Shown: positions 1-64,000 of the stretch, piece after piece
How the letters are laid out: each line of letters begins with the position of its first letter
Position numbering within the stretch: the stretch's first letter is position 1
Source: Candidatus Gastranaerophilales bacterium
Lineage (GTDB): Bacteria > Cyanobacteriota > Vampirovibrionia > Gastranaerophilales > Gastranaerophilaceae
Assembly: GCA_944322945.1 (NCBI GenBank)
Contig: CALUQN010000002.1
Span: 62,001-126,000 of the forward strand
Direction of reading: 5' to 3'
DNA: 64,000 nucleotides
Notes under the pieces: generated by a model
Told to the model about the DNA's origin: nothing
What the model saw: only the letters and a program-made list of their open reading frames with translations
Database searches by the model: none
Translations under genes and position numbers: made by a program

Positions 1-989
1 ACGGCATTCTTAATAGCATACGCCTTGCTTCTGCCGTGGGAAATTACCGTAATCCCCTTGACTCCTAAAAGGAGTGCGCCGCCAAATTCTTCATAATTAA
101 TTTTTCTGTAAATTCTTTTCATAAACGGTTTGGACATCAGACCGATAATCTTGCCTGCAAGGTCGGATTTAAACTCGTTTTTAAGCATTCTGAAGAGCAT
201 TGATGATGTTCCTTCAGTAATTTTCAGGGCAACGTTCCCTACAAAACCGTCACATACCACAACATCACAAACACTCAGGAAAATCTCTTTTCCTTCAATA
301 TTACCGACAAAGTGGATTTTTTCCTGATGCTCTTCAAGCAATTTATAAGTAGCCTGAGCAAGTTCGTTGCCTTTTCCGGCTTCTTCTCCGATATTCAATA
401 CCCCGACACGCGGTTTTTCAATACCGAGAACGTTTTTAGAAAAAGTTTGTCCCATAACAGCAAACTGGTAAAGCATTTCAGGAGTACAATTACTGTTTGC
501 ACCGGCGTCGATAACAACGATAGGTCTTTTCATTGTAGGTAAAGTAACAGCGATAGCAGGTCTGTCAATTCCCGGAAGTCTGCCCAGACCAAAAAGGCTG
601 GACGCCATTGCAGCACCGGTTGAACCTGCAGCTACAACCGCATCGGAACTCCCGCGGGCTACAGCGTCTACTGCAAGAACTATAGATGATTTTTTCTTTT
701 TACGGATAGCTTGTCCTGGAGCCTCGCCCATTTCTATGATTTCAGAGGCGTGGGTAACTTTAATATCCAATTTGGACAAATCAATTTTGACACGTCTCTG
801 GCGGCCGCCTGTTCCGCAATCGGACATTATTCCCTCTTGAGCTATTCTGTCAAGTTCCTGTTCTATTCTGTCCTGTTTGCCGACTAACTCTAATGCAACA
901 CCGTACTCTTGTGCTGCCCATACGGCGCCTGCGACAATCTCATGCGGTGCGTGATCTCCGCCCATTGCATCTATAGCTATTCTTGTCAT
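1..989 (-). CDS. plsX: Phosphate acyltransferase PlsX, 3' end cut by window edge
   Basis: PlsX makes acyl-phosphate from acyl-ACP and inorganic phosphate, the first step of membrane phospholipid synthesis in bacteria using PlsX/PlsY. The protein starts MTRIAIDAMGGDHAP, the hallmark PlsX N-terminus, and continues with the family segments VVAAGSTGAAMASSLFGLGR, DAGANSNCTPEMLYQFA and VCDGFVGNVALKITEG. About 329 residues are visible; the normal length is about 330-345, so only the last residues are lost. The start is the ATG at 989, with GAGAGGG just upstream. It is the last gene of the conserved yceD-rpmF-plsX cluster, read leftwards, with a strong hairpin in the rpmF-plsX gap. Identity is secure. 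Confidence 0.96.
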   Translation of the reverse strand, partial: MTRIAIDAMGGDHAPHEIVAGAVWAAQEYGVALELVGKQDRIEQELDRIAQEGIMSDCGTGGRQRRVKIDLSKLDIKVTHASEIIEMGEAPGQAIRKKKKSSIVLAVDAVARGSSDAVVAAGSTGAAMASSLFGLGRLPGIDRPAIAVTLPTMKRPIVVIDAGANSNCTPEMLYQFAVMGQTFSKNVLGIEKPRVGVLNIGEEAGKGNELAQATYKLLEEHQEKIHFVGNIEGKEIFLSVCDVVVCDGFVGNVALKITEGTSSMLFRMLKNEFKSDLAGKIIGLMSKPFMKRIYRKINYEEFGGALLLGVKGITVISHGRSKAYAIKNA

Positions 990-1031
990 TTTACCCTCTC
1001 ACAAAGTCTTCTCTTACTTTTTTATCCCTTT

Positions 1032-1063
1032 ACTATTTGCCGGATTGTATTCCGGCAAATAGT
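1032..1063. promoter_or_regulatory. Strong hairpin between rpmF and plsX
   Basis: Perfect 13-bp inverted repeat (ACTATTTGCCGGA, 6-nt loop, TCCGGCAAATAGT) in the 87-bp gap between rpmF and plsX. On the coding (minus) strand no T-run follows, so it does not look like a normal intrinsic terminator. It may be an mRNA processing or stabilising structure, or a weak attenuator setting the L32:PlsX ratio. The function is inference. Confidence 0.6.
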
Positions 1064-1076
1064 ATCAGTGTTTTAT

Positions 1077-1472
1077 TTATTCAGCTTTTTCTTCGGAAGT
1101 TTTTTCTTCTGCTGCGGCTTCTTCTTTAACTTCTTCTGTTGTTTCTGCCGGAGTTTCAGCTTTTACTTCTTCTGTTTTAGTTTCTTCAACTTTTGTTTCT
1201 TCTGTTTTAACTTCTGCTTTTACTTCTTCAGCTTTCGGAGCTTCTGCTTTTTTAGCTGCTTTTTTAGCAGGTTTTTCTGTTACAGCTGCGGCTTCTTTGT
1301 CTTTCAAGCGGACAGGTTCGCCTTTATAATATCCGCAAGATGTGCATACTGTATGTGTTAATACTGTTTCTCCGCAATTCGGGCATTTTGTTGTTTCCGG
1401 TTTTGTTGCTTTCCAGTTGCTTCTTCTGTGTCCTTGTGCGGAATGTCCTGTTCTTTTCTTTGGTACTGCCAT
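1077..1472 (-). CDS. rpmF: Large-subunit ribosomal protein L32 with long Lys/Glu/Ala tail
   Basis: L32 is a small zinc-ribbon protein of the 50S subunit. Residues 1-57 are a complete L32: MAVPKKRTGHSAQGHRRSNW at the N-terminus and zinc-ligand cysteines C30, C33, C43 and C46. The protein then continues to 131 residues, although the family is normally about 57-65 long. Residues 58-131 are built almost only from K, E, A, V, T and P, with repeated EEVKAE/EETKVE units, and should be a disordered or helical charged tail. The reading frame and stop look normal, and the tail has the base composition of its neighbours. It sits between yceD and plsX, as in most bacteria. The core assignment is certain; the role of the tail is unknown. 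Confidence 0.95.
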   Translation of the reverse strand: MAVPKKRTGHSAQGHRRSNWKATKPETTKCPNCGETVLTHTVCTSCGYYKGEPVRLKDKEAAAVTEKPAKKAAKKAEAPKAEEVKAEVKTEETKVEETKTEEVKAETPAETTEEVKEEAAAEEKTSEEKAE

Positions 1473-1501
1473 TTCTTTTTTCCTTTTTATTTCCTTGTGT
1501 A

Positions 1502-1993
1502 CTACTTATTTTTCGGTTCTACTTTGATGTTTTTAAAGACATCCAGTCGCGGGTCGGATAAATTTTCTTCTTTGAGAAAATTGTCCCCATTACAATTTAT
1601 ACCACAAACTTTTTTATTTGGTAAATTTAATATTACAGATTGATACAATAAGTCATAAATATCAATTTCATCTGCGCCGTTCAAATCAGTAACGAACTGT
1701 CCGTCTTTCAGTTCCAGCTCTTGTCCGTATTCGTCAAGAAGAGAATTCTTTGCATAAAGTTCATCAATATCAAAATCAAGGCTGTAATCAAATTCTTTCA
1801 GGCACAAATCACATTCAAGCTTGACAACGCCTGATACGTGACCCTTTGCTTCTATAAATTCACCGAGTGATTTAAGGGTTATTGCCGCCTGAACCGGTGT
1901 GACGCAATTGATTTCTTCGATATAATCATCAAAAGTTATATTTAACGATTTATCGCCTGAATTTTCCAGATCTTCAATACTGACTTTATACAT
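1502..1993 (-). CDS. yceD: DUF177 / YceD-family protein (23S rRNA accumulation)
   Basis: YceD (DUF177) proteins are needed for normal accumulation of 23S rRNA and are usually encoded directly before rpmF. This 163-residue protein has the family pattern: KLECDLCLKEFDY with C61 and C64, then NLPNKKVCGINCNG with C130 and C134 (likely metal ligands), and a C-terminal DPRLDVFKNIK segment. rpmF follows 29 bp downstream on the same strand, and the 83-residue gene lies 20 bp upstream, so the set is probably one operon. Assignment to the family is good; the biochemical role comes from other bacteria and plants. Confidence 0.85.
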   Translation of the reverse strand: MYKVSIEDLENSGDKSLNITFDDYIEEINCVTPVQAAITLKSLGEFIEAKGHVSGVVKLECDLCLKEFDYSLDFDIDELYAKNSLLDEYGQELELKDGQFVTDLNGADEIDIYDLLYQSVILNLPNKKVCGINCNGDNFLKEENLSDPRLDVFKNIKVEPKNK

Positions 1994-2013
1994 ACGGAGA
2001 ACCTGCCTGACGG

Positions 2014-2265
2014 TTACTGAATATACTGTTCTTCCTGCAATGCTACTGCTGCAACCTGATTTGAGATAAAGCAGACTTTTTTCAGCGGCCCTGAAGTCTC
2101 TTTTTCCACCATTACAGGTGAAGGGCTTTTCATAAGATTCAGGACTTCCGCGTACAACTCCTGCGGTGCATCAACATAAAGCACGAGAGGAGCGGTTGAG
2201 CCTTTCAAGAATACAAGAACAGCTGTTCTTTTTTTTATATTCTGTGATGTAAATTGTTGAGCCAT
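2014..2265 (-). CDS. Conserved-looking small protein, function unknown
   Basis: 83 residues, starting MAQQFTSQNIKKRTAVLVFL after a good ribosome site (CGGAGG). I do not recognise a family. The composition suggests a small soluble alpha/beta protein: alternating hydrophobic strands (TAVLVFL, APLVLYVD, KVCFISNQVAAVAL) around one helix (AEVLNLMKS). There is no signal peptide or membrane segment. It heads the yceD-rpmF-plsX cluster, ending 20 bp before yceD, so it is probably co-transcribed with it. Confidence 0.6.
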   Translation of the reverse strand: MAQQFTSQNIKKRTAVLVFLKGSTAPLVLYVDAPQELYAEVLNLMKSPSPVMVEKETSGPLKKVCFISNQVAAVALQEEQYIQ

Positions 2266-2422
2266 AATACCTCCGCGATAAACTATTTACAGTAAAGAAA
2301 TTTTACAATAAAAAATAAAAAAGTGCAATAATGTTAAGCCGAACGCGGACCCGGGTATCTTTTGCATAAAATTTAACCGGCGTGTGTCATATTTATTGTA
2401 CAGGCAGAACAACCGATTGTTG

Positions 2423-3856
2423 TTATTTGAATTTTCTGACCATGGACATGGCTTTTTTCATTGTTTTGAAGTCGGGTTTGCCCCCGCCGAATCCTTTGCC
2501 AAAACCGCCCAAGCCTCCGAGAGGATTGCCGCCGCTCTTGCCCAGATGTGAAAACATACCTTTCATTTCGTGCATGCCTTTCATCATCATACGCATTTGT
2601 TCAAACTGTTTGACAAATGCGTTGATTTCCGAAAGCTCCATACCGCAGCCTTTTGCTATACGTTTTTTACGGCTTGAATTGAGTAAGGCAGGGTTGGCTC
2701 GTTCCGCAGGGGTCATACTCTGGATAAAAACTTCTATCCGTTTGAATTGTTTTTCGCCCTCGTGAGAAATTTTGTCCCGGTCATCTTTGCCGATATTCAG
2801 CCCGGGTATCATCCCGAGAAGGTTTCCCATTGAGCCGAACATTTGCATTTGTTTTTGCATTTTTAAAAAGTCGTTGAAAGAAAATTCAGCTTTTGCCATT
2901 TTTTCTTCCAGTTCTTTTGCCTGTTTTTCGTCAAAAACTTCCTGCGCACGTTCTACAAGTGAAACAATATCCCCCATCCCCAGAATTCTGGTTGCCATAC
3001 GTTCTGGATAAAAGTTTTCAAGTGCGTTTAATTTTTCACCTGTGCCTGTGAGTTTAATCGGCTTGCCGGTGCAGTATGCAATACTCAGAGCTGCGCCGCC
3101 TCTTGAATCACCGTCAAGTTTTGTAAGTACAAGTCCGGTTAAGCCTATCTGAGCGTCAAAATTTTCAGCCACATTAACAGCTTCCTGACCGGTCATTGCG
3201 TCAACCACAAGAAGTTTTTCCTGCGGCTGGAAAACTCTGTCGATTATCAAAAGTTCCGCCATCATTTCGGTATCAATCTGCAAGCGTCCGGCTGTATCCA
3301 GAATGATTGTGTTAAATCCTTTTTCATTTGCGTAAGTTATGGCGTTTTGGACAATATTTTGAACATCTTTGCATTCCGGAATTGTGAAAACGTCAACACC
3401 GATTTCCTGTCCGAGTGTTTGCAGCTGCGTAATTGCGGCAGGTCTGTAAACGTCACAGGCAACAAGCAGCGGATTGCGTTTTTCGTTTTTCAATTTGACC
3501 GCAAGTTTTGCGCTGGATGTTGTTTTACCGGAACCTTGCAGACCGAGCATCATTATAATATTCGGATGACCGTCAAAGTTGAGAGGCTTTAATTCTTTCC
3601 CCAAAAGTTCAACCAGTTCGTCATGGACAATTTTGACAAGCTGCTGGGAAGGGTCTACCCCTTGCAGAACATTTTCGCCTTCGGCTTTGTCTTTTATTGA
3701 TGAAATAAAAGATTTTACAACACGCAGGTTTACATCCGCTTCCAATAATGCGCGGCGGATTTCTCTGAGTGCCTCCTGCATATTTTCTTGTGTTAATTCT
3801 GTGTTTCTTGTTTTGCTTATTATACTCCGGAGTTTATCACTCAAACTGTCAAACAT
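2423..3856 (-). CDS. ffh: Signal recognition particle protein Ffh (SRP54 GTPase)
   Basis: Ffh binds 4.5S RNA and signal sequences on nascent chains and delivers ribosomes to FtsY at the membrane. At 477 residues it has the full domain order: N-terminal helical bundle (about 1-90), GTPase domain with P-loop GLQGSGKT at 105-112 and DTAGR, then a methionine-rich M domain with RKKRIAKGCGMELSEIN and clusters such as MRMMMKGMHEMKGMF. The C-terminus is Gly-rich (GGNPLGGLGGFGKGFGGG). An upstream intrinsic terminator on the same strand (3900-3931) isolates it from the repeat region, so it has its own promoter. No SRP RNA gene is seen nearby. Confidence 0.97.
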   Translation of the reverse strand: MFDSLSDKLRSIISKTRNTELTQENMQEALREIRRALLEADVNLRVVKSFISSIKDKAEGENVLQGVDPSQQLVKIVHDELVELLGKELKPLNFDGHPNIIMMLGLQGSGKTTSSAKLAVKLKNEKRNPLLVACDVYRPAAITQLQTLGQEIGVDVFTIPECKDVQNIVQNAITYANEKGFNTIILDTAGRLQIDTEMMAELLIIDRVFQPQEKLLVVDAMTGQEAVNVAENFDAQIGLTGLVLTKLDGDSRGGAALSIAYCTGKPIKLTGTGEKLNALENFYPERMATRILGMGDIVSLVERAQEVFDEKQAKELEEKMAKAEFSFNDFLKMQKQMQMFGSMGNLLGMIPGLNIGKDDRDKISHEGEKQFKRIEVFIQSMTPAERANPALLNSSRKKRIAKGCGMELSEINAFVKQFEQMRMMMKGMHEMKGMFSHLGKSGGNPLGGLGGFGKGFGGGKPDFKTMKKAMSMVRKFK

Positions 3857-3899
3857 TATTTTATCCCTTTAAAATTACTTATATCTTAAATTTTAGCAT

Positions 3900-3931
3900 A
3901 AAAAACGGAAGTCTGTAAACTTCCGTTTTGG
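3900..3931 (-). terminator. Intrinsic terminator upstream of ffh
   Basis: Stem AAAACGGAAGT / ACTTCCGTTTT with a 6-nt loop, followed on the minus strand by a T-run. It would stop minus-strand transcription coming from 4816-5175 and the repeat region before ffh. Confidence 0.7.
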
Positions 3932-4804
3932 GGGACATATATAGCAAACTCCACCGGTGCTATAAAAATACCTCATTCTGAGCACTCTGCCTCACAAAAC
4001 CTGACTAAATGTCTGGTTTTGTGAGAGGGCGAAGAATCTCTTTTTTTTAGTGAATAGTGAATAGCAATTAAGTGACCAGGTGACCAAGTGTTAAGTGAAC
4101 GGTCTGGCACTGCCTGTCTCTTTTCCCCTCTCCTGATTTGGAGAGGGAGAAGCCGTGCGAAACGTAAGTGAGCTACGGATTCGGGTGAGGGGGCAAACGT
4201 TACGTTTGCATCACTATTCTTTCTACAGACTGAAATACCGCCTTTTTAAAGATATTCAAGAAACTTTAAAAGTTTTTTAATAGACGGCTTTTATAACGCC
4301 CGTAAGAGCTTTTCAATATTCTCCCCTCTCCCGATTTGGAGAGGGTGGCACGTAGTGCCGGGTGAGAGGACAAACTTTCATGTTTGCTCCCCACCCTAGC
4401 CCTCCCCGACCCGGGGAGGGAATAAAGTCATTAAGCTTTTACGGACGCGACAAAAGCCGACTGTAAAAAGAATTACTAAAATTTTTTGAACATCTTCAAA
4501 AGGCGGTACTTCAGTTTGCGGAAATAGTAATGATGCAAACATAATGTTTGCTGTCATCCTGAAAGCGTAGAAAATCCGTTTTTAATTTTTGAAAAACGAG
4601 ATTTTCAAGCTGTTCAGGATCTTGCAGTGTGAAAAGCTAACGCTGGACTTTACGATGGCTGGACCTGTTGCTCCCCATCCCATCCTTTCCCGACTTGGGG
4701 AAGGAGTTTTAAACAAGTTTAGCGCGACCGCAAACATTATTTTTGCTTACGCGCAGCTGTTACTGTAGGTCAGGCAGTGCCTGACAAAAAACTATATAAG
4801 TCAC
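3931..4804. repeat. Gene-free 0.87-kb mosaic of dispersed intergenic repeats
   Basis: No credible gene. The ends look like a terminal inverted repeat: GGGGACATATATAGCAAACT at 3931 and ACTATATAAGTC at the right edge. Inside are modules found elsewhere in this window: a CATTCTGAG...GAAGAATCTC module (3973-4042); GAGAGGG palindromes with GTGAGCTACGG (4130-4192 and 4322-4370); a CCCTAGCCCTCCCCGACCCG hairpin (4388-4425), which is inverted at 15098-15132; and a CAGGATCTT...GGACTTTACGATGGCTG module (4615-4730), which recurs at 54021-54131. Segments 4191-4312 and 4431-4556 form a large imperfect inverted repeat. It appears to be repeats inserted into repeats. Confidence 0.75.
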
Positions 4805-4815
4805 CGTTTTTGTAA

Positions 4816-5175
4816 TTAGCCGGCATTTCTTCTTTTTTCGGCGTCTTTATCTTCCGGCTTAATTTCGTTGCCGTCGTCATCTACCTTAAAATCAAGCATT
4901 CTGCGATACATTTCATCTTCTTTTTTGTCTTTGAGATGAATTCTGTATGTAATAATCGGCAGAGTAATAGGAGCAAAGAAAACAAGCAGTGCGTCTTTTA
5001 TTATTCTTCCAAAGCTTGCACCGTCGCCGTCACCGTCGCATTCAGGCATGGGAAACGGGTCGCCGCCGTAATCTTCTCCAAAACCGAATGTTACATGCTT
5101 TTTCTCTGATATTTTGTCTGAATTTTGTAATTTATTTGTGCGATTTGTATAACTGTTTACAGGAGTTATTCTCAT
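4816..5175 (-). CDS. Small protein with N-terminal FG motif and one hydrophobic segment, unknown function
   Basis: 119 residues, not recognised. It starts MRITPVNSYTNRT and carries KKHVTFGFGEDYGG, an N-terminal pattern that recurs in several small proteins here. An acidic stretch (PECDGDGDGASFG) follows, then a hydrophobic segment (DALLVFFAPITLPIITYRI, about residues 62-80) that could be membrane-associated, then a highly charged C-terminus. A TATAAT box lies about 40 bp upstream of the start. It stands alone between a repeat cluster and a gene-poor stretch. Confidence 0.6.
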   Translation of the reverse strand: MRITPVNSYTNRTNKLQNSDKISEKKHVTFGFGEDYGGDPFPMPECDGDGDGASFGRIIKDALLVFFAPITLPIITYRIHLKDKKEDEMYRRMLDFKVDDDGNEIKPEDKDAEKRRNAG

Positions 5176-5329
5176 CTTTCACCCTTTTAAATTTGTGCTT
5201 TGCATGAATTATAAACCCAAAACAGAAAAATTTGTTACTTTAGTAGTAATTTTTTTACAATATTTAACAAAATTAAAACATCGTTAAAACGTATGATTTC
5301 ATTTTAAATTTGGTCTGATAATATAAAAC

Positions 5330-5405
5330 CATACTCCTTAGAGACTAAGATACACATATCCCTAATCAACAGCTATGCACCTCAAAGTACATAGCTTTTT
5401 TTTAT
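5330..5405 (+). ncRNA. Possible small RNA ending in an intrinsic terminator
   Basis: In the 250-bp stretch upstream of the small gene at 5426-5569, a promoter-like GATAATATAAA (about 5317-5327) is followed by a short untranslated segment. It ends in the stem AGCTATG / CATAGCT and a run of eight T on the plus strand. No plus-strand gene precedes this terminator, so a short transcript of about 75 nt is the simplest reading. No known RNA family is recognised. Confidence 0.3.
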
Positions 5406-5425
5406 TTCATATCCTAAATCAACAG

Positions 5426-5569
5426 CTATTGTTCGATAGTAGTTTCAGATTCGTCAATCTTTTTCAAAACTTCATCAAGTTTGTCACGGATTGCAAGTAT
5501 AAACAATGCAATTTCATCCTTAAAGCTGTATGTTCCCGGCCAAAAACTGTAATAATAATTGTTTCTCAT
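5426..5569 (-). CDS. Small 47-residue protein, unknown function
   Basis: Short frame starting MRNNYYYSFWPGTYSFKDE and ending ESETTIEQ. A strong ribosome-binding sequence (AAAAGGAGC) sits about 10 nt before the ATG, which is the main reason to call it. The N-terminus is aromatic-rich (YYYSFWPGTY). The rest is a predicted charged amphipathic helix (IALFILAIRDKLDEVLKKID). No family is recognised. It is divergent from the ZorA-like gene to its right. Confidence 0.5.
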   Translation of the reverse strand: MRNNYYYSFWPGTYSFKDEIALFILAIRDKLDEVLKKIDESETTIEQ

Positions 5570-5684
5570 TTTTTTCTAAAGCTCCTTTTAAAAACTAACC
5601 TTACAAATTTCTATACGGTGTTTTTTGTTAAAAACTTTAGAGATTTTGGGTTTGTTTTTACAATTTGTTACAAAAAAACTATCT

Positions 5685-5713
5685 TTGCCCTAATATTATG
5701 CTTATGATATAAT
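5685..5713 (+). promoter_or_regulatory. Sigma-70-type promoter of the ZorA/ZorB-like operon
   Basis: TTGCCC (5685-5690), a 17-bp spacer and TATAAT (5708-5713), placed 30 bp before the start codon at 5743. Confidence 0.6.
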
Positions 5714-5742
5714 CTTGATTAAAAAGGTGGAGATAGAAACTT

Positions 5743-6651
5743 ATGGATTTATTACATATATTTACGGATATTCCGATTCTCATCGTATTATTCACGTTCG
5801 TATTTTCAGTGTGTTTCTGTATTAACAGGTATATGTATGTAGGGAAAAACCTGAAAATCTTTTTTGCATTTATATGCAGATTTAAAAAAACGGATTTGAA
5901 CTTCAGATTCAAGGAAATTGATGAGTGGATGAGCATGAATCCTTATGTATCATCGGCATGGCTGGAGTTTAAAAATACCCTTGTTTTCTCCGAATCAGTA
6001 GCATTGAAAACAAAAGATAATGACCTGACTTATAAGGAAGTATCTTCCACCGTGCAGAATATTCAAACAACCGTTGACCCGCTCTATTTTTTCAGTGAAG
6101 AGTTTCTTGTCACAGGCAAATATAACAGCAAATTTTTAAGCGCGGTTCCGACAGTACTGACAGGTTTCGGTCCGTTATTTACATTCTTGAACATTGCAAT
6201 TGCGTTCGGTAAATTGGACTTCTCCTCTCAGGAAAAAATTCTTACTTCAGTTGCGGGCTTGATGGCATCCATGCAGGTTGCAGCTCTTGTATCAGTATTT
6301 GCGGTAGGTGCTTCACTTATCTTCATTTTGACTGAAAAAATGCTCTATAACAACATTGTTTTAAGAAACCTGCACAAATGTCAGGATGTTATGGGCAAAT
6401 TGTTTGACAATATTTCATCTGAAAAATTCTTGTTTGAGCTTTTGAGAGAAACAAAAATTCAGAACAACTCTATTACAAATATGATTACAACCTTGCCAAA
6501 TAACTTTAAGGTTGCCTTTAATTCAGGTATCGCAAGCAACCTCGTTCCGTATCTTGAAAACCTGATTTTTGGTCTTAACCAGCTGAACAAGCAGATGAAA
6601 GAAGTAGCTAAAAACAGCGGCAGATCCGATGCTGTGGATGAATTATTCTAA
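5743..6651 (+). CDS. MotA/ExbB/ZorA-like ion-channel subunit
   Basis: 302 residues resembling the channel subunit of ion-driven 5:2 motors (MotA, ExbB, TolQ, ZorA). One membrane segment is near the N-terminus (about 11-32). A pair follows at about 131-156 (FLSAVPTVLTGFGPLFTFLN) and 165-197 (TSVAGLMASMQVAALVSVFA). The P..LTG.GPLFTFL pattern is closest to ZorA of Zorya anti-phage systems. Unlike ZorA it has no long cytoplasmic tail: only about 100 residues follow the last membrane segment. The next gene, 15 bp downstream, encodes the matching peptidoglycan-binding stator. No zorC, zorD or zorE genes are present. A defence role is possible but unproven; a divergent flagellar, gliding or Tol-like stator is the alternative. 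Confidence 0.7.
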   Translation: MDLLHIFTDIPILIVLFTFVFSVCFCINRYMYVGKNLKIFFAFICRFKKTDLNFRFKEIDEWMSMNPYVSSAWLEFKNTLVFSESVALKTKDNDLTYKEVSSTVQNIQTTVDPLYFFSEEFLVTGKYNSKFLSAVPTVLTGFGPLFTFLNIAIAFGKLDFSSQEKILTSVAGLMASMQVAALVSVFAVGASLIFILTEKMLYNNIVLRNLHKCQDVMGKLFDNISSEKFLFELLRETKIQNNSITNMITTLPNNFKVAFNSGIASNLVPYLENLIFGLNQLNKQMKEVAKNSGRSDAVDELF

Positions 6652-6666
6652 GGAGTGTGACTGACT

Positions 6667-7371
6667 ATGGGAATGATGGCAAAAAAAGGGCATTCCGGCG
6701 AAGTTGAAGAAAACGTATTCTGGACCACCATGTCCGACTTGATGTTAGGTCTGGCGATTGTATTCATGACGCTGTTTGTACTTGCGATGACAGGTTTTAC
6801 GCAGGAAACCATTGAGATGCAGCAGAACCAGATGAAAGCAACCGAACAGCTCGCTGAGCGTCTCCAGAAAGCCGGAATTGATGCAGATGTGGACAAACTC
6901 ACTGGTCAGGTTAAAATTTCTAACCTCCAATTGTTTGAAGTTAACAGCTGGACGCTTTCTCCTAAAGGAAAGGCTTATCTCGACAAATTTTCTCCGATTT
7001 ACATCAACACAATATTCACACACGAAATTCTGAAAGATACAGTGAGAAATATTGTAATCCAGGGGCATACTGATTCCCAAACTTTTGCAGGTTTAAAAAC
7101 AGAAGATGAACAATTTGTAAAAAACATGGATTTGAGTACAAAACGTGCCAATGCTGTTGCGGAATACATGTTTAAAACAAATTTTAATAAAGAGTTCAGC
7201 CCGCAGTTAAGAAAGATGCTGGTTGTTGAAGGCAGAAGTTTTTCCGACCCGATACTTGTTGACGGAAAAGAGGATTTTGACAAGAGCAGACGTGTTGAAC
7301 TTAAACTTGTAGTTAAACCTAAAAATATTTCAAGAATTTTTGGTATGACATTTGGCGGTGTTTTTGAATGA
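6667..7371 (+). CDS. MotB/OmpA/ZorB-like stator protein
   Basis: 234 residues. A short cytoplasmic N-terminus leads into one membrane helix (about 19-43) carrying the motif [17 protein letters not shown]24 sits where MotB and ZorB have their ion-carrying aspartate. A coiled linker (about 45-75) leads to an OmpA-type peptidoglycan-binding domain (about 75-225) with [14 protein letters not shown] and SRRVELKL. Together with the preceding gene this should form an ion-driven inner-membrane complex anchored to the wall. Its stop overlaps the start of the UPF0210 gene by 4 bp (ATGA), implying translational coupling. The family is clear; the process it powers is unknown. Confidence 0.75.
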
Positions 7372-8729
7372 TAGATAAAAATTCCATACTTGAAACAATA
7401 AATATGATTAAGCTCCATAACCTTGATATCAGGACGGTTACGCTGGCGTTGAGCCTGAGAGACTGTGCCGCGGAAGATATCGACGTTGTGTGTGACAAGA
7501 TTTATAATAAAATAACAAAATATGCAAAAAATCTGGTTGAATATGCAAACGATTTAGAAAACGACTATTCAATCCCGATTATCAATAAAAGAATAGCAGT
7601 GACCCCTGTTTCAATGATAGGGGAGGCATGCACAAACCCTGATTACGTAAAAATAGCTAAAACATTGGACAGAGCAGCCCGTGAAGTCGGTGTGAACTTT
7701 ATCGGCGGATTTTCGGCGTTAGTAGAAAAAGGGTTCACAAGAGGTGACAGGCTTTTGATGGAGAGTATTCCGCAGGCTCTGGCAGAAACAGAATGCCTTT
7801 GTTCTTCAATAAACTTAGCGTCTTCAAAAGCCGGTATCAATATGGATGCGGTTTTGAAGATGGCAGAGACGGTTAAAAAAGCTGCAGAACTGACAAAAGA
7901 CCGCGATTGTATCGGTGCGGCAAAACTTGTATGTTTTTGTAATTCGGCAAGTGATAATCCGTTTATGGCGGGCGCATTTTGCGGGGTGGGAGAGCCTGAA
8001 TGTGCTCTAAACGTCGGCGTTTCAGGGCCGGGCGTAGTAAGAGCTGCGATTGAGGAACTCGGGTTTGACGCTGATATGAGCGAACTTGCTAATACAATTA
8101 AAAAAATTGCATATAAAATCACAACGACTGGTGAACTTGTCGGGCGGAAACTTGCAAAAAGACTTGATATCCCGTTTGGTGTAATTGATTTGTCGCTTGC
8201 GCCGACACCGGCAGAGGGAGACAGCGTTGCCGGAATTTTTCAGGCTATGGGGCTGGAGCACGCAGGTGCACACGGAACTACTGCGGCGCTTGCCATGCTT
8301 AACGATGCGGTCAAAAAAGGCGGCATAATGGCAAGCTCACACGTCGGAGGGCTTTCCGGTGCTTTTATTCCGGTCTCGGAAGACGCCGGCATGATTGAGG
8401 CTGCAACTCTCGGGCATTTAACTTTTGACAAATTAGAAGCGATGACATCTGTTTGTTCTGTCGGGCTTGATATGATTGCAATTCCTGGAGATACGCCGGT
8501 TGACACTATTGCCGGCATGATTGCAGATGAGATGGCTATCGGTATGATTAACAAAAAAACGACTGCCGTCAGGGTTATACCGGTTATAGGAAAAGGTGTC
8601 GGTGATAAAATTTATTACGGCGGACTGCTCGGGGAAGCGCCGGTTATTCCTGTGAATAAACTTTCATCAACAAATTTTGTACGCCGCGGCGGCAGAATTC
8701 CTGCTCCTATTCACAGCCTGAACAACTAA
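7368..8729 (+). CDS. UPF0210 / PFL-family (DUF711) protein
   Basis: 453 residues, matching the length and sequence of the UPF0210 family (DUF711), which is structurally related to pyruvate-formate-lyase-like barrels but lacks a known reaction. Recognisable blocks are [47 protein letters not shown] and [14 protein letters not shown]. In many Firmicutes it is preceded by a small ACT-domain protein gene; here it follows a ZorA/ZorB-like pair with a 4-bp overlap instead. It ends 9 bp before the convergent emrB-like gene. The function is unknown. Confidence 0.9.
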
Positions 8730-8738
8730 CCCCAAATA

Positions 8739-10307
8739 TTACGTTCCCCTGTTTTCGCCTTTCAGGATGAAAAGCAGCGGTATCAGGATAAAACATCCGA
8801 CCGCAAATATTCTGAAGGTATCCATATATGCCCAGAGTTTACACTGCTGGAGCATCTGGTTGTACAGCGTCGTCTGTGCCATATACATTCCGGTAAAGGT
8901 GTCGCTGACATACTGTGTGAATGTCCCGGCATAGGCGCTTAATCTTTCTGCATAAATGTTGTTTGTCGGCGTCAGTGATTTTACCATCATATACTGGTGC
9001 ATTTGGGAAAATCTTGAGATAAATGTTGCAACCAGTGATGTTCCGATTGAACCTCCGATTGTCTTTAACAGGTTTTGAAACCCTGATGCGTTTGTCATCT
9101 GTTCGTTTCTTAGAGTTATGCAGGACAGTGTAACCAGCGGCATCATTGAAAATACCAGTCCGATACCGAAGATAAAGTTCGGGATGACAATGTTCATCTG
9201 TGATATTTCAAGGTTTAAATGCCCAAGCATCCATCCGCCTAATCCCAAACAGAAAAATCCGACGACCGCATATATTTTATAAGGAATTCTTCCGCCGATT
9301 GCTCCGAATATTAATAATGACAATAACGCCCCGACGCCGCGCGGCATAATTGATAACCCGCTTGTGAATGCGTCATATCCAAGCAAATATTGCAGCATCT
9401 GCGGCAAAATCGCTAATGAAGCCAGCAGTATTGCGTTTGACATAATAAGCATTATTGTACCGAATACAAAGTTCTTATCTTTCAATACTTCAAACCTGAT
9501 GAAGGCGTTGTCTTTTTTGTTCATTACCTGTGATATGAAGAATGAAATCCCGCCGATTACTGCAATAGCTGTTAACCAGCAGATGAAAGTTGACCCGAAC
9601 CAGTCTTTGTCATTACCTTTATCAAACACAACCTGCAAAGGTACAAGCCATACGCAAAGCCAGAAAAAGCCCCATTTATCAAGGGTTGTTCCCTTTTGGC
9701 GTCTTGCATAAGGCGGATCTTCCAGGTATTTTTTTGCAAGTAAAATTACAATAAGCCCGAACGGGACATTGATGAAGAAAATCCATGGCCAAGCCCAGTT
9801 GTCAGTAATCCAACCGCCCATTACCGGTCCTAATATAGGCGCAACAACTACAACAAGTCCGAATACTGCCATTGCTTTATTCAACGCTTCGCCTTTAAAA
9901 CTCTCCATAGTTATCGCCTGTGAAAGCGGGATTAAACAGCCCCCGCCAAACCCTTGCAGTGCACGCGCAATTACTATCATGCCGATAGAATTTGACACCC
10001 CGCACATGAACGATGCAATTGTAAAAACAAAAACACTCAGAATAAAATAATTTCGCCGCCCCAGTACCTTACAAAAATAATCTATCATCGGGATTACAAT
10101 ACTGCTTGCCATCAGGTAGCTTGTTAATACCCAGATGGATTCCTGGCTGCTGACGGAATACGAACCCGCAATGTGCGGCAGTGCTACGTTTGCAACCGTT
10201 TCATCCAAAGCGTACATAAATGTTGCAAGCATTACAGGTAATATTAATAACCACGGGTTTCCGGACGGTTTCCATTCTTGTTCTGTTGTTACTGCTGTGT
10301 TTGACAT
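8739..10307 (-). CDS. emrB: DHA2-family MFS multidrug exporter (EmrB-like)
   Basis: 522-residue proton-driven drug exporter of the 14-helix DHA2 family, which works with an EmrA-type adaptor and a TolC channel to export hydrophobic compounds across both membranes. The family signature ALDETVANVALPHI lies in helix 1 (33-46). RALQGFGGGCLIPLSQAI and GPVMGGWITDNWAWPWIFFI are helix 4-5 signatures. The emrA gene lies upstream on the same strand and the marR gene further upstream, so the order is marR-emrA-emrB. The 134-bp emrA-emrB gap is large for an operon and holds an imperfect inverted repeat. Confidence 0.9.
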   Translation of the reverse strand: MSNTAVTTEQEWKPSGNPWLLILPVMLATFMYALDETVANVALPHIAGSYSVSSQESIWVLTSYLMASSIVIPMIDYFCKVLGRRNYFILSVFVFTIASFMCGVSNSIGMIVIARALQGFGGGCLIPLSQAITMESFKGEALNKAMAVFGLVVVVAPILGPVMGGWITDNWAWPWIFFINVPFGLIVILLAKKYLEDPPYARRQKGTTLDKWGFFWLCVWLVPLQVVFDKGNDKDWFGSTFICWLTAIAVIGGISFFISQVMNKKDNAFIRFEVLKDKNFVFGTIMLIMSNAILLASLAILPQMLQYLLGYDAFTSGLSIMPRGVGALLSLLIFGAIGGRIPYKIYAVVGFFCLGLGGWMLGHLNLEISQMNIVIPNFIFGIGLVFSMMPLVTLSCITLRNEQMTNASGFQNLLKTIGGSIGTSLVATFISRFSQMHQYMMVKSLTPTNNIYAERLSAYAGTFTQYVSDTFTGMYMAQTTLYNQMLQQCKLWAYMDTFRIFAVGCFILIPLLFILKGENRGT

Positions 10308-10340
10308 TTTTCTAACCTTTTTAATATTTTTCTATAGCCA

Positions 10341-10416
10341 AATAGTGAACAGCCCGTGTCGAAAAGGAGATTCATCTTTTCTGCCTGAGGCATTAATATC
10401 GGACTATTCACTAATT
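10341..10416. repeat. Imperfect inverted repeat in the emrA-emrB gap
   Basis: AAATAGTGAACAG at the left and CTATTCACTAATTT at the right flank about 50 bp. The same TAGTGAATAG word occurs in the repeat cluster near 4050. It may be a miniature inserted element or an mRNA hairpin that sets relative expression. Confidence 0.35.
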
Positions 10417-10441
10417 TAGCTTAATTTATTATATTTAAATC

Positions 10442-11446
10442 CTACTTAACTCTTACTTTCGGAACTACAGACATACCCGGTACAATATTATATTCATTCG
10501 GATCAATTTCTTCAGTGAATACAATTTTTACAGGAACACGCTGTACGATTTTTACGAATGAACCGACTGCGTTTTCCGGCGGGAACAAACTTGCTTTTGC
10601 GCCTGAACTTCTTTGTATACTGTCGATTTCGCCTTTAAATACTTTGTTCGGGTAAGTATCAACTTTAATATCAACAGGCTGACCCGGTTTCATGTGTCTA
10701 AGCTGGTTTTCTTTAAAGTTTGCAACAACCCAGACATTGTGCGGAACTATTGTACAAAGCGGTGAACCTACGTTTACATACATACCGCGTTCAACTCTTC
10801 TTGATGCTATAGTGCCGGCTTGAGGTGCTTTAATCGTTGTGTATGAAAGATTCAGTTCAGCCTGCTCCATTGCAGCTTTTGCAGCTTTCAAATCAGCGTC
10901 TGCAACTTTGTTGTTATCTTTTGATAACAATGCCTGGTCAGCGCTTGTTAAATTTGCAACAGCTGAATCGTATTTTGTCTGTGCGTTATCAAGCGCCTGT
11001 TTTGAGACTGCTCCTGCTGCGTAAAGATTTTTGTATCTGTCTAAATCAGCCTTTGCACTGTCAATTGCTGACTGCATTGCGTTGTAATTTGCTTTGGCAT
11101 TTTCCTGGTCAAGGAGAATTCTTTCGTATCTGGCTTTGGCTGAATCCAGCGCAACTTTATAATCTGTGTCATCAATTTTTGCAATCTCGTCGCCTTCTTC
11201 AACAGGCTGGTTATCTGTTATCATAACCTCAACAATCTGTCCGCTTACACGCGGGGCAACTGATACTGTCGTTGTTTCCACATAAGCGTCATCTGTTGAC
11301 TGATATATTAATGCCTGATGTACAAAATACCCGACTCCCAGTGCGGCAAGCAGGATTATCCCAATCATTGTCGGCTTGTTTAATTTTTTCTTCTTATCCT
11401 GTTTGGACTCTTCTGTGTGTTCTTGCGTTTCCATTTTTTCTTCCAT
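10442..11446 (-). CDS. emrA: HlyD/EmrA-type membrane fusion adaptor
   Basis: 334-residue periplasmic adaptor linking an EmrB-type pump to an outer-membrane channel. It has a charged cytoplasmic N-terminus, a single anchor helix (about 27-45), then TDDAYVETTTVSVAPRVSGQ, the diagnostic EmrA first beta/lipoyl strand. A long alpha-hairpin (about 95-195) and a second lipoyl half (TIKAPQAGTIASRRVERGM) follow. The C-terminal barrel has FVKIVQRVPVKIVF. It sits between marR and emrB and is very likely co-regulated by that MarR protein. Confidence 0.92.
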   Translation of the reverse strand: MEEKMETQEHTEESKQDKKKKLNKPTMIGIILLAALGVGYFVHQALIYQSTDDAYVETTTVSVAPRVSGQIVEVMITDNQPVEEGDEIAKIDDTDYKVALDSAKARYERILLDQENAKANYNAMQSAIDSAKADLDRYKNLYAAGAVSKQALDNAQTKYDSAVANLTSADQALLSKDNNKVADADLKAAKAAMEQAELNLSYTTIKAPQAGTIASRRVERGMYVNVGSPLCTIVPHNVWVVANFKENQLRHMKPGQPVDIKVDTYPNKVFKGEIDSIQRSSGAKASLFPPENAVGSFVKIVQRVPVKIVFTEEIDPNEYNIVPGMSVVPKVRVK

Positions 11447-11476
11447 TTTTTAACCTCTTTTATATCTCTATATTTA

Positions 11477-11938
11477 TTATATATTCATGTCAAAAATTTC
11501 TTGCAGATTACAGCGTAATTTTTTTAGAGAACTATGAATATTTTCTAATTCTTCATCTGTAAGCCTGCGTTTTGACGAATTTATAAAACCTTCTATTTTT
11601 TTGTTAATCTGATGAATTTTTTTGACGCCGCTTTCTGTCAGCCCCATTTTTTTTACAAGCCTGTTATTTTTTGTATCAATAAATCTTGTAATAAGTCCTT
11701 TCTCTTCAAGCGAATCTAAAATTCTGCCCGTATTTGCCCTGTCTTTGAGAATCAGCTTGGCAAGATCCCGTTGGCAAATACCTGAATTACATAAAATTGT
11801 ATCAAGTGCAACATACTCATCCGGTGTTACATCTATTTCCAGCTGTTCAAAAACTCTAACGCTTATCAACCGCAAAAGTCTTGCTACCTGTTCGATTTCA
11901 TAATTCAGCGTATCTGTGTAATGCACACATTTTGGCAT
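11477..11938 (-). CDS. MarR-family transcriptional regulator
   Basis: 153 residues with a MarR winged helix: the DNA-reading segment CQRDLAKLILKDRANTGRIL and the wing around RFIDTKNNRLVKKMGLTESG. MarR dimers usually repress neighbouring efflux genes and release DNA when they bind lipophilic ligands. It is the first gene of marR-emrA-emrB and is divergent from a TolC-family gene. The shared intergenic region contains the palindrome TGTTGCATTTACAACA. A near-copy lies over the promoter of the RND pump operon about 9.4 kb away, so this protein may control both. Confidence 0.88.
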   Translation of the reverse strand: MPKCVHYTDTLNYEIEQVARLLRLISVRVFEQLEIDVTPDEYVALDTILCNSGICQRDLAKLILKDRANTGRILDSLEEKGLITRFIDTKNNRLVKKMGLTESGVKKIHQINKKIEGFINSSKRRLTDEELENIHSSLKKLRCNLQEIFDMNI

Positions 11939-11970
11939 GTTTTCTAATTCCCTTTATTATTTTAATATTA

Positions 11971-12017
11971 TGTTGTAAAAAAAATATGTTGCATTTACAA
12001 CAATATTATGCTAACAT
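11971..12017 (+). promoter_or_regulatory. Promoter and probable MarR operator of the TolC-family gene
   Basis: Palindrome TGTTGCATTTACAACA (11987-12002), with an extra half-site GTTGTAAA at 11972. The -35 box TTGCAT (11989-11994) lies inside the palindrome, and TAACAT (12012-12017) follows after 17 bp as the -10. Binding of a dimer would block RNA polymerase. The same arrangement occurs at 21385-21416. Confidence 0.7.
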
Positions 12018-12062
12018 ACTAATTATAGAAATGCAAGTAGTTTTAATAGAGGAAAAGAAAAA

Positions 12063-13460
12063 TTGAAAAAGATAATTACAATAGCACTATTAGCAGGGAT
12101 TTTGAACATGAATTGCGGAACTTTAGTGACACTTGCAAAAGAGGATACAACCCCGAAAGCCCCGCATGAATTCAAGAGCATGGTTAAAAAAGATAAAAAA
12201 TATGACCCGTCATATAAATATGAATATACAAACATGGATTGGTGGAACAGATTTAACGACAGTATTTTGACAGGTTATATAAATAAAGCGATTGAAAATA
12301 ACTATGACCTGAAAGCAGCATCACTTGCGGTTCAGGAATACTACCAACAGACAAGAGCACAGTTTGCAAATGAATTGCCTCAAATCGGCGCAGGATTTTT
12401 CCCCGGGTACGCAAAAATGCCTGGCACAACAGACAGTGACTGGTCTTTTGCCGTTCCGGGATTTGCTTCTTACGAAGTCGATATTTTCTTGAAAAACAGA
12501 GATAAAACAAAATCTGTAAAGAAACTTTACGAAGGTTCAAAGTTTGATGAACGCGCAGCATATATCGCAATTGCGTCTGCTGTCGGAACTACTTATTTGA
12601 ACATTGTTAACCTCGACAAGACAATTGAAATTCAGCAGCAAATTGTTGATATAAGAAAAAATATTTATGAACTTATGCAGTTGAGCAATCAAGAGGGGCT
12701 TGTTTCAACAGCGGATGTAGTCAGAGCCAATAAGGAATATGTAGAAGGCATGACATCGCTGGTTGAGCTCACCAAACAGCGCGACAAACTTTTAAATCAG
12801 CTTTGTGTTTTGATTGGCGAAAGCCCTGAAAATGCGTCCTCTTTACAGAGAGCATCTTTTGACAGCCTGAACTGCGATGTAACAGTACCGGAATCTATTG
12901 CGACAGAAGTCATTGTCCAGAGACCGGATTACCTGAAAGCTGAAAAAATGGTTGAAAAAGCCGGTATAGATGTCAGGGTTGCGCGTAAAGAATTCCTCCC
13001 GTCAATCAACCTCGGCGGCTTGATGTTCTTTAACGCAAACGATTTAGGCAGCGTGTTCACAACACGGAATGCGTTGATGGCTCTCGGGGGCGGACTTTTC
13101 TGGCCGTTGTTCACAGGCGGATCAAGAATGGCTAATTTAAAAATTAAAAAATACAGCTATGAACGCGTTTTGCAACAGTACTACAAAACAAACCTCACCG
13201 CAATTCAGGAAGTCAACGACGCCCTTTTGTGCGTGAAAATGGATAAAGACAAACTCGATAAAGTCCAAAAACAAAGAGATTTAGAAGCAAAAGATTTTGC
13301 TTATTCACAGGCAAAATTTAATCAGGGAACAATTTCCAAACTTGATTTAATCCAAAAACAGGAAAATCTCCTTGATATGGACAAACAACTTGCGCAAAAC
13401 AAGGTTGAATTTATGGTAGACGCAATTGGTCTGTATAAAGCAACCGGAAGCAAAATTTAA
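12063..13460 (+). CDS. TolC/NodT-type outer-membrane efflux channel
   Basis: 465-residue outer-membrane channel, likely partner of the EmrAB-type pump encoded divergently. The start is a TTG preceded by AGAGGA and opens a proper signal peptide (MKKIITIALLAGIL); the next ATG would cut it away. The mature protein has the two OEP halves: WWNRFNDSILTGYINKAIENN at the first, and the repeat EVNDALLCVKMDKDKLDKVQ with FNQGTISKLDLIQKQENLL at the end. Cys18 is not in a good lipobox, so lipidation is uncertain. A strong terminator follows at 13537. Confidence 0.88.
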   Translation: MKKIITIALLAGILNMNCGTLVTLAKEDTTPKAPHEFKSMVKKDKKYDPSYKYEYTNMDWWNRFNDSILTGYINKAIENNYDLKAASLAVQEYYQQTRAQFANELPQIGAGFFPGYAKMPGTTDSDWSFAVPGFASYEVDIFLKNRDKTKSVKKLYEGSKFDERAAYIAIASAVGTTYLNIVNLDKTIEIQQQIVDIRKNIYELMQLSNQEGLVSTADVVRANKEYVEGMTSLVELTKQRDKLLNQLCVLIGESPENASSLQRASFDSLNCDVTVPESIATEVIVQRPDYLKAEKMVEKAGIDVRVARKEFLPSINLGGLMFFNANDLGSVFTTRNALMALGGGLFWPLFTGGSRMANLKIKKYSYERVLQQYYKTNLTAIQEVNDALLCVKMDKDKLDKVQKQRDLEAKDFAYSQAKFNQGTISKLDLIQKQENLLDMDKQLAQNKVEFMVDAIGLYKATGSKI

Positions 13461-13536
13461 AAAAAGAAAACTCCGTACACAAAATTAAATATATGTAATC
13501 ACATCACCTCTTTACTTTAAATCTTTTTAAAGTAAA

Positions 13537-13568
13537 GCCGGCAAAAAATCCACTTTTGCCGGTTTTTT
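13537..13568 (+). terminator. Intrinsic terminator after the TolC-family gene
   Basis: Stem CCGGCAAAA / TTTTGCCGG followed by TTTTTT on the plus strand. It separates the gene from the convergent der. Confidence 0.85.
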
Positions 13569-13575
13569 ATTATGC

Positions 13576-14910
13576 TTATTTTTTATTTTTATCGCCGCGA
13601 GAGCGGACTGATATTCTGATAGGAGTGCCGAAGAAGCCGAAAGCTTCACGGAGTTTATTTTCTATATAGCGTTTGTAATGGTCTTTCATCAGTTCTTCAT
13701 TGTTAACAAACAGGACAAAAGACGGCGGCTGGGTTGTAATTTGGGTTGTATAAAGAATTTTGAGCCGTGCATTTTTAACGCTTTGCGGCGGGTTAAGAAC
13801 GTAAGCTTCGTTGATAACTTTGTTCAACAAACCGGTCGAAACGCGTTTTGTGCATTGCTCGTAAACTTCCACAGCCTTTTCAAAAATTTGGTTAAGCCGT
13901 TGTTTCGTGACTGCGCTTATGTAGATTTTGGGCGCGAAGTCCAAAAACGGAATGTCATTAGAAAGTTTTAAATCAAACTGATTAATCGTATTGGATTTTT
14001 TATCCTCAATCAAATCCCACTTGTTGACTGCGACAATCAAGCCTTTGCCGGCTTCCGTAATAATAGATGAAATCTTTTTGTCCTGATCGGAAATTCCCTG
14101 TGTTGCGTCAATCACAAGAACAGCAACATCACAGTCTTTGATAGAGCGGATAGCGCGGTCGACTGCGAATTTTTCAACGCCATATTCGACTTTTGCTTTT
14201 TTCCGGATTCCAGCTGTGTCTACAATCACAAAATCCTGACCGTGGTATTTAATTTTGCTGTCGATACTGTCGCGGGTTGTGCCTGAAATATCGGAAACTA
14301 TTACCCTGTCTTCATTCAAAAGCGCATTTACAATAGAGGATTTTCCGGCATTCGGGCGTCCGACTATGGCGATTTTGATGGTATTTTCGGGGGTATCTTC
14401 TTCTGTAATTTCAAAATCAGAAGTCACCAGATCCAGCAAGTCGCCTACACCGCCGCTTCCGTGGAGAGCCGAAATCCCGACGAGTTCACCGAGAGCGAGT
14501 GAATAAAAATCATTCATCATTGCAAGTGATTCCGGATTATCCAGTTTATTCACAGCAATAAAAACAGGCTTGTCAGACTGGCGGAGAATATTTGCAATAT
14601 CTTCATCTACAGGATGAACCCCGTCTTTGCCGTCGACTACAAAGATAATTTTATCGGCTTCATCACAAGCTATTTTAGCTTGATCATAGATTGAGAGCAT
14701 AATTTCATCTTCATCACCCGGGACAATTCCGCCCGTGTCGATTACGGTGAATAGTTTGTTCTGCCATTCCACGTCAAAATATATTCTGTCTCTGGTAACG
14801 CCTGGGCGGTCGTCAACAATGGAATTTCTGTGACCAATAAGACGGTTCACAAGGGTTGACTTTCCGACATTCGGGCGTCCGACTATTGCTACTATCGGTT
14901 TTTGTTTCAT
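13576..14910 (-). CDS. der: Ribosome-assembly GTPase Der (EngA)
   Basis: Der has two tandem GTPase domains and a C-terminal KH-like domain and is needed for 50S maturation. At 444 residues both P-loops are present: GRPNVGKS at 11-18 and GRPNAGKS at 184-191. DTGG, DTAG, NKLD and NKWD motifs are in the right places, and the C-terminal domain ends RIYGTPI-like (FGTPIRISVRSRGDKNKK). It is convergent with the TolC-family gene and has a repeat block upstream. Identity is secure. Confidence 0.97.
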   Translation of the reverse strand: MKQKPIVAIVGRPNVGKSTLVNRLIGHRNSIVDDRPGVTRDRIYFDVEWQNKLFTVIDTGGIVPGDEDEIMLSIYDQAKIACDEADKIIFVVDGKDGVHPVDEDIANILRQSDKPVFIAVNKLDNPESLAMMNDFYSLALGELVGISALHGSGGVGDLLDLVTSDFEITEEDTPENTIKIAIVGRPNAGKSSIVNALLNEDRVIVSDISGTTRDSIDSKIKYHGQDFVIVDTAGIRKKAKVEYGVEKFAVDRAIRSIKDCDVAVLVIDATQGISDQDKKISSIITEAGKGLIVAVNKWDLIEDKKSNTINQFDLKLSNDIPFLDFAPKIYISAVTKQRLNQIFEKAVEVYEQCTKRVSTGLLNKVINEAYVLNPPQSVKNARLKILYTTQITTQPPSFVLFVNNEELMKDHYKRYIENKLREAFGFFGTPIRISVRSRGDKNKK

Positions 14911-14939
14911 AAAACCATTTTAACATGAATATATAAAAA

Positions 14940-15240
14940 TAATAAGGGGGCAAACATGATGTTTGGCAAACGTTACGTTTGCATCAATAGGACTATTCAT
15001 CTTTCAAAAAGTCGCCTTTCGAAGATATTCAAGAAACTTTAAAAGTCTTTTAATCGACGGCTTTTACTGTGCCCGTAAGAGCTTAATGACTTTATTCCCT
15101 CCCCGGGTCGGGGAGGGCTAGGGTGGGGAGCAATGCTAAGTCTGTCAGAGTTATAGGGTGGGCAAAGCGGACGCGTGCCCACATATTTCTTTAGCGCTTA
15201 CGCGCAGGTGTTTATGTCGGTTGGGCATACTTGCCCGACA
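14940..15240. repeat. Intergenic repeat block without genes
   Basis: No gene seen. It contains the palindromes CAAACATGATGTTTG and GCAAACGTTACGTTTGC. A module (15010-15090) nearly repeats 4240-4312, including GATATTCAAGAAACTTTAAA. The hairpin CTCCCCGGGTCGGGGAG with a GGGCTAGGGTGGGGAGCA tail is the reverse complement of 4388-4425. The final part (CTTACGCGCAGGTG, GGGCATACTTGCCC) resembles 4745-4785. Confidence 0.7.
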
Positions 15241-15246
15241 ATGCCT

Positions 15247-15834
15247 TTATTTTGATATGAACCAATCCAGCATGGGGCGGATTTCGCCGAATTCTATCCC
15301 TGACACTCCGCGGGTTAACTCTTGTGCCATGTATTTTAGGTCAAACGGATGCGCCGCAAAACCAGCCCCCGTAATTTCACGGTATTTTTTCATATCCACA
15401 TATCCGCTTTCCGGGTCGTAAATTTCTGAATAATTTAATCCTATCTTGCTGCATTCCGGCAGTCTAACCGCTCTTTGTCCGTCAACTTCGTCAAACGCAG
15501 CTAACCCGAATGTCCTGCATATTATCCCGCGCCGTTCATAAAGCGCACATCTTCCGTTCAACAAAAACGGACACCTGTGCATAAATTTTCCCGTCACAGT
15601 TTTTTGTTTTAGCAGGTCGGAAATATTGTTTTTAATTGTCCGCTGAATTTCGCCCGGCAGCTTTACAAACCCGTCCATTAAATATTCCATTTCCAGTCTG
15701 GAAAACGGATATTCCCCTGTTTCACAGCAGTCTGTACAGCCTTCTTTGCAGTGGATGAATGCTTTCTGCTCTTCAAAACATTTTTTCAAGTATTCGTCTA
15801 TTACTTCAAGATATTTTTCGTAAAGTTTCAGCAT
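15247..15834 (-). CDS. YkgJ-family cysteine-cluster protein (copy 1)
   Basis: 195 residues with the YkgJ/UPF0153 cysteine pattern thought to bind a metal or Fe-S centre: CKEGCTDCCETGEYPFS near the N-terminus, then CPFLLNGRCALYERRGIICR. A second copy lies at 34041-34622 with the same spacing and similar flanking sequence, so these are paralogues. Its start overlaps the end of the aldolase-like gene by 7 bp, suggesting one operon and a linked function. The biochemical role of the family is not established. Confidence 0.8.
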   Translation of the reverse strand: MLKLYEKYLEVIDEYLKKCFEEQKAFIHCKEGCTDCCETGEYPFSRLEMEYLMDGFVKLPGEIQRTIKNNISDLLKQKTVTGKFMHRCPFLLNGRCALYERRGIICRTFGLAAFDEVDGQRAVRLPECSKIGLNYSEIYDPESGYVDMKKYREITGAGFAAHPFDLKYMAQELTRGVSGIEFGEIRPMLDWFISK

Positions 15835-16847
15835 GCCGGAACCCCAACCGTCTTGTTATACAAGTTTTCTATCAATTTTTTGTCAAAACAGGTTTTGCCG
15901 GACTCCGGAATTTGTTTCAGAATTTTATCAATCACGTCAAATTCCAATTTTTTCTCTATCAAAAAAGAAGCGTAGTTCGGATGGCAGAAGTTTTGTGCCG
16001 CAAGGTAATACGGCACGCTGTAGCCCCACGGTTTCCGTTCAAAAAATTTGTTCACAATATTATGTATTAAAGAAAGCGCCGGCAAAAGTTTATAATGACT
16101 TTTTCTGTGTTCGTTCAGATAATTTATCAAAAATTCTGTCTTGATATTTCCTGCCCCGCGCCCCATTCCAAAAAGGCTTGAATCAATAATGACGCTGCGG
16201 CCGCTTTTCAAATTTATCAGCTCCAGCGCATTGGCAAACGACAGCTGCAAATTGTTGTGGGAATGAAAACACAGGGTGATATTTTTATTCAGCCGGCTGT
16301 CCGCAAGTTCAAAAAATTCTTTTGCGCTGCGAGTATCCATAACTCCCATTGAATCCACAATAGAAAATGCATAAGGATTTATCCGGTTTACCCGTGCTAT
16401 AACATCTGCAAATTCCTCTTTTGTGTACTGGTTAATAAAAGTTGGGTTGATGAAAATATTGTAGCCTTTTGCCTGAATTTGACACGCAGCATCAAGCGCC
16501 TCCTCAAGATATTTTTTCTTGAAAATTATCCGGAAGCCAAATATAGAATTCTCATTTTTTTCAGGAAGATTTGCAGGTTCAAACTCTCCGTAATCAATCA
16601 TTGCAACAAGTCTTTCCCGTACGGCACCAGGCGGTATAATCGAGGTAAGATTTTCCAGCCTTCCGTAAAGACTTTTTTCACTGCTATCTTCCCCGTCCCG
16701 CATAAATCCGCATTCAATAAAATCGACCCCTGCAAGGTCAAGCCCGCTGATAATACTTTTTATATTATCAGCTCCAAAGTTCCAATCATTCACATACCCG
16801 CCGTCGCGCAAAGTACAATCAAGAATTTTTACGGACTTGTTGTTCAT
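15828..16847 (-). CDS. HMGL-like (DRE-TIM barrel) aldolase-family enzyme
   Basis: 339 residues starting MNNKSVKILDCTLRDGGYVN. The CTLRDGGY segment is the catalytic loop of the HMG-CoA lyase / isopropylmalate synthase / 4-hydroxy-2-oxovalerate aldolase superfamily. CFHSHNNLQLSFANALELI supplies the HxH metal site and IDSSLFGMGRGAGN the later barrel loop. It is closest in style to 4-hydroxy-2-oxovalerate aldolase-like proteins found in surface-sugar clusters, but the substrate cannot be told from sequence alone. It is translationally linked to a YkgJ-type protein. Confidence 0.8.
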   Translation of the reverse strand: MNNKSVKILDCTLRDGGYVNDWNFGADNIKSIISGLDLAGVDFIECGFMRDGEDSSEKSLYGRLENLTSIIPPGAVRERLVAMIDYGEFEPANLPEKNENSIFGFRIIFKKKYLEEALDAACQIQAKGYNIFINPTFINQYTKEEFADVIARVNRINPYAFSIVDSMGVMDTRSAKEFFELADSRLNKNITLCFHSHNNLQLSFANALELINLKSGRSVIIDSSLFGMGRGAGNIKTEFLINYLNEHRKSHYKLLPALSLIHNIVNKFFERKPWGYSVPYYLAAQNFCHPNYASFLIEKKLEFDVIDKILKQIPESGKTCFDKKLIENLYNKTVGVPAC

Positions 16848-16912
16848 AGCAAAAATATATCATAAAAAAGGGCTTTTCATGATATAATTTGTGAAAAATA
16901 CAGGAGGGAAAT

Positions 16913-17716
16913 ATGGCAGGTATTTTAACTTTACAGTACAAACAAATTCCTGGGAATAAAAAAGCTAATATTTTGAAAGTTACGGAAATGCTTGCGGCAA
17001 ATTCTGACAAAGAATTGGATTTAGTAGTCCTGCCGGAATTTTTTTCAACGGGAATTTGTGATGAAATGTACACTGATACAGAGCCGGCTGACGGCGGCGA
17101 AACTGTTAAAGCAATTTCTCTTCTGGCTAAAAAATACAAAACAAACATAATCTCCGGAACTGTTGTAGAGAAAGACGGTGATAAGCTTTATAATACTATG
17201 TATGTGCTTGACCGTGAGGGTAAAACTGTCGGCAAGTACAGAAAAATTCACCTGTTTGCATATATGGGCGGCACGGAAGATAAAGCACTTACACCCGGCA
17301 GTGAAGAAGTTATTCTGGATTTGGATTTTGCTCGTGTAGGTTTGAGCATTTGTTTTGACATCCGCTACCCTCTTCATCACCGTAAACTTGCGCAGGGCGG
17401 GGCGGAAATTATCGTGTCACCTTCGGCATTCAGCTATCCGGCAAGCCTCAGCGATGAAGACAAAGCCTCATTTATAAACACCTGGCGTGCCATGAATATC
17501 ACAAGAGCAACGGAAAATCTTGTGTATTTCGTGACCTCAAATCTTTTTGGCAAAAGTTATCCCTATCTCTATTCTATCGGAAACTCCATGATTTCAGACC
17601 CCTGGGGCAGGGTGCTCGGTGATGCAAAAGATGAAGAAACTGCTGTTTATGCAGATATTTCGCTTCTCGCCGGCAAAGATATCAGAAAAGTCTATCCTGC
17701 TTGTCATATTTCTTAA
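16913..17716 (+). CDS. Carbon-nitrogen hydrolase (nitrilase superfamily)
   Basis: 267 residues with the catalytic triad of the nitrilase superfamily: E42 in LPEFFSTGI, K111 in KYRKIHLF and C147 in GLSICFDIRYP. Members hydrolyse amides such as omega-amidated 2-oxoacids, N-carbamoyl amines or deaminated glutathione. IHLF and CFDIRYP resemble the omega-amidase/Nit2 branch, but the substrate is inference. AGGAGGG precedes the start. It is divergent from the aldolase-like gene. Confidence 0.85.
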   Translation: MAGILTLQYKQIPGNKKANILKVTEMLAANSDKELDLVVLPEFFSTGICDEMYTDTEPADGGETVKAISLLAKKYKTNIISGTVVEKDGDKLYNTMYVLDREGKTVGKYRKIHLFAYMGGTEDKALTPGSEEVILDLDFARVGLSICFDIRYPLHHRKLAQGGAEIIVSPSAFSYPASLSDEDKASFINTWRAMNITRATENLVYFVTSNLFGKSYPYLYSIGNSMISDPWGRVLGDAKDEETAVYADISLLAGKDIRKVYPACHIS

Positions 17717-17723
17717 TAAACCC

Positions 17724-17751
17724 TAAAGTTTCGGCAAAAATATTCCGTAAA
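17724..17751 (+). promoter_or_regulatory. Sigma-28 (FliA)-like promoter before the transglycosylase-like gene
   Basis: TAAAGTTT (17724-17731), a 12-bp spacer and TCCGTAAA (17744-17751), placed 26 bp before the start codon. It matches the flagellar sigma-28 consensus (TAAAGTTT, then GCCGATAA) well at -35 and partly at -10. Three more such sites occur in the window. Confidence 0.6.
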
Positions 17752-17776
17752 CTAAATTGTGAAAGGGTTTACGTAA

Positions 17777-18586
17777 ATGTTCAGAATAGAAAATACAGGA
17801 AATTTATTATCAGGCACAACAGACTCAGCGGGTTCTACGGACAGTAGCAGCAAAACAGGATTAAGCGCAAATGAAGAAGCCGCGCTAAGAAGCGGTTTAA
17901 CCGGTGAGGCCGAAAAATCCGGAGTAATCAAAGGCTTAGGGATTGAAAAACACAGTGAGCCTGCAGCAGCCGCAGAACAAGACCAAAGCGCGAAAGAAGT
18001 TAAAAAATTAAAGGATATGTGGTCGCCTGTTGCAAAAGGTGTTTCTGATAAATTTTATGAAGAAATCGTTGCAATTGCTAAAAGAGTAAATTGTGACCCT
18101 GTATATTTATCAATAGTTCTGTATCAGGAATCGAAATTTAATCCGCGTGCAAAGAATGGTTCTTTCCGCGGTATAGGACAAATGTCGCATGTTACTCTCG
18201 CGGACAGTTTGCAGAATGTTAAACGGAAAAATCTTGATATAGAAGTTAATACATCTATGTCACTAAACCGTTTTGCTCAATTATCAAGAGAAAAACAGCT
18301 GCCGTATATTGAGGCATATATTATGAATGCTAAACGGATAGCCGGTATGAGCGCAAATGAAAAGATAGAGTCTGGAAAATTATATGCATTATTTTTCCTG
18401 CCGGGCTATGCTGATAAACCTGTTCTTGCATCAAAATTTAATCCTAAAACAGCAAAATATTACCGCTCGAACAGACCGTTTGATATGAACAATGACGGCA
18501 AAATTACACCGGCTGAATTGAAAAAATTTCTTGACGACAGAGCTGATGTTTGGGGTATCACACTGCCCGATGATAAGACTTCTTAG
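17777..18586 (+). CDS. Lytic-transglycosylase-like (SLT) protein with C-terminal EF-hand
   Basis: 269 residues. After a low-complexity Ser/Gly/Ala N-terminus (1-75) comes an SLT/goose-lysozyme-like core. LSIVLYQESKFNPRAKNG has candidate catalytic E118, and FRGIGQMSHV is the usual GxGQM segment. The C-terminus holds one canonical EF-hand loop (DMNNDGKITPAE, residues 236-247). There is no Sec signal peptide, so it may use the flagellar or another non-Sec export route, or act inside. The promoter is sigma-28-like. The 3' end overlaps the convergent CDF transporter gene by 29 bp. The domain call is likely; the export route and target are unknown. Confidence 0.7.
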   Translation: MFRIENTGNLLSGTTDSAGSTDSSSKTGLSANEEAALRSGLTGEAEKSGVIKGLGIEKHSEPAAAAEQDQSAKEVKKLKDMWSPVAKGVSDKFYEEIVAIAKRVNCDPVYLSIVLYQESKFNPRAKNGSFRGIGQMSHVTLADSLQNVKRKNLDIEVNTSMSLNRFAQLSREKQLPYIEAYIMNAKRIAGMSANEKIESGKLYALFFLPGYADKPVLASKFNPKTAKYYRSNRPFDMNNDGKITPAELKKFLDDRADVWGITLPDDKTS

Positions 18587-19478
18587 AACATCTGTGACAA
18601 TAAGCTTCAGGTTCTGCGTGGATAAATACAACCGTATTTCCGCCGAGTTTTGAATCTATGGCGTCTTCAATTTCATCACAAATTTTATGGCAGTCATAGA
18701 TTTTCATGTCATTACTGAAAAATAATGTTATTTCAATATTTTTTTTAGGACCGGCTCTGCGGGATTTTAAATTTTTATACCCTGCAATTTTTTTCAATTT
18801 AACAAATTCATCAAGAACATTCTCTATAGTTTCAATATTTTCCTCAGGAAGTGAGCCGTCTAAAAGATTATTCAGAGCTTTTTTGGTGATAAAAAAGCCT
18901 GTCCGCATAATAAACGCTGCCACGAGAATTGCGATAACGGAGTCTAATATATGGAGACCGGTTATCTTTATCAAAACCAGACCTGCCAGAACGCCGGCAG
19001 AAGAGAGTATATCTGTGTTCAGATGTTCTGCATCAGCGAGCAGTGAAAGCGAGTCGGATTTTTTAGCCACGTGGAATAAATATTTGCTGACAAAAAAATT
19101 TGCAACTACAGCGGCAATCATAACAATTATGCCTGGGAGGGTTTCAATTTCCGGTGATTTATTTAGATATAATTTTTGAACAGCCTCGTATATGATGTAA
19201 ACAGCCGCAAGAATAATCAAAATACCTTCCAGAAATCCGGACATATCTTCGTATTTCCCGTGACCGTAAGGGTGGTCGCTGTCGGCAGGCTTAGCGGATT
19301 TAAGGACAGAGAAAAAGGTCAAAAAAGACGCCAGCAAATCACTCATAGAGTGAATTGCTTCCGAAATTACACTTATACTGCCTGAGACAAAACCGGCGAT
19401 AAGTTTTAAAATAATGATTGTTGAGTTAGAAACGATAGATAATCCTGCCGCTAACTTTTTTTCTGATTCTATGTTCAT
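18558..19478 (-). CDS. Cation diffusion facilitator (CDF) family transporter
   Basis: 306 residues, a proton-coupled exporter of divalent metals such as Zn, Fe, Mn or Cd. There are six membrane helices. Metal ligands H43 and D47 lie in SEAIHSMSD, a second pair lies in DAEHLNTDILSS, and the loop motif DSDHPYGHGKYED is typical. The C-terminal cytoplasmic domain ends in HAEPEAYCHRCSKKSYHRAV, a His/Cys-rich tail that could sense metal. It overlaps the upstream alkD-like gene by 4 bp (same strand) and the transglycosylase-like gene by 29 bp (convergent). Confidence 0.92.
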   Translation of the reverse strand: MNIESEKKLAAGLSIVSNSTIIILKLIAGFVSGSISVISEAIHSMSDLLASFLTFFSVLKSAKPADSDHPYGHGKYEDMSGFLEGILIILAAVYIIYEAVQKLYLNKSPEIETLPGIIVMIAAVVANFFVSKYLFHVAKKSDSLSLLADAEHLNTDILSSAGVLAGLVLIKITGLHILDSVIAILVAAFIMRTGFFITKKALNNLLDGSLPEENIETIENVLDEFVKLKKIAGYKNLKSRRAGPKKNIEITLFFSNDMKIYDCHKICDEIEDAIDSKLGGNTVVFIHAEPEAYCHRCSKKSYHRAV

Positions 19479-20170
19479 TTTTTAACAACCTTGCGTTTCA
19501 TTGTTTTTAAAACTTCTTTTTCTTCATTACTGACCCTGTATGAGTCGATAATTTTTTGAATGGTTTTGTTATATGTCCAATCGTCAAGGGTGCAGGTTTT
19601 AAGAAATTGGAGAGTTTTTTCAGGGAATTTTATATAGCAGATTGATACAGCCCAGGCAACTCCCATTCTTACATAATATCCTTCGTGAGTGATATTTTCA
19701 AATATACGAAAAATTTCATCAAGGTAATCTTCCCGGATATAATAAGACAGAATCATCACAACTCCGAACCGGATGTCATATTCTCTATTTGACTTGAGGT
19801 AGGGTTGAATAAAATCCCAGACGAGCTCTTTGTTTTTATTTGTGAATTTCAATCCGTTGCAAAAAGTATCGCACAGAGCCCAGTTATTAATTTGCGGGAT
19901 ATAATTTTTTACATACCCGAGAATTTTTTCCGGTGAATCTTTAATCATACCGATAACAATTCCGCGCAGCATTGTCTCTTCCATAAAATCTGCGGAAGTT
20001 GAATTTATAAAATCCTCATAGTTGCCGTTTCTGTATATTTCTTTAGCAATTTTTTTGAGAATTGGAAGTCTGATACCCTTAATATTATGAACATTAGGGA
20101 TAATTTTTTCTGAAAATTTCTGGTAATCGCCGTCAATGTTATCAAGCAGGTTTCGTTTTATTAAATCCAT
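19475..20170 (-). CDS. AlkD-like DNA alkylation repair glycosylase
   Basis: 231 residues from the ATG at 20170, preferred over an upstream ATG because CGGAGA lies just before it. AlkD proteins are HEAT-repeat glycosylases that remove bulky alkylated purines. Visible are the repeated helices, WALCDTFCNGLK, EYDIRFGVVMILSYYI and YVRMGVAWAVSICYIKFPE, the conserved surface that holds DNA. It is co-transcribed and translationally coupled with the downstream CDF transporter gene (4-bp overlap). Confidence 0.85.
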   Translation of the reverse strand: MDLIKRNLLDNIDGDYQKFSEKIIPNVHNIKGIRLPILKKIAKEIYRNGNYEDFINSTSADFMEETMLRGIVIGMIKDSPEKILGYVKNYIPQINNWALCDTFCNGLKFTNKNKELVWDFIQPYLKSNREYDIRFGVVMILSYYIREDYLDEIFRIFENITHEGYYVRMGVAWAVSICYIKFPEKTLQFLKTCTLDDWTYNKTIQKIIDSYRVSNEEKEVLKTMKRKVVKK

Positions 20171-20345
20171 ATTATCTCCGTTGTAATTGATAATAATATA
20201 ATTAACTTTTATATGCAAATATATTTCATAAAATAATCCCGCAGGATTTATCAGGCTTTGAGTTTTTCTTAGGTCTTGAGAATTTTTTTTGACAGCCGCA
20301 CCTAGTCAGATAAGGGAGAGTATCTACACCAAATGCAGGATAAAT

Positions 20346-20373
20346 TAAAGTTTTTTGCCGGAAATGCCGTTAT
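20346..20373 (+). promoter_or_regulatory. Sigma-28-like promoter before the 121-residue gene
   Basis: TAAAGTTT (20346-20353), a 12-bp spacer and GCCGTTAT (20366-20373), 37 bp before the start codon at 20410. The -10 differs from GCCGATAA at two or three positions. Confidence 0.6.
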
Positions 20374-20409
20374 ATACATGAGTGTTAATAACCATGAGGC
20401 ATCCAAAAA

Positions 20410-20775
20410 ATGTTTAATTCGGTCAACAATCCTTTTGGCAGAAAAATAGAATCTTCGACATCTTCTGACCAGGGCAAAAAAGAACACCAGCAGGAGAAAA
20501 AAGAGCCGGAGAAAAAATATCTTGAACAGGAAGAGCAAGATGAAGTCAGAATAGGCGGTCTGCCGCTTTTGACGGAGGATGATATAAAATATCTGGTTAA
20601 TAACTACATATCAAACCTTAAATCAGAGCATTCAGATAACGAAAAAATCTGCCAAAAATTGGACAAGTATCTTTCAAAATTTGATGTGCAAAAGTTTATG
20701 AAACGCAATCCTAATATCACAAGTTCTGATTTTTACATGATAATGTACAATGAGACAGAAGGTATAGTGAAATAA
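20410..20775 (+). CDS. Small paralogous protein A, unknown function
   Basis: 121 residues, not recognised. It starts MFNSVNNPFGRK, then a Lys/Glu/Gln-rich linker (about 15-48). A folded-looking C-terminal helical region (50-121) follows: LTEDDIKYLVNNYISNLK...YLSKFDVQKFMKRN...DFYMIMYNET. The next gene has the same layout and the same C-terminal pattern, so they are tandem paralogues. Each has its own sigma-28-like promoter, hinting at a motility-linked or late-stage role (inference). No signal peptide. Confidence 0.6.
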   Translation: MFNSVNNPFGRKIESSTSSDQGKKEHQQEKKEPEKKYLEQEEQDEVRIGGLPLLTEDDIKYLVNNYISNLKSEHSDNEKICQKLDKYLSKFDVQKFMKRNPNITSSDFYMIMYNETEGIVK

Positions 20776-20799
20776 AAATTAATATTAGCCTGAAATTTT

Positions 20800-20827
20800 T
20801 AAAGTTTCAGCGTAAAAATTCCGTCAT
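20800..20827 (+). promoter_or_regulatory. Sigma-28-like promoter before the second small paralogue
   Basis: TAAAGTTT (20800-20807), a 12-bp spacer and TCCGTCAT (20820-20827), 36 bp before the ATG at 20863. Confidence 0.58.
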
Positions 20828-20862
20828 TAAACATGAAACATGTTTTAAGAAAGGACGGATAT

Positions 20863-21225
20863 ATGGAAATTTCAAATGTAAACTCAAACCCTTTTGTAAC
20901 ATCGGCAAAAGTTGAAGAAGAAGACGAAAAAGAAGTAAAAGAAGAACAAACCGGCGAAAAAGCAGTGAAAAATCCGCTGGAAAAAGGCGAGTCAGACAAA
21001 GCCGAATTTTCAAAATCTTCATCAGCATTGACAAAAGACGAAGTTCAGGATACTGTAGAGCGCTATATTCAGGACAAAATTGCCTCTGCACCTCCTGAAG
21101 TTGCAGCAAAACTTGCACAATATCTGGCAGGCTTTGACGTAACCAAATTTATCCGCGACAACGGCGATATGTCTATTGCTGAACTTTACGCCGTCTTATA
21201 CAACAAAACAGCTGATTTTGAATAG
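20863..21225 (+). CDS. Small paralogous protein B, unknown function
   Basis: 120 residues from the ATG at 20863. This start is chosen because AAGGACGG lies just upstream and because it follows the promoter; an ATG at 20833 would fall on the likely transcription start. The N-terminus MEISNVNSNPF mirrors MFNSVNNPF of its neighbour. An acidic/Lys-rich linker leads to LTKDEVQDTVERYIQDKI...YLAGFDVTKFIRDN...ELYAVLYNKT, clearly related to paralogue A. A strong terminator follows. Confidence 0.6.
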   Translation: MEISNVNSNPFVTSAKVEEEDEKEVKEEQTGEKAVKNPLEKGESDKAEFSKSSSALTKDEVQDTVERYIQDKIASAPPEVAAKLAQYLAGFDVTKFIRDNGDMSIAELYAVLYNKTADFE

Positions 21226-21253
21226 CATATTAACAGCCTTGTAAACATACAAA

Positions 21254-21281
21254 GCAGCAGGAGTTTTCTTGCTGCTTTTTT
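21254..21281 (+). terminator. Intrinsic terminator after small paralogue B
   Basis: Stem GCAGCA / TGCTGC with a 10-nt loop, followed by six T. Confidence 0.8.
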
Positions 21282-21384
21282 ACTGCTCATTCCTTCTGTC
21301 TGACGGTTAGTAAAAAATATTTCCCCTGTCGTCCTATATTATGTTGATTTTATTGACACAAATATTTAATTATGTTAAATTTTT

Positions 21385-21416
21385 TGTTGCAAATACAACA
21401 CAATTTCTAATATAAT
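21385..21416 (+). promoter_or_regulatory. Promoter and probable MarR operator of the RND efflux operon
   Basis: Palindrome TGTTGCAAATACAACA (21385-21400). It contains the -35 box TTGCAA (21388-21393); 17 bp later comes a perfect TATAAT (21411-21416). The palindrome differs at only two central positions from the one at 11987-12002, and its position relative to the promoter is identical, which points to a shared repressor. Confidence 0.75.
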
Positions 21417-21454
21417 TATATATATAAATTTTAATATACAGACAGGGAGAGACA

Positions 21455-22633
21455 ATGAAAAAAATAGTTATAATAACTTTGGCTATAATAATAGCTGCAA
21501 TCGGTTTCCGCCTTGGATTTTCGAAATACAGCCAGACTATGAAAATAAAACTTGCGATGTCAAAACCGGCTCCGGATGTAGTTGCTGAACCGGTTGAAGA
21601 GCATTCGATTATCAGAACATTTGAAGCCCCGGGGCGAGTAACTTCCAAATATCAGGTTAATGTCCTTGCGCGTATTTCAGGCTATTTAGAAAAAAGCTAT
21701 TTTAAAGAAGGCGACTTTGTAAAAGCCGGTCAGACATTATTCTTGATAGAGCCTACGGAATTTTCAAACGCCGCAAAAGTTGCAAAAGCTAATGTGGAAA
21801 ATATCCGCTCACAATTGACTTACGCGGAAAAGCAGCTTGCAAGAGCCTCCGAACTTGTTAAAAAAGATTACATAGCAAAATCCCAGTATGATAATCTTCT
21901 CTCCCAGCGCGATGCTCTGAAAGCACAATTGGCGTCAGCACAAGCAGCTTACGGTGATGCCCAGCGCAATCTGGGTTACACCACCGTGAAATCACCTGTT
22001 GACGGCAGAATAGGTATCATTACAGTGACAGTCGGAAACTATGTTACACCGTCATCAGGACCTTTGACAACAATTTACAGTACAAATCCGATATATGTCA
22101 CATTCCCCCTGGATTCAAACGACTATAACATGCTTGCACAGGCTGACAAGGAGGCTAACACTAACAGAAAAGTCGAACTCACCTTTAACAGCGGAATGAA
22201 ATATGACCTCACGGGTATACAGGATTTTCACGATAACAAAATTGACCAGTCCACCGGTACGGTTACAATGAGGGCAACTTTCCAGAACCCTAACAACCAG
22301 CTGCTTCATGGTGAATTTGTCACAATAAAATTATATTCCAACAAACCCGTGAATGTACCGGTTGTTCACCAGACAGCTGTTCAGGAAAATCAGGCAGGCA
22401 AATATGTCTATAAACTTGATGAAAATGATATTCCTGACCTTGTGTATATAAAAACGGGCGAGCAGGACGGCGAATATTGGGTTGTAAACAGCGGGCTTAA
22501 ACCTGGTGATATGGTTATCACTGACGGTCTGCAAAAAGTTACTCCGGGCAAACCCGTCACCCTTAAAACAAAAGAAGAAATGGCAAAAATTAAACATAAA
22601 GAAATCGAAAATACAGACAAAAAGGATAAATAA
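21455..22633 (+). CDS. RND efflux periplasmic adaptor (AcrA/MexA type)
   Basis: 392-residue membrane-fusion protein of a tripartite RND pump. It has an N-terminal membrane anchor (about 3-22), a first lipoyl half around FEAPGRVTSKYQVNVLARIS, an alpha-hairpin (about 100-165), a second lipoyl half YTTVKSPVDGRIGIITVTVG, and a beta-barrel and membrane-proximal domain (VIPVVHQTAV-like VNVPVVHQTAVQENQ). GGGAGAG precedes the start. It is first in an operon with the pump (3 bp downstream) and an outer-membrane channel. Confidence 0.94.
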   Translation: MKKIVIITLAIIIAAIGFRLGFSKYSQTMKIKLAMSKPAPDVVAEPVEEHSIIRTFEAPGRVTSKYQVNVLARISGYLEKSYFKEGDFVKAGQTLFLIEPTEFSNAAKVAKANVENIRSQLTYAEKQLARASELVKKDYIAKSQYDNLLSQRDALKAQLASAQAAYGDAQRNLGYTTVKSPVDGRIGIITVTVGNYVTPSSGPLTTIYSTNPIYVTFPLDSNDYNMLAQADKEANTNRKVELTFNSGMKYDLTGIQDFHDNKIDQSTGTVTMRATFQNPNNQLLHGEFVTIKLYSNKPVNVPVVHQTAVQENQAGKYVYKLDENDIPDLVYIKTGEQDGEYWVVNSGLKPGDMVITDGLQKVTPGKPVTLKTKEEMAKIKHKEIENTDKKDK

Positions 22634-22636
22634 TAA

Positions 22637-25600
22637 ATGGCAGGGAACTTATTTATAAATAAACCGAAACTTGCAATAGTAATCTCGCTGGTAATTATGC
22701 TGGCGGGAATGCTTATGATAAATACATTACCTCTTGAAGAATACCCGTCGATTACCCCTCCGCAGGTTGTAGTATCAGCGACGTATGCCGGTGCGAGTTC
22801 AGACGTAGTTGAATCCACTGTAGCCGCACCGGTTGAGGCACAATTGAACGGGGTTGAAGATATGATATATATGTCGTCAACCTCCCAGAACGGTTCTTAT
22901 AAATTGACCCTGTATTTTGCAATCGGTTCTGACCCGGATATGGCGGTTGTAAACGTCCAAAACCAGCTGCAGCTGGTTACTCCGAGGCTTCCGGAGGATG
23001 TCAGACGGTACGGGCTTACTGTAAGAAAAACAACAGGCGGTCCGGGGCTGATGATGATTTCCGTCAACTCACCGAGCGGAACGTATGACAACTTATTCAT
23101 CGCAAACTACGCGTCTATTTATATCAAGGATGAACTTGCGCGTATTAAGGGTGTCGGGCAGGTTATGGTATTCGGCTCATCTGATTATTCAATGAGAATT
23201 TGGCTTGATGCAACAAAAATGGCTAACCTGGGGATTTCCGTTAACGAAGTGAGTGCTGCTGTTCAAAATCAAAACACACAGGCGCCGGCGGGCGACCTCG
23301 GTGTTGAACCTATGAAAGAAAAACAGCTGATAAAACTTACAATGAGAACACGCGGCAGACTTGAAGACGTCAGTGAGTTTGAAAATATTGTTGTCCGTTC
23401 AAAACCGGACGGTTCGCAAATTAAGCTGAAAGATATTGCACGTGTGGAACTCGGTGCGGAAAGTTATTCATACTTTTCACGTATAGGCGGCAAAAATTCC
23501 GCGATTATCTCTGTCAGCCAGCTGCCGGAAGCTAACGCCGTTGACCTTTCTAATAAAATTCAGAAAAAAATGAAAGAGTTGAGCAAAGGTTTTCCGCAAG
23601 GTATTGAATACAAAATCCAGCGCGACGAGACTGAATTTGTACGTGAGTCTATCAAGGAAGTTATCAACGCTATCGGGCTTGCAATTGTGCTTGTCGGTAT
23701 TGTAACTTATATGTTCTTAGGCAGCGGGCGCGCGGCTTTGATTCCTTTCTGCGCAATTCCTGTTTCGCTCATCGGTGTATTTATATTTATGAATATACTC
23801 GGATTTTCCATAAACCTCCTGATATTGTTCGGTCTTGTCCTTGCAGTCGGGCTGGTTGTTGACGACGCGATTGTTGTACTTGAAAATACCCAGCGCCATA
23901 TTCAGGAAGGTAAAGCACCAAGAGAAGCAACCGAAGTTACTATGGAGGAAGTATTCGGCGCGGTTATGGCAACGTCACTCGTATTGATGGCGGTATTTGT
24001 TCCTGTATCTTTCATGTCAGGGATTACAGGGCAGATGTTCAGACAATTTGCCCTGTGTATTGCAACATCAATCGGGTTGTCGACACTTGTTGCGCTGACG
24101 CTTGCGCCGGCTCTGTGCGCGATGATTCTTAAACCAGGTTCCGAAAAAGCCGATTTCAAATTTATTCAGGCTTTTGATGACTGGTTCAACAGCATAAGAG
24201 ATAAGTATCTTGCGGGTGCTTCCATATTTATAAATTCAGCAAAAATTACCCTCCTGACTTTTTTAGGAATTGTACTTTTTGTACTTTTGATGTTTAAGCT
24301 GATACCGACCGGATTTTTGCCGACGGAAGATAAAGGTGCTGTCTTTACTCAAATTCAACTTCCTGACGGCTCATCCGCCTCCAGAACGGATGACGTTGCA
24401 AGGGAAATTGAAGACCGCTTGATGAGTATTCCGGGGGTCGCAAATACAATCACTCTCGTTGGTTATTCTGGTGAAAATACTGCCCTTATTGTATCAGAAC
24501 TCGACGAGTGGTCGCATCGTAAGAAAAAAGAATTGCAGATGCAGTATATTTTGAAAAAAATTCAGAACGATTTTTCAACATATCCGTCAGCAACAATTGC
24601 GTCGTTTGCACCGCCTTCGATTTCTGGTCTGGGTATGTTCGGCGGGTTTGAATACCAGCTTCTGGATAAAGGCAACAGAAATGCGCAGGAACTTTATGAC
24701 GAGGCTGTTAAACTCATGGCTGCAGCAAATAAAAACCCTGATTTTTCAATGGTTTACACCTCATACAGCGCAAACCTGCCGCAGCTGCTTTTGAACATTG
24801 ATACAAGCAAGGCAATGGCGCAGGGTGTTGATATTTCAGAAATTTACAGCGCGCTTTCAGGATATTTCGGAAAATATTACATAAACGACTTTAACAAGTA
24901 CGGGCGTGTTTACAGGGTCTATATGCAGTCTGAATCCGACTTTCGTGCAAGACCTTCTGATATAGATAAAATTTACGTAAAAAACAAATCAGGTACTATG
25001 GTTCCGCTGTCTGCCGTTGTTAAGATAGAAAATATTGTCGGACCTTATACCAGAACAAGATTTAACATGTACCCTGCAATAACAATCAACGGTATGGCTG
25101 CTCAGGGTGTAAGTTCCGGACAGGCAATGGCTTCAATGGAAAAATTGTCAGCGGAGGTTCTTCCTCGCGATATGGGCTACTCGTGGTCAGGAAGTTCGCT
25201 CCAGGAACACGAATCGCAAGGGCAAATCGGCCCGATACTTGCTATGTCGTTAGTTTTCATATACTTATTCCTTGTCGGATTATATGAAAGCTGGATGCTG
25301 CCGATTGCAGTACTTTTGATTTCGCCGATAGCACTTGTCGGAGCGTTGTTCTTCCAGTATGTTTCCGGCTACTCGCTTGACCTGTACTCACAAATCGGAC
25401 TTGTTATGTTAATCGGTTTGAGTACAAAGCAGGCAATTTTGATTATTGAGTTTGCAAAAGACGCTCACGAAGCCGGCATGGCAATTAGAGATGCGGCATT
25501 GCAGGCTGCCAAGCTCCGTTTCAGGGCGGTTATGATGACAAACATCGCATTCATCCTCGGGCTTTTGCCTCTGGTGTTTGCGGAAGGCGCAGGTGCCGCA

Positions 25601-25756
25601 AGCCGTCACTCCGTCGGTATGACAGTTTTTGGCGGGATGATTGCGGTTGCCTTTATCGGTACTTTCCTCGTTCCGGCGTTCTACGTTATGATTGAGGAAA
25701 TGAAAATCAATATTGCACACAAAACTCACAACATACATTTTAAAGGTGAAAAATAA
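22637..25756 (+). CDS. RND multidrug efflux pump (AcrB/MexB type, HAE1 family)
   Basis: 1,039-residue proton-driven inner-membrane pump, the usual AcrB length. Typical features are the N-terminus LFINKPKLAIVISLVIMLAG, the proton-relay aspartate pair in helix 4 (LAVGLVVDDAIVVLENTQRH), two large periplasmic loops, and the second-half motif GLVMLIGLSTKQAILIIEFA, where a Lys replaces the more usual Asn. The last helix ends FIGTFLVPAFYVMIEE. It would export drugs, bile salts or fatty acids; the substrate cannot be read from sequence. It lies between adaptor and channel genes with gaps of 2-3 bp. Confidence 0.96.
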   Translation: MAGNLFINKPKLAIVISLVIMLAGMLMINTLPLEEYPSITPPQVVVSATYAGASSDVVESTVAAPVEAQLNGVEDMIYMSSTSQNGSYKLTLYFAIGSDPDMAVVNVQNQLQLVTPRLPEDVRRYGLTVRKTTGGPGLMMISVNSPSGTYDNLFIANYASIYIKDELARIKGVGQVMVFGSSDYSMRIWLDATKMANLGISVNEVSAAVQNQNTQAPAGDLGVEPMKEKQLIKLTMRTRGRLEDVSEFENIVVRSKPDGSQIKLKDIARVELGAESYSYFSRIGGKNSAIISVSQLPEANAVDLSNKIQKKMKELSKGFPQGIEYKIQRDETEFVRESIKEVINAIGLAIVLVGIVTYMFLGSGRAALIPFCAIPVSLIGVFIFMNILGFSINLLILFGLVLAVGLVVDDAIVVLENTQRHIQEGKAPREATEVTMEEVFGAVMATSLVLMAVFVPVSFMSGITGQMFRQFALCIATSIGLSTLVALTLAPALCAMILKPGSEKADFKFIQAFDDWFNSIRDKYLAGASIFINSAKITLLTFLGIVLFVLLMFKLIPTGFLPTEDKGAVFTQIQLPDGSSASRTDDVAREIEDRLMSIPGVANTITLVGYSGENTALIVSELDEWSHRKKKELQMQYILKKIQNDFSTYPSATIASFAPPSISGLGMFGGFEYQLLDKGNRNAQELYDEAVKLMAAANKNPDFSMVYTSYSANLPQLLLNIDTSKAMAQGVDISEIYSALSGYFGKYYINDFNKYGRVYRVYMQSESDFRARPSDIDKIYVKNKSGTMVPLSAVVKIENIVGPYTRTRFNMYPAITINGMAAQGVSSGQAMASMEKLSAEVLPRDMGYSWSGSSLQEHESQGQIGPILAMSLVFIYLFLVGLYESWMLPIAVLLISPIALVGALFFQYVSGYSLDLYSQIGLVMLIGLSTKQAILIIEFAKDAHEAGMAIRDAALQAAKLRFRAVMMTNIAFILGLLPLVFAEGAGAASRHSVGMTVFGGMIAVAFIGTFLVPAFYVMIEEMKINIAHKTHNIHFKGEK

Positions 25757-25758
25757 AT

Positions 25759-27219
25759 ATGCTGAAAAGAATATTTCTCACAAATTTAATAATATTGTTA
25801 GGCGCCATGCCGGTATTGTCAGACGACGAACTGGTACAGCCTCTGCTGAAAGAGGATATCGGAAACGAAATTATCGAATCTGAATATCCCGCATCAGAAG
25901 AAGTTCTGCCAAACAAAACCACAGACGCGGATTTTGTGATTCAGGGTTCTGTTGAAAAAAATATTGACATGACTCTGGACAAATGTCTTGAGATAGCGCT
26001 GGGGAACAATCCTCAGATAAACGCTGCATTTCAGGACATCCTTGCATCTGACGCAAGAATTAAACAGGTCTGGTCAAATTATTTCCCTCAATTAAGCTGG
26101 CAGACAGGTTACACAAAGATTAAACAGCTTCAATTGTCAGACGCGTTGGGCAGAAACCTTACGTTTAATTATTATCTGCTCGGGCAGGTGACTCTCCAGC
26201 AGATGCTCTATGACTTCGGAGTTACCCAAAATCAGGCGACAATAAGAAAACTGGATTACGAAGCCTACAAATCTTCTCTGGAAGCTATTGTCAACGATAT
26301 AATTTATCAGACAAAAGACGCTTATTACTCACTTTTGCTGGCGTTTGAAGGCAGGAAAGTCGCACAGGATACTGTTGATAAATTCAATCTGTTCTACGAA
26401 CAGGCAAAAGCTTTCTACGAAATCGGCATGAATCCGAAAGTTGATGTGACTATTGCAGAAACAAATTTAAGTAATGCCAAATTGCAGCTTATACAGGCGG
26501 ACAACGCGGTTAACCTTGCTGTTGCAAAACTGAATAATATAATGGGCGTTCCGTTTATTGATAAATACAATGTGGAAGAACGGCTGGTTTATCATCCTGT
26601 GAATATAACGTTTAATCAGGCGATTGATATTGCGCGTGAAGCCAGACCTGAGCTTAAACAGGCTGAACTGAAAGTAGAAAGCGCAAATCAAACCCTTAAA
26701 CTTGCCAAAAAATCGTACTTCCCGACAATTTCGTTCGAAGGTCAGTACATGCGCGGCGGCAAAAGCTGGAACAGCAACTACGGTTACAATATCGGCGGAT
26801 ATTTGAATTTTCCGACAATAAACGGAATGCAAATCAGAAACGAAATCAAAGAAGCAAGATATCTTTATGACAAAGAGCTTGCCAACGCCGCAAACACGCA
26901 AAACCAGATATTTTTGGAAATTCAAAACGCTTATTTGACATTAGAAGAGAAAAAAAGCCAGATGCCGGTTGCCATGCTGCAGGTCAAGCAGTCAAAAGAG
27001 AATTATGAGCTTTCATACGGCAGATACAGAGTGGGCGAAGCAAGTCCGACAGAGTTGAAGGATGCTCAAATTCTCTACCAGCAGGCACAGTTAAGTTATT
27101 ACAATGCACTGTATCAGTATAATTCAGCAAAAGCCGCACTGGAAAAAGCTATCGGCAAGAATATAAACTTTGAAGACGAAGAAATTATTGAACTGGACCG
27201 CAACGCCATTCAATCGTAA
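25759..27219 (+). CDS. TolC-family outer-membrane channel of the RND operon
   Basis: 486 residues with a signal peptide (MLKRIFLTNLIILLGAMPVLS), an extended mature N-terminus, then two OEP repeats: LDKCLEIALGNNPQINAAFQ opens the first and FNQAIDIAREARPELKQAEL the second. YEIGMNPKVDVTIAETNLSN and YRVGEASPTELKDAQILYQQ are the conserved hairpin turns. It begins 2 bp after the pump gene and completes the tripartite system. It is distinct from the NodT-like channel at 12063. Confidence 0.93.
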   Translation: MLKRIFLTNLIILLGAMPVLSDDELVQPLLKEDIGNEIIESEYPASEEVLPNKTTDADFVIQGSVEKNIDMTLDKCLEIALGNNPQINAAFQDILASDARIKQVWSNYFPQLSWQTGYTKIKQLQLSDALGRNLTFNYYLLGQVTLQQMLYDFGVTQNQATIRKLDYEAYKSSLEAIVNDIIYQTKDAYYSLLLAFEGRKVAQDTVDKFNLFYEQAKAFYEIGMNPKVDVTIAETNLSNAKLQLIQADNAVNLAVAKLNNIMGVPFIDKYNVEERLVYHPVNITFNQAIDIAREARPELKQAELKVESANQTLKLAKKSYFPTISFEGQYMRGGKSWNSNYGYNIGGYLNFPTINGMQIRNEIKEARYLYDKELANAANTQNQIFLEIQNAYLTLEEKKSQMPVAMLQVKQSKENYELSYGRYRVGEASPTELKDAQILYQQAQLSYYNALYQYNSAKAALEKAIGKNINFEDEEIIELDRNAIQS

Positions 27220-27325
27220 TTTTCAGCCCGGTACCTGCTGTCCTGTTACGGTTTTTCTATACAGTACAAAGCATTTTTCATAGCGCGGTAATAGCCGCGG
27301 GGTACCTTTTTCAACAGTATTATTT

Positions 27326-28147
27326 TTAAACTCCGGAAACAGGAGGAAGGTCGATACGTTTGAGGCGTTGCTCAATACGTCTGTACCATTTTAAATGCTG
27401 TTTGAAAAGTATCTTGTAATCATCAATTGCGCCGTGGGAAATATCATCGGCAAGGCTGTCGCATACATTTTCCAGACTTTTGGCAAGAAAATGGGTATAT
27501 TCTTTTCTGTTTACGGAGGCGTCGGTCAGTTTAATAGTTTCTCCAAATTTGACCATAACTTCAGGACGGTTGTCGCGGAAGAAAGTATAATCAACCCCGA
27601 CGGGGATAAGGTTAACTTTACCGTACTTTTTGACTGCGTTTTGGGCGATATATGCAAGTCCTGTTTGAAATTCTACAGGTCTGAAGTGCGGCGGTCTGAT
27701 AATACCCTGCGGAAATATAAAGAGCAGATTATTCAAATTCCCGATGACATCAACTGAGTATTTAAGCGCCTGCATAGATGACTGCGCAGATTTTTTGCAT
27801 ACTGAATATGCTCCGCCGCGGCGAAGCAGAGGAAATCTGTTAAGTTCTTCCACCATAAGACGAATTTCTTTATGGCAAATTCTGTGAGAAATATTGTAAA
27901 GCACAATTCCGTCCCACCAGTTGCAGTGTGGCGCAAACAAAATTGTAGGCGCAGTTTCGTCACGGTTAAAATAATTTTCGTCTCCGCTGTATCTGAATGC
28001 GTAAAATCTGTTCTGAAGCATGTTAAAAAAGAACAAACTTGCTATCATTAGCCAAAATTTATTTGTCTTTGCCGGTTTGAATTTCTCCTCTTTATTCCTC
28101 AACTTTGTGGGAGGGATGTCAGAATATAGTTTTTCCTCAACAATCAT
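27326..28147 (-). CDS. Lysophospholipid acyltransferase family protein (PlsC-like)
   Basis: 273 residues. The catalytic HX4D motif is present as H74 and D79 in FAPHCNWWDGIVL. FIFPQGIIRPPHFRP stands for the phosphate-binding PEGTR block, here PQGII, a divergent form. One hydrophobic segment (about 31-43) should anchor it. Such enzymes acylate lysophosphatidic acid or related lipids, but the altered second motif and an aromatic NWW sequence leave the acceptor uncertain. It stands alone, convergent with the RND operon. Confidence 0.75.
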   Translation of the reverse strand: MIVEEKLYSDIPPTKLRNKEEKFKPAKTNKFWLMIASLFFFNMLQNRFYAFRYSGDENYFNRDETAPTILFAPHCNWWDGIVLYNISHRICHKEIRLMVEELNRFPLLRRGGAYSVCKKSAQSSMQALKYSVDVIGNLNNLLFIFPQGIIRPPHFRPVEFQTGLAYIAQNAVKKYGKVNLIPVGVDYTFFRDNRPEVMVKFGETIKLTDASVNRKEYTHFLAKSLENVCDSLADDISHGAIDDYKILFKQHLKWYRRIEQRLKRIDLPPVSGV

Positions 28148-28251
28148 GATGTATATATTTTACTCCAGTACAGTTGTTTTGTGAACACCCTATGCGGTAA
28201 TTTTTAAGAAATATAAAGGGTTTTTATATTTATGCGGGTAAATTATCTTTG

Positions 28252-28293
28252 TAAAAAAAGAGGTACCGCCGTTTGGCAGTAGCCTCTTTTTTA
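28252..28293. terminator. Bidirectional intrinsic terminator between rplA and the acyltransferase gene
   Basis: AAAAAAGAGG ... CCTCTTTTTT with an inner stem TACCGCC / GGCAGTA gives A-tracts and T-tracts on both strands. It ends the rplA transcript on the minus strand. Confidence 0.8.
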
Positions 28294-28309
28294 CTTAAAG
28301 TTTTTGCAT

Positions 28310-29035
28310 TTACGCAATTACTTCTTTTACTTCTGCTGCAAGGTTTTTAGGATCCAATTTAATTCCTGGTCCCATTGTTGTTGCAAGGTAAACTGATCTA
28401 ACAAAAGTACCTTTTGCTGATGAAGGTTTAGCTCTCAAAATTGCATCTGCAAGAGTTGCAAAGTTTTTAAGCAAATCTTCTTCGCTGAATTGAACTTTAC
28501 CGATAGGGCAGTGAATCATACCCTGTTTATCGGCACGGAATTCAACTTTACCTGCTTTAGCATCTTTTACAGCTTTAGCTATATCAAGAGTAACTGTTCC
28601 GGTTTTCGGGTTCGGCATCAAGCCTTTAGGACCCAAAACACGTCCGAGTTTACCTAACATGCCCATACAGTCAGGTGTTGCGATTAATGTATCAAAGTCA
28701 AACCAGCCGCCTGAAATTTTGTCGATAATTTCTTCGGTTCCGTAGAAATCTGCACCTGCTTCTTTTGCTTCAGTAACTTTTGCACCTTTTGCAATTACGC
28801 AAACTCTGACTTCTTTACCCAGACCTGCCGGCAATACGACGGTTGATCTGATTTGCTGGTCAGCTTGACGAACGTCAATACCTAATCTCATGTGGCATTC
28901 TACTGTTTCATTAAATTTTGAAACTTCTTTTGATATTTCTTGTAGTTTTTTAACTGCATTCACTGCTGTTGACGGTTGTTCAAACCCTTCCAGCATTTCC
29001 TGCATTTTTCTTTGTTTTTTAGTTAATTTTGCCAT
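28310..29035 (-). CDS. rplA: Large-subunit ribosomal protein L1
   Basis: 241 residues. L1 binds the L1 stalk of 23S rRNA, helps E-site tRNA release and often represses its own mRNA. Family blocks present are [38 protein letters not shown] and the C-terminal [12 protein letters not shown]. It follows rplK by 48 bp. That gap holds a hairpin nearly identical in fold to one before rplK, likely an L1-binding site. Confidence 0.98.
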
Positions 29036-29052
29036 TTTTAATTTTTCCTTTC

Positions 29053-29080
29053 ATGGTAATAACGGGTTAGACCCTTCCAT
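29053..29080 (-). promoter_or_regulatory. Probable L1-binding mRNA hairpin before rplA
   Basis: 28-nt element on the coding strand: outer stem ATGG/CCAT, AA on the 5' side, inner stem GGG/CCC with a 5-nt loop, and GTTATTA on the 3' side. It ends 17 nt before the rplA start, against the ribosome site. It has 20 of 28 positions identical to the element before rplK, and the outer pair changes together (A-T here, G-C there). Confidence 0.6.
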
Positions 29081-29083
29081 ACA

Positions 29084-29509
29084 TTATTCTTTTACCGTAA
29101 CGCCCATAGCTCTGCAAGAACCTTTAATCATGTTCACTGCAGCATCCATAGTTGTTGCGTTCAAGTCGTTCATTTTAATTTTTGCGATTTCTTCAAGCTG
29201 TTCTCTTGTGATTTCTGCAACTTTGTCTTTGTTAGGAGCTGCAGAGCCTTTAGAGATGTTCAAAGCTTTTTTAATCAATACAGGTGCCGGAGGTGATTTT
29301 GTTACGAATGTGAAACTTCTGTCTTCGTAAACATCAATAACAACCGGGATAATATATCCTGCTTGTGATTCGGTTTTAGCATTGAATTGCTTACAGAAAT
29401 CCATGATGTTCACACCGTGCTGACCCAGTGCAGGACCAACCGGCGGTGACGGATTTGCTTTTCCGGCTTCGATTTGAAGCTTAATTTTTCCTACTACTTT
29501 CTTTGCCAT
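29084..29509 (-). CDS. rplK: Large-subunit ribosomal protein L11
   Basis: 141 residues, the usual length. The N-terminal domain carries the proline-rich [20 protein letters not shown] loop that contacts GTPase-associated factors; the C-terminal domain binds 23S rRNA ([22 protein letters not shown]). It is part of the conserved secE-nusG-rplK-rplA order. Confidence 0.98.
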
Positions 29510-29523
29510 TTTTTTCTCCTTTT

Positions 29524-29551
29524 GTGGTTATAGCGGGGGCGTCCCTTCCAC
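29524..29551 (-). promoter_or_regulatory. Probable L1-binding mRNA hairpin before rplK
   Basis: 28-nt element on the coding strand: outer stem GTGG/CCAC, AA, inner stem GGG/CCC, and GCTATAA on the 3' side. It lies directly before the AAAAGGAG ribosome site of rplK. In E. coli L1 represses its operon through a similar two-stem leader before rplK; extending this to the present element is inference. Confidence 0.6.
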
Positions 29552-29620
29552 GTTTTTTGTACTGTTTATTACAATTTTATTGACAGCCAGTCTGCTGTTG
29601 CAAAGCTGCCGTCAAATTTA

Positions 29621-30259
29621 TTATAATTTGTTGATTTGTTTATATTCAAGTTCAACCGGAGTTTCACGTCCGAAGATTGAAACATTTGCGCGAAGTTTAT
29701 ATTTGTCAGGATAAACTTCAATAATATCCGCGATGAAGTCTGCGAACGGTCCGGAGATAATTCTGACTTTGTCGCCGGCTTTGACATCAAGCTCAATTTT
29801 CTGGGTTGTAGAAGTTGAGCGGTTGATAATCTTTTTGATTTCGCTGTCTTTTGCAGGGATAGGTCTTTTTGCGGAACCTACAAATTTTGTAACACCCGCA
29901 GTGTGTCTTACGACATACCAGCTGTCCTCGTCCATAATCATTTCTACAAGCACATAACCGGGGAAGATTTTTTCTTCTCTTTCCTGTTTCTTGCCTGATT
30001 TTACCTGGGTAACTGTTTTTTGAGGAACTTCAACTCTGAAGATTTTTTCGCCCATGTTCATGTATTCAATACGTTTTTCAAGGTTTACTTTTACCTTGTT
30101 TTCGTGTCCTGAATATGTATGAACGATGTACCAGCGTTTTTGATTTTTCTTGGCTTTTTTAGCTTCTTCTTCAGCCTGAGCTTTTGCTTCGGCTTCTTCT
30201 CTTTCCGCCTGCAAATCTTCGTTCAATTCTTCTTCCATTGATTTTTGTTTTTTAGTCAT
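29621..30259 (-). CDS. nusG: Transcription elongation/antitermination factor NusG
   Basis: 212 residues: an NGN domain beginning RWYIVHTYSGHENKVK at about 42 and a C-terminal KOW domain (DKVRIISGPFADF...). NusG clamps RNA polymerase and couples it to the ribosome or Rho. The NGN domain is preceded by about 41 residues of nearly pure charged sequence (EEELNEDLQAEREEAEAKAQ), longer than usual. secE lies 22 bp upstream. Confidence 0.97.
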   Translation of the reverse strand: MTKKQKSMEEELNEDLQAEREEAEAKAQAEEEAKKAKKNQKRWYIVHTYSGHENKVKVNLEKRIEYMNMGEKIFRVEVPQKTVTQVKSGKKQEREEKIFPGYVLVEMIMDEDSWYVVRHTAGVTKFVGSAKRPIPAKDSEIKKIINRSTSTTQKIELDVKAGDKVRIISGPFADFIADIIEVYPDKYKLRANVSIFGRETPVELEYKQINKL

Positions 30260-30281
30260 AAGCCACCTTATTCTTTGTTAG

Positions 30282-30506
30282 TTACTTAATTAAGCCGAGT
30301 AACCCTTTAAAAATTATATCCATTAAATAAACTGCCACGGTGAATACAAAAACTATTGCGATAACAAAAACTGTTTCTGTAACTACCTGGCGTCTTTCAG
30401 GCCAGTTAATCTTACCCCATTCGGTTTTGACACCGCGGAAGTAAGTTTGTATTGAATTAATTGTTTGTGCCATCCATGCCGGAGTAGCATTTTCTGAGCC
30501 TATCAT
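30282..30506 (-). CDS. secE: Preprotein translocase subunit SecE
   Basis: 74 residues, the short single-helix form. IQTYFRGVKTEWGKINWPER is the amphipathic surface helix with the conserved VKTEWGKINWP block, and VTETVFVIAIVFVFTVAVYL is the membrane helix. SecE clamps SecY in the protein-export channel. It sits between tRNA-Trp and nusG, the common bacterial order. Confidence 0.96.
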   Translation of the reverse strand: MIGSENATPAWMAQTINSIQTYFRGVKTEWGKINWPERRQVVTETVFVIAIVFVFTVAVYLMDIIFKGLLGLIK

Positions 30507-30536
30507 AGTATAAAATCCTTATTTATTTTTATAAAT

Positions 30537-30609
30537 CGCGCCCTGAAGGACTCGAACCCTCGACATCCGGTTTTGGAGACCGACGTTCTACCAACTGAAC
30601 TAAGGACGC
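30537..30609 (-). tRNA. tRNA-Trp (anticodon CCA)
   Basis: 73-nt cloverleaf: acceptor GCGTCCT / AGGGCGC with discriminator G, D-arm TTAGTTCAGTTGGTAGAA, anticodon loop around TCTCCAAAA, and T-loop GGTTCGAGTCC. CCA is not encoded. Position rpmG-tRNA-Trp-secE is the standard one. Confidence 0.96.
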
Positions 30610-30641
30610 TTAAACCGTGAATCTCACGGCAATTTGGTCTT

Positions 30642-30762
30642 ACGGATTATTCGGCTGTCCTGTTCCTTGTTTTCGCTATGCAAATTTTATCAAATTTGCG
30701 CCGCTCAATCGGAACAATGGATGTTACGGGCTTCGCTTCGCTGCGCCCTACCGAAAATCCGT
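30642..30762. repeat. Miniature inverted-repeat element between rpmG and tRNA-Trp
   Basis: ACGGATTATTCGG at the left and CCGAAAATCCGT at the right form imperfect terminal inverted repeats around about 120 bp. The inside has GTTCC/GGAAC, an AT palindrome (GCAAATTTTATCAAATTTGC) and GGGCTTCGCTTCGCTGCGCCC. The right end abuts the rpmG stop codon. Confidence 0.45.
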
Positions 30763-30930
30763 CTACTTAGTTTCTTTATGGTTGGTGTGTTTTTTGCAAG
30801 TCGGGCAGTATTTGCTCAACTCAAGTCTGTCTTTTGTATTTTTCTTATTTTTTACTGTTGTGTAGTTTCTTTCTTTGCAGTCTTCGCAGGCAAGAACTAC
30901 CATTCTGTCATTTTTTCCTTTGATTCCCAT
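30763..30930 (-). CDS. rpmG: Large-subunit ribosomal protein L33
   Basis: 55 residues beginning [18 protein letters not shown]. The zinc-ribbon cysteines are C15, C18, C42 and C45 (ACEDC and YCPTC), and the C-terminus is [10 protein letters not shown]. This is the cysteine-containing, zinc-dependent form. It is first of the rpmG-tRNA-Trp-secE-nusG-rplK-rplA set and was found from its sequence, being too short for long-frame searches. Confidence 0.93.
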
Positions 30931-31143
30931 TGTTTTTATTCCTTATTTGTTATTACTTTTTCTCCTTTTTAAAATAGAATGTGAAAACTCTCACATTCTA
31001 TTTTTTCGGCTTATGTTAACATCATAAAACAAAAAAAATAAAATGCAAACTAATTGTAAACAAACAATAAGCACAAAACATGCATAAAAAAAGAGTAAAC
31101 GGGTTAGCGAATACTCTTTTGGATAAATTGATTTTATTAAAAA

Positions 31144-31758
31144 CTAATTTATTTTATAATCAGCCATTTTGGGAGCTGCTTCGCGAGTGTTGTATGATGA
31201 TGAATAATCATACGAACCGTAATTATCAGCTCTTAATTTTTCCATATAAACCTGACCGTTTTTAACAACTTGCTGCAGCTGAGTCAGGTCGCGTTCTAGG
31301 TTTGTGAGAACCTGTTCAGCATAAAGCTCAGCGCCTTCGCGGGTTTTCATAGCTTCTTCAGTGGCCTGAAGTCTTATATTTTCCGCTTCTTCCATTGCTT
31401 TACGCTTAATTTCTTCGCATTCTTCCTGTACTTGTGTTCTTATTCTGATGCCTTCTTTTTCAAGTGCTTTTATAAAGTCGGCTTCGCTTAATTTTCTGTC
31501 AGCTTCAAGCTGGGCGTCGTTTATAATTCTTTCGGCTTTTTGCTGGGCTTCCAGCTGAAGTTCTTCGCGGCGTCTCAAAAATGCGCGCGCTTCCTGAACT
31601 TCCACCGGCAATGCCGCGTATATTCTGTCTATTAATGTTTCTATTTCTTTTGTTTTAACAATAGTATATCTTCTCGGGATAATAGGAAACCCTTCATCCA
31701 GTGATATTTCCAATAACTTTAGTAAATCGTATACTCCGTTTTGTTGCATGTTACACAC
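31144..31758 (-). CDS. Coiled-coil protein of the type encoded beside coaD in Clostridia
   Basis: 204 residues from a GTG at 31758; an ATG nine bases downstream is an equal candidate, with AAGAAAGG upstream of both. The N-terminal block VYDLLKLLEISLDEGFPIIP and IETLIDRIYAALPVEVQEAR resemble small coiled-coil proteins, often annotated as ATPase or ATP synthase subunit B-like, next to coaD in Firmicutes. Residues about 60-180 are a long Glu/Lys/Ala coiled coil. There are no nucleotide-binding motifs, so ATPase would be a misnomer. coaD lies 0.3 kb upstream on the same strand, separated by a repeat. A DivIVA- or SepIVA-like scaffold role is a guess. Confidence 0.6.
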   Translation of the reverse strand: MCNMQQNGVYDLLKLLEISLDEGFPIIPRRYTIVKTKEIETLIDRIYAALPVEVQEARAFLRRREELQLEAQQKAERIINDAQLEADRKLSEADFIKALEKEGIRIRTQVQEECEEIKRKAMEEAENIRLQATEEAMKTREGAELYAEQVLTNLERDLTQLQQVVKNGQVYMEKLRADNYGSYDYSSSYNTREAAPKMADYKIN

Positions 31759-31820
31759 ATATACCTTTCTTAATACTTACATTCTACATAAGCCTCAAAC
31801 AATTGTCAAATAATTAATTT

Positions 31821-32037
31821 GGGGACTTATATATCAAATTCCAAATACTAGCTGAAATTGTCACCCTGAACTTGTTTGACTACTTTTTCCAAAATCTATG
31901 ATTTTGTGAAAAATGTCCGGTTTCCCGCAGGATCTTGTCTGTGGTAAGATTCCGAAACACGGAGGTCAATCCGACGTTCGGAATGACATCATGTTTGTCT
32001 TTTAATAATATTTGCTTGAAACATATATATAAGTCTC
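31821..32037. repeat. Dispersed intergenic repeat with terminal inverted repeats
   Basis: No gene. The left end GGGGACTTATATATCAAATT and right end ATATATAAGTC are inverted copies of each other. The inner part (31863-31992, TTTTGTGAAAAATGTCCGG, CGAAACACGGAGGTCA) is the reverse complement of 53898-54030. Confidence 0.65.
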
Positions 32038-32061
32038 TTTATTCAGCAAAAATTAAATATC

Positions 32062-32532
32062 TTAACGATTGGTTAAATACTCAAAAACAGGCTCCGGGAC
32101 AAATTTTGAGATATCTCCTCCGTTCAAAAGGATTTCTCTGATTGTGCTTGAAGAGATGAAGTTATATTTTGGTTTGGTCGTCAAAAACACTGTTTTTATA
32201 TCTGAATCAAGCGCGCTGTTTGCTTGTGAAAGCTGCAATTCGTATTCAAAATCAGAAACCGCGCGCAGCCCTCGGATAAGCACCTGTGCACCGCATTTTT
32301 TTGCATAATTTACGGTTAATCCGTCAAAGCAGTCCACTTCTACATTATCTAAACCTGAAACACTTTCACGTATCAGCTTTACACGTTCATCTATAGTCAA
32401 AAACCCGTGTTTTTCCGAGTTCCGCGCTACTGCTATGATAACCTTGTCAAATATTCCGGCGCCTGTTTTAAGAATGTCCAGATGACCTTTGGTTATGGGG
32501 TCAAAACTCCCCGGATATATTGCTATTTTCAT
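32062..32532 (-). CDS. coaD: Phosphopantetheine adenylyltransferase CoaD
   Basis: 156 residues. It transfers AMP from ATP to 4'-phosphopantetheine, the fourth step of coenzyme A synthesis. The nucleotidyltransferase motif YPGSFDPITKGHLDI is at the N-terminus and FISSSTIRE at the C-terminus. GLRAVSDFEYELQLSQANSA is the substrate-binding region. It is preceded by GGAAACTT. Confidence 0.97.
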   Translation of the reverse strand: MKIAIYPGSFDPITKGHLDILKTGAGIFDKVIIAVARNSEKHGFLTIDERVKLIRESVSGLDNVEVDCFDGLTVNYAKKCGAQVLIRGLRAVSDFEYELQLSQANSALDSDIKTVFLTTKPKYNFISSSTIREILLNGGDISKFVPEPVFEYLTNR

Positions 32533-32639
32533 AAGTTTCCTTTCTCTTATTCTCTAAAATTATATTATAAACCTCTTTGATTAAAATGTAAATTTTTATT
32601 ACAAATTTCTCAAATTACGCAATTCAAGATATAAATTTT

Positions 32640-32777
32640 ACTTTATAGATATATAAGAACGATATACAAAACAGACTTACACATCTTAATACCTTCTACT
32701 TTCTACCTACTAACCTTTTACACGAGGAATTGTAAAAAATTCCGGGAGCTTTTCCAACAGAAAGCTCTTTTTTTTTG
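32640..32777 (+). ncRNA. Possible small RNA in the coaD-ilvE gap
   Basis: The 340-bp gap between ilvE and coaD contains no reading frame of note. A plus-strand segment after the AT-rich promoter-like TACTTTATAGATATATAA ends in two hairpins: GGAATT/AATTCC, then GAGCTTT/AAAGCTC followed by nine T. No plus-strand gene precedes this terminator, so an independent short RNA of roughly 100 nt is plausible. The family is not recognised. Confidence 0.35.
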
Positions 32778-32818
32778 CATTAAAAAATGGGTATGGCTTG
32801 GTCTGACAGGACAAAAAC

Positions 32819-32850
32819 AAAAAGACAGACTATTATAGCCCGTCTTTTTA
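32819..32850 (-). terminator. Intrinsic terminator after ilvE
   Basis: AAAAAGAC ... GTCTTTTT stem. On the minus strand it ends in a T-run 25-55 bp after the ilvE stop codon. Confidence 0.65.
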
Positions 32851-32874
32851 ATAATAATTTATGAAGTTTTCAAA

Positions 32875-33909
32875 TTATTTGATTACTTTAATCCAGCCTT
32901 GAGGAGCTTCTATTCTGCCCATTTGAATACCTGTTAGGGTATCATATAGTTTTTGGGTAATTTCGCCCATTTTTTCCATGCCGGATGGCAGGAGGATTTC
33001 TTTGCCGTGGTCAACGATTTTGCCGACAGGTGAAAGTACTGCGGCGGTTCCGCATAGCGCACATTCTTTAAAGTCTTTTACTTCATCAAGACGGATTTCA
33101 CGCTCTTCTGCTTTCAGACCTAGGTAGTGCTCTGCAACGTACATCAGTGAACGTCTTGTTATTGACGGCAGGATAGTATTTGATTTTGGAGTAATTACTT
33201 CATTGTCTTTAGTTACAAATATAATATTAGCACCGCCGGTTTCTTCGATTTTGGTTCTTGTTGCCGGGTCAAGGTAGATGTTTTCGTTGAAGCCGTGGTT
33301 ATGGGCGTCAACTATAGCGTGCAGACTCATTGCGTAGTTCAGACCTGCTTTTATATGACCGGTGCCGTGCGGGGCAGCTCTGTCAAAGTCGGAAATTCGG
33401 ACGGTAATCGGTTTTGCGCCGCCTTTAAAATACGGACCAACTGGAGTTGCAAAAATTCTGAACTGATATTCATCAGCAGGTTTTACACCGATTACGTTGT
33501 TGCTGCCGAACATATACGGTCTTAAATATAAAGTTGCACCCGTACCATAAGGCGGAACGTAGTCTATATTTGCTTTAACAACTTTTTCTATTGCCTCTAA
33601 GAATTTTTCTTCCGGATAAACAGGCATTTCCAGTCTGCGGCAGGAATCAGCCATTCTTTTTGCGTTTAGATCCGGGCGGAAGCACACAACGTGTCCGTCT
33701 GCTGTTCTATATGCTTTCAAGCCTTCAAAACAAGTTTGGGCGTATTGCAAAACGCCGGCGCTTTCATTTAATGTAATTGTTGCATCGGTCGTAAGTTCCC
33801 CGTCATCCCATTTGCCGTCTTTGTAATTTGAAACAAAGCGGTAGTCTGTTTTTAAATATCCAAATCCTAGATTTTCCCAGTCAATATTCATTTTTGTTTC
33901 CATTAACAT
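32875..33909 (-). CDS. ilvE: Branched-chain amino acid aminotransferase IlvE
   Basis: 344 residues from the ATG at 33909, chosen because GGGAGACGG lies just before it. The open frame reaches back into tRNA-Thr and that extension is rejected. This is a fold-IV PLP aminotransferase for Leu, Ile and Val. PLP lysine K187 is in GHIKAGLNYAMSL, VLQYAQTCFEGLKAYR is the substrate loop, and IEETGGANIIFV is the phosphate-binding block. Its length and sequence fit the longer, eukaryote-like BCAT subgroup. A terminator follows. Confidence 0.95.
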   Translation of the reverse strand: MLMETKMNIDWENLGFGYLKTDYRFVSNYKDGKWDDGELTTDATITLNESAGVLQYAQTCFEGLKAYRTADGHVVCFRPDLNAKRMADSCRRLEMPVYPEEKFLEAIEKVVKANIDYVPPYGTGATLYLRPYMFGSNNVIGVKPADEYQFRIFATPVGPYFKGGAKPITVRISDFDRAAPHGTGHIKAGLNYAMSLHAIVDAHNHGFNENIYLDPATRTKIEETGGANIIFVTKDNEVITPKSNTILPSITRRSLMYVAEHYLGLKAEEREIRLDEVKDFKECALCGTAAVLSPVGKIVDHGKEILLPSGMEKMGEITQKLYDTLTGIQMGRIEAPQGWIKVIK

Positions 33910-33933
33910 TCCGTCTCCCATCTTTAAAGTTAA

Positions 33934-34006
33934 AGCCGATAAAGGGGCTCGAACCCTTGACCTGCTCATTACGAATGAGCTGCTCTACCAACTGAGCTAT
34001 ATCGGC
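33934..34006 (-). tRNA. tRNA-Thr (anticodon CGT)
   Basis: 73-nt cloverleaf: acceptor GCCGATA / TATCGGC with discriminator T, D-arm TAGCTCAGTTGGTAGAGCA, anticodon stem GCTCA/TGAGC around TTCGTAA, and T-loop GGTTCGAGCCC. It lies directly before ilvE on the same strand, so the two may share a transcript. Confidence 0.95.
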
Positions 34007-34040
34007 TTACGTTTTTATTATATCAAAATTATTCTAAATT

Positions 34041-34622
34041 TCAAAACCAGTCAATAAGTGATTTTTTATCCCCGAATTTGAAGTTGTACAGTTTTTCAAA
34101 GCTTTCGTTCGTCAAAAATTTGTAGCTGACATTATAGGCTAACGGTTCTTGAGGAATATTAAGCGATTTGTATTTTTCGGTTGGTATAATGCCGGTTTTT
34201 GTGTCAAAAACATTGGAATAGTTCAGACCTTCATAAGCACAGAACGGGATTTTGGGTTTTGCTTCTCCTTCGACAGTGTAGATAAGCCCGAAAGAGCGGC
34301 ATATTATTCCGCGGTGTTCGTAGACGGAACATTCGTTGTTAATCAGAAACGGGCACTGATACAAAAATTTGTCGCCGGTGTGATTTTTTTTAGCCTGTTT
34401 AATTTCCGCAATATTATTCAGAATTTTAAGCCGTGTTTCTTTAGGCAGTGATGTAAAACCTCGTATCAGGTAATCAAATTCTATCTGAGAAAAAGGATAT
34501 TCACCTTCCTGACAGCACTTTGCACAGCCTTTTTTACAGAACATGTAAGGCTTTTGCGCTTCAAAAAATTTTTGAAGTTTTTTATTTATAAAATCCAGAT
34601 ATATTAAATAATTTTCAAGCAT
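34041..34622 (-). CDS. YkgJ-family cysteine-cluster protein (copy 2)
   Basis: 193 residues from the ATG at 34622, which starts 1 bp after the upstream flavoprotein stop; the longer frame would overlap that gene. The cysteine pattern CKKGCAKCCQEGEYPFS and CPFLINNECSVYEHRGIICR matches copy 1 at 15247. It is co-transcribed with a flavodoxin-fold protein that itself has a cysteine cluster, which suggests a redox or metal-centre partnership (inference). Confidence 0.8.
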   Translation of the reverse strand: MLENYLIYLDFINKKLQKFFEAQKPYMFCKKGCAKCCQEGEYPFSQIEFDYLIRGFTSLPKETRLKILNNIAEIKQAKKNHTGDKFLYQCPFLINNECSVYEHRGIICRSFGLIYTVEGEAKPKIPFCAYEGLNYSNVFDTKTGIIPTEKYKSLNIPQEPLAYNVSYKFLTNESFEKLYNFKFGDKKSLIDWF

Positions 34623-34623
34623 A

Positions 34624-35250
34624 TTAATGAATAAAGTTTGTCCAAATTTTGTCTTCTTTAACCGGCGGAGTGATACCTGCGGCTTTGCCGGCTTCAATAC
34701 ATTTGAGCATCCACGCCATGTTGCCGCCGAGTATTCTCATAACCTGCAAGCCTTCCAAATCCTGTCTTACCTGTTCCGGCGTGTTGCCGTGAACCATATT
34801 CCAGTAGTTTGAAGAAACAACAGGCATATTATTTATAGTAAAATATTTGTTCAATACATCGATTGACGCGGTTGTTCCTGCGCGTCTTGCAGATGCAATT
34901 GCAGCAGCCGGTTTGTATTCAAAGTTTGCCTTGCCGGCGTAGAATGCTCTGTCTAATAGTGATAAAATTCTCCCGCTCGGGTGTGCGTAATATACCGGCG
35001 TTCCGAAAATAAATCCGTCAGAAGTTTTTGCTTTTTCAATAATTTCGTTGACAATATCGTCTTTGAAAACGCAGTGTCCGTCGTTTTTGCCGCAGCCTCC
35101 GCAGCCGATGCAGTCTCTTATCGGAGCGTTTCCTGTCTGGATTATTTCTGTTTCAATGTTTTCTGCGTTTAAAACTTTTTCGATTTCACTCAATGAAGTA
35201 TATGTGCAGCCGTTTTTGTTGCAGCTTCCGTTTATCATCAAAACTTTCAT
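34624..35250 (-). CDS. Flavodoxin-family NAD(P)H-dependent oxidoreductase / iron-sulfur flavoprotein-like
   Basis: 208 residues with a flavodoxin-like FMN fold: MKVLMINGSCNKNGCTYTSL is the phosphate loop and GFIFGTPVYYAHPSG the flavin loop. IRDCIGCGGCGKNDGHCVF is a compact cysteine cluster (CxxCxxC...C), as in iron-sulfur flavoproteins that bind a 4Fe-4S centre. It reduces an unknown acceptor. The YkgJ-type gene follows after 1 bp. Confidence 0.85.
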   Translation of the reverse strand: MKVLMINGSCNKNGCTYTSLSEIEKVLNAENIETEIIQTGNAPIRDCIGCGGCGKNDGHCVFKDDIVNEIIEKAKTSDGFIFGTPVYYAHPSGRILSLLDRAFYAGKANFEYKPAAAIASARRAGTTASIDVLNKYFTINNMPVVSSNYWNMVHGNTPEQVRQDLEGLQVMRILGGNMAWMLKCIEAGKAAGITPPVKEDKIWTNFIH

Positions 35251-35392
35251 TTCAAACTCACCTTTTTATGTTGTTATTATATCATACAGATTATATTTTG
35301 TTAATGTTTTGTAACATGGAGATTTAAAAAAAGGCAATTTTACAATGTAAATATACTTTATATACATGGGACGAAATGGGGATACCTGGAGT

Positions 35393-35848
35393 ATGAGTTA
35401 CGTTGGAATATACAATAGTTTCAATAATTATAATATAGGTCCGCAGTTTGGCGGGTTTTGCAGACCTTGCGTACCGCCAATGCCAATGCCTATGCCGATG
35501 CCAAGACCTATAGGACCTGTATTCGGGTATTGCAGACCGCCTGTACTTATCGGCGGCTGCTGTGTTAATCCATGGGCAGTCGGCGCAGGCATCGGTTTAG
35601 GGATGGGGCTTGGCATGGCTATGCCGGGAATTATCAAAGGTATCGGAGTTATCGGAAAAGGGCTCTGGAATGGTATAAAATGGGCCGGTAAAGGTATCTG
35701 GAACGGAATGAAGTGGCTTGGAAACGGTATCTGGAAAGGACTTAAATGGGCAGGAACAGGCATCTGGAACGGCTTAAAATGGGTTGGTAACGGAATTGCC
35801 AAAGCTGCTAAATGGGTTTGGAACGGGATTACCGGTTTATTTAAGTAG
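35393..35848 (+). CDS. Gly/Trp-rich protein with five tandem 11-residue repeats
   Basis: 151 residues from the ATG at 35393 (GGAG just upstream); an ATG at 35366 is possible but sits almost on the predicted transcription start. Three parts are visible: an aromatic/Cys-rich N-terminus (FCRPC, YCRPP, GGCC), a Gly/Met hydrophobic segment (GAGIGLGMGLGMAMPG), then five copies of an 11-residue unit such as GKGIWNGMKWL or GTGIWNGLKWV. The MPMPMPMPRP stretch is low complexity. The 11-residue period with Trp and Lys suggests a lipid-binding amphipathic helix. No family is recognised. Confidence 0.6.
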   Translation: MSYVGIYNSFNNYNIGPQFGGFCRPCVPPMPMPMPMPRPIGPVFGYCRPPVLIGGCCVNPWAVGAGIGLGMGLGMAMPGIIKGIGVIGKGLWNGIKWAGKGIWNGMKWLGNGIWKGLKWAGTGIWNGLKWVGNGIAKAAKWVWNGITGLFK

Positions 35849-35952
35849 TAAATCGGGATATTATTTCCAAAATGAATTTTACCGGATAAGAGGTTAAATA
35901 TTGCCGTGTAAGGCTATTTATTCAAATTTGAAACGTGATTATACTATCATTT

Positions 35953-36858
35953 ATGATAGAAAAATTTATAAACTTCTTTTTAAATTACAAAATACACATT
36001 TCAATATTATTTATCTTAGCTCTGGTTCTTTGGGGGCTGCATAATATGACACACAAGCATATTACTGCGGAATTTACCGAACTTGCGCCGTTTTCAAGAA
36101 ACATGCCTGTTTACTACAAGGGTTTTAAAGTCGGAAAATCCGTGAGTATCAAGCCCAACAAAAATTACACGGCAACGAGAATACGGCTGGTACTTTATCC
36201 TGCAGATTTAGTATTACCGGCAAATATTGTAGCAAGGGTAAAAAAACGCGACAAAGAATTTGACTACATAGAAATAGAATACCCGACAAGCCCGGCTATT
36301 AAAAAACTTAGGAGCGGCGATGTTATAGAGGGCAGGACATCTATTGACTTTAAAGATATTCTCCAGCAGCAGGCGGATTCCGGTGCGCTCGATGAAGTCG
36401 GCGGGAAACTCTCGGATGTTTTGGACAGCGTAAAACAGACCAGCGATGCGCTCACGGGGCTTTTCGAGATTTTGCAGGAGACTGTTGCGCAAAACCAGAA
36501 AAATCTACAAACGACAACTACAAATCTTGCACAGATGTCAAAAAATGTTAATAATCTCACATACAAAGTAGACGATTCACTTACACAAAAGCAGCTCAAA
36601 AATATCGCTAACCGCTTGAGTCTCACAAGTAATAATCTTGAAAGAACAACAAGAAATCTTGAAAATATTACCAAAAATATTGACAATTCTACAAAATCTC
36701 TCAATCAAACAATGAACGGTATATCCGCCTCCGTAGAAAACGTCAGCGGAATAACCTGCGATGTCAGAAAAATTACTTACGGATTGTCAAATACAATGCA
36801 AAAGAATTTTTCAGGCTTTCGTCTGCTATTCGGCAAAGCTATCAGCCCCACTAACTAA
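35953..36858 (+). CDS. MlaD/MCE-domain lipid-transport protein
   Basis: 301 residues from the ATG at 35953; a GTG at 35935 is also possible, and neither has a clear ribosome site. One N-terminal membrane anchor (about 13-32) is followed by an MCE domain (VYYKGFKVGKSVSIKPNKN) and a long Asn/Thr-rich coiled region (about 140-280). MCE proteins form hexameric tunnels that move lipids between inner and outer membranes. No ABC partner genes (mlaE, mlaF) are adjacent, so it may work with ones elsewhere. Confidence 0.85.
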   Translation: MIEKFINFFLNYKIHISILFILALVLWGLHNMTHKHITAEFTELAPFSRNMPVYYKGFKVGKSVSIKPNKNYTATRIRLVLYPADLVLPANIVARVKKRDKEFDYIEIEYPTSPAIKKLRSGDVIEGRTSIDFKDILQQQADSGALDEVGGKLSDVLDSVKQTSDALTGLFEILQETVAQNQKNLQTTTTNLAQMSKNVNNLTYKVDDSLTQKQLKNIANRLSLTSNNLERTTRNLENITKNIDNSTKSLNQTMNGISASVENVSGITCDVRKITYGLSNTMQKNFSGFRLLFGKAISPTN

Positions 36859-37362
36859 GCTATATAATCAAGCCGTTTTTTCTGTTTAACATCCTAATCA
36901 CGGGAATTTCAGTTTGCGAAAATAATGTTGATGCAAACATTATGTTTGCTGTCATTCTGAGCAAAGCGAAGAATCTCAATAAAAAAGAGATTCTTCACCC
37001 CTGAAATGTCGTCGGGTTCAGAATGACGACGGGGCATATTTTTCCCTCTCCCGATTTGGAGAGGGCAGAAGCCGTGCGAAACATCAGTGAGCTACGGCTT
37101 CGGGTGAGGGGGACGTCAATCATTGACAGCTCATATCTCACCCCCTCCCCCTCTCCTACTTAGGAGAGGGGAATAGTCGCTAATCTCTTACGGGCATTAT
37201 AAAAGCCGCCTATTAAAAGACTTTCAAAATTTCATGAACATATACAAAAGGCGATATTTCAGTCTGCGGAAATAATGTTGATGCAAACATCATGTTTGCT
37301 GACACTGTGAACTTAGTTTGGCTATGCTATATAGTCAAGCCGTTTTTTCTGTTTAACATCCT
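36859..37362. repeat. Repeat insertion flanked by a 37-bp direct repeat of a gene end
   Basis: 36859-36895 and 37326-37362 are identical except for one base. The right copy is the 3' coding end of the SprA-family gene, so the left copy is a duplicated gene end. Between them lie intergenic modules: two copies of GATGCAAACATNATGTTTGC (36931 and 37271), a CATTCTGAG module, GAGAGGG palindromes with GTGAGCTACGG, and an arm matching the 4240-4312 module in inverted form. Confidence 0.75.
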
Positions 37363-37741
37363 CAGCTTGGGAGCGGATACTACGAGCCTGCGTGGCAACC
37401 CTGAAATCCTGATCTGAAGGATCCGACGGCGCCATTGCTGCTCTTACAACCGTATTTGCATCATTAATAGTTTTCTGCGGATTTTCAACGTCCAGAACCG
37501 GCATCATAATAGCAACATGCCCGCCTACAGGAATTCCGTCCTCATTTGTCTCAATAATAATGGCACCTGCCAAAGGTCCGCCTGCAGCTTTGTGGGCACT
37601 CTCGTGTACAAAAATATCGTGATAATTTTTGTCAATCAACGCTTTCCGATTTTCCTCGCGCTGCTGATTGAGACTCTGCACCGCCTGTGTTCTCACTATA
37701 GGATTGGAAGCATAATTTATTGCACTAACACCACTGACCAT
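37322..37741 (-). CDS. SprA-family putative metalloprotease-like protein
   Basis: 139 residues resembling the short SprA-related family (putative metalloprotease, PF12118 type). HDIFVHESAHKAAGG is the HExxH-like core, AGAIIIETNEDGIPVGGHVAI the central sheet, and VVRAAMAPSDPSDQDFRVAT the typical C-terminal block. Start MVSGVSAINYASNPIVRTQA. Protease activity is predicted, not shown. Its last 12 codons are duplicated 430 bp downstream by a repeat insertion. Confidence 0.75.
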   Translation of the reverse strand: MVSGVSAINYASNPIVRTQAVQSLNQQREENRKALIDKNYHDIFVHESAHKAAGGPLAGAIIIETNEDGIPVGGHVAIMMPVLDVENPQKTINDANTVVRAAMAPSDPSDQDFRVATQARSIRSQAEDVKQKKRLDYIA

Positions 37742-37812
37742 AAATTACTCCTAACTCTTTCACCTGCTATTATTGTAGCAGATTTCCTAAAAAATTTCAA
37801 CCCTTTTTAAAT

Positions 37813-37960
37813 GGGACTTATGTAGCAAATTCTGTAGATACCATTAAAAGCCCGTCATTCTGAGGGCTTTAGCCCGAAGAATCTCTTTTTATTCAGATAC
37901 TTCGCTAACGCTCAGTATGACACAGTTTTAAAAATTTTAGCGGAATTGCTATATAAGTCC
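37813..37960. repeat. 148-bp miniature element with near-perfect terminal inverted repeats
   Basis: Left end GGGACTTATGTAGCAAATTC; right end reads GGACTTATATAGCAATTCC on the other strand. The core is CATTCTGAGGGCTTTAGCCC, AAGAATCTC and CAGATACTTCGC, shared with 48842-49023. No coding capacity: a non-autonomous mobile element by structure. Confidence 0.7.
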
Positions 37961-37962
37961 TT

Positions 37963-38244
37963 TTAAATAAATTCTAAATTTTTCGTAATAAAAGGATTTA
38001 TAAAATTACAGCCTGCGGCTTTTGAGGTTTTGCATTTTATCTTTCCGGCAGGGAATTTGCCGGAGTGGTAAACAGATGTGAGTACAGCAACCTTTGCCGC
38101 ATCAAACATATTCATTGAAGATAAGTCCACTGTTATATCAGGCGAATTAACCCCCGCGAGAGATTTTTTAACCTTTGCTGATATATCCTCTGACTTTGCT
38201 ATTTTAAATTCAATATAATTTGACCCTGATATTTTTCTTCTCAT
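37963..38244 (-). CDS. Small protein with possible STAS-like fold
   Basis: 93 residues, not firmly recognised. ITVDLSSMNMFDAAKVAVLT followed by SVYHSGKFPAGKIKC recalls the conserved strand-loop-helix of STAS domains (anti-sigma antagonists), though the usual phosphorylated Ser position is not certain. The 3' end touches a miniature repeat. No operon partner on its strand. Confidence 0.5.
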   Translation of the reverse strand: MRRKISGSNYIEFKIAKSEDISAKVKKSLAGVNSPDITVDLSSMNMFDAAKVAVLTSVYHSGKFPAGKIKCKTSKAAGCNFINPFITKNLEFI

Positions 38245-38349
38245 ATACGGGATAACGAATAACTGATAAAAAAATTTAATTATTTTGCAACATATCGTAC
38301 TTTTAAAGGATATTTATAGTATAATGAAAAGAAAAGCGGGAGTTACTAT

Positions 38350-39324
38350 ATGATTATGGACACAAAAAGTATCATTAATCTGGCAAAAGATGTGCTGAAG
38401 ATTGAAGCGGATTCAATTATGAAGCTGATAGACAGGATTGGCGAAGATTTTGACAAAGCAGTCGAGATGCTCTACCAAAGCAAAGGCAGAGTAATCGTGA
38501 CCGGTATGGGAAAATCAGGACTTATCGGCAAAAAAATAGCGGCAACCCTGACCTCAACAGGCACTCCGTCATACTTTCTCCATCCGGCAGAAAGCACCCA
38601 CGGCGATTCCGGGATTATTACAAGAGATGATGTAGTGATTGCAATCTCAAACAGCGGCGAAACTCAGGAACTTTTAAACCTTTTGCCTCTGATTAAACGT
38701 TTTGGCGTCAAAATGATAGGTATGACCGGAAACCTCAATTCAACCCTTGCGAAAGCAAGCGATGTGGTACTTGATATTTCCGTTGAAAAAGAAGCCTGCC
38801 CGCTAAATAAAGCGCCAACCGCGAGCACAACGGTAACCCTTGCTATGGGTGATGCACTTGCTGTGTGTTTGTTAGAAAAAAGAGGATTTACAAAAGAAGA
38901 TTTTCTTATTTTTCATCCGTCAGGCGCGCTCGGTAAAGGCTTTACTTTCCGTGTAAAAGATTTGATGATAACAGGCGACAGGCTGCCTGTGGTCAACGAA
39001 AACGAAGACTTTACGGAAGTTATTGAAATAATTTCCAAATACAAGCTCGGTATGGCAATGCTGGTCAATTACAACGGCGACCTGACAGGGATTTTAACAG
39101 ACGGTGATATCAGAAGAACTCTCATAAAACACCCGAATGTCCAAAACCTCAAGGTTAAAGATGTTATGACCATAAATCCGAAAGTAATTTCCGCGGAAGA
39201 TTACGGCGCAAGCGCGCTGCATTTGATGGAAAAATATTCAATTACTGCTCTTGCGGTTATTGACAATAAAAAGCCTATCGGTGTAATACACATTCACGAC
39301 TTATTGAAAGCAGGGATAGCATAA
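38350..39324 (+). CDS. kdsD: Arabinose-5-phosphate isomerase KdsD/KpsF
   Basis: 324 residues. It converts ribulose-5-phosphate to arabinose-5-phosphate, the precursor of Kdo in lipopolysaccharide. An N-terminal SIS domain (VTGMGKSGLIGKKIAATLTS; HPAESTHGDSGII) is followed by two CBS domains (from about 210). CGGGAG precedes the start, and TATAAT lies about 30 bp upstream. It overlaps kdsC by one base, so the two Kdo genes are one operon. Confidence 0.95.
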   Translation: MIMDTKSIINLAKDVLKIEADSIMKLIDRIGEDFDKAVEMLYQSKGRVIVTGMGKSGLIGKKIAATLTSTGTPSYFLHPAESTHGDSGIITRDDVVIAISNSGETQELLNLLPLIKRFGVKMIGMTGNLNSTLAKASDVVLDISVEKEACPLNKAPTASTTVTLAMGDALAVCLLEKRGFTKEDFLIFHPSGALGKGFTFRVKDLMITGDRLPVVNENEDFTEVIEIISKYKLGMAMLVNYNGDLTGILTDGDIRRTLIKHPNVQNLKVKDVMTINPKVISAEDYGASALHLMEKYSITALAVIDNKKPIGVIHIHDLLKAGIA

Positions 39325-39860
39325 TGAATAGAGAAGAGTTAACAGAAAAAGCAAAAAAAATTAAATTGATGGCATTTGACGTTGACGGCGTAATGACGGA
39401 CGGCAGCATAACTTACGACGAAAACGGGGTTGAATATAAAACATTTAATGCAAAAGACGGACACGGACTTGTCAGAATGGCACAATCCGGATTTGTAACC
39501 GCAATAATTACGGCAAGAAATAATGGAACGGTTACCCACCGCGCAGAAAATCTCAACATAACAGAATTGTGTCAGGGACAAAAATACAAACTTCCGGCAC
39601 TTGATGCTTTGAAAGAAAAATACAATCTTTCTTATGACGAAATTTCTTATATGGGAGACGATCTTCCGGATGTGTGCGTGCTGGAAAAAGTCGGTCTTGC
39701 CTGCTGTCCGGCTGACGCGGTTGAAGAGGTAAAAGCGCTATGTAATTTTATCTCGACAAAAGAAGGCGGCAGAGGGGCTGTCAGAGAGCTGTGCGACTTT
39801 GTTCTTGACGCGCAGGGAATAAAAAAAGAATACATAATTTGTGAAGGCAAAAACAGATAA
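39324..39860 (+). CDS. kdsC: Kdo-8-phosphate phosphatase KdsC
   Basis: 178 residues, a HAD-family phosphatase that removes phosphate from Kdo-8-phosphate. The nucleophile D19 and general acid D21 lie in MAFDVDGVMTDG, and the later motif is YMGDDLPDVCVL. Paired with kdsD, it shows the cell makes Kdo and therefore an LPS-type outer membrane. Confidence 0.95.
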   Translation: MNREELTEKAKKIKLMAFDVDGVMTDGSITYDENGVEYKTFNAKDGHGLVRMAQSGFVTAIITARNNGTVTHRAENLNITELCQGQKYKLPALDALKEKYNLSYDEISYMGDDLPDVCVLEKVGLACCPADAVEEVKALCNFISTKEGGRGAVRELCDFVLDAQGIKKEYIICEGKNR

Positions 39861-39889
39861 GATAAAGAGTAACATAGGAGCAATAACTA

Positions 39890-40252
39890 ATGTACGAAAT
39901 AAAAACACAGGCATTTTTTGCTGCGGCGCATCATCTTTTGAATTACGAGGGTGAATGCGAGAACCAGCACGGACATAACTGGATGGTAGAAGCTTATGTA
40001 AAAGGCGAAACCCTTGACAAAAGCAACATCCTGATAGATTACAAAGTATTGAAAAGGGAGCTGAATGCAGTCCTTGACCTGCTTGATCATAAAGATATCA
40101 ATGACCTGCCTGAATTTAAGGGTGAAAGTCCGTCCAGCGAAATGATTTCAGCTTTCATTTACCATAAATTGAAAGAAAAAATCGTGCAGCTGAGCAAAAT
40201 TACAGTCTGGGAAACTCAGACATCTTGCTGCAGCTATTATGAAGAAGAGTAG
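39890..40252 (+). CDS. queD: 6-carboxytetrahydropterin synthase family protein (QueD/PTPS)
   Basis: 120 residues. QueD makes 6-carboxy-tetrahydropterin from dihydroneopterin triphosphate on the route to queuosine. Zinc ligands H15, H27 and H29 and catalytic C23 are seen in AAAHHLLNYEGECENQHGHN. DHKDINDLPEF and SEMISAFIYHKL are further family blocks, and the end has ITVWETQTSCCSYY with the conserved Glu. It lies in an apparent operon behind kdsC (29-bp gap). No other queuosine genes are seen here. Confidence 0.88.
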   Translation: MYEIKTQAFFAAAHHLLNYEGECENQHGHNWMVEAYVKGETLDKSNILIDYKVLKRELNAVLDLLDHKDINDLPEFKGESPSSEMISAFIYHKLKEKIVQLSKITVWETQTSCCSYYEEE

Positions 40253-40267
40253 AAGAGGTTAAAATAA

Positions 40268-41107
40268 ATGAATTTAATACAGGCAATATTAATGGGGATT
40301 GTGCAGGGATTGAGTGAATTTTTGCCTATATCAAGCTCAGCACACCTTGTATTTACATCGAATTTTTACAAGGTTTTTAAAGGTATAGAAATAGTACAAC
40401 ACTCAAACGAAGAAGTCTTTTTTGACATAATGCTCCACTTTGGAACTTTGATTGCGGTCTTGATATTTTTCAGAAAAGACATTGCCGCAATTATAAAAGC
40501 ATTGTGGGAAGGTGTTAAAACAAAAGACTTTTCAAACCGTGAGGCAAAACTCGGATTATATATAATAATAGGAACAATAATAACGATAATACTTGCGCTT
40601 CCGATGCAGGGATTTGCGGAAAAACTGGTGTTCTCGCCGGAAATCGTAGGATTGCTGCTGGTTGCAACAGGGATTTTACTTTTTGGAGCTGAATATTTTT
40701 CAAACCATCATCAGAAAAATAATGAAATGACCCTGAAAAATTCAATCCTTATTGGTTTGGCACAGGGGCTTGCCGTACTTCCGGGGTTATCCCGTTCCGG
40801 CTGGACAATTGCAACAGGTCTGTTTTCGGGATTAGACAGGGTGACTGCTGCCAGGTACTCATTCCTGTTGAGTATACCGATAATCCTAGGAGCTTCAATG
40901 CTTTATCCTGTCATAAAAATTGACCTGCATGAAGCGCTCACTTACAACTGGATTGCAATTCTCTGGGGCACTATAGCTTCCGGCATGGTCGGGTATTTGT
41001 GTATAAAATATTTTATGAAATTTCTTGCGAAATTTTCACTTGCAATATTCGGCTATTACTGCGTAATTGCAGGGTTACTCACGGCTGTATTCTTTTATCT
41101 TAATTAA
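40268..41107 (+). CDS. uppP: Undecaprenyl-diphosphatase UppP (BacA)
   Basis: 279 residues. This integral membrane phosphatase recycles undecaprenyl pyrophosphate, the lipid carrier for peptidoglycan and LPS sugars. Active-site blocks are GLSEFLPISSSAHLVF (residues 14-29) and LPGLSRSGWTIATGL. It is last of kdsD-kdsC-queD-uppP, a cell-envelope operon, and its stop overlaps the convergent TPR gene by 4 bp. Confidence 0.96.
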   Translation: MNLIQAILMGIVQGLSEFLPISSSAHLVFTSNFYKVFKGIEIVQHSNEEVFFDIMLHFGTLIAVLIFFRKDIAAIIKALWEGVKTKDFSNREAKLGLYIIIGTIITIILALPMQGFAEKLVFSPEIVGLLLVATGILLFGAEYFSNHHQKNNEMTLKNSILIGLAQGLAVLPGLSRSGWTIATGLFSGLDRVTAARYSFLLSIPIILGASMLYPVIKIDLHEALTYNWIAILWGTIASGMVGYLCIKYFMKFLAKFSLAIFGYYCVIAGLLTAVFFYLN

Positions 41108-42651
41108 ACAGTAGTCAGAGTATCAGCCTTTTCAAACATTTTTTTAGCCTCGGCAGCCTTGCCGAGGTTTTGAAATGCACAGCCTTTGAGATAAAAAGCT
41201 TCGGCATTGCTTCTGTCAAGCATAATTGCCTGATTTGAATATTCAAGACATTCATGCCACATCTCAAGCTGTGAATAACAGTATGCCGCCGCAACATAAT
41301 TAGACGCATTGGCACTGTCTATTGCAAGCAGTTTTTTGTACAGAACAACAGCTTTTTTAGGCTCCCCGAGCATAGTCAAAGCCTGCGCTTTGTAGTAAAT
41401 CAATACAGGATTATCCTTATTCAGCATCAGACCGGTATTTGCATATTCCAAAAGTTTTTTGTAATTTTCAACAAGCGCATAGCATTCACAAATATCTTCA
41501 AAATTTTCAGGAGCCGTCGGATCCATTTTTATCACGCGTTGAAAAGCTTCAATCGCCGGCGTGTACTGCCCGAACCTTGAAAGTATAAAGCCTTTCAGAT
41601 AATATGCGTAAGAATCATCAGGATTAACAGCAATTGCAATATTGGCGTATTTTAAAGCTTTGTTGTAGTCTTTGAGGTTTGTATAAAGATACGAGCATCT
41701 TGTATAAAATTCACTGACTCCTGAATTTGCTTCAATAGCTTTCATGCAAGATTCAAGCGCAGCTTCGGTTTTATCCATATCCGTCAAAATCTGGCACTTC
41801 ATAAAATTATTTGCCGCAGTATCTTTATTAAATATAAGTGCCTGATTAACATACTCAAGCGCCTTATGATATTTTTTCATATTGTAAGCTGCAAGCGCCA
41901 TGCCGCCATAAATAAGTTCATCCTGAAATCCGTGTGCAACACATTTTTTCAAAGTTTTGAGCAAATTTCCGTTTTTGTTCATTGCGACATAAATCTTTGC
42001 GAGCTGATAGTAAACGTCATAGTCGTCATCATAAATTTTGACGGCAATCTGGGCATGTTTGAGTGCATTTTTGTAGTCACCGAGCATAAAATATAAATCC
42101 GCGAGCTGCAAATTCATGTCATACACGTTGCTATACCCCAGCTCACCGGCTTTCAGCATATTTTCAAGCCCCTTTTCATATTCTTCCAGATTATAATAAA
42201 CGCATGCTTTTGTATAATAAAAATCAGCAGATTCGCATTCTAAATTTTCAAGCCTTTTTAAGAGTTTGTCGCGTTCTTTGTATTTTCCGCAAGTGCTGAA
42301 AAGAGAGATTAAAATCCTTAGAATAATGTAGTTGTCCCCGCAGAATTTTAAGGTTTTGCGGGCGTATTTGAGAGCGTTTTTTGTGTCATCAAGAAACACA
42401 TACGCATAAGCAGCGCGTGCAAGACCGTAAGCATAATCCGGCTGCAATTTTACGGATTTTAACGCTTCATCAAGCGCGTAATCTAATCTGTCCGTCCTCA
42501 AATAAACTTTTGAAAGATAGGCGCGAAGTTTTGCCTCATTTTCGTCCGGTTCTTTGAGTTTTTCAAGCAGATATTTTTCAGCCTCAGCCTCATTTTGAGT
42601 GCCTAAAATCATTTTTGCCGTATCGTATGTGTCATTTATATTGTCGTACAT
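41104..42651 (-). CDS. Large tetratricopeptide-repeat protein
   Basis: 515 residues from the ATG at 42651, with GAGAG 5 nt before it; a GTG two codons earlier is possible. Almost the whole protein is TPR repeats (for example AYYLKGFILSRFGQYTPAIE, FYLKGCAFQNLGKAAEAKKM), about a dozen in all, forming a superhelical protein-binding scaffold. No signal peptide or membrane segment, so likely cytoplasmic. Its promoter is a perfect match to the sigma-28 consensus, hinting at a motility- or chemotaxis-linked role (inference). Confidence 0.85.
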   Translation of the reverse strand: MYDNINDTYDTAKMILGTQNEAEAEKYLLEKLKEPDENEAKLRAYLSKVYLRTDRLDYALDEALKSVKLQPDYAYGLARAAYAYVFLDDTKNALKYARKTLKFCGDNYIILRILISLFSTCGKYKERDKLLKRLENLECESADFYYTKACVYYNLEEYEKGLENMLKAGELGYSNVYDMNLQLADLYFMLGDYKNALKHAQIAVKIYDDDYDVYYQLAKIYVAMNKNGNLLKTLKKCVAHGFQDELIYGGMALAAYNMKKYHKALEYVNQALIFNKDTAANNFMKCQILTDMDKTEAALESCMKAIEANSGVSEFYTRCSYLYTNLKDYNKALKYANIAIAVNPDDSYAYYLKGFILSRFGQYTPAIEAFQRVIKMDPTAPENFEDICECYALVENYKKLLEYANTGLMLNKDNPVLIYYKAQALTMLGEPKKAVVLYKKLLAIDSANASNYVAAAYCYSQLEMWHECLEYSNQAIMLDRSNAEAFYLKGCAFQNLGKAAEAKKMFEKADTLTTV

Positions 42652-42672
42652 GCACACTCTCTTTCATATCTA

Positions 42673-42699
42673 TTATCGGCAAAAAATTTAAAAACTTTA
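42673..42699 (-). promoter_or_regulatory. Perfect sigma-28 (FliA) consensus promoter of the TPR gene
   Basis: On the minus strand: TAAAGTTT (42699-42692), exactly 11 bp, GCCGATAA (42680-42673). This equals the E. coli FliA consensus at all 16 positions. It lies 21 bp before the ATG at 42651. Confidence 0.75.
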
Positions 42700-42879
42700 A
42701 TGTAAAATTTTTTATTTTTGTATTATAATTTAATTGCAAATGTAAAGTGTTAAAGAATTAATCGTTTTCAGACATTTGGGGTTTAAAAATTTTGTAAAAA
42801 AATGTTAACTTCTGTATTACATTTGGCAAAAAAAATCTTTTACGGATTTTGAAATAACAGACTTGTATGTGGAGTAGAA

Positions 42880-43911
42880 ATGATACCAGCAGTAAATAGC
42901 ATTAATAACACTATTCAATTTTCTGCAGGGGAGAATGCAAACGAGAAAAAACTTGCATATACCAAAGATACCCTGCTGAAAAATAACATCATGACCCGTA
43001 CCCGCATAGGCTTTGACAAGCTGACAAACGCTTTCACGGTATACACCGCAAAAGGTTTAAAGGGGAGCAAAAACGCTAACTTCTATGAATTTTTGACAAT
43101 GGGAACAGTTCCGTACTTAATCGGAAGCGGCATGCTTATGGCGGTCTTCAATGCGGTAAATAGCAGTTACGCATCAGATTCAGTGAGACATGCCTGCCGT
43201 TTGGGCAGAAAAATGGCACTCGGTGTTTTGTTCTACGGATTGATGAAAGGGATATCAAAGCCGTTTGTAACCACTCCTGTCAAATGGTTCACCGGAGTGG
43301 ACACCCAGCTTCCGTATGCAAAAGTTAACTATGAACTGCCGGAAGATATCAATGACACAGATATAACAAGTATTGAATATCACAAAGTATTTGAGAGCGT
43401 AGAATTCCCAAGATGGGATTTATTATACGGTGATGAAACAAAAGGTGAAAAACGTAACTTCCGCTATGACAAAATAGCTAAGAAATTAGGGCTCGGAACA
43501 AACCTGAACGATTCGGATCAGGAAGTTAAGCCTCTTATAAAAGAAATAGTTGTAAAAACATCAACCGCCACAAATATTTCACAATACCTGTGGGCGGCTT
43601 GCGGTGTAGCATTTGCATTCCAAAAACCTTGGGAAAAATTCTTCAACGTCATGAACTTCAAATTCTGGAAGCCGGAAGAGTTTGCAACATCGGCAAAACA
43701 GTTTGGCAGAAGTTTCGTTGAAAGTGCAAAATCATTCTACTTTGGGGACGGTTCATCATTTATGAAACGTCATGGAGGAAAAGTATTAATGGGGACAGCT
43801 TTGGCATCAACAATAATCGGTGTTATAAACGCATCTACAAGTGCAAATAAACCGTCAAAACTGGATTCAGCGGACATTATCGAAAAAGATAGAAAGTATG
43901 TGGTGAACTAA
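42880..43911 (+). CDS. Membrane protein, first gene of the GH13 operon, unknown function
   Basis: 343 residues, not recognised. The N-terminus MIPAVNSINNTIQFSAGENA carries the short FSAG motif seen in other small proteins here. Hydrophobic segments lie at about 74-94, 111-130 and 305-320. The central region (FPRWDLLYGDETKGEKRNFR, then NISQYLWAACGVAFAFQKPW) has a counterpart in the next gene (FKPWDLYTEEKIYKYGDRLG; TIWMWSAGFATAILSGLLCN), so the two are probably distant paralogues. It overlaps the next start by 1 bp. Confidence 0.7.
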   Translation: MIPAVNSINNTIQFSAGENANEKKLAYTKDTLLKNNIMTRTRIGFDKLTNAFTVYTAKGLKGSKNANFYEFLTMGTVPYLIGSGMLMAVFNAVNSSYASDSVRHACRLGRKMALGVLFYGLMKGISKPFVTTPVKWFTGVDTQLPYAKVNYELPEDINDTDITSIEYHKVFESVEFPRWDLLYGDETKGEKRNFRYDKIAKKLGLGTNLNDSDQEVKPLIKEIVVKTSTATNISQYLWAACGVAFAFQKPWEKFFNVMNFKFWKPEEFATSAKQFGRSFVESAKSFYFGDGSSFMKRHGGKVLMGTALASTIIGVINASTSANKPSKLDSADIIEKDRKYVVN

Positions 43912-46493
43912 TGACAAGCTTGATTAATAACTACATAAATAACACTGGCAAAACTCCTCTTCCGCAGAATACAAATACCGGCAAGATGGTAAATACAAAT
44001 GTTGAAGAACTGGATACAAGAAATTTTCTTAAACCGCTGAAAGGGCAGGGTCATCTTGTAAAAGGTAATATTTTTGACAAACCCGGTATGATGGTAAAAG
44101 ATGCCGCATACAACACAAGAGCTTTAAAACACGCAATAAAAGGGAATGCAAACGATCACGAACTCGGCAAAATTAACGATATGGGCATGTTTCTCGGAGG
44201 ACTCGGTATCGCAGCATATCTGTTTACCAAAAAACAATCTCCGATGACAAAAGCAATGGAATTTGTCGGGTTGGGTTCATTTTTTGCAGCTATGGCAATC
44301 TGGCCTAAAATCGCCATCCAGCTTCCGGCACAGATTGTTCACGGCGTAAACGTCCAGCAGGATTATATTGACAGTTTCGGCAGAAAGAAAAAATTCCACC
44401 TTGATCCGCAGTTCAAGCCGTGGGATTTGTATACAGAAGAAAAAATCTATAAATACGGCGACCGCCTCGGTGTTCCGAAAAATATTCCTAACAGAAGGGC
44501 GTTTATTCAGGAAAAAATTAACAAAATTGCAACGCAATGCAACACAATCTGGATGTGGTCAGCCGGCTTTGCAACCGCAATTTTGAGCGGTCTGTTGTGT
44601 AATGTGCTGGAAAAACCGGTCAGAAACGGACTTAATGCTCTGAACAATTATCGTGCTGATCAAATGCTCGAAAGATTTCCTGAAAGCATTGAAGCAGCAG
44701 ATACAAAATATGTTTCCAAGAACATGCAGCGTATTATTGAAACCAACAAAGGCCAGATTATAAATGACAAACTATTTAAAGAAATTCTGTCTCTATTGGC
44801 AGACGACTTGGGGCCGGTCACTAAAACAGGTATAGAAAAAGATTTGAGAAAACTCCTGTTTAACAACAAATATGATATAAATACAATAACTGTCGATAAC
44901 CTTCTGACAGGTCTGAATAAACAGCTGAAAGGTACAAAATTCTTCCCGCTGAAAGACGTAATTATTCCGAAAAAAGATGCCTTTGTCGCTAAACTTACAG
45001 AAATGAATCTCTTTGATAAAGAGCACCACGCAAATGATATCGGAAAAATTTCCAGAAATATTATGGAAATCTTCAAAACCAATATCCTTGAATACAATAA
45101 GGCTCATCCGGAAAGTCAGATTGACTGGACAGAATTTTCAAATATCTTAAATAACAAAGAAGTCAACAAGCCCGGTCCTATCGTAAAAGGTTTGACATCC
45201 ACCTCTGCGTCAAGGATGACTCCGGAGGTTCAGGCATCATTGAAATCATTAGCCGGCGTATTTGACGAATTTAATTCAATAAAAAATGTTCTTTGCAGAT
45301 ACGCTTACCTGAAAGTTGCGGCAGCTCCGGAAACAGCGCTTGCAAATTACTGGAACAATACAGCAGAAACAATTGTCGACCTGTTCAAAATAACTCCTGA
45401 AGAAATTAAGAAAACACGATATGACAGTGATTTGGTCTACGGATTAATTCGTGAAAAAATGACACAAATTGCAACTTCAAGCAAAGAAGATTATACAAAC
45501 TTTATGAAAGCACTCGGCGTCCAGGTTGCCAAAATTAACGATATCATAAAATCCAGCGACGGTGATTTCGGAATTCCGGAAAACAAAAACTCAGGATTTA
45601 TGAGTGTAGTTGACTCTTCAATTGACAGTGTCGTTAAGAGACTCAAAGATGAAAAACTGGATATGCCTCATCTTATAGAACGACTTGTCGGTATTCCGTA
45701 TGAGGTATATAACAAACAAACAAAACAAATGGAAAAACATATTTACGTGGACGGCAGTTATAAAAACACGCTTAAAGGTTTTGTATCAGGCAGAATGCTT
45801 GGCGTTGAAAGCTCATTTATGAGATTGATAAATGCAATTGATTTGCTCAGAAGAATTTCAACCGGTCAAAACGCCAAACAACTCTATAACGGATATGCGG
45901 CAGAAACAAAAGAAGAACTGGTAGAAGCAGCAATCCGCAGTGTATTCAACGACCACAGCGGCGACTTTGCAACAAAAGGCTACACAAAACGTAGTATGAA
46001 ACCTGTAGTTGACGACAGACAAATCCACAGAGATGATTCAGGACGTGTAATTTACAGATTCCTCAACAATATACCGGAAGAACAAAAAGCCGATATACCG
46101 ACTGATGCCGGCTTCTTCCAGGAAAAATTGAAACTCATCTTTGAAAATCCTCCTCACGAAGATACAACGGAAGCTTTGAAAGGTCTGAATTTGGAAAGCA
46201 AATTACAAGGCTTTAAATCAAATGTTCTAAATAATCTCGGAGATGATTTCTATTTTGCAAAACCATACCACTATGTTTACTCCCCGAGAAAATTCATTTC
46301 ATCTAAATTGAAATTTAACATTTGCGGAATTTCAATTACAGAAATGTTCTACAACTTGTTCAACCAAAAATACAATACAAATAAATGGTTCAAAGTATTC
46401 GGAGGATTTGCGGCAGGTCTGACAGCCGTGACAGTCGGCTCACAATTCTTCCTCGGCAGAATGAAAAATCCGGAACCGGTACAAAAAGGGTAA
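43911..46493 (+). CDS. Large membrane-associated protein, second gene of the GH13 operon, unknown function
   Basis: 860 residues, not recognised. Hydrophobic segments near 91-107, 118-142 and 208-228 and again close to the C-terminus (WFKVFGGFAAGLTAVTVGSQ) enclose a long, mostly helical, soluble region of about 550 residues. A block shared with the preceding gene (PWDLY..E... and a WxWxAG..A segment) indicates common ancestry. No enzyme motif is seen. It ends 3 bp before the GH13 gene, so the three proteins are made together. Confidence 0.7.
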   Translation: MTSLINNYINNTGKTPLPQNTNTGKMVNTNVEELDTRNFLKPLKGQGHLVKGNIFDKPGMMVKDAAYNTRALKHAIKGNANDHELGKINDMGMFLGGLGIAAYLFTKKQSPMTKAMEFVGLGSFFAAMAIWPKIAIQLPAQIVHGVNVQQDYIDSFGRKKKFHLDPQFKPWDLYTEEKIYKYGDRLGVPKNIPNRRAFIQEKINKIATQCNTIWMWSAGFATAILSGLLCNVLEKPVRNGLNALNNYRADQMLERFPESIEAADTKYVSKNMQRIIETNKGQIINDKLFKEILSLLADDLGPVTKTGIEKDLRKLLFNNKYDINTITVDNLLTGLNKQLKGTKFFPLKDVIIPKKDAFVAKLTEMNLFDKEHHANDIGKISRNIMEIFKTNILEYNKAHPESQIDWTEFSNILNNKEVNKPGPIVKGLTSTSASRMTPEVQASLKSLAGVFDEFNSIKNVLCRYAYLKVAAAPETALANYWNNTAETIVDLFKITPEEIKKTRYDSDLVYGLIREKMTQIATSSKEDYTNFMKALGVQVAKINDIIKSSDGDFGIPENKNSGFMSVVDSSIDSVVKRLKDEKLDMPHLIERLVGIPYEVYNKQTKQMEKHIYVDGSYKNTLKGFVSGRMLGVESSFMRLINAIDLLRRISTGQNAKQLYNGYAAETKEELVEAAIRSVFNDHSGDFATKGYTKRSMKPVVDDRQIHRDDSGRVIYRFLNNIPEEQKADIPTDAGFFQEKLKLIFENPPHEDTTEALKGLNLESKLQGFKSNVLNNLGDDFYFAKPYHYVYSPRKFISSKLKFNICGISITEMFYNLFNQKYNTNKWFKVFGGFAAGLTAVTVGSQFFLGRMKNPEPVQKG

Positions 46494-46496
46494 GAT

Positions 46497-48296
46497 ATGA
46501 TTAATACAACAAATTTACTTGCACAAAAATTAAATTTACCGAAAACATCACAGCAGCAGACTGTTCAACCCCAGCCGCAGAACAATGTTAAGCCTCAAGG
46601 GGAAAAATCAAACCTGCTTTCCGCATATCTTACAACAATGGCGGCAATCAACAAACCGGCAGTAAAAAAAGCTGACACAGCTCAAAATACAGAAAAAACA
46701 GCAAAAGCTGACAAAACAGAAGCCGTTAAAGAAACTGCGGCAGCACCGATTAATTATCACAACGATTTGAGGACACTTTTCCGCAATAACAATGCAAAAA
46801 TCATGATGATAATCCCGAGATGTTTTAACGCAAATGACAAAAACGGCAACGATATGATTGACGGAGACGAAGAACATGGAACATTCAAAAATGCTGTGAA
46901 AAGATTAGACGAAATAGTCGCCGGCGGATGTAATACCATCCACGTACTTCCGATTAGCACCCCCGGCAAGATGAAAGCAATGGGTACTGCAGGTTCTGTA
47001 TATTCACCGAAAGACCTGCTGGAAATCGACCCGATGCTTCTCGATAAGGATGATCCGCGCAGCCCTCGCGAACAGTTTAAAGCATTTGTTGACGAATGCC
47101 ACAAACGCGGTATACATGTAATGCTTGACCTGCCGAGCTGTGCATCTTATGACCTGTTCATTGAACGTCCCGAACTTATGGCAAAAGAACGCGACGGGCT
47201 TGCAAAAACTCCTCAGGGATGGAATGATATCAGAATGTTCCAGCCGTGGAAAGATGAAGGAAAAAGAACACTTAACCCGAAACTGCTTGAATACCATAAG
47301 GAATTTATAGATATGTGTATAGAAACAGGCGTAGACGGTATAAGAGCGGACGTTGCAAGAGCGAAACCTACTGAATTTTGGGATATTCTTATACCGTATT
47401 CAAGAAGCAAAGATCCTGAATTTGCTTGGCTTGCCGAAACATATACATACGAAGATGCGTCTCCGCAGGCAAATATGCCGTTTGACAGACCGATGGATTC
47501 TTTAAGAGCCGGGTTTGACGCATTTTACGGTCAATTCCATATTTTCCACGAATGGTCGACAGCCGGTCAGTTTATGGATTATATAAAAGAAAACCTTAAC
47601 ATGACATACAAATTGGATAAAGGTAAATCTCTAATCGGTTCATTCGGTACTCACGATGACATATCACCGATGTTCCACGGCGGGGTTGACTATTGCAATA
47701 TGACAACAGTCTTGCAGGCAACACTGCCTATGCTCAACCCATACTTTGTTGACGGGTTTGACTCCGGTGACTACTATACATACAGCTATGCAAACAAATT
47801 CTCTACAAATACAATGACTGATAATCATATTATGGATGTGCACCACGGACGTCCTGATATCTTTAACCTGTCAAGAAAACCAGGCGGCAGCCATCCGGAA
47901 ATCGGCAACTTCAAAAAAGCTGCATTTGAATTCAGAGATAATCCAAAATATAATTCAATAATCACAAAAGGCTCATTCATTGAACTTGACAAAGAAGGCG
48001 ATAAAAACGATCAGATTATTGCATACGCAAGACACCTGAACGGCAAAACCCTGCTGGTGCTTGTAAACAAAAATGTTGACAGAGCAGTTGCCTGCACCGT
48101 CAAAGTTCCGACTCTGAAAGAAAGCCAAAAAATGCTTAACCTGTTACCTTCTTACGGTAAAGAAAGTATAATCCAGGCAGCAGACGGCGAAGTCAGAATT
48201 GATTTGGGGCCGGCAAGGGGTCATGTCTTTGAAATCGACACCCCGTACATAGAAAACCACGTTGTACCGAATAAAATTTTTAAACAAAATCTATAA
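46497..48296 (+). CDS. GH13 alpha-amylase-family glycoside hydrolase
   Basis: 599 residues. A Gln/Ala/Lys-rich N-terminal region (1-85) without signal peptide precedes a GH13 barrel. Nucleophile D285 is in GIRADVARAKP, acid/base E314 in WLAETYTYED, and the transition-state Asp in SFGTHDDIS (387/388). Region I reads MLDLPSCASYD, where the usual Asn-His is missing. Residues 111-125 (NANDKNGNDMIDGDE) look like a Ca-binding loop. A C-terminal beta domain ends the protein. It would act on an alpha-glucan or oligosaccharide. It lacks an export signal yet is made with two membrane proteins. A terminator follows. Confidence 0.88.
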   Translation: MINTTNLLAQKLNLPKTSQQQTVQPQPQNNVKPQGEKSNLLSAYLTTMAAINKPAVKKADTAQNTEKTAKADKTEAVKETAAAPINYHNDLRTLFRNNNAKIMMIIPRCFNANDKNGNDMIDGDEEHGTFKNAVKRLDEIVAGGCNTIHVLPISTPGKMKAMGTAGSVYSPKDLLEIDPMLLDKDDPRSPREQFKAFVDECHKRGIHVMLDLPSCASYDLFIERPELMAKERDGLAKTPQGWNDIRMFQPWKDEGKRTLNPKLLEYHKEFIDMCIETGVDGIRADVARAKPTEFWDILIPYSRSKDPEFAWLAETYTYEDASPQANMPFDRPMDSLRAGFDAFYGQFHIFHEWSTAGQFMDYIKENLNMTYKLDKGKSLIGSFGTHDDISPMFHGGVDYCNMTTVLQATLPMLNPYFVDGFDSGDYYTYSYANKFSTNTMTDNHIMDVHHGRPDIFNLSRKPGGSHPEIGNFKKAAFEFRDNPKYNSIITKGSFIELDKEGDKNDQIIAYARHLNGKTLLVLVNKNVDRAVACTVKVPTLKESQKMLNLLPSYGKESIIQAADGEVRIDLGPARGHVFEIDTPYIENHVVPNKIFKQNL

Positions 48297-48340
48297 AATA
48301 TTAAACGCATAAAGGCACACATTAAATAAACAACAAAAAA

Positions 48341-48382
48341 GAATACAGGTTGAAAAAATATCTTGCCTGTATTTCTTTTTTT
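48341..48382 (+). terminator. Intrinsic terminator of the GH13 operon
   Basis: ATACAGG / CCTGTAT stem followed by a T-rich run, 47 bp after the GH13 stop. Confidence 0.7.
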
Positions 48383-48418
48383 GTTTGAGATATAATTAAT
48401 AGGCGAGGTATAAATAAA

Positions 48419-48766
48419 ATGTTACAAGAATTTTTACATTCAAAAATACACAGAGCCACAGTTACTGACGCAAATCTGAATTACGTCGGCTCAATTACAA
48501 TAGACGAAAAATTAATGCAGGCAGCCCAAATAAAAGAATGGCAAAAGGTTGATATTCTTGATATCAATAACGGCGAAAGATTTCAAACTTATGTAATCAA
48601 AGGCGAACCCGGCTCCGGAGAAATTTGTCTGAACGGAGCTGCGGCAAGAAAAGTTCAGCCGGGCGATAAAGTAATCATCGTATCTTACGCATACTACACG
48701 CCGGAAGAAATCGAAAACCACAAACCTGTTATCGTTATGGTGGATGACAATAATAAACAGATTTAA
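48419..48766 (+). CDS. panD: Aspartate 1-decarboxylase PanD
   Basis: 115 residues. It makes beta-alanine for pantothenate from aspartate. The proenzyme cuts itself between G24 and S25 (YVGSITID), leaving a pyruvoyl group; K9 in HSKIHRA binds substrate and [20 protein letters not shown] is the core. A TATAAT promoter lies about 25 bp upstream and a terminator follows. With coaD it covers part of coenzyme A synthesis. Confidence 0.96.
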
Positions 48767-48794
48767 TTTCCATTCCAATAAATATTTCTAAAAG

Positions 48795-48826
48795 CAAGCT
48801 CTGATACAGATTATCAGAGCTTGTTT
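48795..48826 (+). terminator. Intrinsic terminator after panD
   Basis: CAAGCTCTGATA / TATCAGAGCTTG perfect 12-bp stem, followed by TTT. Confidence 0.75.
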
Positions 48827-48841
48827 AAAATATGTAATTTT

Positions 48842-49023
48842 ATAATATAGTATAAATTTCTCAGATACTATAAAAAGTCCGTCATTCTGAGGGCTTTAGC
48901 CAGAAGAATCTCTGTTATTCAGATACTTCGCCCTTCAAAAATGATACTTAATCGTCTTGTCCGGCAGAGTGCTCAGTATGACGCTGTTTTGGAAATTTTT
49001 TGTGAAATTTACCATATAAGTCC
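48842..49023. repeat. Miniature element related to the one at 37813
   Basis: The core CATTCTGAGGGCTTTAGCC, AAGAATCTC and CAGATACTTCGC is the same as at 37813-37960, with a 40-bp extra piece. The right end CCATATAAGTCC keeps the terminal repeat; the left end (TATAGTATAAATTTCT) is decayed. Confidence 0.6.
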
Positions 49024-49031
49024 ATTTATTT

Positions 49032-49532
49032 TTATCTATAATTTGTAAACTGGAGCGGGTAATCGTATTTGTCTTCGTTAGAGCGGAGCATCTTGATAAC
49101 CGCCTGCAAGTCATCTTTATCTTTGCCGGACACTCTCACCTGATCGCCCTGAATTGAAGCTTGAACTTTCAGTTTTGTATTTTTAATATCAGCAACAATT
49201 TTCTTTGCAAGTTCCTGATTAAGACCCTTTCTCAAATTGTAAACCTGTCTGACGTTGCCGCCCAGAGCGTTTTCCACAGGCTGCGGGTCGAGAATGCGGA
49301 TGCTCAGATTTCTTTTAACCAATTTGGATTGAAGAATATCGTAGATATTTTTCAGCTTCATATCGTCAGAAGTAGTCACAATAATCGCCTTGTCGCCGTC
49401 AAGAGTGACATCTGAATTAGAATCTTTCAAATCAAAACGGGATGAGATATCGCGCTTAACCTGATCAAGAGCGTTCAAAAGTTCTTGTTTGTCAAACTCG
49501 GAAACCACATCAAAACTACAATCTTTAGCCAT
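49032..49532 (-). CDS. yajQ: YajQ-family nucleotide-binding protein
   Basis: 166 residues, the usual length. YajQ (UPF0234) proteins have two RNA-recognition-like domains; in Xanthomonas a member binds cyclic di-GMP. Family blocks are SFDVVSEFDKQELLNALDQV at the N-terminus, SRFDLKDSNSDV, and KLKVQASIQGDQVRVSGKDK. GGAGGG lies upstream. The role in this organism is not known. Confidence 0.94.
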   Translation of the reverse strand: MAKDCSFDVVSEFDKQELLNALDQVKRDISSRFDLKDSNSDVTLDGDKAIIVTTSDDMKLKNIYDILQSKLVKRNLSIRILDPQPVENALGGNVRQVYNLRKGLNQELAKKIVADIKNTKLKVQASIQGDQVRVSGKDKDDLQAVIKMLRSNEDKYDYPLQFTNYR

Positions 49533-49565
49533 AAACCCTCCTTATTAGTTTAAAAAAATTATACC

Positions 49566-49597
49566 ACAAAAAGCCGCAAGAAAAACTGCTTGCGGCG
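49566..49597 (-). terminator. Intrinsic terminator after the 108-residue gene
   Basis: GCCGCAAG / CTTGCGGC stem with a T-run on the minus strand. Confidence 0.75.
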
Positions 49598-49649
49598 AAT
49601 TAGGAATATATTTCTGCCTATTAGGGAACGAGCCGATTGAAAGTTAAGT

Positions 49650-49976
49650 CTACGGCGTAGGTGCCGGACGCGATTTTTTGAACAGTCCAGCGAGTTTGCC
49701 CAAACCTTTAAATATTGGTTTTGCACATAAAATACCGGCTATAATAAGCGGTATCTTCATCATTTTCAGGTTATCTTTTTTTTCGCGTTCTTTGTATGAT
49801 TCAAACGTATCTTTGGGCGGCTGGTCAAAAATCTTGGTGCCGTTAAGATAATTTGTGCACATATATGGCGACATAAAACCTGCGCCCATGTAAGGCATCT
49901 GGGTAAATCCCATTGTCATGGCACCTAAATCCCTGTCAACTATGGGTGTATGAATATTAAACATATCATTGTCCAT
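49650..49976 (-). CDS. Small protein with one hydrophobic segment, unknown function
   Basis: 108 residues from the ATG at 49976, which has GGAG 8 nt upstream; a longer frame lacks a ribosome site. The N-terminus is Met/Tyr-rich (MTMGFTQMPYMGAGFMSPYM), the middle charged, then a hydrophobic segment (MMKIPLIIAGILCAKPIF, about 74-91) and a basic, proline-ending tail. Possibly membrane-associated. No family recognised; monocistronic with its own terminator. Confidence 0.6.
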   Translation of the reverse strand: MDNDMFNIHTPIVDRDLGAMTMGFTQMPYMGAGFMSPYMCTNYLNGTKIFDQPPKDTFESYKEREKKDNLKMMKIPLIIAGILCAKPIFKGLGKLAGLFKKSRPAPTP

Positions 49977-50070
49977 AATTATTCTCCAGTTACACAACCT
50001 TACATATATATAAAGTGTTTTCTAAAGATAAAATTTACTTTATGTAAAGTTTTGTAAAATTCATCTTTTG

Positions 50071-50110
50071 AAAAAATAATGGGTGCGGTATAAATTACCG
50101 CACCCATTAT
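50071..50110 (-). terminator. Intrinsic terminator after the acyl-CoA synthetase gene
   Basis: ATAATGGGTGCGGTA paired with its complement, followed on the minus strand by a T-run. Confidence 0.85.
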
Positions 50111-50134
50111 CATTTATTAAATTTTTACCGGAAA

Positions 50135-52297
50135 TTAGCGGCAGAGTGAGCACTGACCGCTGCAAGCGCAGTTCAGAGCTTCTTTTGCTTCTTCCATTCT
50201 AACTTTGATACGGCCGTCAACAGCGATACCTTCGCCGGTTGCTTCTGAAATCAAAAGCGGGTTGATATCGAGTTCGTCAATGAATTTGAAGTCATTAACG
50301 AGTTGTGACAATCTGAGTAATGTTTCTTGAATTTGTCCGATTTGTGCAGGTTTTGTACCTCTTGCACCTTCTAACAGTTTGTATGCTTTTACTGATTTAA
50401 TCATTTCTTCAGCATCAACATCTGTCAAAGGAGCAATTCTGAATGTTACGTCTTTCATAACTTCAACGAACACACCGCCTAAGCCGAACATCATCATCGG
50501 GCCGTATTGAGGATCGGTTGCAATACCGCAAACCATTTCGCGGCTGCCTTTTACCATTTCCTGAATAATGACGCCTTCTAACCCGTCGAGCAGGCCTTTT
50601 GCTTCCAATCTTTCAAGCAAACCTTTGTATTCTTTTCTCAATTGTTCTTCTGACTTGATGTTTACAACAACACCGCCGACATCGGTTTTGTGTGATGTTG
50701 TTTTTGAAGTCATTTTCATAACAACCGGGTAGCCGATTGAATTTCCGAGTTCAACAACTTCTTCTTCATTTGTTGCAAGACCGTATTTGCAAGCGCGGAT
50801 TCCGTAAGCTTGAAGTACGTCGATTGATTCCAAAGTTGTCAATTGTGCACGGTTTTCAGAAAGAGCATTTTTGATAATGCTTTCAACTTTAGCTCTGTCG
50901 ACATCGTAGCAAGGAATTTTGCCTTCCGGTCTTTCCATCCAGAGTCTTTGCTGGTTCAATCTGTTCAAACCGTCTGCGGCTTGTTCCGCGTACATAAAGA
51001 ACGGCATATTAACATTCATATCAGAAAGTTTTGTGAAGAATTCGTTCTTAGTCATAAATACGCCGATAACCGGTTTTTGCGGATTTTTAGCCTTAATTTC
51101 CATCAAAGCTTCTGCAACATCAATATCTTTCAAGCCAAGGAACGGAAGATAGATTGTAATAATCATATCAACATTTTCGTCGGCTATAACAGTTTCAAGA
51201 GTTTGTTTGTAGTGTTCGATAGGTGCAGATGCAATCATGTCAATCGGGTTTTTAACAGAAGCTGCAGCCGGTAAGAAACTTCTCAATTTTTCTTTTGTTT
51301 CTTCAGAAATTTTAGCCATTTGCATACCGTATTCACAAACCGCATCGGTTGCCATAATACCGGGGCCGCCTGAGTTTGTGATGATAGCTACTCTGTCGCC
51401 TTTCGGGATAGGGCAGTTTGCAAATACTTTTGCGGTTTCAAACAGGTTTTGGAGAGAGAATTCTCTGATAACACCTGATTGCTGCAATAATGCTGCTGCG
51501 GCTTTATCAGCACCTGCTAATGAACCTGTGTGAGAAGATGCTGCGCTTGCACCTGCTGCTGAACGTCCTGATTTCAATGCTAAAATAGGTTTCTTTTTAG
51601 AAACGCGTGAAGCTAATTTTCTGAAGTTTGCAGGGTTTTGGATTGATTCCATATACAAAAGGATTTGTTGAACGTCATCATCATTTTCCCAGTATTCGAT
51701 AGCAGTTTCAGCGTTAACATCAGCCTGGTTGCCGATAGATATGAATTGAGCAAAACCGAGGTTGAGGTCTTTCAAGATGTTCAAAATACCGCCGCCCAGC
51801 GCGCCTGATTGAGAAACAAAACCGATGTTTCCGCGTTCCGGAAGTGATTCCGCAAAGCAGCCGTCCATTCTGATTTCAGGGTTTGTGTTTACAACGCCGA
51901 GGCAGTTTGGACCTACACATCTCATACCGTATTCTTTAATTTTTTCAACTAATTGTTTTTCAAGTTCAGCACCTTCTTTGCCAGTTTCTTTGAAGCCGGC
52001 TGTGATGATACACAAACCTTTGATGCCTTTTTCATTACATTGGTCAATTGTTGATAAAACGAATTTAGAATTTACAACGATAAGCGCGAGGTCAACTTCA
52101 CCCGGCACATCCAGAACTGTCGGGTATGCTTGAAGACCTTCGATAATCCCGCCTTTCGGGTTAACAGGATAAATTTTTCCGTTGAATTTGTATTCCTGCA
52201 ACCGTTTCATAATATCAGAACCGATGGTATGTTCTTTTGTTGATGCACCGATTACCGCGATGGATTTCGGTTTCATAATTTTGTCTAACAAAGTCAT
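50135..52297 (-). CDS. ADP-forming acetate/acyl-CoA ligase (fused alpha-beta)
   Basis: 720 residues. It interconverts acetyl-CoA (or another acyl-CoA) plus ADP and phosphate with the free acid, CoA and ATP; in anaerobes it yields ATP. Order: CoA-binding domain (KSIAVIGASTKEHTIGSDIM), ligase-CoA domain with the phospho-His loop SSHTGSLAGADKA, then an ATP-grasp domain (YPVVMKMTSKTTSHKTDVGG; GLGGVFVEVMKDVTFRIAPL). Both subunits are fused in one chain. The C-terminus ends NCACSGQCSLCR, an unusual cysteine-rich tail. It fits a fermentative lifestyle. Confidence 0.94.
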   Translation of the reverse strand: MTLLDKIMKPKSIAVIGASTKEHTIGSDIMKRLQEYKFNGKIYPVNPKGGIIEGLQAYPTVLDVPGEVDLALIVVNSKFVLSTIDQCNEKGIKGLCIITAGFKETGKEGAELEKQLVEKIKEYGMRCVGPNCLGVVNTNPEIRMDGCFAESLPERGNIGFVSQSGALGGGILNILKDLNLGFAQFISIGNQADVNAETAIEYWENDDDVQQILLYMESIQNPANFRKLASRVSKKKPILALKSGRSAAGASAASSHTGSLAGADKAAAALLQQSGVIREFSLQNLFETAKVFANCPIPKGDRVAIITNSGGPGIMATDAVCEYGMQMAKISEETKEKLRSFLPAAASVKNPIDMIASAPIEHYKQTLETVIADENVDMIITIYLPFLGLKDIDVAEALMEIKAKNPQKPVIGVFMTKNEFFTKLSDMNVNMPFFMYAEQAADGLNRLNQQRLWMERPEGKIPCYDVDRAKVESIIKNALSENRAQLTTLESIDVLQAYGIRACKYGLATNEEEVVELGNSIGYPVVMKMTSKTTSHKTDVGGVVVNIKSEEQLRKEYKGLLERLEAKGLLDGLEGVIIQEMVKGSREMVCGIATDPQYGPMMMFGLGGVFVEVMKDVTFRIAPLTDVDAEEMIKSVKAYKLLEGARGTKPAQIGQIQETLLRLSQLVNDFKFIDELDINPLLISEATGEGIAVDGRIKVRMEEAKEALNCACSGQCSLCR

Positions 52298-52362
52298 TTT
52301 TTTGTCCTTTCTTTTCGTTTGATATTAATTTATAGTCTCTCTGTTTTTTTACTCTTATATTT

Positions 52363-52704
52363 TTATTTTACACCGTCAACGGCAATTTGCACATTTTCTG
52401 ACGGCTTGAATAATTTTTCGTATTTATTAAACGCTTCCTGAACTGCATCTTTTATCACTGATGCTTTCTGGGACAGTCTGTGAACTAATACTGTGTATTT
52501 GTCTTTTGATGCCGGATTTTTCTTTGCAACAATAGACAAAAATTCATCATTTTCAGTATTATTGATGTACAGATTATAAGTTTTTTTCGCTATATCAGAG
52601 TTTTTTAAGGCATCTACTACTTTTGAGCGCAAATTCTGGTTCATAGAACCTGTTATCATTGCTTTTCCTTGAAAATTTTGATTTTGAACACTTCCAGCTT
52701 TCAT
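52363..52704 (-). CDS. Small NFQGK-motif protein A, unknown function
   Basis: 113 residues starting MKAGSVQNQNFQGKAMITGS. The NFQGK motif near the N-terminus is shared with the neighbour 20 bp upstream and resembles FG/FSAG motifs in other proteins here. The rest looks helical and charged (VDALKNSDIAKKTYNLYINN; SVIKDAVQEAFNKYEKLFKP) with one strand pair. No signal peptide. Likely co-transcribed with the next gene as a related pair. Confidence 0.6.
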   Translation of the reverse strand: MKAGSVQNQNFQGKAMITGSMNQNLRSKVVDALKNSDIAKKTYNLYINNTENDEFLSIVAKKNPASKDKYTVLVHRLSQKASVIKDAVQEAFNKYEKLFKPSENVQIAVDGVK

Positions 52705-52723
52705 ATTTACTCCTTAGAAACAC

Positions 52724-53140
52724 TTATTCTTTTATTTCCATTGCATACAAAAATTTATTCCATGCTTTATCCAGAAAATTATGAAATTTTTCTGAGAAGG
52801 TTTTCGGCTGATTTTGCAATTTTTCTTCGTGCTCGCGTACCACAAGCTTTGCAACACTTTCATACAAATCAGCTTCATCACTTACAAAGCGTTCTGTTCT
52901 CAGTGCCTTTTTTTTCAGGGCATCGCTTTCTTTTTGAGCCATAATACTGACATTTCTCTCTTGGTGATTTTGTTTGATAAACAAATCAAACGGCTTGTTT
53001 TTAATTTGTTCCTGCATTGCATTGTATGATTTTCTTACATATTTAGCAGGCAGGTAACTTAAATCACCCGGGGTGATATTAATTTTACCTTGAAAATTTT
53101 GTGTATTTTGTTGAGAATTTGAAATGTTTTGAATTTGCAT
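52724..53140 (-). CDS. Small NFQGK-motif protein B, unknown function
   Basis: 138 residues starting MQIQNISNSQQNTQNFQGKI. It shares the N-terminal NFQGK block and the pattern KPFDLFIKQNHQERNVSIMA / YNLYINNTENDEFLSIVA with protein A, so they are paralogues. The C-terminal half is a long charged helix ending WNKFLYAMEIKE. It lies between the radical SAM gene (9 bp upstream) and protein A. Confidence 0.6.
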   Translation of the reverse strand: MQIQNISNSQQNTQNFQGKINITPGDLSYLPAKYVRKSYNAMQEQIKNKPFDLFIKQNHQERNVSIMAQKESDALKKKALRTERFVSDEADLYESVAKLVVREHEEKLQNQPKTFSEKFHNFLDKAWNKFLYAMEIKE

Positions 53141-53149
53141 ATTTACTCC

Positions 53150-53785
53150 TTATGAATAGCCGTTTGGAATCCACTCTCTGACGCGCAGTTTGGCGCCTAA
53201 ATCTTCGCTGATTTTTTCACACGCTGCAATGTCCAGATGTCTGCCTTTGTAATTTTCTACAACGCTTGTTACTGTTTTGATACCGGCATCAGAGCAACTC
53301 TTGATGAATTTTTTGACTTCATCGTAAGCGTTTTCAATTTTGGGGTTGGAAAGCTCGTTATATTCGCCGGATGTCGGGGCGTTTAAGCTAACGGATACTT
53401 CGTCAATCAGACCGGCAATGTCAGGGGCGACATTCCTTTTGTAGACAAAATTTGCGTGCCCGTTGGTGTTAATTCTTATTTTAATTTGCGGGTAATTTTG
53501 TTTAATATATTCTGCGACTTTTTTTAAAATATCCAATTTAAGCATTGGTTCCCCGTAGCCGCAGAACACAGCCTCATTTTTGAAACTGCTGCCTGCTTTT
53601 TGGAGAACATTTTCAAACTGTTTTATGACGTCATCGGCTTCAAAATCTTCAGAATCCAGCCACAATTTTTGACCGCAAACATCATCTCTGTCATTTCTCA
53701 GGCAAAAAATACAATTGTTTGTGCATCTGTTTGTCAAATTTATATAGATTTTATTATCTAATAAATAAACTAAAGTATTTGCCAT
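53150..53785 (-). CDS. Radical SAM protein of the TatD-linked family
   Basis: 211 residues from the ATG at 53785, chosen for AAAGGGA just upstream. The 4Fe-4S motif CxxxCxxC is present in NLTNRCTNNCIFCLRN, with the SAM-binding GE segment in CGYGEPMLKLDIL. Sequence and length match short radical SAM proteins that are often linked to TatD nuclease genes (TIGR04038 type). No tatD gene lies in this window. Substrate unknown. Probably first of a three-gene unit with the two NFQGK proteins. Confidence 0.8.
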   Translation of the reverse strand: MANTLVYLLDNKIYINLTNRCTNNCIFCLRNDRDDVCGQKLWLDSEDFEADDVIKQFENVLQKAGSSFKNEAVFCGYGEPMLKLDILKKVAEYIKQNYPQIKIRINTNGHANFVYKRNVAPDIAGLIDEVSVSLNAPTSGEYNELSNPKIENAYDEVKKFIKSCSDAGIKTVTSVVENYKGRHLDIAACEKISEDLGAKLRVREWIPNGYS

Positions 53786-53889
53786 TATTTCCCTTTCCGC
53801 TGACAAAATTATCGCACAGGCAAAAATATTTTACAAGAGTGAAATACCGGGATTTATGTATATTTTTCCACTAAATATACTTAAAAGAT

Positions 53890-54215
53890 AAACATAATGT
53901 CATTCCGAACATCGGAATGACCTCCGTGTTTCGAAATTTTACCACCGGCAAGACACTGCGGGAAACCGGACATTTTTCACAAAATCAAAGATTTTGGAAA
54001 AAGTAGTCAACCAAGTTCAGGATCTTACCATGCGGAAAGCCAACGCAGGACTTTACGATGGCTGTACCTGTTGCTCCCCATCCCAGCCTTCCCCAAACCG
54101 GGGAAGGAGGTTTAAACAAGTTCAGGGTGATAGATTAATGAAACTGACTTAACGTCTTAACGTCCTATAGTCCTAACGTCTTTAATACCCCGTCATTCTG
54201 AGGTGTTGGACAATT
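53890..54215. repeat. Dispersed intergenic repeat block
   Basis: The 430-bp gap before the prepilin gene has no other gene. 53898-54030 (CATTCCGAACATCGGAATG, then CCGGACATTTTTCACAAAAT) is inverted at 31863-31992. 54021-54131 (GGACTTTACGATGGCTG, CCCCATCCCAGCCTTCCCC / GGGGAAGGAGG) repeats 4615-4730. A CATTCTGAG fragment is at 54189. Confidence 0.7.
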
Positions 54216-54291
54216 TTTCTCCAATTCGTCAAAATTGCTTGATTTATATTCCGTTTTAACTTATAATTGCATTAATAACTTAGGAGGATTT

Positions 54292-55044
54292 ATGAATAGT
54301 AGAGAGAGGATTATGGTTGTGAACACGCATACTTTACGTAAAGGTTTTACTCTGGCGGAAGTTTTAATAACTCTTGGGATTATCGGCGTTGTTGCCGCAC
54401 TCACTATCCCGACTTTGTTAAATAATATTCAGGATAAAGTTTTGGAAACACAGGTTGCCAAAGCTAAAACCGTTGTTGCTAACGGTTATAAGTTAATGAT
54501 GGCGCGTGATGAAATATTCAAAATCCAAAATCTTCCGATATTATCATCATGTAATGCTATGAATGATACGGCTTGTGTTGCAGCAGAACATAAAAGGGCT
54601 TTTCAGATATTTAATGACAGTATGGCAAGCCTCTCACCCGATATTATGCCGGAGGAATACAAAATTGAAGATTCAGACACGCCCTCACCGTTCAAATGGG
54701 AAGATGTAAAATACATGTATATGACAGGTGACGGAATGGTTTTTGGCATAATTCCCGGTGAAAATTTAACAAACTTTGATGTAGTTGTTGATGTCAACGC
54801 AAAAAGCCAGCCGAACACAGCTGTAAAAGATTTGAGAAAATTCAGATTTTCCGGTAACGGCGGTCAGCTTTATGACGTCAGCGAAGAATTGGCACAAGAT
54901 ACGCAATGCCGTTTTGACAACCTTGGTGCATGTACAACAGAAGAAATGTGCTATTCTGTTGAAGTACCAGAGCTTGAGCACAGTGGGTGGTATTGGTATA
55001 TGTCTTGGGATGGCAGCACTTGTAGTGCTTACCAGCATATTTAA
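54292..55044 (+). CDS. Type IV pilin-like / pseudopilin protein
   Basis: 250 residues from the ATG at 54292, with TAGGAGG upstream. A class III signal is clear: TLRKG followed by FTLAEVLITLGIIGVVAALT. Prepilin peptidase should cut after G18, leaving F19 as the N-methylated residue and E23 at +5. The hydrophobic helix is followed by a globular domain with several cysteines (LSSCNAMNDTACVA; CRFDNLGACTTEEMCYSV; STCSAY). This leader style is typical of Gastranaerophilales. A pilus-tip or secretion pseudopilin is likely; the other assembly genes are elsewhere. Confidence 0.85.
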   Translation: MNSRERIMVVNTHTLRKGFTLAEVLITLGIIGVVAALTIPTLLNNIQDKVLETQVAKAKTVVANGYKLMMARDEIFKIQNLPILSSCNAMNDTACVAAEHKRAFQIFNDSMASLSPDIMPEEYKIEDSDTPSPFKWEDVKYMYMTGDGMVFGIIPGENLTNFDVVVDVNAKSQPNTAVKDLRKFRFSGNGGQLYDVSEELAQDTQCRFDNLGACTTEEMCYSVEVPELEHSGWYWYMSWDGSTCSAYQHI

Positions 55045-55139
55045 GGTTTTTCATTCTCTCACAGTTAAGTAGGATGGGTTGGACGATTTAATCCAACCCT
55101 TCAAAATATTTTTTATTACAAATCTAATATAACTAATCA

Positions 55140-56258
55140 ATGACAGATAATTTAAAAAAAATAAAACCAATCTATATTTTCATTCTGTTATATACGGTCG
55201 GAGCAATTTTCAGCATATATATGTCGAGCGTTTATATTTTTGACATTTACAAATATATAGACGAACAAAAATTTCTGCTGAATATACTCTGCGCGGCAGG
55301 CTTAATATTCAATTTATTCGTTTTTAAGACCTATAATGTAAAAAAGCTTATAACGCATTTGCTTTTGACGGTTTTCATTTTGTTTGCCGCAGGAAAATAT
55401 AATTCGTCTATGTTTGCGTTATGGTTGTTTTTGCTTGCAATTCCGCCGGTAAATTTTCAAAAAATTTCAAAAACAGTTCTGACTGTGACTGCAGCTGCGG
55501 TTATTTCCATAGTTGTAATGACGGCTTGCGGCGCCGGTGAAGTCATCGCATTTTTGCGTCCCGGCACTAATTTGATGAGATATTCTTACGGATTTTTAAA
55601 TCCGACCTTATTTGCGGCATTCCTTTTTCAGATTTGTCTGGCTTTTACTTACATCCGGTGGAAAAATTGGCAGGCTAAAGATAACATATTTATTTTTGCG
55701 GTTTTGTGTCTTGTGTTTTTCTTTACAAATTCCAGAACGCCTTCTGTGCTGATTGTTTTGCTATTGGGGTTTGTTAATCTGAAAAATATTTTGAATGCAA
55801 AATTTATTTCATATTTTGCGGAAAGTTTACTGATTTTGTGTCCGATTCTTTCTTTGGGATTAACAAAATTATTCTGTGCTGCAAATCAGTTCGCTTTGGC
55901 GCTTGATGACTTTTTGTCATACAGATTACGAAATGCCTGCTATTGTTTTGCCAATTATCCGGTGAATTTTTGGGGAAATCATATCAAGGTAACACAGGAT
56001 ATGCTTTTAATTAAAAATTTTTATTTAAACTTGCTTTTGAATTACGGCATAGGTTTGCTGATTTTATTTTTAGGCGCGTATGCGTTATTGATTAAAAAAG
56101 CAGCACAAAATAAGGATATCGCTTTAATTGTTATCCTGATATTAAGCCTGATGCAGGGAATGTCAGAAACTATGCAGGCTGCGTATTATTTTAACTATTC
56201 TATTTTAGCATTTTCGGCATTGCTGAATAATAACAAACTTTTTGAAAATAATGCTTGA
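55140..56258 (+). CDS. Polytopic membrane protein, likely O-antigen/polysaccharide polymerase (Wzy/WaaL-like)
   Basis: 372 residues with about ten membrane helices. The one larger loop after the middle and the block MRYSYGFLNPTLFAAFLFQI resemble the R..GF..PN segment of Wzy and WaaL enzymes, which join sugar repeat units or attach them to lipid A. Sequence conservation in this family is low, so this is a fold-level call. It follows the pilin gene by 95 bp on the same strand and may be separate. Confidence 0.6.
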   Translation: MTDNLKKIKPIYIFILLYTVGAIFSIYMSSVYIFDIYKYIDEQKFLLNILCAAGLIFNLFVFKTYNVKKLITHLLLTVFILFAAGKYNSSMFALWLFLLAIPPVNFQKISKTVLTVTAAAVISIVVMTACGAGEVIAFLRPGTNLMRYSYGFLNPTLFAAFLFQICLAFTYIRWKNWQAKDNIFIFAVLCLVFFFTNSRTPSVLIVLLLGFVNLKNILNAKFISYFAESLLILCPILSLGLTKLFCAANQFALALDDFLSYRLRNACYCFANYPVNFWGNHIKVTQDMLLIKNFYLNLLLNYGIGLLILFLGAYALLIKKAAQNKDIALIVILILSLMQGMSETMQAAYYFNYSILAFSALLNNNKLFENNA

Positions 56259-56312
56259 AACGCCGAGAAATTATTTACTCATTTAATACCGCAGCTGTCC
56301 GGCATTTAATTT

Positions 56313-56504
56313 TTAATGCTTTTTGACATCTTCTTTAATGACAATAAGGTTGTTGATAATTTTCATAGCGCAGGTCGGCAGCACAACGTCATTTAAGCCG
56401 TTTGCTATGCTGATAATTTTGCCTGCCCCAAGGGTAACTTCTTCTCCTTTGTAGTGGAAAATGTAATCATCTTTTCTGTCTGAACGTATAGTTATTTTGT
56501 CCAT
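56313..56504 (-). CDS. Small 63-residue protein, unknown function
   Basis: Starts MDKITIRSDRKDDYIFHYKG, with AGGGAAT as a ribosome site. Predicted beta-rich: alternating strands DYIFHYKGEEVTL, GKIISIANG, MKIINNLIVIKED. No family recognised. It lies downstream of hisS on the same strand. Confidence 0.5.
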   Translation of the reverse strand: MDKITIRSDRKDDYIFHYKGEEVTLGAGKIISIANGLNDVVLPTCAMKIINNLIVIKEDVKKH

Positions 56505-56590
56505 TTCTATTCCCTTATAATTGTCAGTTTACGGTTAAATATTATACACTATATCTTTTGGAAATGCAAGTTTTTGCGGCAAAAGGTAGA

Positions 56591-57829
56591 TTATTTCAAG
56601 GTTTCAGCAATTTTATTTTTTGCAACTGCAACCTGTTCGCCGGTTGAGAGATTTTTAACAGAAACAGTGCCGGACTTGATTTCGTCTTCGCCTAAAATTA
56701 ATGCGTATTTTGCAACTTTTGAAGCTTTTTCTAGTTGCTTGGTGAATTTTTTGTTCGCCAGATCAAACTCTATTTTCAACCCGAGAGTTCTCAAATTTTC
56801 AGCCAGTTCAAACGCGTCAGCCGGCGAGGTAGAGACAATGTAGCCGTCAAGAAGTTCCGGCTCCGGTACAGGTAATAATGAGTTTAATCTTTCCATACCC
56901 ATAGCCCAGCCTACAGCCGGGGTATCTTCGCCGCCGAGGTTTCTGACCAGACTGTCATATCTTCCGCCTCCGCAGACTGCGTTTTGCGAGCCGAGGTTGT
57001 TGGATTTTATTTCAAAAACCGTGCGGTTGTAGTAATCCAAACCTCTTACAAGCAGTTTGTTTATGGTGTATTTTACATTAAGCTTGTCGAGGTAGCTTTT
57101 CAGCTCTTCAAAGTGGGCTGCGCATTCTTCACAGATAAAATCTGATTGTATAACTTTTTGAATTTCCGGTTTTGCAAAAATTTCTTTGCAGCTTTCGACT
57201 TTGCAATCAAGAAGTCTGAGCGGATTTTTTTCATAGCGGCTCTGGCAGTCTTCGCAAAGATTATCAAATTCAGGCTTCAGAACTTCTTTAATTTTAGATT
57301 TGTAAGCCTCGCGGCAGGTCGGGCAGCCGAGTGAGTTCAATTCAACTTCCAAGTCGCACAACCCGAGAGATTTCAGATAATTAACGGCAAGCAGAATAAC
57401 TTCAGCATCGGCGGCTGCGTTTTTAATCCCGAACATTTCAACCCCGACCTGATGAAACTGGCGTTGTCTGCCGGCTTGCGGACGTTCATAGCGGAACATG
57501 GGACCTTTGTACCATAATTTTACCGGTGCGGAGAGCCTTGCCATTCCGTTTTCAATAAACGAGCGGACGACGCCTGCTGTATTTTCCGGTCGGAGAGTCA
57601 AAGAGCGTTCGCTTTTTTCAAAGGTATACATTTCTTTGTTAACTATATCGGTTGTGTCGCCGACTCCGCGGGCAAACAGTTCAGTTGCCTCAAATATCGG
57701 GGTGCGGATTTCTTTGTAACCGTATTTTGAAAAAATTTCCAGAGCCTTGCTCTCTAATATGTGCCACTGCTCAACATCTTGTGGCAGAATATCTTTTGTT
57801 CCCTTGATTATATTAATTATCTTAGCCAT
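56591..57829 (-). CDS. hisS: Histidyl-tRNA synthetase
   Basis: 412 residues, a class II synthetase that charges tRNA-His. It has the N-terminal GTKDILPQDVEQW, motif 2 YERPQAGRQRQFHQVGVEMF, the histidine-binding LLVRGLDYYNRTVFE, motif 3 AVGWAMGMERL, and a C-terminal anticodon-binding domain. A cluster of cysteines in the insertion (CPTC, CEDC, CEEC) may bind zinc. It follows ispE at 46 bp on the same strand. Confidence 0.96.
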   Translation of the reverse strand: MAKIINIIKGTKDILPQDVEQWHILESKALEIFSKYGYKEIRTPIFEATELFARGVGDTTDIVNKEMYTFEKSERSLTLRPENTAGVVRSFIENGMARLSAPVKLWYKGPMFRYERPQAGRQRQFHQVGVEMFGIKNAAADAEVILLAVNYLKSLGLCDLEVELNSLGCPTCREAYKSKIKEVLKPEFDNLCEDCQSRYEKNPLRLLDCKVESCKEIFAKPEIQKVIQSDFICEECAAHFEELKSYLDKLNVKYTINKLLVRGLDYYNRTVFEIKSNNLGSQNAVCGGGRYDSLVRNLGGEDTPAVGWAMGMERLNSLLPVPEPELLDGYIVSTSPADAFELAENLRTLGLKIEFDLANKKFTKQLEKASKVAKYALILGEDEIKSGTVSVKNLSTGEQVAVAKNKIAETLK

Positions 57830-57875
57830 ACGGAAATTATATTAAAAGCAGGGTAGGCTGTCAACGTGATTGTAC

Positions 57876-59699
57876 TTAATTCCGGAATACAATTTCTATC
57901 CCTGTAGGTATGCTTTTGAGGTTATTTTTTACCCAGAAGTTATCCGAGTTACAAAATTCGCCGTTGATTAAAAAGCAGGTTGAACCGGAGCCTGACATAA
58001 TTGAAGAGGGATATTTATTTTTGATAGTTTGGAGTTCATTGTAGTCGTCGATAACCGCCCATTCAAGATCGTTTTGAAAATCATTGCGGCTTGCGGCGAT
58101 TGAAGCCCCCCACCTAACCTGTCTTGGATTTGCTTCACGCTCACGGAGACTCGCCTGGAAGCCCTGCGGGCTTAGCTGGCTCGTTCCGTTCGCTAACCGG
58201 ACTATCGTCCGTCCGTAAATCCGCTCCCCCGCAGAGGGGGGAGGAACCTGATGCGTGCTATCAGTTGTTGATGACTGTATAAGATTGTTTTCGGAGTTTT
58301 CCACCCCAATTAGAGGTGAAGGAATTTGTTGTTCGTTATTAGTTGTTGGCGTTTGTTTGGAATTGTTTGATGATGCTCTATTATTAAATTGCGGAACGTC
58401 GCAGTCCTCTGTTCCTCCCTTTTTTGCTTGGAATGTTGTTGGGAGCATATCATCAGATAAAGTCTGCGTTCGAACATTGCAGCTCTCTGTTCCTCCCCCC
58501 TCTGCGGGGGAGGTTAGGTGGGGGGCTATTGCCCGCTCCAAGTATTCCAAAACCCCATCTATATTTTCAAATATCTCATTGTTCCAAATTCTTATAACTT
58601 TAAAACCGTGTGATTTTAAAAATTCATCACGTTTTGCATCATATTCTATATTGTGAGTTTCATTGTGCTGCCCGCCGTCAAGCTCTATAATAATATTTTT
58701 TTCCAGGCAGGCAAAATCAACTATATAATTCCCGATAGGCTGCTGACGTCTGAATTTTAGATTATGAAATTGTTTTTTTTGTAAATAAAACCACAAAATT
58801 TTCTCGGCATCTGTCATAGATTTCCGTAATTGTTTTGCGATATTTCTGATAGATTTTTTTTCTTGCTTTGTGGTGTAGGTGTCCCCCCCACCTAGCCTCC
58901 CCCTCCGGGGGGGAGGAATTTGCTGCGTGCTATCAATTGTTGAGGACTGTATAAGATTATTTTCGGAGTTTTCCACCCCAATTAGAGGTGAAGGAATTTG
59001 TTGTTCGTTATTAGTTGTTGGTGTTTGTTTGGAATTGTTTGATGATGCTCTATTATTAAATTGCGGAACGTCAGAGTTTTCTGTTCCTCCCCCCTCTGCG
59101 GGGGAGGCTAGGTGGGGGGAAGTATTGAGTTTTGCCGAAAATTTTGTATACGCCTCTTTTGCACTAATACCTAAATTTACCGGCTTTATCAATGATACAC
59201 TAAACTCCTCAAACGGAAGCGACTCCAATATTTCCCCTCTGCCGGAAGTCTTTTGACGGCCGCCCTCCAAACAAAAATTCAAATCAGAACCAAGCTTTGC
59301 ACAAAGTTCATGCAGTTCTGCACGGCTTAGGGGCTGCTCAAAAAGTTCATTCAAACCATACAAAGTGCCTGCCGCATCAGTGCTGCCGCCTGCAAGCCCT
59401 GCCGATACCGGAATATTTTTCTCTATAAAAATTTCTATTTCCGCACTAAATCCAACCCTGTCTAAAAACAGTTTCGCTGCTTTGTATACAAGGTTTTTTT
59501 CGTTATAAGGAATTTCATCGCTGGTGCCGGAAAGTTTTATCGCTGTGTAGTCTGCCTTTTGTGCCGAGATTGTCAGGTAATCGTACAGGCTGATTGTCTG
59601 CATTACGCTGTCTATATTATGAAATCCGTCCTCACGTTTGTTCAGAACTTTTAAGGTCAGATTGATTTTTGCAGGACAGCGTAATTTAATTCTTTCCAT
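57876..59699 (-). CDS. ispE: IspE kinase interrupted by an in-frame DUF559 endonuclease element
   Basis: IspE phosphorylates 4-diphosphocytidyl-2-C-methylerythritol in the MEP route to isoprenoids. Residues 1-193 and 533-607 form one IspE: PAKINLTLKVLN, the GHMP ATP-loop PVSAGLAGGSTDAAG (97-111), and the C-terminal RNDFQNDLEWAV and SIMSGSGSTCFLI. Between them lie 338 extra residues: SPAEGGGTE-type low-complexity repeats around a Vsr-like DUF559 nuclease domain (about 282-393). The frame is open throughout, 607 residues against about 280-300 normally. The insertion follows EAYTKFSAKLN, before the C-terminal helices, where a loop could tolerate it. Whether the protein still works is unknown; the intact frame argues for it. 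It overlaps rsmA by 14 bp. Confidence 0.88.
   Translation of the reverse strand: MERIKLRCPAKINLTLKVLNKREDGFHNIDSVMQTISLYDYLTISAQKADYTAIKLSGTSDEIPYNEKNLVYKAAKLFLDRVGFSAEIEIFIEKNIPVSAGLAGGSTDAAGTLYGLNELFEQPLSRAELHELCAKLGSDLNFCLEGGRQKTSGRGEILESLPFEEFSVSLIKPVNLGISAKEAYTKFSAKLNTSPHLASPAEGGGTENSDVPQFNNRASSNNSKQTPTTNNEQQIPSPLIGVENSENNLIQSSTIDSTQQIPPPRRGRLGGGDTYTTKQEKKSIRNIAKQLRKSMTDAEKILWFYLQKKQFHNLKFRRQQPIGNYIVDFACLEKNIIIELDGGQHNETHNIEYDAKRDEFLKSHGFKVIRIWNNEIFENIDGVLEYLERAIAPHLTSPAEGGGTESCNVRTQTLSDDMLPTTFQAKKGGTEDCDVPQFNNRASSNNSKQTPTTNNEQQIPSPLIGVENSENNLIQSSTTDSTHQVPPPSAGERIYGRTIVRLANGTSQLSPQGFQASLREREANPRQVRWGASIAASRNDFQNDLEWAVIDDYNELQTIKNKYPSSIMSGSGSTCFLINGEFCNSDNFWVKNNLKSIPTGIEIVFRN
58236..58419. 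repeat. Direct repeat copy A inside the ispE element
   Basis: 184 bp, about 95% identical to 58907-59090. It includes the small palindromic piece CCACCCCAATTAGAGGTG and is bordered by GGGGGAGGAA and GTTCCTCCC. Translated in the ispE frame it gives VPQFNNRASSNNSKQTPTTN and IPSPLIGVENSENNLIQSS. Confidence 0.85.
58523..58856 (-). other. DUF559 (Vsr-like PD-(D/E)XK) endonuclease domain within the ispE frame
   Basis: Residues 282-393 of the fused protein. RKSMTDAEKILWFYLQKKQF is the usual opening of DUF559 proteins; FRRQQPIGNYIVDF and IIIELDGGQH give the likely catalytic D328, E339, D341 and H345; GFKVIRIWNNEIFENIDGVL closes the fold. All expected active-site residues are present. DUF559 proteins usually stand alone at about 110-130 residues. 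An internal ATG (M295) could start only a truncated domain, so it is probably made as part of the fusion. Confidence 0.85.
58907..59090. repeat. Direct repeat copy B inside the ispE element
   Basis: Same orientation as copy A and on the other side of the nuclease domain, in the same reading frame. Copy A and copy B differ at only a few bases, so the duplication is recent or kept alike by recombination. Confidence 0.85.
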
Positions 59700-60531
59700 T
59701 TTTCAGCTCCTCTGATAATGCGGCAAGAGTTTCTATAGAAAGTTTTTCGGCTCTTGTGTTTTCATCCAGCCCTAATTTTGACATTGCGTTTTGGATGTTT
59801 TCTTTTGAAAAACCGCCGCTCAGCAGGCAATTTTTAATGTTTTTCCGCCGCTGTGAAAACGCAGCCTTTACAGTTTTTCTAAAATGTGTGTAATCACTTA
59901 ACTCAACACGTGGTTTGTCGTTTATAACAAGCCGCACAAGCGCTGAATTTACCTTTGGTGCCGGATAGAATGCACGCCGACCCACATGTCTGAATATTTC
60001 CACATCTGCCCAAAATTGCGACAGTATTGTCAAAAGTCCGTACTGTTTGGACGGCGAATTCTCATCAGCCGCCATACGCCTTGCAACTTCTTCCTGAACC
60101 ATCAGGATAATTTCTGTTATTTTATGACGGTTTTTGTTTTCCAAGTCGTCAACCTCGCCAAGCAAATGTGCAATAATCGGGCTTGTTATGTAATAAGGAA
60201 TATTTGCGACAACTTTAACCTTGCCTTCACACAACGTTGAAATATCCGTTTTTAAAATATCATTGTGAATGATTGTCAAATTCGGAGCGTTAAGTTTTTT
60301 GAGTTCATTGACAGCTTCTTCATCAAGTTCAATTGCTATAACGTGTTTTGCATATTTAACCAGCTGTTCTGTTACAAAACCGACTCCCGGTCCTATTTCA
60401 ATAATGGTATCATCAGGTTTGATGTCAGCTTTGTCTATAATAGATTTTATCACCTCGCCGTCAATCAGAAAATTCTGTCCGAGGCGCTTTTTTGTTCTGA
60501 AAAATTTTGCTCGTTCGTAGTAGTTAACCAT
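59686..60531 (-). CDS. rsmA: 16S rRNA dimethyladenosine transferase RsmA (KsgA)
   Basis: 281 residues. It dimethylates two adjacent adenosines near the 3' end of 16S rRNA and acts as a checkpoint of 30S assembly. Visible: KKRLGQNFL at the N-terminus, SAM-binding EIGPGVG (45-51) and the catalytic NIPY motif (110-113). The C-terminal domain has FSQRRKNIKNCL. Its end overlaps the ispE start by 14 bp, the common rsmA-ispE pairing. Confidence 0.97.
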   Translation of the reverse strand: MVNYYERAKFFRTKKRLGQNFLIDGEVIKSIIDKADIKPDDTIIEIGPGVGFVTEQLVKYAKHVIAIELDEEAVNELKKLNAPNLTIIHNDILKTDISTLCEGKVKVVANIPYYITSPIIAHLLGEVDDLENKNRHKITEIILMVQEEVARRMAADENSPSKQYGLLTILSQFWADVEIFRHVGRRAFYPAPKVNSALVRLVINDKPRVELSDYTHFRKTVKAAFSQRRKNIKNCLLSGGFSKENIQNAMSKLGLDENTRAEKLSIETLAALSEELKNGKN

Positions 60532-60622
60532 GGTACATATAATAACACAGACAGGCAGATGATTGTAATATTATTTGCTGGTAGGTTAAATGATGTTATA
60601 ATGAAAACCACAAGGGGGCATC

Positions 60623-61942
60623 GTGCAAAATATCGAGACTAAGGAAAAACTTGAACGCTCAGAGATAAAAAAAATATTCACATCAGGATTTAAACCTGCA
60701 GATACACACAAAATAGGGATTGAATATGAGAGGCTGCCGATTTATACGGATACATTCAAGGCAGTACCTTACGAAGGAGGAGTTTGCAATATTTTGAGGA
60801 ATATTGCAAAAGATGATGACTGGGATTTTATCACAGACGACTTTAACATAATCGGACTAAAGCAAAACCACGATACAATTACGCTGGAGCCCGGGTGCCA
60901 GTTTGAGATGAGTCTTGAACCGCAGTTTACAATAAAAGCATTAGAGGAAAAAATTAAAACTCTGAATAAAAAAATAGCACCTGCTTTGGAACGCAGCGGC
61001 GCAGAGCTTTTGGAATACGGAGTGTCTCCGGTCTCCACACACAAGACTATTGAGCTTATCCCCAAAAAACGTTATCATATCATGGCAAGATATTTGTGGG
61101 GAATTTTGTCAGATGTTATGATGAGAGAAACCGCAGGTATTCAGTGCTGCATTGATTTTGAATCCGAAGAAGATTTGAGGAAAAAATTTGAAACAGCATC
61201 AAAATTAACGCCGTTTGTAACCGCGATGTTTGCAAATTCACCGATACGCGGCGGGGTTTACACAGGATATAAAAGTTTTCGGGCTCTCAGCTGGCTGAAC
61301 ACTGATAACGAGCGCTGCGGGTTTGCCGGTAATCTGAAAGAAAATTTTTCCATTGACGATTACATTGATTGCGTTCTGGATTCTCCGATGATTTTTATAA
61401 CCCGCCAAAACCTTCCTATACAGCTCAACGGCAGAATAACTTTCCGTGATTTTATGGAAAAAGGTTTTGAGGGCTTTGAAGCAACCATAGATGATTTTGA
61501 GCTTCATGCAAATCTTTATTTCCCGGAAGTCCGCCTCAGAAATTTCATAGAAATCCGTAACCACGACTGCGTTGGTAAAGGGCTTCAATATTCACTTCTT
61601 GCGATTTATAAAGGAATACTTTACGACAAATATGCGATTGAAGAATTTGAAGAATTGATGAAAGATTTTCGAGTGAGAGATATATCGGAATTGCGTTACA
61701 ACGTACCGAAAAGTGCTATGCAGGCAAAAGCCGGCAAATATATGGTATCAGAAATTGCTCCTAAGATTATCGAAATAGCAGAAAAAGCTCTCATCGGCGG
61801 TGATAATCATGAAGATTATTACCTTGAACCTGTAAAAGAATATGTTGAAAAGGGGATTTGTCCGGCTGACGTTATCATCCGCAACTGGCATTCAGTCTGG
61901 GATAAGGACATAAACAGGTTGATAAAATATTTGACCTCATAG
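60623..61942 (+). CDS. Glutamate-cysteine ligase family protein (GCS2/plant type)
   Basis: 439 residues from a GTG start with AGGGGG upstream. GIEYERLPIY and TLEPGCQFEMSLEP are the glutamate/ATP-binding blocks of the GCS2 family, found in Cyanobacteria, plants and EgtA proteins. RYHIMARYLWGIL and MMRETAGIQCCIDF are typical further on. It would join glutamate and cysteine for glutathione or a related thiol. No gshB is seen here. It is divergent from rsmA; a TATAAT box lies about 20 bp before the start. Confidence 0.85.
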   Translation: MQNIETKEKLERSEIKKIFTSGFKPADTHKIGIEYERLPIYTDTFKAVPYEGGVCNILRNIAKDDDWDFITDDFNIIGLKQNHDTITLEPGCQFEMSLEPQFTIKALEEKIKTLNKKIAPALERSGAELLEYGVSPVSTHKTIELIPKKRYHIMARYLWGILSDVMMRETAGIQCCIDFESEEDLRKKFETASKLTPFVTAMFANSPIRGGVYTGYKSFRALSWLNTDNERCGFAGNLKENFSIDDYIDCVLDSPMIFITRQNLPIQLNGRITFRDFMEKGFEGFEATIDDFELHANLYFPEVRLRNFIEIRNHDCVGKGLQYSLLAIYKGILYDKYAIEEFEELMKDFRVRDISELRYNVPKSAMQAKAGKYMVSEIAPKIIEIAEKALIGGDNHEDYYLEPVKEYVEKGICPADVIIRNWHSVWDKDINRLIKYLTS

Positions 61943-61997
61943 AGCCGACTTTTTGTCAAGGTATAAGCGAAATATTGGGCAGACATATTGGCAATCA

Positions 61998-63146
61998 TTA
62001 CGTTTGTTTTTGTAGAGATTTTTTGATTTTTACTAATATATTCACCAGATGCGGACAATAGTACTTTATCAATACTCTTGCTGCATAAACGGGATATGTC
62101 CTCTTTAGCATTGTTTCTGCGTATGGTATTAACTCTTTCGGAAGAGTGTTTACACCTTTTTCCTTTATAAAATTTTTAACCCAATTATAATATTTCGCGG
62201 CGCCTATTGCATCGTTTTGTATAAAATAATTATATGTGCTCAGGCTCGCCTGCTCTATCCTTTTCAGTATTATGCCGCGAATATTTTCATCATATCCTGA
62301 TGCAAGTTTTTCCAGTGTCTTTATCCATTCCGGATAACAGTCATAATATTTAAACCGGTCTTTCATTAATGATTTTGCCCGGTTAGTTCTGTAAAAATAC
62401 AACACTTCTGGTAAAATGTAAATCGCTTTGGCTTTCAATATACATTCCATGTAGAATGCAGTGTCTTCATGACAGGGTAAGTCTGAGAAAAACAACTTGT
62501 TTTTCTGTAAAAATTCTCTTTTGTATAAACACTTCCAGACCGCTTCATTATTATTTATAAATTCAGGGTAATCTGTCCCGCTGAATATCTTATTGAACAA
62601 GTAATTTTCCTTATAAACATACTCATATTCAAAGCTTTTTTTCTTATTATTATATTTTTGAAATGAAAAATTTATCATTTGAGGATGAAATTCATCAATA
62701 ATATTTTTCATTTTTTCATACAAATTGCTTTTTACCCAATCGTCAGAGTCAAGAAAATGAATATATTCGCCGGCTGCATTCTGAACGCCAATATTGCGAG
62801 CCGGTCCCGAACCCATCTTTGCTGCTTCTTTGATAATTTTTATACGACTGTCTTTTGCTGCGTAATCTTGCAGAATTTTTGAGGTCTCCTCCTCTGACGA
62901 ATTATCCACACAAATAATCTCTATATTTGAATAGCTCTGGTTAATAACACTCTCAAGGCATTGTCTCAAATATTTTTTTGCATTATATACGGGAATAACC
63001 ACACTGATTAATAGGTTATCAGAGTTCTTCTCCTGAAAATTTCCAGCCGGAGCGTGTTTGATGGGATTGTCCCCTAAACGCTTGTCACTGATGCCTTTTA
63101 GCTGTTTTAGTGTTGATATTACGGATTTAAAAATTTTATTCGACAT
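61998..63146 (-). CDS. Family 2 glycosyltransferase
   Basis: 382 residues. The GT-A domain starts at about residue 46 (LISVVIPVYNAKKYLRQCLE), with CVDNSSEEETS and the DxD-type metal site FLDSDDWV. The N-terminal 45 residues are a basic, low-complexity extension. The C-terminal third is helical and likely binds the acceptor. No membrane segments. Probably adds a sugar to a cell-surface polysaccharide; donor and acceptor unknown. Confidence 0.9.
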   Translation of the reverse strand: MSNKIFKSVISTLKQLKGISDKRLGDNPIKHAPAGNFQEKNSDNLLISVVIPVYNAKKYLRQCLESVINQSYSNIEIICVDNSSEEETSKILQDYAAKDSRIKIIKEAAKMGSGPARNIGVQNAAGEYIHFLDSDDWVKSNLYEKMKNIIDEFHPQMINFSFQKYNNKKKSFEYEYVYKENYLFNKIFSGTDYPEFINNNEAVWKCLYKREFLQKNKLFFSDLPCHEDTAFYMECILKAKAIYILPEVLYFYRTNRAKSLMKDRFKYYDCYPEWIKTLEKLASGYDENIRGIILKRIEQASLSTYNYFIQNDAIGAAKYYNWVKNFIKEKGVNTLPKELIPYAETMLKRTYPVYAARVLIKYYCPHLVNILVKIKKSLQKQT

Positions 63147-63167
63147 TTGTAATTTTTTTTACCTATT

Positions 63168-63740
63168 TTACAAAGCTTGTTCGTCCAGTTTTTTGACCAA
63201 ATCTTTTACATGCTGGCTGACTGCCGGTGTTATCATAAGATCAGGCTCCATCATTACAAATTCATCCAGAGTTGTAATCGCGCGTGGAACTTCATTGTTT
63301 TCTGCGTACAAAAGCCCTACCATGATTTGATTTAGAGGATTTTCCGTGTCAGCTTTGTACTCTTGAATTTTCAAAGGTACGATGCCGCGAGCCTGATAGC
63401 ATTTTGCAAGATTTATATAATATCTGAAATTCAGCGGGTACTGCTTAATCGCACGTTCAAAACAATCCTGCGCGTAATCAGGATAACCTATTATCATATA
63501 GGCTTCCCCGAGGTTGTTATAAAAAACAGAACTTGCCTGTACGTTTGGACTCAGGCTTATTGCTATTTTATACTCCTGAATTGCGGCGTAATAGCATTTT
63601 TCTTCCATGTAATTCAACGCAATGTTGTTGTGCTCGTATGCGTTCGGAACCGCGTCAATTTCATAGGTTTCATTTCTTCTGTAACCCGAGCTTAAAATCA
63701 TTATACTCACCAGTAATACAAGCAGCGCAGTTTTTTTCAT
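63168..63740 (-). CDS. Exported TPR protein
   Basis: 190 residues. A signal peptide (MKKTALLVLLVSIMILSSG) without a lipobox cysteine precedes about three to four TPR units (NIALNYMEEKCYYAAIQEYK; YNNLGEAYMIIGYPDYAQDC; YYINLAKCYQARG). Likely periplasmic or outer-membrane associated, a protein-binding scaffold. The glycosyltransferase gene follows 21 bp downstream, so the two may act together on the envelope. Confidence 0.75.
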   Translation of the reverse strand: MKKTALLVLLVSIMILSSGYRRNETYEIDAVPNAYEHNNIALNYMEEKCYYAAIQEYKIAISLSPNVQASSVFYNNLGEAYMIIGYPDYAQDCFERAIKQYPLNFRYYINLAKCYQARGIVPLKIQEYKADTENPLNQIMVGLLYAENNEVPRAITTLDEFVMMEPDLMITPAVSQHVKDLVKKLDEQAL

Positions 63741-63763
63741 ACCTAATTACCTTTTTAATTATT

Positions 63764-64000
63764 TATTGCAAAAGGTCAAGTTCCAGCCCTTCGTATGCAA
63801 GGATTACCCTGTCGCCAAGCGGTTTGTATTGTTCTTTGATGCCGTTTAATTTTGTATCATCGTAGCCCGGATCAAAGTGGAAGAATACAAGCTTTTTCGC
63901 TTCGGTTTGGTTCTGGCACTCGATTGCCATATCGTAAGTTGAGTGTCCGTAGCCTTGTTTTGATACGAATGAGTTCAGATAATCTTCCGTTGTATATTGT
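63764..64000 (-). CDS. Metallo-beta-lactamase-fold hydrolase, C-terminal part only
   Basis: The last 78 residues of a protein running off the right edge. GYGHSTYDMAIECQNQTEAK then KLVFFHFDPGYDDTKLN matches the C-terminal metal-binding region of MBL-fold metal-dependent hydrolases: the His in GHST and the HxDPxxDD segment. The start and substrate region are outside the window. Upstream of the exported TPR gene, 24 bp apart, so likely one operon. Confidence 0.75.

Follow-up and report, generated by a model that had tools for sequence, protein, structure and literature searches.

A DUF559 nuclease gene between triplex-type palindromes inside the ispE frame of a Gastranaerophilales bacterium: a putative unspliced homing-type element

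How an essential kinase gene can hold a complete endonuclease domain within its reading frame, and what kind of element such a domain might be, are the questions raised by the ispE gene of the window, the 64,000-nucleotide stretch of a Candidatus Gastranaerophilales genome analyzed here. The gene is a single ATG-started open frame of 607 aa on the minus strand (57876-59699), made up of IspE residues 1-192, an insert of about 1.0 kb with a DUF559 domain, and IspE residues 536-607. Residues 1-192 (59124-59699), the N-terminal three quarters of the kinase, were identified by alignment and by the NCBIfam ispE model (TIGR00154), which matched residues 3-188 with 189 bits against a cut-off of 138.7; Pfam placed GHMP_kinases_N at residues 69-146. 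The C-terminal quarter (57876-58094, stop codon included) restarts at about residue 536 and bears the invariant NDLE and MSGSGS motifs, the latter intact as MSGSGST. Between the two parts, Pfam located DUF559 (PF04480) at residues 284-390 (58530-58850, E=6.3e-39), with a score of 132.7 bits against a cut-off of 20.6 and a match covering positions 3-107 of the 109 in the profile.

Both components appear intact. The kinase residues common to all 28 aligned IspE proteins, fused and unfused, are found on both sides of the insert, and an alignment with 29 relatives (A2) revealed that the DUF559 domain retains its family-invariant residues, including D49, E60, D62, and H66. The original prediction of a complete DUF559 domain with an intact core, in frame inside a 607-residue IspE, was thus borne out by Pfam, NCBIfam and the residue alignments. 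Its span, 58523-58856, describes the DUF559 core well but not the whole insert, which is about three times longer and also comprises palindromes, a 184-bp duplication and a nested repeat. Over the 1016 bp of this insert (58104-59119), no stop codon occurs in the IspE frame, while the other two forward frames contain 17 and 31, and none of 20,000 shuffled inserts kept the frame open. No second ispE was found in the window genome, which is 98.6% complete, so that the prediction could not be overturned by another intact ispE beside a decayed copy at this locus. The sole other GHMP match in the genome is a 318-aa kinase, 32% identical, with counterparts in most relatives. The ispG gene was also found, which indicates that the MEP pathway is in use.

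The insert is bounded and subdivided by triplex-type palindromes, the intrastrand triplex motifs of Holder et al. (2015), hereafter TMs, defined by a hairpin with a pyrimidine arm, a short second loop (TTA or CCG) and a purine third strand (PMC4666352). Read along the minus strand, it opens at its 5′ junction with an outer TM (59084-59119, CCCCCCACCTAGCCTCCCCCGCAGAGGGGGGAGGA), followed by the first copy of a 184-bp segment, X (58908-59091), a direct repeat 94% identical to the second copy. The TM directly 5′ of the nuclease (58884-58917) is inverted with respect to the TM directly 3′ of it (58490-58527), with 30-nt arms that are 87% complementary. The latter TM consists of a hairpin, a TTA second loop and the third strand GGTGGGGGG; its architecture at 58490-58524, TCCTCCCCCCTCTGCGGGGGAGG-TTA-GGTGGGGGG, meets all three parts of the definition. 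The second copy of X (58236-58419) precedes a closing TM whose hairpin arm (58224-58247, 24 nt, 100% complementary) is separated from its third-strand arm (58104-58120), the 3′ junction of the insert, by a dispersed repeat (58121-58223) with about ten other copies in the genome, 80-98% identical. This gives the elaborated layout TM - X - TM - DUF559 - TM - X′ - TM, with the dispersed repeat inside the last TM. As the core of segment X is absent elsewhere in the window genome, the flanks seem to have been made by local exchange between TMs.

Three further observations concern these repeats. The nested dispersed repeat (about 58105-58230, roughly 105-130 bp) has one other copy located inside a 1570-aa frame (contig C19). 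Five additional TMs were detected in the window (4388-4421, 4672-4705, 15095-15128, 37136-37172 and 54075-54108), all between long ORFs; several of them resemble the termini of a free-standing DUF559 gene (G000:C22) and not the TMs of the ispE element, which suggests that TM subfamilies match nuclease lineages. Finally, Rfam returned a sub-threshold match to Chlorobi-1 RNA (E=0.15) on one palindrome (58860-58922). We took it as chance, and the Chlorobi-1 family might itself be a TM-type repeat.

DUF559 proteins are nucleases of the PD-(D/E)XK/Vsr type, and I-Bth0305I is a group I intron homing endonuclease. The structural model of the window DUF559 domain (pLDDT 89) had as its best PDB match 3HRL, the DUF559 structure NGO0050 from N. 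gonorrhoeae, followed by the catalytic domain of I-Bth0305I (3R3P, E=1.6e-4, TM-score 0.67/0.76) and then by Vsr. The domain is thus predicted to have a Vsr-like fold. In the model of the whole fusion, 260 residues drawn from both IspE parts aligned to the IspE structure 4EMD (rmsd 2.0 Å, Z 30.9), and the linkers were disordered. Foldseek reached only the N-terminal half of IspE, both halves being displayed by VIA-align. Given the disordered linkers and the alignment of both parts, the nuclease can, in this model, loop out while the kinase fold remains complete; the insert would thus leave the fold intact.

Comparison with relatives revealed that the arrangement is not confined to the window genome. 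Three congeneric species also carry DUF559 at this position of IspE, in unbroken frames of 417, 445, and 445 aa, so that all four sampled species of the genus are occupied. In a second genus, G063 and G119 are occupied at this site and G092 and G138 are empty. Most other relatives encode an IspE of 262-300 aa with a linker of 25-50 aa at the insert site. The simplest insert, that of G002, measures about 460 bp and consists almost entirely of palindromes and DUF559. An arrangement common to four species, together with an empty site in relatives, excludes misassembly. Further extra sequence was seen in other IspE frames of the family: that of G063 (L107, 3657-5387) has DUF559 twice, at the internal site and again at the N-terminus, where the domain begins with an ATG of its own; the linker of G098 (L263) harbors an in-frame repeat insert like the repeats flanking DUF559 in its UvrD-like gene (L177); and those of G018 and G014 (L068, L073) have in-frame additions of another kind, close to the N-terminus and in mid-protein, that lack DUF559.

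DUF559 was surveyed in 117 genomes of the family, yielding 77 strong domain matches, about a third of them in long frames. Pfam and NCBIfam identified in-frame DUF559 in PriA (five genomes, four genera), HydE (C-terminal, five genomes), the M14 peptidase MpaA (four genomes) and a UvrD-like helicase (four genomes), as well as in PrmA and a DNA methylase. Outside the family, DUF559 was recognized from sequence, with no profile search, in the frame of isoleucyl-tRNA synthetase (IleRS) on two Rickettsiales contigs, of valyl-tRNA synthetase (ValRS) in one of the two genomes with the IleRS case, of a Prevotella UDP-galactopyranose mutase (GLF) and of a Bacteroidota HsdR-like protein. Neither of the two Rickettsiales genomes concerned yielded a second IleRS. 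The Rickettsiales loci with DUF559 in IleRS or ValRS, all from MAGs, are L186, L199, and L272. In several hosts, the elements sit in variable linkers. This recurrence led us to reject the idea of a one-off curiosity: the ispE case noticed at the outset stands, as part of a broader phenomenon that reaches many host genes and several phyla and has defined palindromic termini.

These termini were characterized across the survey. The simplest element, in PriA of G069 and G125, reads ACCCCTCACCCCAACCCTCTCCCGCAAGGGGAGAGGG - DUF559 - CCCTCTCCCCTTGCGGGAGAGGGTTGGGGTGAGGGGT, with small differences among copies. Each end of an element is a hairpin with a third purine strand, that is, a TM, with the TTA second loop in the window. 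The best inverted repeat between the 150-bp flanks scored at least 12 for 71% of the 77 DUF559 domains versus 0.35% of 287 shifted controls, and for 41% of 37 DUF559 flanks from other phyla versus 0.8% of 127 controls. A TM detector found TMs on both sides in 41 of 76 cases in the family and on one side in 13 more; in other phyla, the corresponding numbers were 14 of 35 and 13, against an expectation of about 1% per flank in both sets. In E. coli K-12, a TM-like remnant marks the 3′ end of the DUF559 gene ycjD, and a TM lies about 170 bp from that end. As judged from these sequence comparisons, the association of DUF559 with TMs holds across phyla and at ycjD. Separately, the fabI-ycjD-sapF interval of K-12 (L267, 1540-2330) was at least 80% covered in 3333 of 5426 complete E. 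coli genomes. Three of the other genomes that were examined have a TetR/RND efflux operon beside fabI, and because this operon adjoins fabI, strains lacking ycjD were rejected as simple empty sites.

Embedded and free copies differ in several respects. An ATG within 20 codons upstream was present in 1 of 26 embedded copies versus 47 of 51 free ones (Fisher p=5e-15), the latter class including domains treated as free or N-terminal; the other 25 embedded copies, that of the window included, have no translation start of their own. On the DUF559 tree, embedded copies cluster, the free/embedded label requiring 6 changes versus 23 in shuffles. The third strand of the TMs points outward in embedded copies (9:1) but mostly inward in free copies (20:5, p=2e-4), the window copy, whose nearest TMs are part of the X cassettes, having been set aside for that reason. 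This reversed orientation in free copies is a feature that a homing-type model does not explain.

Evidence on how the elements are inherited came from species pairs occupied at the same site. In three of them, the element was far less divergent at synonymous positions than its host gene: dS was 0.19 against 1.52 for priA in G000/G002 (approximate Fisher test on synonymous differences, p=6e-17), 0.065 against 1.08 for hydE in G000/G002 (p=6e-18) and 0.19 against 0.76 for ispE in G001/G003 (p=9e-7). Overall, the elements of these pairs are 95-98% identical and their host genes 82-84%, with dS of 0.07-0.19 versus 0.76-1.5. Element identity (0.952 for priA, 0.982 for hydE and 0.961 for ispE) exceeded that of every other same-size stretch of the loci, the maxima being 0.912, 0.933, and 0.938 among the 141-185 stretches compared for each pair. 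The peak is centered on the element and highest on the nuclease gene itself, with short high-identity tails, which in hydE extend as far as about 300 bp upstream. Purifying selection acts on both the host and the DUF559 parts, the nuclease showing an omega of about 0.04-0.12 in most comparisons and up to 0.25.

Other pairs behave differently. For ispE in G002/G001, hydE in G000/G003 and mpaA in G123/G098, element divergence equals or exceeds that of the host, and the element of the window's own ispE diverges from those of three sister species about as much as the host does, which indicates that much of the inheritance is vertical. Pure vertical inheritance of same-site occupancy was nevertheless insufficient for the three pairs described above. 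Strong constraint at the DNA level was likewise rejected as the reason for low element divergence, since at these sites other pairs approach saturation. Transfer is also suggested by PriA: its elements form one clade (99/88) on the DUF559 tree, yet on the PriA tree the occupied genes lie dispersed (5 changes for 5 rows, not below the number in shuffles), and the G125 element groups with that of G000/G002 (99/93), whereas the host tree places G069 nearer (92/91). Some empty PriA genes contain in-frame scars, ACCCCTCACCCTGCCC in G078 and a solo TM in G100, and DUF559 presence is patchy within genera. No obvious target-site duplication was seen at the PriA or IspE junctions, which are hypervariable linkers, and no fixed DNA target was evident, the PriA insertion point varying by several codons within its variable linker. 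Taken on sequence evidence, three species pairs show transfer of the element from one orthologous site to another, accompanied by short flanking tracts, a homing-like signature. For any single pair, ordinary recombination that overwrote an older element copy instead of filling an empty site is not excluded. The view of the DUF559 domain as a selfish nuclease in an essential gene gained support from the element-centered transfer at three host sites and from the scattered PriA occupancy.

Based on these data, we consider it probable that the insert is an unspliced, co-translated element of the homing type, with DUF559 located between inverted TMs; cleavage, expression, kinase activity and mobility are all inferred. 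In the proposed mechanism, a Vsr-like DUF559 endonuclease gene with inverted TM ends would have adapted to unspliced life in housekeeping frames, where the nuclease would be made as part of the host enzyme. Once DNA of another species enters the cell, the nuclease may cut the element-free allele, or a palindrome, and repair would then copy the element in together with short flanking tracts. As the palindromes are stop-free in the frame used, insertion would produce a loop and not a null allele, and IspE may still fold and work with the nuclease looped out. The essentiality of the host would in turn guard the element against frameshifts, stop mutations and imprecise loss. Element-centered tracts in all three recent cases, the almost complete loss of start codons and the retention of invariant residues together make a homing element the best fit. 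The broader proposition, that DUF559 proteins are the mobilizing enzymes of widespread bacterial TM repeats and that one of their branches now lives as an obligate in-frame parasite of essential proteins, never spliced, which spreads between species by homing into linkers of kinases, helicases and aminoacyl-tRNA synthetases, could equally prove right or wrong.

Movement might instead be driven by the palindromes, the TMs being prone to recombination or slippage and exchanged between genomes with DUF559 as cargo between two copies. TM loci in E. coli are indeed prone to rearrangement (PMC4666352), TMs without DUF559 exist, including the five others in the window, which are all intergenic, and within the genus, the TMs flanking the ispE copy have themselves undergone exchange or expansion from one species to another. 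Cargo would decay, however, and the nuclease is under strong purifying selection with its invariant residues kept; DUF559 moreover lies between TMs far more often than expected, and it is over the nuclease gene that the high-identity tract reaches its maximum. We therefore regard this reading as unlikely. Ordinary domain fusion, in which DUF559 was captured once per gene and retained for the benefit of the host, for instance as a nuclease at a repair helicase, would suit those hosts that are DNA enzymes (PriA, the UvrD-like helicase, the HsdR-like protein and the DNA methylase), and it agrees with purifying selection on both parts and with the share of vertical inheritance. It seems to us quite improbable, as IspE, HydE, the M14 peptidase, PrmA, IleRS, ValRS and GLF share no need for a nuclease, presence is patchy within genera, in three pairs the elements are much more recent than the genes that hold them, and a palindromic terminus is found at each end.

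Group I introns are known to carry Vsr-like nucleases, I-Bth0305I being an example, and the insert could in principle be removed at the protein or RNA level as a cryptic intein or a group I/II intron. Against this, the Pfam scan of the 607-aa protein detected no intein/Hint family at E≤0.01, in agreement with the original prediction that the element is not an intein, and the Rfam cmscan of 56500-61000 detected no group I or II intron down to E=1. The G002 insert, little more than palindromes and DUF559, also speaks against splicing, as does the fact that both junctions are in frame, and we give this reading very little credence. An assembly artefact or decaying pseudogene could be suspected in a genome fragmented into 35 contigs, and it was foreseen that relatives might expose a misassembly. 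The relatives did the opposite: the insert recurs in other species beside relatives with a clean empty site, the frames are open in four species with strong purifying selection and intact invariant residues, and there is no second ispE. The comparative data already refute an artefact, and this possibility can be virtually dismissed. The unspliced homing-type element remains the reading that we favor.

Several known systems resemble such an element in part. As summarized in a review (PMC10969869), Rickettsia palindromic elements (RPE; Ogata 2000, 2002) are likewise palindromic selfish DNA translated in frame within unrelated housekeeping genes, of about 150 bp and encoding a short conserved peptide, with no nuclease described there. 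The ispE-type element differs from the RPEs of that review by its own nuclease, by its larger size (about 1 kb here, about 0.45 kb in its simplest relative) and by horizontal same-site transfer. The TMs share with those of E. coli (Holder et al. 2015, PMC4666352) a CCCTCTCCC-type hairpin, a TTA second loop and a GGGTGAGGG-type third strand, but E. coli TMs are described as always intergenic, with no mobility functions nearby, whereas the TMs of the present element flank a nuclease gene and form part of a translated frame. The free-standing nucleases mobE in Aeh1 nrdA and mobA in T4 gene 60 also represent unspliced nuclease genes in important genes whose function is retained, as shown for the split Aeh1 nrdA (PMC2988022); there, however, host and nuclease are distinct proteins and the host itself is split into separate polypeptides, while here a single polypeptide includes a nuclease without a start codon.

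The EDxHD/Vsr-like homing endonucleases (I-Bth0305I, 3R3P; Vsr, 1VSR) have in common with the element the predicted nuclease fold and homing-like inheritance, but in ispE no intron is involved and the nuclease is fused to the host protein. Inteins are in-frame endonuclease elements of essential proteins that also home, but the DUF559 insert has no splicing domains and thus presumably stays in the protein. RAYTs are HUH enzymes. REP/REPIN sequences with their RAYTs are similar in that dispersed, inverted-paired palindromes are tied to a nuclease gene, except that the linked enzyme here is DUF559 and not an HUH Y1 transposase. In the accessible portion of the literature, mostly open-access papers, no account was found of DUF559 inside other genes, in frame or between TMs, and searches on Gastranaerophilales and palindromic repeats gave only unrelated papers. 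The element acts like a homing endonuclease gene but fails defining features of each named subtype, which makes it, as far as that literature goes, a variant not previously described. Selfish DNA thus seems to persist within essential genes in a manner not yet described, and this is possibly a categorically new class if DUF559 proves to mobilize TM repeats.

As ycjD of E. coli K-12 lies beside a TM, the idea is testable in that strain. It also calls for caution in annotation pipelines, in which such genes may be called fused or broken. Selfish nucleases in essential genes have been thought to need splicing, as inteins and introns do, or splitting of the gene; staying in the protein would be a third route, and it would account for nuclease domains without functional sense in some essential enzymes.

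Follow-up and report, generated by a model that had tools for sequence, protein, structure and literature searches.

Related repeat and nuclease systems

The intrastrand-triplex motif TM(ECO), formerly BoxC or PIT, occurs in 23 copies in E. coli K-12, where it is always intergenic; no mobility function has been found around these copies and triplex formation in vivo was not supported (PMC4666352). Its three-block construction (C-stem, 3-6 nt, G-stem, 3 nt and a mirror-image G-block) and its inverted pairs (PMC4666352) are shared by the repeats described here. In contrast to the E. coli motif, the present units stand on both sides of a nuclease gene and are also found within genes, in frame.

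The REP/RAYT system (REPtron) resembles the elements studied here in the small gene placed between inverted palindromic units, in either orientation, and in the existence of nuclease-less copies, with no target duplication here (PMC3733652). RAYTs are HUH Y1 transposases with GTAG-tagged REPs, whereas the present elements combine a PD-(D/E)xK-like nuclease with triplex-type units (PMC3733652). Assignment to REP/RAYT was rejected, because the gene between the units is DUF559 and not HUH Y1, and Y1_Tnp is absent from several hairpin-rich genomes. Rickettsia palindromic elements are likewise palindromic repeats lying in frame in unrelated genes; they measure about 150 bp, have a CGTC end and carry no known nuclease, whereas the present elements span about 0.45-1 kb and include a nuclease gene (PMC10969869, PMC3733652). 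Membership of that family is ruled out by length and gene content. The initial annotation had compared the insert with these elements; the comparison holds for the logic only, the closer kin being BoxC/PIT triplex repeats and homing endonucleases.

The DUF559 nuclease has a predicted fold, invariant acidic and His residues and same-site spread between species in common with Vsr and the EDxHD homing endonucleases (I-Bth0305I). Unlike them, the present nuclease is found without a self-splicing intron or intein, between inverted ends of its own and at many sites per genome. Among DUF559 proteins, VsrA of Caulobacter provokes an SOS response and was proposed to be a mismatch-repair enzyme (PMC12907096), and in Legionella a DUF559-bearing repeat is an intragenomic recombination hotspot (PMC12308824). 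No link of DUF559 to BoxC or inverted repeats was found in those open-access papers naming DUF559 whose titles suggested relevance.

The insert in ispE

The DNA analysed (the window) is a stretch of 64,000 nucleotides from a gut bacterium, a member of Candidatus Gastranaerophilales. Its minus-strand ORF 59699-57876 passes the cut-off of TIGR00154 ispE, and ispE is single copy, with one strong ispE per genome. As initially annotated, the gene contains an insert of exactly 1,014 bp, or 338 codons, between inverted boxes, and the coordinates proved exact: the CCCCCCACCTAACCTGT box lies at 58106-58122 and its inverted partner at 59103-59119. Excision of 58106-59119 leaves an IspE ORF of 269 aa with Ser-Ser across the joint. 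The low-complexity parts are indeed stop-free, the linkers (248 codons) containing 0 stops in the ispE frame, compared with 9 and 22 in the other two frames and about 11 expected. The insert is also a nuclease carrier, as had been supposed, with a DUF559 match at ORF residues 284-390 (E 6e-39). The features are collected in Table 1.

Table 1. Features of the ispE locus in the window
Feature	Position	Strand	Remarks
ispE ORF, 607 aa, host of the in-frame insert	57876..59699	-	TIGR00154 ispE, E 1e-55
Whole insert, 1,014 bp, inverted boxes at both limits	58106..59119	.	Sister genera: empty orthologous loop, 12-19 codons
ispE N-terminal part, purifying selection	59120..59699	-	dN/dS about 0.04-0.1 (N and C parts, between genus members)
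ispE C-terminal part, purifying selection	57876..58105	-	dN/dS of N and C parts between genus members
DUF559 (PF04480) nuclease domain, predicted Vsr/EDxHD homing-endonuclease fold	58530..58850	-	Model pLDDT 89; PDB 3hrl, 3r3p, 1vsr
Outer end unit: hairpin CCTCCCCC/GGGGGAGG, CTA, mirror block GGTGGGGG(G)	59086..59119	+	
End unit, inner side of left module: hairpin, CTA, mirror block	58884..58916	-	
End unit, inner side of right module: hairpin, TTA, mirror block	58492..58525	+	
Right-end outer box, hairpin half now displaced	58106..58120	+	No complete three-block unit recovered there
Other repeat family, parting right outer box from hairpin (58224-58243)	58121..58223	.	Same TGTCTTGGATTTGCTTCACGCTCACGGAG... 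string elsewhere
In-frame direct repeat of about 195 bp, left copy	58897..59091	-	93% identical to 58224-58419
Direct repeat of about 195 bp, right copy	58224..58419	-	

An intein or mobile intron is ruled out by linkers that are stop-free in the ispE frame only, as for translation; furthermore, no splicing domain was found in Pfam or NCBIfam, and no Rfam family scored above its gathering threshold. The N- and C-terminal parts of ispE in carriers show a dN/dS similar to that of empty ispE genes (values in Table 1), and the ispE-borne nuclease shows about 0.04-0.07; these low values indicate that the fusion genes behave as working genes. A pseudogene accompanied by a second copy is ruled out by the single strong ispE per genome and by the strong purifying selection, and an assembly artefact by the recurrence of inserts in all four of the genus's species as well as in genomes sequenced independently. 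An intragenic element is presumably translated together with its host, forming an additional domain in a surface loop. A model of the complete fusion protein had low confidence (mean pLDDT 48.7) and was left unused, the DUF559 domain alone being well folded.

The inverted terminal boxes described initially are present, but the insert contains four boxes and not two (58106+, 58511-, 58884+, 59105-). Three of the four belong to complete three-block units, and the nuclease is flanked by two box-bounded modules with the common direct repeat. The TGTCTTGGATTTGCTTCACGCTCACGGAG... string adjoins boxes at other loci of the same genome, e.g. L050 and L052, and the CCCCCCACCTARCCT box has 19 copies genome-wide, against 0 for the control. 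The four boxes, the two repeat modules and the displaced hairpin show that the window copy is composite; the best explanation is a widespread element to which repeat insertion or duplication was added later. In G000, and apparently also in G001/G003 (L116, L120), an entire two-ended module is directly repeated on the two sides of the ispE nuclease, as if it had been duplicated around the nuclease. Single three-block triplex-type units are present elsewhere in the window (4389-4420, 4673-4704, 15097-15128, 37135-37171 and 54076-54107), and mosaic clusters of several palindromic repeat families occur in the window genome (L050, L052, L054, L055, L056). The CTT that flanks the window insert on both sides does not recur as a rule among the elements.

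Orthologous ispE alleles

A DUF559 insert occupies the same ispE loop in each of the genus's four genomes, and the predicted empty sites exist: sister genera are without the insert, their loop from GISAKEAYTKF to NDLEW comprising 12-19 codons. Measured from motif to motif, the inserts are 1,065 bp long in the window and 501, 585 and 585 bp long in the others, with different ends, which contradicts the initial view of the 17-bp boxes as the ends of a fixed 338-codon unit. The simple form, consisting of end unit, nuclease and end unit, is represented by G002 ispE (458 bp box to box). Neither this element nor the one in G030 priA (443 bp box to box) is a multiple of three as annotated, contrary to the expected rule, so selection acting after insertion accounts better for the in-frame state than does a unit built in triplets. 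What stands of the proposed adaptation to coding sequence is a nuclease-bearing element with palindromic ends lying in frame; the fixed unit does not. In G001/G003 ispE the ends are decaying and the nuclease is conserved.

A further Gastranaerophilales genome (L169) has an insert in the same ispE loop, its nuclease grouping elsewhere on the tree, and ispE-loop nucleases thus occupy two places (at least two lineages). Several other modifications of ispE were observed. In two genomes of another family (G054 and G056; L130 and L131), ispE has near residue 50 an in-frame insert of another kind, about 130-150 aa long and lacking DUF559, and at the same place G055 ispE (L132) has a short remnant. 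The N-terminal region of G018 ispE (L034) includes a short in-frame insert in which a stretch of 7 residues is duplicated, KVKCPAK ... RVKCPAK. In G023 (L026/L111) a DUF559 element joins ispE in frame ahead of the ispE start, and the resulting open frame has 505 codons.

DUF559 genes between triplex-type end units

Full-length DUF559 genes in 59 relatives are accompanied by inverted repeats (hairpin and box) on both flanks, and a scan of 84,980 genomes revealed 80 loci of the same design in many phyla. Because all loci share the unit, a cross-locus null for the inverted ends is inflated, and same-locus windows together with the published pattern were used in its place. Inverse-complement flank scores exceeded the 95% point of the same-locus controls at 70 of 75 loci. 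Hairpins of at least 7 bp were detected in the 150-bp flanks of 102 DUF559 genes, 89 times on the left, 81 on the right and 75 on both sides, as against 23 of 192 background windows. The left and right arms match each other with a median score of 49 within an element (cross median 21), and in 36 of 100 cases the top-scoring partner of an arm was the other arm of its own element, about 1 being expected. The end-unit pairs occur, by reading, in both orientations. In many phyla, DUF559 genes are normally found in this arrangement of unit, nuclease and unit. Some DUF559 loci lack clear ends (e.g. L213, L224), and at L015 and L016 DUF559-like domains lie within large helicase-type proteins.

The unit, CCCTCTCCC-loop-GGGAGAGGG-TTA-GGGTGAGGGG, matches the published triplex motif (PMC4666352), the end units of the window being variants of the CCTCCCCC type with the same three blocks. 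When the pattern CCCTCNCCC N3-6 GGGNGAGGG N3 GGGNGAGGG was searched with up to 2 mismatches (PMC4666352), it was found in 47 of 202 DUF559 flanks and in 3 of 382 control windows (P 3e-20). The 43 distinct asymmetric units show A/T in the third block opposite a stem A in 83% and opposite a stem G in 8%, in mirror register only; the direct register gave no signal. Such three-strand agreement is needed by a triplex and not by a simple hairpin. Judged by its sequence, the end unit of about 35 nt (hairpin of C-block and G-block, 3 nt, mirror-image G-block) is the BoxC/PIT motif or a close variant of it.

E. coli K-12 itself has a DUF559 gene, ycjD (1351407-1351760), and TM no. 9 (Table 1 of PMC4666352; 1,351,239-1,351,204) lies 168 bp downstream of it. 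At this locus (L330, 2705-3300) a degenerate second unit is also seen downstream and a long, different hairpin upstream; since the other end is a different hairpin, E. coli represents only a partial case. The locus is variable, 3,330 of 5,426 E. coli genomes having most of it in one place. A clean empty site was sought and rejected, as the two lacking strains examined carry other genes there.

The structural model of DUF559 (Table 1) matches NGO0050 (3hrl), which is a sequence match as well, I-Bth0305I (3r3p; TM 0.65-0.75) and Vsr (1vsr; TM 0.55-0.63). The residues invariant in 63 sequences include E20, D49, E60, D62 and H66. The modelled nuclease is consistent with an EDxHD/PD-(D/E)xK-like homing-endonuclease fold.

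This likeness to Vsr and the Vsr-like action of Caulobacter VsrA (PMC12907096) would also suit a host repair or defence nuclease around whose gene BoxC-type repeats gather, their spread being due to a different mobiliser, for example a Y1/RAYT transposase; Y1_Tnp genes are present in G000 and G002. Such an explanation is unlikely, as the units form an inverted, mutually matching pair tight around the gene, and the DUF559 genes are themselves transferred between species and lie at numerous unrelated sites, some of them within essential genes. Moreover, G001, G003 and G023 possess 13, 40 and 174 hairpins, respectively, and no Y1_Tnp match. Across 59 genomes, the hairpin count correlates with DUF559 at rho 0.68 and with the Y1 transposase at 0.36, phylogeny being ignored and the nuclease genes themselves contributing hairpins. 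Five genomes have at least 5 hairpins without a full-length DUF559.

Copies within other genes

The expectation that other copies would be found was borne out, related elements lying in frame in many other genes. These are priA (G000, G002, G030, L170), prmA (L175, L188), valS of a Rickettsiales member (L202), an MmeI-type enzyme (L196), earP (L233), M14 peptidases (L177, L184, L194, L204, L210), a type I specificity subunit (L225), UvrD-like helicases (G014, L198) and a hydE-like radical SAM gene, near its C-terminus. Eight of the non-ispE fusions are confirmed by Pfam. Element-spanning ORFs of at least 230 aa use the nuclease's own frame, except for reverse-strand ORFs at L186, L226 and L229. 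No split host genes were apparent among 72 short-frame loci, the ten candidates inspected having different genes or spurious ORFs on the two sides. The intragenic elements are in frame, with host and nuclease under purifying selection, and since box-to-box lengths are not always divisible by three, this placement is read as the result of selection. In the valS gene of L202, a second, nuclease-less repeat-like insert is apparently also in frame. The nucleases of the M14-peptidase loop fall in three separate places on the tree, although the well-supported branches, taken by themselves, are compatible with a single origin.

Divergence of element and host

Empty sites were found for ispE, priA and hydE, and hydE of G001 has, by reading, a short scar-like stretch where G000, G002 and G003 hold the element. 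At one orthologous intergenic site, G000 has a full 580-bp element, G002 the same outer ends without the nuclease, and G001 is empty. The synonymous difference of DUF559 is far below that of its host gene in three comparisons: hydE of G000/G002 (0.064 vs 0.572, P 3e-14), priA of G000/G002 (0.173 vs 0.549, P 8e-7) and ispE of G001/G003 (0.181 vs 0.495, P 2e-5). In other pairs at these loci, nuclease and host do not differ in this way (e.g. 0.67 vs 0.66 for hydE of G000/G003), so the low divergence of the nuclease is not due to sequence constraint. Sliding identity revealed islands centred on the element at the three loci, being the highest peak of the contig in two and level with the highest or second in the third. 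These comparisons of sequence indicate recent passage between species, to the same site, at three loci. A gap of this kind between nuclease and host divergence would be expected from homing or gene conversion; the identity islands could also stem from homologous recombination in which the nuclease had no part.

The inserts might be passengers of ordinary homologous recombination and vertical inheritance, with DUF559 no longer part of any movement. Same-site copies are mostly monophyletic (hydE, priA), the ispE inserts of the genus are in most pairs as diverged as the host, and the ends decay in G001/G003. This reading is considered more improbable still than that of a host repair or defence nuclease, in view of the three islands centred on the element, the presence and absence within one genus, a nuclease dN/dS of about 0.04-0.12, and the number of nuclease lineages per loop, which is at least two for ispE and up to three for the M14 peptidase. 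A transposon served in trans by a still unknown transposase, with DUF559 only as cargo, would account for the inverted ends and the nuclease-less, MITE-like alleles, yet it is very improbable, as no target-site duplication above chance was detected in 73 elements and DUF559 is the only gene repeatedly identified between the ends, findings by which an IS element or classical MITE, with DDE-type transposase and target-site duplication, was likewise rejected.

Proposed mechanism and significance

The locus is thus probably best described as a nuclease element that is mobile in a homing-like manner, has triplex-forming ends and is tolerated within genes only if the reading frame is kept. DUF559 would nick or cut the empty allele or a structured end, and repair would copy the element in (homing); the main uncertainty is whether DUF559 itself cuts. 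Single-stranded folding of the ends may delimit what moves and make new sites accessible to it. Copies that lack the nuclease, and solitary units, would then be debris of elements, orphan BoxC repeats would be nuclease-less derivatives, and within genes only tolerated in-frame insertions would survive.

A broader proposal, put forward tentatively and at somewhat less than even chances, is that DUF559 elements constitute an undescribed class of mobile DNA, in which a homing-type nuclease mobilises a triplex-ended unit without transposase or splicing, BoxC/PIT repeats, on record for decades and including those of E. coli, are nuclease-less offspring, and in-frame life in essential genes is normal. 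Tying BoxC to a single small nuclease offers a direct test of the question of BoxC mobility, also in E. coli K-12 (ycjD). As a selfish gene that resides in essential proteins and does not splice, the element is the nuclease-carrying counterpart of the Rickettsia palindromic elements. Translated element ends may account for peptides such as TPHPDPLPQGERE in annotated proteins, and many of the DUF559 genes now annotated as unknown, Vsr-like or restriction-like may be genes of mobile elements.
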